Virus record (IMG/VR): IMGVR_UViG_3300042894_001118
Location: 1-21,129 of that record
Reading direction: 5' to 3' (one strand)
Source: a virus
Length of the DNA: 21,129 bases
The notes beneath the pieces were generated by a model, which saw only the letters and a list, made by a program, of their open reading frames with translations, was not told where the DNA came from and did no database searches. Within the stretch, counting starts at the first letter, position 1. The number at the start of each line of letters is the position of its first letter. The position numbers were made by a program, and so were the translations under genes. Below are positions 1-21,129 of this stretch, in pieces.

Positions 1-948
1 TAAACTTTGTTCTTTAGTTGCTGCCTTAGAAATGACTTGAAACGCCTTTGCCTCTTCCTGAGCCCGTAGTTGCTTTTCTTTTCTATACTGTTCTTCTTGT
101 GCTGCTGTCGTTGGATAATTGCTTCTAAGTTCTTTATTTTGCGTTTTAGAAGCATCTTGTTGTGAAGGCAAAGATGGAATGTTTTCATTATCCCATGGAT
201 GACTATTTAACCATGTAGAAATATTTGGTCTAAAATTGTGATCCCGATTTTTAAAATCGTTTTTATAAAAAATATTCCAAAGTTCTTTTAGCTCATCTAA
301 ACGCACATCAAGCTTTAAACTTCTCCAGGCTTTATATGCGTTCCATTTAGAACCTTTTTTATTCGTAGATTCCCAAAATTCTAAAAACTCAGAACTGTAT
401 TTTTGATTTTGAGAAGAAAAATCCTTTGATCTCAGTTTATCTACTTTTTTATTCTTATTATTTAGGTGTCCATTTGGAACACCCCCCCCGTGTCCATTTG
501 GAACACCCCCCAAACCATTTTTAGTGGATAAGTCGTCTTTAGACTTTTCATCTGTGGATAAGTCTTCTTCTTCATTTTTCTCGGACACTGGTTGTTGTGC
601 AACTGCCATAATTACAGGCCTACCCACATCCCAACACCAAGCTTCAATTTCTTTTCCGTCAGGCAAGGTTATTAATTTTTTTTCTTTCGTGAGGTAACCT
701 TTTTCTTTCATTTCTCGCATATACTTCTGGAGCTTTTTAGACTCTTCCTTGATACCGAGTTGCTTGCATAGCATTTTATTAGTGATGTAAACATGGTCTA
801 GGCGAAATTTGAGCCCGACAATATAAATATAAATGCGAATTTGAGTAGCATTGAGTGATAAATCTTGCGCAATATAAAATGGAACTAATGCAGAATGATA
901 AGGGTCGAAAAAAAATTCTTTTTGGGTGTTGCTATTTTGACCAGTCAT
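1..948 (-). CDS. Phage replication initiator, lambda O-like (partial, 3' end off window)
   Basis: The frame is open from the ATG at 946-948 to the left edge, giving 316 codons with the C-terminus missing. A good AAAAGGA ribosome site lies 8 bases upstream. Residues about 30-107 look like a winged-helix domain (KMLCKQLGIKEE, then a basic hairpin). Residues 120-180 are a polar low-complexity linker with a tandem GGVPNGHG repeat. Residues about 187-250 carry the FLEFW...AYKAW...NISTWLNSHPW pattern seen at the C-terminal side of phage replisome organisers, and the last visible part is Q/E/K-rich. This architecture fits a phage initiator that binds iterons inside its own gene and recruits host or phage helicase. 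It is the last visible gene of the leftward early operon; a helicase or loader gene would be expected to the left. The family assignment rests on motif pattern and context, not on a search. Confidence 0.8.
   Translation of the reverse strand, partial: MTGQNSNTQKEFFFDPYHSALVPFYIAQDLSLNATQIRIYIYIVGLKFRLDHVYITNKMLCKQLGIKEESKKLQKYMREMKEKGYLTKEKKLITLPDGKEIEAWCWDVGRPVIMAVAQQPVSEKNEEEDLSTDEKSKDDLSTKNGLGGVPNGHGGGVPNGHLNNKNKKVDKLRSKDFSSQNQKYSSEFLEFWESTNKKGSKWNAYKAWRSLKLDVRLDELKELWNIFYKNDFKNRDHNFRPNISTWLNSHPWDNENIPSLPSQQDASKTQNKELRSNYPTTAAQEEQYRKEKQLRAQEEAKAFQVISKAATKEQSL
466..513. repeat. Two tandem 24-bp iterons (466-489 and 490-513)
   Basis: Each unit begins GTGTCCATTTGGAACAC and continues into a C-run (8 C's in the first, 6 C's then AA in the second). 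The unit is eight codons long, so it encodes the repeated peptide GGVPNGHG in the initiator linker. The core GTGTTCC-AAA-TGGACAC (minus strand) is an imperfect palindrome with one unpaired base, as expected of a dimer-binding site. The C8 run at 482-489 could also slip during replication. Confidence 0.7.
523..531 (-). promoter_or_regulatory. Near-consensus DnaA box
   Basis: The minus strand reads TTATCCACT, one mismatch from the DnaA box TTATCCACA. It lies 22 bp from the perfect copy, in the same orientation, and 10 bp from the iterons. Confidence 0.5.
553..561 (-). promoter_or_regulatory. Perfect DnaA box
   Basis: The minus strand reads TTATCCACA, an exact match to the high-affinity E. coli DnaA box. 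It lies next to the iterons within the initiator gene, supporting origin function and some dependence on host DnaA. Confidence 0.6.
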
Positions 949-1000
949 TGGTAAAATCCTTTTGTGTTACAGGGAACTCTAAAACCCTATATGTTGTATG

Positions 1001-1030
1001 ATGCAAGACCGACGCCAATCGGAAGAGCAT
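1001..1030. other. 30-bp interrupted palindrome in the initiator leader
   Basis: The plus strand has the segments ATGC, AAGA, CCGA, CGCCAA, TCGG, AAGA, GCAT. ATGC/GCAT and CCGA/TCGG are complementary, with the AAGA segments facing each other. In the leftward mRNA this would be a hairpin with a symmetric UCUU/UCUU internal loop, about 55 bases before the initiator start. The rest of 949-1049 shows only the initiator ribosome site. Confidence 0.4.
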
Positions 1031-1049
1031 GGAAGCTGTATTCTTACAA

Positions 1050-1238
1050 CTATTCTTTTAAAATTTCTAATAAATCATTTTTGAAACAAATATCTTCAAC
1101 ACATTTAATTATCATTGCTAAATCATGCTTATTTAAACTTTGTTTATAAGAATTCACAAAACAATCTAATTGCCCTAAATCAAGAGCTAATTGTCTTCCG
1201 AAATAATTGATGAAAAACTCTTTATCAAATTTTGTCAT
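1050..1238 (-). CDS. Hypothetical small early protein (62 aa)
   Basis: Not recognised. A clear AGGAG site precedes the ATG at 1236-1238. The protein is small and mildly hydrophilic, with alternating acidic and basic residues and probably helical segments (LNKHDLAMIIKCVEDICF); it contains three cysteines. It lies between the 154-aa gene and the replication initiator on the same strand, so it is probably an accessory of the early replication operon. No membrane segment or known motif is visible. Confidence 0.6.
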   Translation of the reverse strand: MTKFDKEFFINYFGRQLALDLGQLDCFVNSYKQSLNKHDLAMIIKCVEDICFKNDLLEILKE

Positions 1239-1342
1239 ATTGTTATACTCCTAAAAGTAAGGTTAGGTAAAATTCTTAATGTTATATTCTTGATATAAGC
1301 TCCATCAGTTAAATCCTTGATTATTATTAAACTAGCATCACT

Positions 1343-1367
1343 AAGCCTCATCTCCCTGAGGCTTTTT
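1343..1367 (+). terminator. Rho-independent terminator-like hairpin acting on the plus strand
   Basis: AAGCCTCA and TGAGGCTT form a perfect 8-bp stem around the loop TCTCCC, and the plus strand continues in T's (1363-1367). On the minus strand, the coding strand here, no T-run follows, so it would stop rightward transcripts. No plus-strand gene lies upstream, so it may block antisense RNA or end an unannotated small RNA. The surrounding 1239-1428 gap holds no gene that I can support. Confidence 0.6.
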
Positions 1368-1428
1368 CATTCTAAGCCAAGTAAAAATTAAATTATAGGA
1401 TTATTTGATCTGCGCCAAATCAAAAAAA

Positions 1429-1893
1429 CTAATTTTCAGTAGATTTGTTCTTTTTGAACTTCCATTCTTGAATGACTCGCTGGGTCATTTTGTGTAAGTC
1501 CATTTTGTAATTAAAGTTTATTTTTACACCATGTTGTAATCTTTTTGTTTTGTAATTCAAAGATTTAACAGTATCAACAAGCCCAGCATTGAGCAAATTA
1601 ATTACCGCATTGTTAAAAACCTTGTCTTTTATTGGCTCTAATCCTTCGTTTAATCTCAACTCGTCTAAACGCTCTTGTACTTCAAAATAAACTTGATTAC
1701 ACTCTTCATCACCATCTAAAGTATGTAATGCCATGAGCATACGCACGATTTCTTTTTCAAGTTCTGATGAGCCAAATTCAGCCTTGGTGCACATTTCATC
1801 AAGCAATTCTTTAGTTTCAATTTCATCTAAAATTAAATCATGTTTTTCTGCTAAGCCCTTTTGTGTTTCTTTTATCCGTTCTTCAATAGTCAT
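1429..1893 (-). CDS. Hypothetical early protein (154 aa)
   Basis: Not recognised. The ATG at 1891-1893 follows an AAGGATAT ribosome site. Residues 1-90 are rich in E, K and L and look helical. A segment around residues 92-125 (FNNAVINLLNAGLVDTV, then a basic KTKRLQHG strand) has the shape of a winged-helix recognition helix plus wing. It is followed by a basic C-terminal tail ending KFKKNKSTEN. No catalytic motif or membrane segment is visible. Its position after the Cro-like and 89-aa wHTH genes suggests a regulatory or replication accessory role; this is inference only. Confidence 0.7.
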   Translation of the reverse strand: MTIEERIKETQKGLAEKHDLILDEIETKELLDEMCTKAEFGSSELEKEIVRMLMALHTLDGDEECNQVYFEVQERLDELRLNEGLEPIKDKVFNNAVINLLNAGLVDTVKSLNYKTKRLQHGVKINFNYKMDLHKMTQRVIQEWKFKKNKSTEN

Positions 1894-1907
1894 TGAAAAT
1901 ATCCTTA

Positions 1908-2177
1908 TTAAGATGCAATTAATCTATATGCAATTGATGTATCAGCGCCATCTGTATCTTCTTCTAGCTCTTTAATAAAACCCTTATCAACCAGTTGGCG
2001 TAATATTTCTGTGATTTCAGGTACATCTAATCCAGCAAATCTCGCAAGTTTATATTTAAATACTCTTACATTCATGTCTTCATCGCACATATCAGCCATT
2101 CCAATTAACACAAGTTTTTCATGTGTTGTCACTTTATCTGGATGCTGCCTTAATGCCCAACTCAACGCTTTAATCAT
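1908..2177 (-). CDS. Small winged-helix (HTH_36-like) DNA-binding protein
   Basis: An 89-aa protein whose start overlaps the upstream cro-like stop by ATGA, with an AAAGGA site, so translation is probably coupled. Residues 18-35 (THEKLVLIGMADMCDED) match the opening of helix-turn-helix domains at the N-terminus of many phage replication proteins. Residues about 40-68 give the recognition helix and wing (KYKLARFAGLDVPEITEIL, then LVDKGFIKELEED). It occupies the cII position of a lambdoid early operon but does not resemble CII in sequence. It may be a replication accessory or a transcription regulator. Confidence 0.75.
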   Translation of the reverse strand: MIKALSWALRQHPDKVTTHEKLVLIGMADMCDEDMNVRVFKYKLARFAGLDVPEITEILRQLVDKGFIKELEEDTDGADTSIAYRLIAS

Positions 2178-2422
2178 TTGCTAATTCCTTTATTTTTATT
2201 AATACCTTGTTTGGTTTTTTCGCTATGATGCGTATATCTGTCATATAAATCTTGAATATTTGCTTTTAATACACCCCCTGATAGTTTTTCAATTTCCAGT
2301 TGTTGCATATAGGTTATATAACCTTTCTTTTTCCAATATGTAAAATTTTGTCGGCCAATTCCTAGTAACTGGCAAACCTTATATTCACTCTTGAAATGAT
2401 GTAAAACTTCATCTATAGTCAT
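2174..2422 (-). CDS. cro: Cro-like transcriptional repressor
   Basis: An 82-aa protein. Residues 5-50 match the short Cro fold of the P22/lambda group: DEVLHHFKSEYKVCQLLGI, then a recognition helix RQNFTYWKKKGYI, then QQLEIEKLSGGVLKAN. The C-terminus is a basic tail. A perfect AAGGAGGT site lies 6 bases before the ATG. It is the first gene of the leftward early operon, and its promoter overlaps a palindromic operator, so it probably autoregulates and also represses the divergent recombination promoter. No CI-type repressor with a peptidase domain is found next to it. The family call is based on pattern similarity. Confidence 0.8.
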   Translation of the reverse strand: MTIDEVLHHFKSEYKVCQLLGIGRQNFTYWKKKGYITYMQQLEIEKLSGGVLKANIQDLYDRYTHHSEKTKQGINKNKGISK

Positions 2423-2443
2423 TCTGGTACCTCCTTTTTGCTC

Positions 2444-2472
2444 ACTATATTATATTTAATATGCCTCGTCAA
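2444..2472 (-). promoter_or_regulatory. Leftward early promoter for the cro-replication operon
   Basis: The minus strand has -35 TTGACG (2467-2472) and -10 TATAGT (2444-2449) with a 17-bp spacer, one mismatch each from the sigma70 consensus. The predicted start, near 2437, leaves a very short leader that begins about at the AAGGAGGT site of cro. Confidence 0.75.
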
Positions 2473-2486
2473 ATAGAGCTTGACGA
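2466..2486. promoter_or_regulatory. Shared palindromic operator between divergent early promoters
   Basis: TCGTCAA and TTGACGA form a perfect 7-bp inverted repeat with a 7-bp spacer. Each arm contains the -35 box of one promoter, so one bound dimer would cover both. The size fits a lambda-type repressor/Cro site. Binding by the neighbouring Cro-like protein is inferred. Confidence 0.7.
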
Positions 2487-2508
2487 ATAAGCCTGCCTTA
2501 GATATAAT
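2480..2508 (+). promoter_or_regulatory. Rightward early promoter for the recombination operon
   Basis: It has -35 TTGACG (2480-2485) and a perfect -10 TATAAT (2503-2508) with an optimal 17-bp spacer, so it should be strong. The leader to the exonuclease ATG would be about 28 bases. It is the mirror image of the leftward promoter around position 2476. Confidence 0.8.
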
Positions 2509-2542
2509 TGCATTGTAAATAACGAGTAGCGGAGTTCATAAA

Positions 2543-3331
2543 ATGAAATTTGAAAATGGCATACATGCAATTACCAACGAGCAATATCACAGCTCAGAAG
2601 GTATCTCTCGAAGCGATTTAATGCGTTTCAAAAAATCCCCAATGCATTTCAAGCACAAACAATCCCTTAAGGAAACGCCAGCACTTATTATTGGTGAATT
2701 AGTTCATACATTAGTACTTGAGCCACATTTCTTTAACGATAGATATATTGTTAATCCTGGTTTTGACAGACGCACTAAAGAAGGCAAAGCTGAGCACGCA
2801 GAATTTATGATTGCCAGCGAAGGTAAGCGTATTGTAGAAGCAAACCATTTTACCGAAGCCAGCAAAATGGCCGACGCTGTTAACAATCATGAGTTTAAAC
2901 AATACCTACAACAAGGCTATCGTGTCGAAAATTCTATCTTTTTTCGACATAAACTGACTGGATTGCAATGCAAAGTACGTCCTGACGCATGGTTGGGTGA
3001 TGTCATTATTGACCTTAAAACCACTGCTGACGCGTCATTTAGAAGCTTTCAATCAAGTGCTTATAACTACGGCTATTACTTACAAGCAGGCATGATTAAA
3101 CGCGCCTTAGAGAGCCTTAACAAACCTATTAAAAACTTTATATTTGTTGCTGTCGAGAAAGAAACTCCATATGCCATTGGTATTTATAAACTCGATGATG
3201 AAGCTTTAGAATATGGCGCAAATGAATTTGATACGCTTATGATTGAATTACAAAAATATATCGAACGCAACGAATTCCCTGATTATGGAATACAAACTTT
3301 ATCAATACCTGCTTGGTTGAAAACGGAGTAA
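2543..3331 (+). CDS. RecE-like PDDEXK exonuclease (DUF3799-type)
   Basis: A 262-aa protein, probably the 5'-3' dsDNA exonuclease that generates single strands for the annealase encoded next. Near the N-terminus, ISRSDLMRFKKSPMHFK and then GELVHTLVLEP (His55) match the putative exodeoxyribonuclease 8 / YqaJ-like group. The nuclease core is KVRPDAW with Asp148, then IDLKT with Asp157 and Lys159 (the D-x-K motif), followed by YYLQAGM with Gln181. All key residues are present. The length fits phage single-domain enzymes and is far shorter than E. coli RecE. A GGAG site lies 8 bases before the ATG. First gene of the rightward operon; its stop is 5 bases before bet. Confidence 0.88.
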   Translation: MKFENGIHAITNEQYHSSEGISRSDLMRFKKSPMHFKHKQSLKETPALIIGELVHTLVLEPHFFNDRYIVNPGFDRRTKEGKAEHAEFMIASEGKRIVEANHFTEASKMADAVNNHEFKQYLQQGYRVENSIFFRHKLTGLQCKVRPDAWLGDVIIDLKTTADASFRSFQSSAYNYGYYLQAGMIKRALESLNKPIKNFIFVAVEKETPYAIGIYKLDDEALEYGANEFDTLMIELQKYIERNEFPDYGIQTLSIPAWLKTE

Positions 3332-3336
3332 TTAAA

Positions 3337-4188
3337 ATGACGAATGCTATGACAACTGTAAATGATGTATTAATGATGTGGGAAAACAAAGAGCAACTAC
3401 AAGAAATTAGAAAACTATTTGCGCCAAAATTGAGTGATAGCGAATTTCAGTTCTTCGTTGGACTAGGTAAAGCATCAAGATTAAATCCATTCACCCGTGA
3501 AATATGGGCCGTAAAATATCAAGAAAGCCAACCCGCTCAAGTATTTATTGGTCGTGATGGTTATAGAAAAGCTGCTCAAGCGCATCCAGAATATGACTTC
3601 CATCAAGCTGATGCTGTTTATGAAAACGATGAATATGAAGTTGTTAATGGTGTAGTTCATCATAAATATAAATTAAGTAACCGTGGCAAACTGGTTGGCG
3701 CATACTGCGTGGCTAAACGCCATAAATCATCGCGTCCAATTTATGTATTTTGTGAATTAAGCGAATACTCAACTGGCAGAAGTTTATGGAATACACAAAC
3801 AGGAAAGCCAGCAACGATGATTAAAAAAGTTGCTGAAAGCCAATGTCTTCGCGCATGCTTCCAAGATTTGTTAGGTGGCACTTATGCTGAAGAAGAGGAG
3901 TGGGAAGAAAAAGGCGAAAAAAAAGCGGAATCGCCTCGTCCCGCCTTTCAACAAAATGATGAATTAAAGGACCTATTTACGCCCACGGTTATTGATGAGC
4001 CATTTGAACACCCAAAAGCTACTGATGAACAATTAAAAGAAATTGAAGGGTTGTTTACAGAGCTTGCTTTGACAGATGACCGAATCACAAAAGCTTTGAT
4101 TACGCATGAAGTTAGCTGTCTCGAAGAACTTACTGAAACCAAAGCAAAAATACTTATCTACCAACTCAATAAACTAAAACAGCAATAA
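3337..4188 (+). CDS. bet: Recombination protein Bet/RecT-type ssDNA annealase
   Basis: A 283-aa single-strand annealing protein, partner of the upstream exonuclease. The N-terminal 180 residues match phage Bet: FFVGLGKASRLNPFTREIWA, then VFIGRDGYRKAAQAHPEYD, then GAYCVAKR, and KVAESQCLRACFQDLLGGTYAEEE, which is the typical end of the core. The C-terminal 90 residues are acidic and variable. I chose the ATG at 3337 because GGAG lies 8 bases upstream and overlaps the exonuclease stop. An in-frame TTG at 3313 would add eight residues within the upstream gene and has no ribosome site. Together with the exonuclease and SSB it forms a Red-type system for concatemer formation and repair. Confidence 0.92.
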   Translation: MTNAMTTVNDVLMMWENKEQLQEIRKLFAPKLSDSEFQFFVGLGKASRLNPFTREIWAVKYQESQPAQVFIGRDGYRKAAQAHPEYDFHQADAVYENDEYEVVNGVVHHKYKLSNRGKLVGAYCVAKRHKSSRPIYVFCELSEYSTGRSLWNTQTGKPATMIKKVAESQCLRACFQDLLGGTYAEEEEWEEKGEKKAESPRPAFQQNDELKDLFTPTVIDEPFEHPKATDEQLKEIEGLFTELALTDDRITKALITHEVSCLEELTETKAKILIYQLNKLKQQ

Positions 4189-4203
4189 GGAGGGCACAAG
4201 GAA

Positions 4204-4365
4204 GTGTTATTTTCTAAAAGACTAAAGCGCTATCTTATCAATCGTAAGTTAAAAAAAATGAATAAAGATTTAGCAAGCGCAAAAGACATTAAAAGTTATT
4301 TAGCTGTCGAAAATAAAAGATTAGATTTAATAATGAAACTTAACAAAATAGGCGCAAAAAAATGA
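4204..4365 (+). CDS. Small basic protein (53 aa), GTG start, between bet and ssb
   Basis: Not recognised. A strong AAGGAGGG site lies 9 bases before GTG 4204, and the stop overlaps the ssb start as ATGA, so ssb translation is probably coupled to it. The peptide begins MLFSKRLKRYLINRKLKK and continues with alternating charged and leucine residues to end KIGAKK. It is very basic and likely one or two helices, perhaps a short coiled coil. A weaker internal ATG at 4258 would give 36 residues. Context suggests a nucleic-acid-binding or recombination-accessory role, without direct proof. Confidence 0.6.
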   Translation: MLFSKRLKRYLINRKLKKMNKDLASAKDIKSYLAVENKRLDLIMKLNKIGAKK

Positions 4366-4766
4366 TAAATAAAGCAATTATACTTGGTCGAATTGGTTTT
4401 ATTGAAACAAAAAATCACAATGGGATGCAATACACTAAGTTATCAGTAGCTACCAATGAAAAATGGAAAGACAAGAATGGTGAAAAACAAGAAAAAACCA
4501 TTTGGCACAATGTCTGCGGGTTCAATAAATTGGCAGAGATTATGGCTCGCTACGCTAAGAAAGGCGATATTGTTTATGTCGAAGGCAAAATATCTCAAAA
4601 CAAATATAAAGATGAAAGTGGCGTTGAAAAAATTAGTTCCAGCATTACGGCTTCCGAATTTAAAATATTAAATAACACACCACAAGAAGAAGCTGTACAA
4701 ACAAATAAAAATAGTGGTAATGTAAAATCATCAGGGCCTCTATTGGATGACGATATCCCCTGGTGA
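4362..4766 (+). CDS. ssb: Single-stranded DNA-binding protein
   Basis: A 134-aa SSB. Residues 1-105 form the OB fold, with the family landmarks NKAIILGRIG, YTKLSVATNEKW, EKTIWHNVCGFNKLAEI, ARYAKKGDIVYVEGKI and ITASEFKIL. A short linker leads to an acidic tip LLDDDIPW at residues 127-134. The usual last residue is Phe; here it is Trp. The tail normally recruits host repair and replication proteins, so this SSB probably retains such contacts. It is the last gene of the rightward recombination operon and overlaps the preceding small gene by ATGA. It should coat strands made by the exonuclease and those at forks. Confidence 0.93.
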   Translation: MINKAIILGRIGFIETKNHNGMQYTKLSVATNEKWKDKNGEKQEKTIWHNVCGFNKLAEIMARYAKKGDIVYVEGKISQNKYKDESGVEKISSSITASEFKILNNTPQEEAVQTNKNSGNVKSSGPLLDDDIPW

Positions 4767-4784
4767 AACGTCCGCTATACCTCT

Positions 4785-4814
4785 AGCCGCTTCTGCACTC
4801 CTCAGGGGCGGTTT
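4785..4814 (+). terminator. Terminator of the recombination operon
   Basis: AGCCGCTTCTG and CAGGGGCGGTT pair as an 11-bp stem (three G-U pairs) around the loop CACTCCT, followed by a short T-run (4812-4814). It lies 18 bases after the ssb stop, between convergent genes. No T-run occurs on the minus strand, so it is probably one-way. Confidence 0.6.
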
Positions 4815-5156
4815 CTAAGATATTAAATAATCCTTAATTAATTGAATAGCATCATCTGCACCCCATATAACTTCTGCATAATAGCCTTGTGAACGCATAT
4901 CATTAATAAATTCTAGTTGTGCTGGGGTTGCTTTATTCTTACCCCATTTAAGCTCAATCCAAAGCCCATGCCAACGTTTTGTAGGTATAGCAATAAAGAT
5001 GTCGCTGGTTCCTGGGCGAAGCCCCATGCGCTTGTATATTGCGCCTAGTTGAGGGCTACGTTTTCCATCATTTGGAATATACAAAGCAAAAGGCTTTATT
5101 CTTGGATTTAATCTAATCCACTGAAACAATTTAATTTGTTCGTCACGCTCTGACAT
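4815..5156 (-). CDS. VRR-NUC domain nuclease
   Basis: A 113-aa single-domain protein of the PD-(D/E)XK VRR-NUC family. Visible motif residues are Asp52 in LRPGTSDIF, Glu68 and Lys70 in GLWIELKWGKNKATPAQLEF, and Gln80. The N-terminus has ERDEQIKLFQWIRL, the usual opening helix. Phage members are proposed structure-specific nucleases, possibly resolving branched DNA before packaging. The start shares one base with the endolysin stop (TAATG), so translation is coupled. It is the last gene of the leftward lysis cassette and is therefore likely expressed late, unlike the early recombination genes that face it. Confidence 0.87.
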   Translation of the reverse strand: MSERDEQIKLFQWIRLNPRIKPFALYIPNDGKRSPQLGAIYKRMGLRPGTSDIFIAIPTKRWHGLWIELKWGKNKATPAQLEFINDMRSQGYYAEVIWGADDAIQLIKDYLIS

Positions 5157-5695
5157 TAGCTTACAGCCCGACGCAACCAGCCCTTAATAAATTTAGAAAA
5201 ACTTGGATTCTTTTCAACGAGTCCTAAATAAAATTGCACGCATTCGAATCGAAAAGCGATTAGCAATTCTTGTGCGTCAATTTGATTAATAGCCAAAATG
5301 CTTTTAGGTCCTAACTTACCGTCTTCTGTTAAAACTTTACCGAATTGATTACACGCGCGCTGTATAAGTTTTCCTGCTTGTACCAATCCTGCATTAACAG
5401 ACAAATCAAATAGCTTGGCCGCTATCTCATCATCATTAATTAAATCGCATTTTTGCACATCCCAGAAGCTTTTTTTGTAAATTTTTTTAACATCTGGTAG
5501 GGCGAGTTTTTTAATATCATCCTTATCAACATCGCCATCACCGTCAATGTCCCCAATACCACAATCTTTGTAAAGTAAGCTAAGAAAACGCAAACTAACG
5601 CCAAAATTCGTAGGGCCTCCATTATCACCTTGTATATCATTGTAACCACCTTCGTGCTTGATTGTTTTGTCAAATGCTTTGTCATAATTAGCCAT
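5156..5695 (-). CDS. Endolysin, GH108-type lysozyme with an EF-hand-like loop
   Basis: A 179-aa peptidoglycan hydrolase. KHEGGYND (Glu15, expected catalytic acid) followed by GDNGGPTNFGVS is the GH108 signature, and the C-terminal half carries the usual helical peptidoglycan-binding-3 pattern (LFDLSVNAGLVQAGKLIQRA, DGKLGPKS). Residues 49-60 read D-I-D-G-D-G-D-V-D-K-D-D, a complete EF-hand/dockerin-type calcium loop. I chose ATG 5695: GAGGA lies 12 bases upstream and the start overlaps the DUF1353 stop by 8 bases. An in-frame ATG at 5728 has no clear site. No signal peptide is seen, so release would need a holin. Confidence 0.85.
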   Translation of the reverse strand: MANYDKAFDKTIKHEGGYNDIQGDNGGPTNFGVSLRFLSLLYKDCGIGDIDGDGDVDKDDIKKLALPDVKKIYKKSFWDVQKCDLINDDEIAAKLFDLSVNAGLVQAGKLIQRACNQFGKVLTEDGKLGPKSILAINQIDAQELLIAFRFECVQFYLGLVEKNPSFSKFIKGWLRRAVS

Positions 5696-6263
5696 GATTA
5701 GGGTTGTCCTCATTATATTGTTTTTCATCTGCTTCCATTTGAATGACTAAATCTTCGCAAATACCATTTTCATTGAAATAAAAGCCGCCAAATAAACGAA
5801 CCGCTAAATACATTTTGAATGAGGTGTAAAACGAATTACCCTCGAATCTGAGCATGTTATAAAATATGTCGTCAACATCTTTTCTCGTAAATTTACCTGG
5901 GCAAACATAAGCGTAATCATGCCAAATAGCAGGATATACAAAAGAGGCTTTATATGGTGCATCAAGAAACCATAAAAATTGTGGAATGCTTGCAAAATCA
6001 GTCCGAAAGAAAGCAGGTACGCCATAAAGTTTATCATCTATTGAGTAAACGTTGTCTTCTGTTGTTATATAATCATAACTTGCAATTGGATAAAAAGGGC
6101 TTTTTTCTTGCATATCAATTTGATGATAATTAATTCCTACAAAAATGCTTGTACAAATTAATATAAAACAAAGGGCAGCCATGCAAGCTGCCAGAAATTT
6201 TTTCTTATAAAACAAATTTGTAAATTTGAAAGCTATTGACTTCAATTTTGCGCCGATATCCAT
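5688..6263 (-). CDS. DUF1353-like membrane-anchored protein
   Basis: About 191 residues from ATG 6263, which has AGGAAG ten bases upstream; an in-frame ATG at 6296 lacks a site. Residues about 22-45 form one transmembrane segment (FLAACMAALCFILICTSIFVG) after a basic stretch, so the C-terminal domain probably faces the periplasm. The domain shows the DUF1353 pattern: GVPAFFRTDFASIPQFLW, then YPAIWHDYAYV and the KFTRKDVDDIFYNML helix. Biochemical function is unknown; related genes often lie among phage lysis or tail genes. It overlaps the endolysin start and so is part of the lysis cassette. A role in lysis, for example as an unusual spanin or holin helper, is inference. Confidence 0.75.
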   Translation of the reverse strand: MDIGAKLKSIAFKFTNLFYKKKFLAACMAALCFILICTSIFVGINYHQIDMQEKSPFYPIASYDYITTEDNVYSIDDKLYGVPAFFRTDFASIPQFLWFLDAPYKASFVYPAIWHDYAYVCPGKFTRKDVDDIFYNMLRFEGNSFYTSFKMYLAVRLFGGFYFNENGICEDLVIQMEADEKQYNEDNPNHG

Positions 6264-6405
6264 TTCCAACAATCTTCCTATGATTATCACTCTCATCCAT
6301 TATACATGACATTACGGACACAAAGTAAGCATGTAAAAACAGAATTAAAAAAAAACTTATTGATAATAATTTATTCATAAATTGTTTTTGGGCATGACAA
6401 GACAT
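6205..6405 (-). CDS. Short hydrophobic ORF, possible holin/lipoprotein-type lysis protein
   Basis: A 66-aa frame starting at ATG 6405 with an AGGAG site 10 bases upstream, the only ribosome-site-backed start just after the late-operon terminator. Residues 10-34 form a hydrophobic segment (MNKLLSISFFLILFLHAYF) ending in VSVMSC, which resembles a poor lipobox. The rest is short and basic. It overlaps the DUF1353 gene by 59 bases in another frame, as nested Rz/Rz1 genes do, although the order differs. It could be a small holin, a spanin-like lipoprotein, or a non-coding frame. Confidence 0.45.
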   Translation of the reverse strand: MSCHAQKQFMNKLLSISFFLILFLHAYFVSVMSCIMDESDNHRKIVGNGYRRKIEVNSFQIYKFVL

Positions 6406-6437
6406 AGTTTTAGAGCTCCTCAGTCTAAACTAAAGTT

Positions 6438-6464
6438 AAAAAAAAGCCCCGATTAAGGGGCCTT
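6438..6464 (-). terminator. Strong terminator of the late virion operon
   Basis: On the minus strand AAGGCCCC and GGGGCTTT pair around the loop TTAATC and run into eight T's (plus-strand A's 6438-6445). It lies directly after the stop of the last late gene. Lysis genes downstream therefore need read-through, antitermination or their own promoter, which I do not see in the 30 bases available. Confidence 0.85.
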
Positions 6465-6467
6465 ATA

Positions 6468-7154
6468 TTATGGTGTTAGCGTCAGCGCCTGCCACGCAAA
6501 GACCGATGCCCCAGGGTCGCCAGAGCAAAGAACTGTGATGGTATTAGCACTAGGTGTTACTTTTTGAATTGAGACAGCATTAGCGCTCGATTGAATAGCA
6601 ACGAAAGCTAAATCTGTAGCAGCCGCACCAGTTGCTGTAATAGTAACAGTTGCAGAGCCACCAGCTTCTGTATGCTTGTTTGCAAATTTAACCACTGCCG
6701 CAGGCTGTAAAGCAGTTTCAAGTTTTGCTTTAGTTACAGCAGCGTTGATGATTTTAGTTGTAGTTACTGCATTAGCTGCAATTGTTAATGCGCCCGATGA
6801 TGCTATTGTGGCATCCCCAGACATTGAAACCGCTGTCGCTACTCCCGCTGCGTTTCCCACTAAAATATTAGCAGTAGCTAAAGGCAATGTGGTGCTTGAA
6901 GCTACTAAGCTCCAGTTGCCAGAACTGTAGCTAATCTCAAGCCATGCAACTTGCACGCTGATAGCGCTTGGTGATGATTTGATTGTGACCAAAGCCATAT
7001 CAGATTCTTTCAAGCTTGCGCCATCTTGTTGTGCTTTATTTAAATAACCTGCTGTGGTTACAGTAGCTAATGTATCATTTGTGTCAATGTAGACTACACG
7101 AGGCGTAACGCCCACAAGTCCTGTTACAGAAGTTACAATATTCAAAATTGCCAT
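6468..7154 (-). CDS. Putative tail fibre / virion surface protein (228 aa)
   Basis: The ATG follows AAAGGAAAAT. The protein is rich in Ala, Thr, Ser and Val, with few charges, as in beta-rich phage fibres. The middle (GVATAVSMSGDATIASSGALTI, then AANAVTTTKI) matches a motif common in phage fibre proteins with repeated short strands. The C-terminal 70 residues (TVTITATGAAATDLAFVA, and FAWQALTLTP at the end) look like a compact beta-sandwich. The N-terminus VTPRVVYIDTNDTLATVTTAGYLN recurs in small phage structural proteins. It is the last gene of the late operon. Adhesin or decoration role is inferred from composition and position. Confidence 0.65.
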   Translation of the reverse strand: MAILNIVTSVTGLVGVTPRVVYIDTNDTLATVTTAGYLNKAQQDGASLKESDMALVTIKSSPSAISVQVAWLEISYSSGNWSLVASSTTLPLATANILVGNAAGVATAVSMSGDATIASSGALTIAANAVTTTKIINAAVTKAKLETALQPAAVVKFANKHTEAGGSATVTITATGAAATDLAFVAIQSSANAVSIQKVTPSANTITVLCSGDPGASVFAWQALTLTP

Positions 7155-7157
7155 GAT

Positions 7158-7322
7158 TTATTTTCCTTTTTTTCGTGCCGCACGGATATTATCAACTAAA
7201 TTAGGATAAGGCCTCCCCGCTTTTTTTGCCATAGCTTTAGCGGCCGATTTTTTCTTAGGTGATAATGCTTTTGGTTTGCCAAGTTTAGAGGGTCTTGGCT
7301 TGTCCCAAATTTCTTTTTTCAT
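7158..7322 (-). CDS. Very basic small protein (54 aa)
   Basis: Not recognised by family. It starts at ATG 7322, overlapping the previous gene by ATGA, and ends 3 bases before the next start, so it is embedded in the late operon. About 20 of 54 residues are Lys or Arg (PKKKSAAKAMAKKAGRPYP), with almost no acidic residues, suggesting a nucleic-acid-binding or condensing role. GRPYPNLVDNIRAARKKGK at the end resembles conserved tails in small phage proteins. It is probably translated by coupling. Confidence 0.6.
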   Translation of the reverse strand: MKKEIWDKPRPSKLGKPKALSPKKKSAAKAMAKKAGRPYPNLVDNIRAARKKGK

Positions 7323-7588
7323 CTGCAATCCCATTTTTTTAATGCTAAAGCCTTTCGGGTTGGACGACCTTTTTCATCTTTCATTGGCCCTTGAACCCCA
7401 GACATACGAGCACAAAAACTTTTTCTTCTTGCAGCCTTTTTTGGGCTTTTAGCAGCAGCTTTCGCACTGACTGGAGCTTGCAAATTACCACCTGTTGCAG
7501 CGTTGTATTTGCGCCTTCCAGCAGCAGACAATCCGCCTTCTGGATTTTTGTCTTTTTTAGTCATCAATACTGATGGTTTCTTCTTCAT
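7319..7588 (-). CDS. Small basic phage protein, DUF6321-like
   Basis: An 89-aa protein from ATG 7588 (AGAGG 6 bases upstream); an in-frame ATG at 7621 lies deeper inside the preceding gene and has no site. KNPEGGLSAAGRRKYNAATG, then AARRKSFCARMSGVQGPMKD and EKGRPTRKALALKKWDC, match a small basic family found in marine and other phages that I believe is catalogued as DUF6321. Function is unknown. It overlaps the preceding 53-aa gene by 32 bases and the following basic gene by 4, forming a tightly packed trio. Confidence 0.7.
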   Translation of the reverse strand: MKKKPSVLMTKKDKNPEGGLSAAGRRKYNAATGGNLQAPVSAKAAAKSPKKAARRKSFCARMSGVQGPMKDEKGRPTRKALALKKWDCR

Positions 7589-7718
7589 GGAGAACCTCTG
7601 CGATAGGCTTAATGCCATCATGTATGGATTTAATTAATCCAGCAACCTCTTGATAAGGCCTAGTTGCTAGATATCCTAAAACAGCATTTAGAACATCTTC
7701 ATGAACTTGAAATTCCAT
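7557..7718 (-). CDS. Small conserved phage protein (53 aa)
   Basis: ATG 7718 is preceded by AGGGGAG four bases upstream. The peptide MEFQVHEDVLNAVLGYLATR, then PYQEVAGLIKSI, matches a short helical pattern seen in small proteins next to tail genes of many podoviruses and siphoviruses (NxLLxYLAxRPYxEVxxLI). The C-terminus is acidic (HEEETISIDD). Function is unknown. One base separates it from the next upstream gene. Confidence 0.65.
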   Translation of the reverse strand: MEFQVHEDVLNAVLGYLATRPYQEVAGLIKSIHDGIKPIAEVLHEEETISIDD

Positions 7719-7719
7719 T

Positions 7720-7947
7720 TTACTCCCCTAGCCAAGTTTTAGCACGTGCTACACAGTCAATAAATGGCTGTAAATCTTCATTGCTTTCTTTTATCCAATC
7801 TTTGTCCATCATGATTTCAAGATGCTGGTAATTACGTTTTACACAATCATCTTTTTCATCATCATGACCATCAATTGAAATTAATCCATCAATTAGATGA
7901 ACCGAATCAAGCATTCCTTTTATATCTTGTTGTACATCTCTTTCCAT
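7720..7947 (-). CDS. Hypothetical small acidic phage protein (75 aa)
   Basis: The ATG at 7947 follows GGGGGT with suitable spacing. The protein is acidic. RNYQHLEIMMDKDWIKESNE then DLQPFIDCVARAKTWLG resembles a helical repeat common in small phage proteins near fibre genes (NRxHLExMLxKxxIxxxxxD). No catalytic motif is visible. It lies among fibre genes and small proteins in the late operon, so an assembly-related role is possible. The 44 bases upstream hold nothing else. Confidence 0.6.
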   Translation of the reverse strand: MERDVQQDIKGMLDSVHLIDGLISIDGHDDEKDDCVKRNYQHLEIMMDKDWIKESNEDLQPFIDCVARAKTWLGE

Positions 7948-7991
7948 TCTAAACCCCCAAAGAATTATGAATTAATTTTAAAGAATCCACA

Positions 7992-8225
7992 TCAGACTGG
8001 CTTGGGATATTTATCTTTTATTTCTTTTATAATGCTTTTCCAAGCATCAAAACCCTGATGATATAAAATATCCATTTGCTCAGGTAAAGCTGGATATGCC
8101 AACTGCCTATCAATTTTGTACTGGTTTTTCTGTATTTCTAATAAAACAAGAGCGTCTTGAATTTCTTTTTCTTTAATCTCTTGTTCAGTTAATTCAACTT
8201 CAATACCATTAACAATTTTTTTCAT
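7992..8225 (-). CDS. Small phage tail-associated protein (77 aa)
   Basis: The start overlaps the preceding fibre stop by ATGA, with GGGGT just upstream, so translation is coupled to that fibre gene. The N-terminus GIEVELTEQEIKEKE is acidic and helical. The C-terminus YPALPEQMDILYHQGFDAWK, then IIKEIKDKYPKP, is a widespread phage motif (YPxxxDQLDxLYHxGxxxWK...KYPKP) found in small proteins adjacent to fibre genes. It may be a fibre assembly factor or a small structural protein; biochemical function is unknown. Confidence 0.7.
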   Translation of the reverse strand: MKKIVNGIEVELTEQEIKEKEIQDALVLLEIQKNQYKIDRQLAYPALPEQMDILYHQGFDAWKSIIKEIKDKYPKPV

Positions 8226-8956
8226 GCTAATACCCCGTACAATTTAAATGTCCCTGTGCCTATATTGCCGCTACTCATTTGTAAACGAACAGCATTTACG
8301 GCAGAAGCTGTTACATACATCCCCATGGTAGAATAAACAACTGGATTTAACGGGCTTCCTGCATAACTACTTCCAAGATGTGTCAATAATTTAGTTGCTT
8401 GTGATCCCGCTGGATTAAATAAAGTTATTTCACCTGCTCCAACTGTATTGGTGACTGTATAAAAAGCAACACTATTACTAAGTAATATGGATGAGGAATT
8501 TGTGCTTGCAGCAGCAGCATAGGAACCTGTTCCTTGGGCCATCCCAGTATACTGATAACTGGATGTGATAAAGCTTGAGCCATTATTTGTGCTAAATAAT
8601 ATTGTGAATTGAGTATTTGTAGTTCCTGGGTATAAGTTATCGTAAATAATTTTATAAGCCGAATATGTTGTGCTTAAACCTGTAAAATCTATTGCAGCAC
8701 TTGCAGAAGCTGTTCCAGTGCTAATTAAAACCCAAGCAGAAGATGTTGCTGATAATGCCTGAAACGTCGGCAAAGCACTTGCCCCATTGCTTGTAAGCAC
8801 TTGTCCAGAAGTTCCTACAGATGCAATAGACTGTAAATTTCCTGTGCTAGTTGTACCGCCACAAACTACGGCATAAGCGGTTGTACTAGTTAAACCAGTT
8901 CCGCCTTGATTTACAGGCAACGGAACTGGTAATTGTGATGTGAATCCTTGTGACAT
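8222..8956 (-). CDS. Tail fibre protein with shared GGTG module (244 aa)
   Basis: The protein starts MSQGFTSQLPVPLPVNQGGT, close to the start of the fibre at 9407. Residues 13-66 carry the shared fibre module (GGTGLTSTTAYAVVCGGTTS, then QVLTSNGASALPTFQ). The remaining 175 residues are Ser/Thr-rich and beta-type with no known motif; they contain ILFSTNNGSSFITSSYQYTG and end TGTFKLYGVLA. That layout fits an anchor, a shaft module and a variable binding domain. Two bases or fewer separate it from its neighbours, and a small protein overlaps its 3' end. Its receptor is unknown. Confidence 0.75.
   Translation of the reverse strand: MSQGFTSQLPVPLPVNQGGTGLTSTTAYAVVCGGTTSTGNLQSIASVGTSGQVLTSNGASALPTFQALSATSSAWVLISTGTASASAAIDFTGLSTTYSAYKIIYDNLYPGTTNTQFTILFSTNNGSSFITSSYQYTGMAQGTGSYAAAASTNSSSILLSNSVAFYTVTNTVGAGEITLFNPAGSQATKLLTHLGSSYAGSPLNPVVYSTMGMYVTASAVNAVRLQMSSGNIGTGTFKLYGVLA
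8759..8920 (-). repeat. Shared fibre module, copy in the 244-aa fibre
   Basis: Encodes residues 13-66, directly after the short N-terminus. It is 42/49 identical to the glycine-rich fibre copy, although many third codon positions differ. Confidence 0.75.
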
Positions 8957-8957
8957 A

Positions 8958-9203
8958 TTATGCTCCTAGCTGGTCGTGAATCAATTTCAATGAATCTACA
9001 TCAGGACAAGTATTGATATCATTTTTAATTGCTGCATATTTTTCACGAATCCTCACTCGTTCTGCTTCTGCTGCGTCATGGTCATCACCTGGAATTTGCA
9101 AGGCTATGATTGCATCATAAGGTTTAAACTCTTCCGCTCTAACTTCTTTGCGCTTTGCGTGAGTGATTTCTTTTGCTTTGTCTAGGTTAATTACAATGCT
9201 CAT
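8958..9203 (-). CDS. Small fibre-associated phage protein (81 aa)
   Basis: The ATG at 9203 has GGGAGG 6 bases upstream. The pattern LDKAKEITHAKRKEVRAEEF, then KPYDAIIALQIPG, then AEAERVRIREKYAAI recurs in small phage proteins that follow fibre genes. It is mostly helical and charged with no membrane segment. It lies between two fibre genes of the late operon, suggesting an assembly chaperone or an adaptor; this role is inferred from position. Confidence 0.68.
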   Translation of the reverse strand: MSIVINLDKAKEITHAKRKEVRAEEFKPYDAIIALQIPGDDHDAAEAERVRIREKYAAIKNDINTCPDVDSLKLIHDQLGA

Positions 9204-9401
9204 TTAAGCCTCCCATGACCATGCATTGCGAAATGTTCTATCTAGGGGCAATTCGCTAACATCGATAATTTTGTATTCAACACCCTCTGGCACACTTTTT
9301 GAGATAATTTCTTCGAATGTCATTGTTTCTAATGCTTCTGGTGTAGGATGCACAACTGAAACACCGCCCTCACTATTTGGATATATAATTATTTTATTCA
9401 T
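9204..9401 (-). CDS. Small conserved phage protein (65 aa)
   Basis: I chose ATG 9401, which has AAGGT 8 bases upstream and starts 5 bases after the fibre stop; a longer frame to 9482 would run inside the fibre gene without a site. KIIIYPNSEGGVSVVHPTPE, then VEYKIIDVSELPLDRTFRNAW, is a recognisable small phage family that usually precedes proteins like its downstream neighbour. Function is unknown. It pairs with the 81-aa gene between two fibre genes. Confidence 0.7.
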   Translation of the reverse strand: MNKIIIYPNSEGGVSVVHPTPEALETMTFEEIISKSVPEGVEYKIIDVSELPLDRTFRNAWSWEA

Positions 9402-9406
9402 AATAG

Positions 9407-10594
9407 TTACCTTAAAAAAGCTAAGCCAATATAAGTTGCATCGTAATTTCCACCTGTTCCAATTGCACTTATTACTCGACAAGCCGAGGCTGTTGGAGTT
9501 GTTGTTGTGTTAGTTGCAACGGCGGATGATGCGCCTCCAGCACTGGTATTTTGTCCAGAACTAACCATTGCATAGTTAGCATCAGCAAGGGCATTTGTAA
9601 AATTAATTGTATAATCGCCAACGTTATTATCCGTGATGCTTGTTACATTGCCGCTTGCACGTGCCGTAGGTGTGCCTGAACCATTAAAATTAATCCATGC
9701 CACAATATTTCCTTGTTGCAACGTCTGAAACGTAGGCAAAGCCCCTGCGCCATTAGACGTCAAAACCTGGCCACTAGTACCAACACTCGCAATACTTTGT
9801 TGTGCGCCTGTAGAGGTTGTGCCACCGCATAATACGCCATAAGCTGTAGCGGATGTACGACCAGTTCCGCCTTGGTCAGCAGCTAATGGCAGGTTGAGAT
9901 TACTTGAAACACCTAGAACATTGTAGTACTCAGTAATAATAATAATACCTGCCGCGCCATTTCCGCCAGCGACAGCTGAAAACGAACCATTTGCACTGCC
10001 ACCAGAACCTCCTGACCCAGAATTTGTTGCTGCGTTGCTTCCTGTGTTAGTTGTGCCTCCAGATGCTCGACCGCTTGCGCTTCCTGCTAAAACCGAACTA
10101 CCGCCATTGCCTGAAAAAGCTATAGAATTGGCTAAAAATCCTGTAGTCCCAGGATTACCAGTTACACTGACATCCCCATTCGACGCAGTTCCACCAGTTC
10201 CCCCAGCTCCAGCAACTCCTACGCTGCCGCTTGCGCCGCCAGAGCCGCCATTACCTCCATTAGCAGTTAAAGTACCAAATGTAGAATTTCCTCCAGAAGA
10301 GCCAGCATTATTGCCAGCCGCTCCACCATTGCCGCCTGCGCCTACAGCATATGAATATGTTGCAACAGGTGTAATTATTAATTTATAACAATAACCACCA
10401 GAGCCGCCTCCGCCACCAGCAGAGCTTGAACCTGATGTTGCTGCGCCGCCACCTCCTCCGCCACCACCACCAATTAATTCTACGGTAATGAATTGAACAT
10501 TATTAGGAGTTGTATAAGTTCCTGAGCCTGAGGTATAAACTGTAGTTGTTGGGGTTGTTGTAGCCAAAAATGGCGTTGCTAAACCTTGTGACAT
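9407..10594 (-). CDS. Glycine-rich tail fibre / adhesin (395 aa)
   Basis: Residues 1-40 start MSQG like the fibre at 8222 and contain a short beta stretch (YTTPNNVQFITVELIGGG). Residues 41-215 are glycine-rich, with a run of nine glycines and many GGxGG segments interrupted by short Ser/Ala/Asn loops, recalling the packed polyglycine-II domains of adhesins such as phage S16 gp38. Residues 235-290 are the shared fibre module (DQGGTGRTSATAYGVLCGGT, then QVLTSNGAGALPTFQ). The C-terminal 100 residues are a beta-type domain ending IGLAFLR. Host-receptor binding through the glycine-rich loops is an inference from this architecture. Confidence 0.8.
   Translation of the reverse strand: MSQGLATPFLATTTPTTTVYTSGSGTYTTPNNVQFITVELIGGGGGGGGGAATSGSSSAGGGGGSGGYCYKLIITPVATYSYAVGAGGNGGAAGNNAGSSGGNSTFGTLTANGGNGGSGGASGSVGVAGAGGTGGTASNGDVSVTGNPGTTGFLANSIAFSGNGGSSVLAGSASGRASGGTTNTGSNAATNSGSGGSGGSANGSFSAVAGGNGAAGIIIITEYYNVLGVSSNLNLPLAADQGGTGRTSATAYGVLCGGTTSTGAQQSIASVGTSGQVLTSNGAGALPTFQTLQQGNIVAWINFNGSGTPTARASGNVTSITDNNVGDYTINFTNALADANYAMVSSGQNTSAGGASSAVATNTTTTPTASACRVISAIGTGGNYDATYIGLAFLR
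9725..9892 (-). repeat. Shared fibre module, copy in the glycine-rich fibre
   Basis: Encodes residues 235-290. Core identity to the copies in the 271-aa and 244-aa fibres is 42 of 49 in each case by eye. Confidence 0.75.
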
Positions 10595-10603
10595 ATTAAC
10601 TCC

Positions 10604-10933
10604 TTAGGTATTTTCCACGCCAAAAATATTAAATGAACAAGTTGCAAGCGTATTGTATACTCTAACAACATCACCAGCACCCAAAGTAATCCCGATGGTG
10701 GTAGCGAAAGTGTTATTTCCTGGAATCGCAATGTCATAGTACAAATACTGTGATGCAGTATCACTAGCTCCATTCACCGCAACGCTAATTCTAAAACTTG
10801 TTGCTGTAGCACTTTGATTTGCAACTGTTATTGTAGAAACTGTTGCCGTTGTTAAAGCAGGTACAGTATAAGCATCAGATAAAGTTGCGGCAGCAGGTTT
10901 AGACTGCCCTAATATTTTGTAAGTTGTTGCCAT
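10604..10933 (-). CDS. Small virion-associated protein (109 aa)
   Basis: ATG 10933 has GGGTGG just upstream and starts 1 base after the preceding stop; an in-frame GTG at 10942 would overlap that stop and is less likely. MATTYKILGQSKPAAATLSD, then YTVPALTTATVSTITVANQS, then FRISVAVNG and the C-terminal AGDVVRVYNTLATCSFNIFG match a beta-sandwich pattern found in small structural proteins of many tailed phages. It is probably a decoration or fibre-tip component; the exact role is unknown. Confidence 0.7.
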   Translation of the reverse strand: MATTYKILGQSKPAAATLSDAYTVPALTTATVSTITVANQSATATSFRISVAVNGASDTASQYLYYDIAIPGNNTFATTIGITLGAGDVVRVYNTLATCSFNIFGVENT

Positions 10934-10934
10934 T

Positions 10935-11750
10935 TTAACCACCCATCAAAAGGAAAGAGAAAGCTGCATCAGCACCACCAGCAGCAGCATTTTGGAAACT
11001 TGGTAATGCACCAGCACCGTTACTTGTTAAAACTTGGCCTGCGGTTCCAACACTAGCCACTGATTGTTGTGCGCCAGTTGATGTAGTCCCGCCACAAATC
11101 ACTGAATAGGCTGTTGCTGTAGTTCTACCTGAACCTCCCGAACCAACAGGCAATGCATTTGCAAGGGTTGTAACACCAGCATTACTAATGCTTAAAGCTG
11201 TGACAGGAATCAACGCGCCATCAGGTGTAACCATCAATTCTAGTTTACCTGGAGCCGAGCCATCGGCCAAAGTTCCAGTACTATCAGCACTGAAACGAAT
11301 TTGACCAAAGATGCCATAGTAACTATTTAACCAACCTGTGGCGTACATGCTGTAAAGAGGCATGTTTGCAGTAACAGTTGCATGAGCAGAAGTATTAGAA
11401 TTACTTCTAGCTGAAATCTGCAATGGCTCCTGTGTGGTTGAATGCTTATGAATTGTAACCATTGCGGGGGCAACGTTACCGATATCGTTGACTCTGAATC
11501 TGGAATTAAATGCAACGCCATCAATTAGGATATTGCCCACTTCGAGACCTGGGTCTCCAACATCAACATGACCTGTTCCATTTGGCTCTAAATATAAATT
11601 GCCGTTAGTTGTAACAGTGCTAATTGTGTCCGTGTTAATGTTAATATCATTAATTGTTACATTAGACATTGTCGGAGCGGTATCACCAACAAACTTCCCT
11701 GTGCCAGTTTGGCCTGCTAGACTTGTATTTACTGCATTATTAGTTGCCAT
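10935..11750 (-). CDS. Tail fibre protein with shared GGTG module (271 aa)
   Basis: An AAGGA site precedes ATG 11750. Residues 1-65 have fibre-type strands (VTINDININTDTISTVTTNG, then NLYLEPNGTGHVDVG), a repeat-like pattern common in phage fibres. Residues 66-190 form a distinct domain with aromatic YGIFGQIRFSADSTGTLADG and KLELMVTPDGALIPV, which resembles domains just before fibre tips. Residues 200-253 are the shared module (GGSGRTTATAYSVICGGTTS, then QVLTSNGAGALPSFQ). The protein ends almost at once after the module, so unlike its two relatives it has no large C-terminal domain, only FSFLLMGG. Confidence 0.75.
   Translation of the reverse strand: MATNNAVNTSLAGQTGTGKFVGDTAPTMSNVTINDININTDTISTVTTNGNLYLEPNGTGHVDVGDPGLEVGNILIDGVAFNSRFRVNDIGNVAPAMVTIHKHSTTQEPLQISARSNSNTSAHATVTANMPLYSMYATGWLNSYYGIFGQIRFSADSTGTLADGSAPGKLELMVTPDGALIPVTALSISNAGVTTLANALPVGSGGSGRTTATAYSVICGGTTSTGAQQSVASVGTAGQVLTSNGAGALPSFQNAAAGGADAAFSFLLMGG
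10992..11153 (-). repeat. Shared fibre module, copy in the 271-aa fibre
   Basis: Encodes residues 200-253 of that fibre. Its 49-residue core is identical to the copy in the 395-aa fibre at 42 positions by eye. Confidence 0.75.
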
Positions 11751-11759
11751 ATCGATTCC

Positions 11760-14360
11760 TTATGCTACAGTGATTGCGCCCTGCGGCCCTGTAATGACAG
11801 TCCACTGGGTGTCAGCCGTGATACACAATAACTCTATACTATCAAACTGCTGTGTACTTTGTAGATAACCTGTTGCGCCAATTGTTGTAGCACTTGACCC
11901 AAAGAAAATTTCTTGCCCAGCATTTTGCGCAATCTTCCATCCACCAGCACCTTTGCCCGCTATTGACAATGTTGTGCCTAAGGCCGCAGTTGTAGGCAAA
12001 GTCAAGGTGACTAAAGCAGGATTATTTGTGATATATCCATTGTTTGCAGCCATTGTTTGACTTGTGCCAGTGACCTCAGTCCAAGTATAGCCACCGCCGC
12101 CGCCGCTGATAGTAATTGTGCCAGCACCATTTGTTACTGTAATTCCTAATGTTCCTGTAATCGTTGCAGGAACAGGTGTCGCTCCTGTAGACCCGATTAG
12201 CACCTGACCATTGGTCATGGAGCTTGTCCAGGATGGAACGCCAGACGCATTAGTCACCAAAGTTGCGCTATTAGCGGTTGCTAATCCACCCACAGTATTG
12301 GTTGCAGAACTGTAAAGTAATTGATTTGCAGTCGTTGTTGATGGGTATGTTGCCGTTGTGAATGTATAAATCGAGCCATTGCTTTGTGCTAATGTCCCGT
12401 TAGCTCCAACACTGCTTGCGCCTGTACCGCCTCTAGTTACGCCTAACTGCCCAGACCATCCCAAAGTTAATGATACAGCTTGTAACAATGATGTAGCTGG
12501 GGTTCCACCCAAAGTCAAAGTGACGTTGGTGTCGTCAACTTTAGTCATAGCTGAAGGTGTTGGCAACTGAGAAGTTGTTGCTAAAGTGCCACTTGTTGGG
12601 AAAGTTACTGTTGTAATCCCTGTCATAGTGAATGTTGAAGCAAAAGCTCCAGATGTCGTTAAGCTTCCGCCTAAGGTAATTGTGCTTGTGCCATTGTTGA
12701 CGCCTGTGCCGCCATAAGCAGAACCTATAATGCCGCCATTCCATGTGCCTGAGCCAATTGTGCCAACACTTGTAATATTACCTTGAACTGCTGTGGGTAA
12801 TGTAGAGCTGATACTTGGAACGCCGCCAGCACTAGTAATCAATACGCCGTTATTTGCAGTTGCTAACCCAGAAACCGCTGAGCCAGTTGTGGCATAATAA
12901 GCTAATTCATTTGCCGTGCCTGGATTGACCACTCCACCAGCCGAGCTTGAAATTTGAATTGTTCCAGCACCAGGAGTAACAGTGATTGAACCAGCGCCTG
13001 TAATACTGCCCACGACAGGGGTGGCGCCAGTTGAGCCAATTACTAACTGACCATTAGTCATGCTTGCAGTATACCCTGGAACACCAGTTGAGCTTGTCAC
13101 CAGTGTTGCGCTATTAGCTGTAGTAATTTCACCAATAACATTGTTAGCAGAACTATAAAGAATCTGATTAATCGTAGTCGTTGCAGGATAAGTTGCAGTA
13201 GTTGCTACCCAGTTAGTGCCATCAGCCCTTAAAATCGTACCAGTTGCGGTGGCAGTTGCAGGATAAGTTGCAGTAGTCCAAGAATATTTTGTACCGTCAG
13301 ATTGAGCTAATTGCCCAGCTGTTCCTAATGTACTTGTGTTAGTACCGCCCCTGGAAATTGGCAATAAACCAGACCAGCCCATGGTAATTGACGTGGCTTG
13401 CAAAAGAGCAGTTAAAGGTGTGCCGCCAAGTGTTATAGTTACGTTAGAATCAGATGTACTTGTCAAAGCCGCTGGCGTAAATGGAGCACCAAAGCTTGCC
13501 CATGACAATTGCCCAGCTCCGTTTGTCACTAATGCTTGGTTAGCTGTGCCATCTAACTGAGGCCAATTTAAACCATCAAGAACAATACTACCTACAGTAT
13601 TAGGTGTAATGACAATGTTGCCTCCCACGTCAGTGGAAGTGATTGAGTTGCCATTAATATTGATATTGTCAACTTGCAGCTCAGATAGGTCGTAAAGCTT
13701 ATCGGAAGAGTCAAGAGAAGCATTTGTACTTTGCACCCAATAAGTTCCATCGCTTCTTAAAATCTTATTGGCAGGGCTTGCAGAAGGCAATAAGGTAATG
13801 TCAATTTGTAGTTGCTGAAATGTAATTGGGCTTGTACCAATAACAAAAGGCCCAGGTGAATTCTCTTGAAATACTAAACTTGCGTTTTGAGTCCCTTGGG
13901 TAATTGCAACAACGCCTAGATAAACAATTTCGGCGGGCTCATTATAATCTGTTGCTCTTGTCAAAACCCAATTTGTTGTTAAATTACCTATATTGCTTAC
14001 AACATAAATACCATTTTCAAATGTATTGACTTGATTTTTAATCAATACACGGTCATTTAACGCCAAAGTTATGCCGTCAATCTGCAATCCAACTTGTGCG
14101 CCAGCATTTGTAAGAGTCGCCCCTACGCCTGCAACACCATTCGCATATGTTGCAGTTAATGCCGCAGTTGTTGCAACACGGCAACTTGTGTAAGTTGTAA
14201 AACCTTGAGCAATTAAAATATATTGCAAAATGTCAGCGAGAATATATTTAAATGTTGTCCCGTTGATAGATTGTGTTGTATTTAACGGATTAGTAGCGGG
14301 TATTTCAATGTCGCCGTTCGGCAACCCACCATTAACAAGCTGACTAATAGGAATCGACAT
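11760..14360 (-). CDS. Large repeat-rich tail fibre (866 aa)
   Basis: The start has GGTGAG four bases upstream. Residues about 55-190 match a widespread phage fibre domain (CRVATTAALTATYANGVAG, LNDRVLIKNQ, ENGIYVVSN, WVLTRATDYNEPAEI). Residues 298-752 are long beta-repeat modules containing two diverged copies of a unit of about 150-175 residues, with SVGTIGSGTWNGG, SAYGGTGVNNG and VTFPTSGTLATTSQLP between them, all typical fibre shaft motifs. Residues 758-866 (YTWTEVTGTSQTMAANNGYI, GGWKIAQNAGQEI, DSIELLCITADTQWTVI) match a recurrent C-terminal fibre domain. It is probably a trimeric host-binding fibre. No autocleaving chaperone domain or catalytic motif is visible. Confidence 0.82.
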   Translation of the reverse strand: MSIPISQLVNGGLPNGDIEIPATNPLNTTQSINGTTFKYILADILQYILIAQGFTTYTSCRVATTAALTATYANGVAGVGATLTNAGAQVGLQIDGITLALNDRVLIKNQVNTFENGIYVVSNIGNLTTNWVLTRATDYNEPAEIVYLGVVAITQGTQNASLVFQENSPGPFVIGTSPITFQQLQIDITLLPSASPANKILRSDGTYWVQSTNASLDSSDKLYDLSELQVDNININGNSITSTDVGGNIVITPNTVGSIVLDGLNWPQLDGTANQALVTNGAGQLSWASFGAPFTPAALTSTSDSNVTITLGGTPLTALLQATSITMGWSGLLPISRGGTNTSTLGTAGQLAQSDGTKYSWTTATYPATATATGTILRADGTNWVATTATYPATTTINQILYSSANNVIGEITTANSATLVTSSTGVPGYTASMTNGQLVIGSTGATPVVGSITGAGSITVTPGAGTIQISSSAGGVVNPGTANELAYYATTGSAVSGLATANNGVLITSAGGVPSISSTLPTAVQGNITSVGTIGSGTWNGGIIGSAYGGTGVNNGTSTITLGGSLTTSGAFASTFTMTGITTVTFPTSGTLATTSQLPTPSAMTKVDDTNVTLTLGGTPATSLLQAVSLTLGWSGQLGVTRGGTGASSVGANGTLAQSNGSIYTFTTATYPSTTTANQLLYSSATNTVGGLATANSATLVTNASGVPSWTSSMTNGQVLIGSTGATPVPATITGTLGITVTNGAGTITISGGGGGYTWTEVTGTSQTMAANNGYITNNPALVTLTLPTTAALGTTLSIAGKGAGGWKIAQNAGQEIFFGSSATTIGATGYLQSTQQFDSIELLCITADTQWTVITGPQGAITVA
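12105..12554 (-). repeat. Second copy of internal fibre repeat (residues 603-752)
   Basis: Matches residues 298-475 in order: NVTLTLGGTP, LGWSGQLGVTRGGTG, TTATYPSTTTANQLLYSS, ATANSATLVT, SMTNGQVLIGSTGATPV and GAGTITIS. The copies differ at many positions, so the duplication is not recent. Confidence 0.75.
12936..13469 (-). repeat. First copy of internal fibre repeat (residues 298-475)
   Basis: Contains NVTITLGGTP, MGWSGLLPISRGGTN, two TATYPAT segments, NQILYSS, TTANSATLVT, SMTNGQLVIGSTGATPV and GAGTIQIS. It is longer than the other copy because the TATYPAT segment is itself doubled. Confidence 0.75.
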
Positions 14361-14370
14361 GTCTCACCGC

Positions 14371-14739
14371 CTAATTTTGGTAGTTTTGTATGACTTGGAA
14401 TTGCACGGAAACTAACGCTCCGCCAGTGTCATTTGTAATTAAACTGATAGTATCACCTGCATTAACTTGCAGAGCTGGTGGATTAAGCAAGGATGATGCA
14501 GCTCCAAAAGCTCCAGCAGGAACCGCGGCAGTTGTTTTGGTACTGACAAACACATTTTTACCAGATTGGTAGCTAAAAATTGCAATCCATTTTTGATAAT
14601 TGTCAGGTACAGTAATGCTTTGCGCAACAGTTGCGGCTAGTAAACCATTTTGAATATCATCACTGAATTGCAAACCAAAACCATTAATTCCTGTGACACT
14701 GCCGTTGATATCTCGTATTACATTATATTTTGTAGACAT
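14371..14739 (-). CDS. Small virion structural protein (122 aa)
   Basis: AAGGA lies 8 bases before ATG 14739. The protein is beta-rich with few charges: GFGLQFSDDIQNGLLAATVA, then SITVPDNYQKWIAIFSYQSG, then VFVSTKTTAAVP and LQVNAGDTISLITNDTG. This is a pattern of small head- or tail-decoration proteins in tailed phages, compatible with a single jelly-roll-like domain. It sits between the two largest fibre genes, with 9-10 base gaps. Function not established. Confidence 0.65.
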   Translation of the reverse strand: MSTKYNVIRDINGSVTGINGFGLQFSDDIQNGLLAATVAQSITVPDNYQKWIAIFSYQSGKNVFVSTKTTAAVPAGAFGAASSLLNPPALQVNAGDTISLITNDTGGALVSVQFQVIQNYQN

Positions 14740-14748
14740 GTTGATTCC

Positions 14749-16935
14749 TTAGTTTTGTATGCCGTAACGCGCATCTGCAACCCATTGATAAATTAAAGTA
14801 TTGCCAAGACCACCAGCTTGCGCTCCAAAAGTTATCCAAAATGAACTTTGCCCCGAAAAAACAGAATTCACAATTCTATTACCTGCTGTTGACGCATCAT
14901 AAATTTGTCCTTCAGTAAAAGGCGCAACAGTAGAATAAACTTTTAAATTATCTGTAGCAGCTGGAGGTGATGATGCAGTAGGCGCGGCTCTTTTCATGGT
15001 TTTGTAAAAGGCTGTTGTACCTATTTGGTCTTGTAAGAGATTTGTGGACTGACCAAAAACTACAGCGCCAATATTTGTTGCAGTTTGTTTAGCGACGTTG
15101 TAGTTATAACTTTTTTCATAATATTGTTGTAAAGCAGCAAGTGTTTCACCAAAGCTCATAGCGCCTGGAGCTGTTGGAATATAGCCTTTTTGTAAACTAA
15201 TATGTTCAACTTCTACGCTAGAACTAACAGGTATTTGTGCAAAGCTAACAACAATTGCAAAATATGTAGCACTGTTTATACCTGCCACCGCTGATTCATC
15301 CCAGCCTGCAAAGCCATAATTAGCCATAGTGCTAGAAAGCGTAAAATTTGCTGCTCCTAAAGTGTCTCGTGTAACCTCAATCCATGTTCCAGAAGAACCG
15401 CCGCCTACAGAAGGTGCGCCTGAAGTATTATCAACTGCCGTGACTAAACTGTAACAGTTTGCGGTTAGGTCAGTACCTAAAGTTGGTAAATTTGCAGCGA
15501 CTGTATAATACAGATGAATTTGGCCTTTTAGAGTGCCTGTGCTTACCTTAGCTCTTAACTGTGAACATACAGGATTATTTAACAATTCTTGCGCTTCATT
15601 TGGCCCTAAATATTGCACCAATGCTAAAGATGTTGCTGTTCCTGCTACAGCAAGTTTTAATGCACGATTATCAACTTGTGAAACAGTTGTATTATTAACT
15701 ACACTTTGAAATAAAATAGTTTGGTCAGCAACATAAAATGATTTACCTGGGCCAGTCACATTATAAGTTACACCTGCTGTACCTTGCGCCTGAAATGGAT
15801 TCATCGCAAAATCCCAGCCTAAGGTATAACTAGGAATTGGCTTATACTCTAACTGTGGTTTGTAGTACCAAAAAGTTGCATTTGTTTGCTGCGCATTTGT
15901 TGATTGTGTTCCTGAAACTAAAGACGTTGCATTCTGAACAGTACATCCAAATAAGCTCGTATATTGCATAGTCCGACCCGATGGCACAGAAACTTGCATT
16001 TCTACATATCCAGTATCAGGTGCGGTATTATTTGTTACATCAATTAATACAGGTGCTCCGCCAACGCCAGCTAAAAGACCAAAAGCAGAATTGTTTGGAA
16101 CTCTTTCAGACAATACTTGTTTAGAAGCGCCACCATTAACAACATAATCTATTGTTAAAACTTCAGCAATCCCATCTGCACACGCAGCAAGCATAGCAAC
16201 GCTTAAATAGTTGTTTTCAAAAACTCGTGGCGATTTATCTAATCGCTGACTTAGGGTAATTGGCAATACAGTTGAATCACTAATTACTTCTAAATAATAA
16301 CTTGGGTTTGTAATTACATCTGTAGATAAAGGTTGTTGACTTATCTTTAGACTACCAGCCCCAGCATAATAAATTGACCACCCAGGCGCAAATTCAAAAT
16401 TTCCAGGACCTGTAACATTAATTTGATAATATTCTTTTCCTGAAGGAGCAGTAAAGTTAGTATTAAAATTAACAATAGAAAACTGCGGATTAGTAAATAA
16501 ATTTAATGAGCTTTCGAAAACATCTGAAGGACTTGTGCTTTGAATTAAATTAGGTGGCCACGCTTGACGTGTAAATTGCAGCACGGAGCCTTGTACACTT
16601 GGGTCGCCACTCCAAACCCGTATAAAATATAATTCAATATTTCCTGGAGCTTCAGGTGTTCCAACATAAGGAAATAAAAATGGGATAATGTCATCACCAT
16701 TATTATCCTGAAAAGTCCCAGCTATAGTTAATCTTAAAACTGAACCTAAATTTGTATATTGATAAGTATTATTAATTAAAGATTGTTGAAACACATCTTT
16801 TGGCACAGTAAAAGCTGGGTCACTAAAGAACTGTACATAGCCGCCAGCCAAAGGAAAGCCTGTGTCTTTATTTACAAAGTACTCTTGCAAAGGAAAGCAA
16901 GCAAAGTACAAAGGATTAGGTGTTGGTGTCGCCAT
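14749..16935 (-). CDS. Large tail fibre / spike protein (728 aa)
   Basis: The start follows AAGGACTTAAT. Residues 8-50 (FPLQEYFVNKDTGFPLAGGY, VQFFSDPAFTVPKDVFQQS) match an N-terminal anchor found in fibre proteins of many phages. Two carbohydrate-binding-like regions follow, around residues 140-340 and 380-580, each with a beta-sandwich pattern: FTNPQFSIVNF then PGWSIYYAGAGSLKISQQ, and LGWDFAMNPFQAQG then GKSFYVADQTILFQ. The C-terminal part (FGETLAALQQYYEKSYNYN, then FYKTMKRAAPTASS) matches the common fibre tip pattern. It lies first among fibre genes after the injection proteins, so it is the likely tail-proximal fibre or spike. No hydrolase motif is visible. Confidence 0.78.
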   Translation of the reverse strand: MATPTPNPLYFACFPLQEYFVNKDTGFPLAGGYVQFFSDPAFTVPKDVFQQSLINNTYQYTNLGSVLRLTIAGTFQDNNGDDIIPFLFPYVGTPEAPGNIELYFIRVWSGDPSVQGSVLQFTRQAWPPNLIQSTSPSDVFESSLNLFTNPQFSIVNFNTNFTAPSGKEYYQINVTGPGNFEFAPGWSIYYAGAGSLKISQQPLSTDVITNPSYYLEVISDSTVLPITLSQRLDKSPRVFENNYLSVAMLAACADGIAEVLTIDYVVNGGASKQVLSERVPNNSAFGLLAGVGGAPVLIDVTNNTAPDTGYVEMQVSVPSGRTMQYTSLFGCTVQNATSLVSGTQSTNAQQTNATFWYYKPQLEYKPIPSYTLGWDFAMNPFQAQGTAGVTYNVTGPGKSFYVADQTILFQSVVNNTTVSQVDNRALKLAVAGTATSLALVQYLGPNEAQELLNNPVCSQLRAKVSTGTLKGQIHLYYTVAANLPTLGTDLTANCYSLVTAVDNTSGAPSVGGGSSGTWIEVTRDTLGAANFTLSSTMANYGFAGWDESAVAGINSATYFAIVVSFAQIPVSSSVEVEHISLQKGYIPTAPGAMSFGETLAALQQYYEKSYNYNVAKQTATNIGAVVFGQSTNLLQDQIGTTAFYKTMKRAAPTASSPPAATDNLKVYSTVAPFTEGQIYDASTAGNRIVNSVFSGQSSFWITFGAQAGGLGNTLIYQWVADARYGIQN

Positions 16936-16993
16936 ATTAAGTCCTTTTTTTATTACATCATTATGCTATTAGTTCGTCGATAATACAATTGCG

Positions 16994-18286
16994 TTATTGT
17001 TCAAATTCATTTTGTGGTTGTTGTTTACCGCCAAGCAGATATTTTAAAGCGGCAAAACTTGGTAAAACACTTCCTCCGCTAATGCCTAATTTTTTTAGAG
17101 TCTCTTTGTCTTCAACTAATTGATGTATAGGTTTTAGTTCTGGATTAGCAGCTCTTAATTTTTTCATGGATTTAGAAGATTCCATTGTTTTTTCAAGTAA
17201 TGATTTAGAAATTTTTTCGTCAGGGCCAACGGCTTTTGAAACCAATGGGTCTGAATAAGTTTCCATTAAATCTCTATATTTACTCATGCCTTCTCTTATT
17301 TTTTTTGCAATACTTTCTACACCACTTTTATTAAAATGTTCTTCTATATAATTATTGATTTTATCTCTTTGCTGAGAAACAACTTTACCCATATCTTGTT
17401 CAGCTACATTTTGACTTCCATTTAATTTTCTTGCGCGACCGCCTAGATAAGATTGAAATCTTCTTAAAGCATCAAAATCACCAGATTTTGCTTTGTTAAC
17501 TAAATCTCGCACGGCTTCTGTTTTTTCTAATTTAGGCGCAAGTTCATTCCAAAAATTCTTATCTAATGGCGTGCCTTTGCCTGTTTTTAAAACATCAATA
17601 CCAAGTTTTTTAGCTTCAAGACCCGCTTGCTCTAATAATCCAGTAGCGTAATCATGCGCTTTATTGTAATTTTTTAATAAAATTTCACCAACTTTTCCGC
17701 TAGTTGGAGTTTTAAAAGATGCTTTTGTCAATCTAGCCACTGGTTTTATAGCAAGGCCACCTGCAGTCATTAACATATCCTCTATTGAAGACAAAGCCCT
17801 TTCACCGTATCCGCCTTTTTTTTCTAAGCCACCAGCTAAACCCGCCCCTAGAATGGGCGCAGCTACAGCCATTTCAGGAAGTGCCGCCATAGTTCCAATT
17901 ACAAATGGCGCAGCAGCAGTAATATCGCCAGCTAAACTACCTACGCCTCTTCCAAGAGTCTCTCCGAATGAAGTAGTTGGTGTTTCGGCAGATAATTCTT
18001 TAGGTTGGCCTCCTAGAAATTGCTGTATTCCTCCGACACGCTCTTGTACTTGGCGAGGAAAAGAGTAGCCAAGCCCTTTAATAAAACCAATATCACCCAA
18101 ACCGCTTATTGCTTGCCCTGCGCGAGACAATGCTTGTCCGCCAGGCATTTGCATTAATCTTTGCATGTAGCCTTGCGTTTCAGGTTGCATTTGTTGTGCC
18201 TGGGGTAGACGTGAAGAAAGTTCTTTTTCAATGCCTTCACGGCGTTGTAGTTCTGCTATAATTTCTTCTTTTGTTGGTTGCGCCAT
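16994..18286 (-). CDS. Probable internal virion / DNA ejection protein (430 aa)
   Basis: Start ATG 18286 is 2 bases after the preceding stop, with GGGGAA upstream. An N-terminal charged helix (EEIIAELQRREGIEKELSSRL) is followed by a Gln/Met-rich part. A long hydrophobic Gly/Ala region at residues about 117-153 (AAAPFVIGTMAALPEMAVAA) could insert in membranes. The C-terminal half is helical and charged. The position, third after a gp10-like protein and a gp7-like protein, parallels P22 gp16, and the hydrophobic-plus-helical make-up fits an ejection protein. No transglycosylase or other enzymatic motif is visible, and no sequence family is recognised. Confidence 0.6.
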   Translation of the reverse strand: MAQPTKEEIIAELQRREGIEKELSSRLPQAQQMQPETQGYMQRLMQMPGGQALSRAGQAISGLGDIGFIKGLGYSFPRQVQERVGGIQQFLGGQPKELSAETPTTSFGETLGRGVGSLAGDITAAAPFVIGTMAALPEMAVAAPILGAGLAGGLEKKGGYGERALSSIEDMLMTAGGLAIKPVARLTKASFKTPTSGKVGEILLKNYNKAHDYATGLLEQAGLEAKKLGIDVLKTGKGTPLDKNFWNELAPKLEKTEAVRDLVNKAKSGDFDALRRFQSYLGGRARKLNGSQNVAEQDMGKVVSQQRDKINNYIEEHFNKSGVESIAKKIREGMSKYRDLMETYSDPLVSKAVGPDEKISKSLLEKTMESSKSMKKLRAANPELKPIHQLVEDKETLKKLGISGGSVLPSFAALKYLLGGKQQPQNEFEQ

Positions 18287-18288
18287 AA

Positions 18289-19356
18289 TTATTCCCCGAA
18301 GCTTTGTAACATTTGTTTAAGTTGCGCTGTAGGTATCTTAGATAAATCAGTTTTTGTTTCTGTCGGTTTATTTATTTGTTTTTTTGGTGCCAATCCTTCA
18401 AAATATCTTACTTTTCTCGCGGGAACAGCTGATGCTGATGCTTCACGCATTTGATTAATAACATCAACAAATCTTCTATCTGCTTCTGTTAATACATCAT
18501 TAGAAAAGGCATATTTACCTAAAAAGTTATCTACATTTTCAGGCAGCCCAATATTAGAAAAAGATTTTTTAATTTGATTAAGTGCGCCTAGTGTATTTGA
18601 ACCGCCTAAAGTTGCATTTTCTTTGATTGCAGCAGCTGAAGATAATTTTTTTGCTACAATTAAATTAATTAATCTTTCTTTTGCTTCTGGACTAGATTCT
18701 TGATTATAAATATCTTGCGCAATTTGTGTTGCGCCGCCCTTACCTAAATAAGGAGCAGAGCCTTGATTCATAATTGGCAAGGTGTAATTGAATGAAGCGC
18801 CACCTGATATTTCTTTTGCTTCTTCAGTTGTTGGAGGGGCTGCAATACCAATCGGCTTACCTTGGTCATCGGTTACATAGCTTTCACCTGTTTTTAATTT
18901 CGCACCACCAGCTACGCCGCCTTGTGAAAAAGTAATATTGCCTTCTTTATCCACGCCAAAACTCATGCCAGCAGGCCCTGCAGCTAATCGGGAGGCATAA
19001 TCTTGTGCCATTTTGGCTTCTGGAGATTCAACGCCGTATTGCTGTCTAATTCTTTGCATTCCTGATATAGCTTTTTCTAAAGGACTTAATCCTGTAACAG
19101 ATGGTTGCAAGGCTTTGGCTCTTCTAGCTTGTAAAAGCTCCAAATTAGCTTGGGCTGTAGGTTCAGCATATTGCGCTTGTACGCCAGCCATTTTATTTGC
19201 TAGTTGTTTGGCCAAAAAATCTTGGGCCATTTGTTTGGGTTGAGTTTGCAATTGCATGTAATTGCCAAGTCCTTGCATAATAGCTTGTTGCAAATCTGGT
19301 AGCGCACCTGCTTCTTCAGGCGTAAATTTAGGCATTGTAGGAAAGTTAATAGCCAT
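18289..19356 (-). CDS. Probable ejection protein (355 aa)
   Basis: ATG 19356 has AGGTGA upstream and starts 8 bases after the previous stop. The N-terminal 80 residues are Gln/Ala/Leu-rich and helical (DLQQAIMQGLGNYMQLQTQ). The middle has a Gly-rich strand region (AGPAGMSFGVDKEGNITFSQ), and the C-terminal third is helical, ending TAQLKQMLQSFGE. No family is recognised. Its place between the gp7-like protein and the 430-aa protein mirrors P22 gene 20. Role inferred from gene order and composition. Confidence 0.6.
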   Translation of the reverse strand: MAINFPTMPKFTPEEAGALPDLQQAIMQGLGNYMQLQTQPKQMAQDFLAKQLANKMAGVQAQYAEPTAQANLELLQARRAKALQPSVTGLSPLEKAISGMQRIRQQYGVESPEAKMAQDYASRLAAGPAGMSFGVDKEGNITFSQGGVAGGAKLKTGESYVTDDQGKPIGIAAPPTTEEAKEISGGASFNYTLPIMNQGSAPYLGKGGATQIAQDIYNQESSPEAKERLINLIVAKKLSSAAAIKENATLGGSNTLGALNQIKKSFSNIGLPENVDNFLGKYAFSNDVLTEADRRFVDVINQMREASASAVPARKVRYFEGLAPKKQINKPTETKTDLSKIPTAQLKQMLQSFGE

Positions 19357-19364
19357 GCTGTCAC

Positions 19365-20051
19365 CTATTTAAATAAATTAGTAAAACCGCCAAAAAGACC
19401 CGCGCCGCCTAAAAGACTCATCAAACCTTGCAAGGCTTGTGATACACCGCCAGAACGTTGTTGGTTTTGCAGGGCTTGCGACATTCCAGCCATTCCACCT
19501 TGTTGAGCCATGATATTGCCAAGCATGTCAGCATAGTTTGTGCTTGCGCCATAACCCATCTTGCTAACATCACCCATACCCTGAAGACCCGTCCCATATA
19601 ATCCCATCATGCGACTCATGTAATCGCCAAAATCTTTTTGTGCTAAGGTTCCAGCAACATCTGCGGATTGCAATTGCGCTTGCGGTGTGCCTGTCATGCC
19701 GCCTGCTGCTGCTTGGTTCCCCGCAGCCCCAAGTGCTTGTTTAAGAGCAGATTGAAAACCAGGAGATTGCTGATAGCCACCAGCAAGTTTGTTATAAACA
19801 TCGCCTGTAGAGCCTGTGAGCTGACCATATTGGCCCATCAAATCACCTAAAGCAGATTGACCAGCAGTCATGTAAGGACTCAAGTATTTTTCTGTAGCAC
19901 CAGGAATTTGACCATAAATTTTACTTGCGGCATCATAGGGGCTTTTTTGTTTGCCGAAAATGTTAAAAAGACCGCCACCAAGGCCAGCTAATCCAGACCC
20001 CATCGACAGTTGATTGAATAGTTTTGTAAGTTCTGAGAAGTCTTGTGCCAT
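19365..20051 (-). CDS. gp7-like DNA injection protein (228 aa)
   Basis: AAGGACA precedes the ATG. The length is close to P22 gp7 (229 aa). Conserved-looking features are YQQSPGFQSALKQALGAAG, AAAGGMTGTPQAQLQSAD and then TLAQKDFGDYMSRMMGLYG, a pattern of phage injection or minor head proteins. N- and C-terminal glycine-rich hydrophobic stretches (GSGLAGLGGGLFNIFG and GLMSLLGGAGLFGGFTNLF) may associate with membranes. It heads the run of three probable ejection proteins, which would form the channel by which DNA crosses the envelope. Confidence 0.75.
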   Translation of the reverse strand: MAQDFSELTKLFNQLSMGSGLAGLGGGLFNIFGKQKSPYDAASKIYGQIPGATEKYLSPYMTAGQSALGDLMGQYGQLTGSTGDVYNKLAGGYQQSPGFQSALKQALGAAGNQAAAGGMTGTPQAQLQSADVAGTLAQKDFGDYMSRMMGLYGTGLQGMGDVSKMGYGASTNYADMLGNIMAQQGGMAGMSQALQNQQRSGGVSQALQGLMSLLGGAGLFGGFTNLFK

Positions 20052-20060
20052 GATGTGTCC

Positions 20061-20390
20061 TTATGGTGTATAGGGTATTACTTTAAATACAGGATTTCCG
20101 CCGATATTAATGGCAACTTTTACTTGGTTTACTGTTGTGTCATAAACCATTGTGCCATATGCGCAAGTCTTGCGTCCTTGTATATCTACATTGTTTTGTA
20201 TTACCAATATATCAGCGCTTGTTAGAGATGGCAAAACGACGCCCTCGCTGCCAAATAGTCTTTGTAAATTGCTTATTAGCACTTGTCGAAAAGTAAGCTC
20301 ATCGTCAGTTGGATAACCTTCCTTATCAACCATTTCACCCATATGTAAGTTAGGAATGCGGGTAACATTTCTATCGCTTACGGTTGTCAT
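20061..20390 (-). CDS. Small conserved podovirus-type virion protein (109 aa)
   Basis: The start overlaps the gp10-like stop by ATGA and has a GGAGGTG site, so it is coupled and strongly translated. NLHMGEMVDKEGYPTDDELT, then FRQVLISNLQRLFGSEGVVLP, then IQGRKTCAYGTMVYDTTVNQ is a pattern seen in small proteins next to DNA-stabilisation genes in podoviruses. The C-terminus is a beta-rich domain. It occupies the place of the P22 tail-needle gene but is far too short to be a gp26-type needle. Function unknown. Confidence 0.65.
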   Translation of the reverse strand: MTTVSDRNVTRIPNLHMGEMVDKEGYPTDDELTFRQVLISNLQRLFGSEGVVLPSLTSADILVIQNNVDIQGRKTCAYGTMVYDTTVNQVKVAINIGGNPVFKVIPYTP

Positions 20391-21129
20391 TGATACACCT
20401 CCAATACTCCATTAGTGCAAACAAAGCGGCCAAAGCCACTGAATCGAAGTTGGAATGTGGCATCATTTACAATTCCTAAACGCTGATAGATAAAACGTGA
20501 CTTGCGTTGTCCAGTAGGATTCATATTTAAACGCCAACTTGAGCCAAATGATTCACCCCCATCACGCGAAATACTCAGGTCTACAGCCTCTGAATAGTTT
20601 ACTACATACTCAGTTTGGCTAACAGTTGCCTCAACGCCGATAGGGTTACCAGATTCCGTCGTAATTTCAACGTAAGATTCAGTTGCTAATATTTGCCCAA
20701 GTGTATTAGATTGTACTGGCAATAATGTGCGAATATTTTTTTGTCCATTCTCAATGGTAAAACCTAGACTTTTAGCAATAAAGTATCGCTGCGTAGGCAA
20801 TCTGACTGGGGGTGTTATGCGGATCCGAGGTATTTCATGGGGTTTAGCAGCCTCGCCAATACCATAAATTGCGTCAGTGTATTGGGTGCCAAAACGATAA
20901 ATATCACCACCATTCAGCGATACAAAATAATAATCGTTACCAAATAAAACAACTTGTCTCGCAATATGGTAATTTAACTTTTCATCTGATACGTTGAAGA
21001 ATAAGCCTGTATTAAAGTCGTAAGCATAGCTAATATTGTCATCAGGAAATGTGAACTGATAAATCATGTGGCCATCTTGCCTAAATAAAAAGCCAGTGCA
21101 GTTTGTTGGATTGGTTAAATTAGCTAAAA
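20387..21129 (-). CDS. P22 gp10-like packaged DNA stabilisation protein (C-terminal part, 5' end off window)
   Basis: The frame is open to the right edge. The internal ATG at 21067 is not the start, because upstream codons give NPTNCTGFLFRQDGHMIYQF, which continues the protein. About 247 residues are visible. NGGDIYRFGTQYTDAIYG, the region up to RYFIAKSLGFTIENG, then DLSISRDGGESFGSSWRLNM and GIVNDATFQLRFSGFGRFVC match the C-terminal half of the P22 gp10 family, a tail-hub protein that helps close the portal and keep DNA inside. P22 gp10 has 472 residues, so roughly half is missing. It is the first gene seen of the late operon. Confidence 0.83.
   Translation of the reverse strand, partial: LANLTNPTNCTGFLFRQDGHMIYQFTFPDDNISYAYDFNTGLFFNVSDEKLNYHIARQVVLFGNDYYFVSLNGGDIYRFGTQYTDAIYGIGEAAKPHEIPRIRITPPVRLPTQRYFIAKSLGFTIENGQKNIRTLLPVQSNTLGQILATESYVEITTESGNPIGVEATVSQTEYVVNYSEAVDLSISRDGGESFGSSWRLNMNPTGQRKSRFIYQRLGIVNDATFQLRFSGFGRFVCTNGVLEVYQ

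Follow-up and report, generated by a model that had tools for sequence, protein, structure and literature searches.

A divergent promoter pair with a single candidate Cro operator between the cro-like gene and the recombination operon of a viral contig

Gene content of the locus

The window analysed here is the entire 21,129-bp IMG/VR contig IMGVR_UViG_3300042894_001118, in which an intergenic region of 120 bp separates a cro-like gene from a divergently oriented exonuclease gene. Leftward from this region lie, in order, the genes of an 82-aa Cro-like protein (2174-2422, minus strand), with the ribosome-binding site GGAGG at 2430-2434 (minus strand), of an 89-aa winged-helix protein similar to the N-termini of replication initiators (1908-2177, minus strand; phrog_270 E 1e-5 and Pfam MarR E 4.5e-5, the latter just under the cut-off) and of a 154-aa protein with no family match (1429-1893, minus strand), at whose equivalent position the relatives G003 and G005 have ORFs of 150-151 aa. 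In G003 the leftward operon continues with a replication initiator and a thymidine kinase.

Rightward, the order is a RecE/exonuclease VIII-like PD-(D/E)XK nuclease (2543-3331, plus strand; DUF3799 E 3e-38, phrog_412 E 6e-74), a RecT-like annealing protein (3313-4188, plus strand; RecT E 6e-32), whose more probable start codon is the ATG at 3337, and a single-strand DNA-binding protein, SSB (4362-4766, plus strand; SSB E 1e-25). The late genes, recognised by DNA-ejection and tail-fibre matches, are on the minus strand and convergent with the recombination operon. These gene identities support the initial annotation, which had described a divergent, presumably early, region joining a leftward Cro-like gene and a recombination operon in about 120 bp. 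Among the 84,980 bacterial genomes searched, no relative of the exonuclease was found.

We also observed a hairpin, AAGCCTC...GAGGCTT, with a plus-strand T-run after it (1343-1370). The hairpin lies within the leftward operon and is oriented against it; it is kept in L003, L007, L008 and L009, and the same pattern was not found in L004-L006. The exonuclease leader TAACGAGTAGCGGAGTTCAT (2521-2540) is strongly conserved across the near group defined below, L006 included, to a degree that exceeds the needs of a ribosome-binding site. The leader TAACGAGTAGNGGAGTTCA was tried as a marker for further near relatives and rejected, having retrieved only the known members and L335, where it lies at an unrelated gene start.

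Identity of the Cro-like protein

The 82-aa protein alone matched the P22_Cro family (PF14549) with E 8e-4 and 19.5 bits, against a cut-off of 30.2 bits, and phrog_409 with E 6e-10. A profile built from 27 relatives matched P22 Cro (1rzs) with E 1.7e-9 and N15 Cro (2hin) with E 2.7e-8, and 25 of these 27 relatives matched PF14549 at E 0.01 or better. The top PDB matches of the predicted structure (pLDDT 84.5) were N15, Xfaso and P22 Cro, with a probability of 0.99-1.00 and TM values of 0.53-0.63 by query length and of 0.65-0.79 by target; the corresponding Foldseek E-values (0.025-0.29) are weak, which is unsurprising at this protein length. Judged by profile and by predicted fold, which is the helical Cro fold of the family, the protein falls into the P22/N15 Cro family, and the Cro-like identity first given to the leftward gene is upheld.

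Promoter pair and central repeat

The intergenic region contains a 21-bp inverted repeat, TCGTCAA-ATAGAGC-TTGACGA (2466-2486), which is proposed as the Cro operator and has a probable 17-bp operator core, GTCAAATAGAGCTTGAC (2468-2484). The hexamer TTGACG occurs in it on both strands. On the plus strand it forms the -35 box (2480-2485) of a predicted rightward promoter of the recombination operon, with the -10 box TATAAT at 2503-2508 (plus strand) and a predicted start at about 2515; on the minus strand it forms the -35 box (2467-2472) of a predicted leftward promoter of the cro and replication genes, with the -10 box TATAGT at 2444-2449 (minus strand) and a predicted start at about 2437. The two -35 hexamers are separated by 7 bp and the predicted starts by about 78 bp. 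Every coordinate initially given for this palindrome and its two TTGACG boxes proved correct; the sequence also confirms the 17-bp spacers on both sides, the position of each -10 box, starting 27 bases from the centre at 2476, and the overlap of one central repeat with both -35 boxes.

The rightward promoter matches the consensus at 11 of 12 bases and the leftward one at 10 of 12. In random sequence of the length and dinucleotide content of the window, 0.005 divergent pairs with at least 21/24 matches and a -35 gap of 0-15 bp are expected, and in random 120-mers built from the dinucleotides of the intergenic region itself a pair of the same strength has P ~5e-5. No second pair in the window scores 10 or more on both strands. 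The exact 7-7-7 inverted repeat is, by itself, ordinary (2.2 expected per window, 3 found), and it cannot be counted independently of the two -35 boxes, because TTGAC on both strands yields most of the palindrome.

The candidate 17-bp palindromic core is present beside the cro-like gene, and it is conserved. Written as GTCAA(A)-N5-(T/C)TTGAC, it fits the operators of the P22/N15 Cro family, which are 16-18 bp long. The operator of PY54 Cro is 16 bp (PMC4488713).

The window holds one exact copy of the operator-like repeat and each near relative holds one clear site. As a second operator copy we considered the 3-mismatch site TCGGCAACCCACCATTAACAA (14318-14338), which was rejected, lying just inside the start of a gene coding for 866 aa; in G002 and G004 the sites with one mismatch were also rejected, their sequence being nearly that of the 14318-14338 site. 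From their sequences, this site and its counterparts in G002 and G004 are probably a matter of coding conservation.

Conservation in the near group

We considered as the near group seven related contigs, window included, and aligned their intergenic regions. Invariant positions were 13 of 14 in the arms of the repeat against 6 of 32 in the two spacers, with 3 of 7 in the repeat centre; the rightward -10 box was invariant at 6 of 6 positions and the leftward one at 4 of 6. The outer arm bases were TCG on the left in 7/7 contigs and CGA on the right in 6/7, and a repeat with arms TYGTCAA/TTGACRA was found once per near-relative genome. The symmetric arrangement, for which a search of related phages had been suggested, is kept in the seven contigs of the near group. 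L006 departs from the others with TTGACAA on one side and with a weaker leftward -10 box, and its top score belongs to an alternative leftward promoter at a gap of -7, the +7 pair being also present with that weaker -10. Six of the seven contigs, among them the window, are closely related (Cro 84-100% identical), so the conservation is in part a result of recent descent.

One member of the group, L007 (G005), has a Cro identical to that of the window and another centre sequence, ATATAGT, so it is the arms and not the centre that go with the window's Cro. The mosaic structure of L007 points to recombination between cro and the promoter region.

Promoter geometries in the wider family

A RecT search returned 76 loci, in many of which a Cro-like gene and the recombination operon diverge, and the best promoter pairs were determined for 23 lineages. 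The pairs clearly above chance usually had spacers of exactly 17 bp on both strands, with -35 gaps of +7 in the window group, +4 in L012, -10 in L010, -13 in L095, -14 in L013, L065, L066, L068 and L080, and -36 in L050, L052, L061 and L073. At P 0.05, eight lineages were not above chance (L011, L060, L062, L067, L077, L082, L083 and L107). Close promoter pairs are hence common, not universal, among lineages in which Cro faces recombination genes. What is new here is that further phages of this type have close pairs at other separations; the symmetric +7 geometry is not the only one. Two candidates were rejected, namely an apparent +7 pair in L071, whose leftward -10 box lies within the cro ribosome-binding region, and the Moraxella phage Mcat13, which has an exo relative and no divergent cro before it.

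Precisely, in the lineages with a gap of -36 (L050, L052, L061 and L073) the pairs are nested within 36 bp upstream of cro, each -35 box adjoining the -10 box of the opposite promoter, with 17-bp spacers on both strands and predicted starts about 35 bp apart, as in TTGACA...TGTCAA of L061. In the five lineages with a gap of -14 the facing -35 boxes are 2 bp apart, as in TTGACATATGTCAA of L080.

We also counted palindrome cores in eight sister lineages whose Cro has a related recognition helix of the N-W or R-W type. The core TTG-N8-CAA, corresponding to two facing -35 boxes, was present in 7 of the 8, and CAA-N4-TTG, a candidate operator distinct from the -35 pair, in 6 of the 8. In shuffled sequences CAA-N4-TTG was never found in more than 4 lineages in 2000 trials, and the top motif, whatever its kind, mostly scored 4 or 5, with 6 reached six times and 7 once in 60 trials.

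Taken over the whole family, it is conceivable, though doubtful, that in phages without a detectable S24 CI the Cro and recombination promoters are repeatedly close and roughly mirror-symmetric around one operator, with alternative geometries (+4/+7, about -10 to -14, and -36) that differ by steps of some two helical turns; evolution would then have kept a symmetric, equal-strength coupling under one Cro dimer, and helical phase would limit the spacings.

Proposed mechanism

The reading that we favour, with a probability of roughly 0.6, is that a dimer of the Cro-like protein on the central repeat turns down both early operons, its own gene included. Upon infection, host sigma-70 polymerase would fire the two strong back-to-back promoters, leftward transcription giving the cro-like and replication genes and rightward transcription the exonuclease, RecT and SSB. 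The P22/N15-type Cro would then accumulate and a dimer would bind the central repeat, probably at the 17-bp core. As the two half-sites of the repeat would double as the two -35 boxes, one bound dimer would hide both and lower both operons, cro among them. The outcome would be a negatively autoregulated limiter under one operator, and the polymerases of the two promoters may also partly interfere with each other.

This single-operator repression is favoured by the invariance of the arms relative to the spacers and by a promoter pair far above chance, and L006, with its TTGACAA and poorer leftward -10 box, speaks against it. A host regulator or another phage regulator could bind the repeat instead of the Cro-like protein.

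An alternative is a region of plain divergent promoters, with a palindrome that is a by-product of two TTGAC boxes and a Cro that works at another place or on different targets. At the frequency given above an exact 7-7-7 repeat is no rarity, 5 of the 7 arm bases belong to the -35 consensus, and promoter function explains much of the arm conservation, because the arm bases GTCAA/TTGAC are that consensus. As read from the alignment, the operator signal is solely in the outer TCG/CGA and in the preference for TTGACG over TTGACA, which point to an additional binding function; the near invariance of these outer bases, together with the CAA-N4-TTG palindrome that sister lineages have separately from the -35 pair, makes the by-product explanation unlikely. 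Moreover, Cro-like repressors commonly have their operators next to the gene that encodes them.

Promoter spacing and mutual exclusion

We scanned viral contigs for strong back-to-back promoter pairs (L121-L329 and L339-L369) and collapsed homologues to at least 119 families. Among the matches listed, a -35 gap of 7 was the commonest (12/119 families) and gaps of 0-2 were nearly absent (2/119). The geometry of the window is therefore recurrent, gap 7 being the commonest among the viral pairs sampled. A 10.5-bp periodicity of the -35 gap in the viral contigs, among the matches listed, had a Rayleigh p of 2.6e-6, which became 0.02 once homologous sites were collapsed, and in bacterial contigs it was not significant (p 0.07); we consider this rhythm of promoter gaps as a hint only.

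These spacings bear on a second alternative, that of the initial annotation, in which only one polymerase at a time could occupy the pair and polymerase competition, with one repressor, would make a compact two-state switch. The -35 hexamers are indeed just 7 bp apart, with predicted starts about 78 bp apart, and in the sister lineages with truly overlapping pairs (gaps of -10 to -14, and -36) exclusion is almost certain. However, the hexamer gap of lambda PR/PRM is 12 bp, just 5 bp wider than that of the window, and there polymerase at PR interferes with PRM without strict exclusion, both complexes being tolerated. The prevalence of gap 7 and the rarity of gaps 0-2, among the matches listed, argue in the same direction, as promoters seem to need some room, and nothing suggests that promoter collision is the goal of the layout. 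A two-state reading is further opposed by the lack of a detected antagonist repressor. Documented cases of strict exclusion are much tighter pairs, with a shared -10 box and starts 10-23 bp apart (PMC12825309), and the overlapping Pc/Pr promoters of pLS20, which act as a polymerase switch (PMC4207663). For the window we regard mutual exclusion as improbable.

Absence of detectable lysogeny functions

An S24-type CI (Peptidase_S24) was found in 0 of 39 contigs, window included, most of which are incomplete. In a search limited to tyrosine integrases (PF00589), none was found in the window and the near group, and one in the 39 contigs overall, in the distant L011/G009. G003, which at 34.4 kb looks nearly complete, has neither an S24 CI nor a tyrosine integrase. 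The sole other regulator seen was an HTH_3 protein of 73-78 aa, which adjoins the small terminase gene, far from the operator, and could be a late regulator; it is found at 24353-24505 in G003 and at 13230-13382 in G005, in both directly before the small terminase gene, and also in G006 and G007.

As to a lambda-type switch, neither an S24 CI, nor several operators, nor a tyrosine integrase was found in the window and its near group. Judged by S24-type CI and tyrosine integrases, the two types that the search covered, this tailed phage is probably strictly lytic and the region probably does not serve as a lysogeny switch. The initial annotation had called the region a simpler switch than the lambda oR/oL pair, which presumes a decision circuit, and this description is not sustained, no S24-type partner CI having been detected in the 39 contigs. 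A third alternative, a temperate immunity region in which PL and PR of a lysogeny switch are merged and whose CI is off the contig or of an unrecognised type, is very improbable: the P22/N15 Cro family is one typically found in temperate phages, the distant exo relative has an integrase and relatives carry the small HTH_3 protein beside the terminase, but this protein has merely 73-78 aa and is distant from the operator, an S24 CI was detected in none of the 39 contigs searched, and a tyrosine integrase in none of the near group, G003 included.

Comparison with known systems

The early regulatory region described here is very small, consisting of 120 bp with two predicted promoters, one candidate operator and one 82-aa repressor. 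Its natural variants at several spacings offer a clean system in which to ask when back-to-back polymerases exclude each other, and also which role Cro has in a phage without a detected opposing CI.

Lambda PR/PRM with OR (L330, NC_001416) is alike in having back-to-back sigma-70 promoters at a similar distance, with a Cro-family repressor on operators that overlap both. It differs in its three operators per region, in the CI/Cro competition and in the orientation of cro, which faces cI; here there is one candidate operator, cro faces the recombination operon and an S24 CI was not detected. The immB regions of N15, PY54 and phiKO2 (structures 2HIN and 6ON0) have a Cro of the same fold family as the window protein, and PY54 Cro, which binds one 16-bp palindromic operator, is an experimental precedent (PMC4488713). 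In these phages cI lies opposite, and Cro represses cI and apparently not itself (PMC4488713), whereas in the window the single candidate site overlaps the promoter of cro itself as well as the opposite one. P22 Cro (1RZS, PF14549) is related through the 27-relative profile (E 1.7e-9); P22 differs in having c2 in its immunity region, and on its own the window protein remains below the Pfam cut-off.

The bidirectional promoters of E. coli (PMC12825309) are alike in their symmetry-based divergent transcription, but they share a -10 box and their starts are 10-23 bp apart, whereas the window has separate promoters with two distinct -10 boxes and predicted starts about 78 bp apart; the lineages with a gap of -36 (L050, L052, L061 and L073), with predicted starts about 35 bp apart, are nearer to them. 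In pLS20 Pc/Pr (PMC4207663), too, one regulator acts at the overlap of divergent promoters, with overlapping cores, very unequal strength and looping; the promoters described here are instead of near-equal predicted strength and back to back, and a second operator was not seen.

Already known are the P22/N15-type Cro, divergent early promoters and, in PY54, a Cro with one operator (PMC4488713). The combination found in the window differs from both lambda and N15, in that, with no CI detected, cro faces the recombination operon across a single central site.
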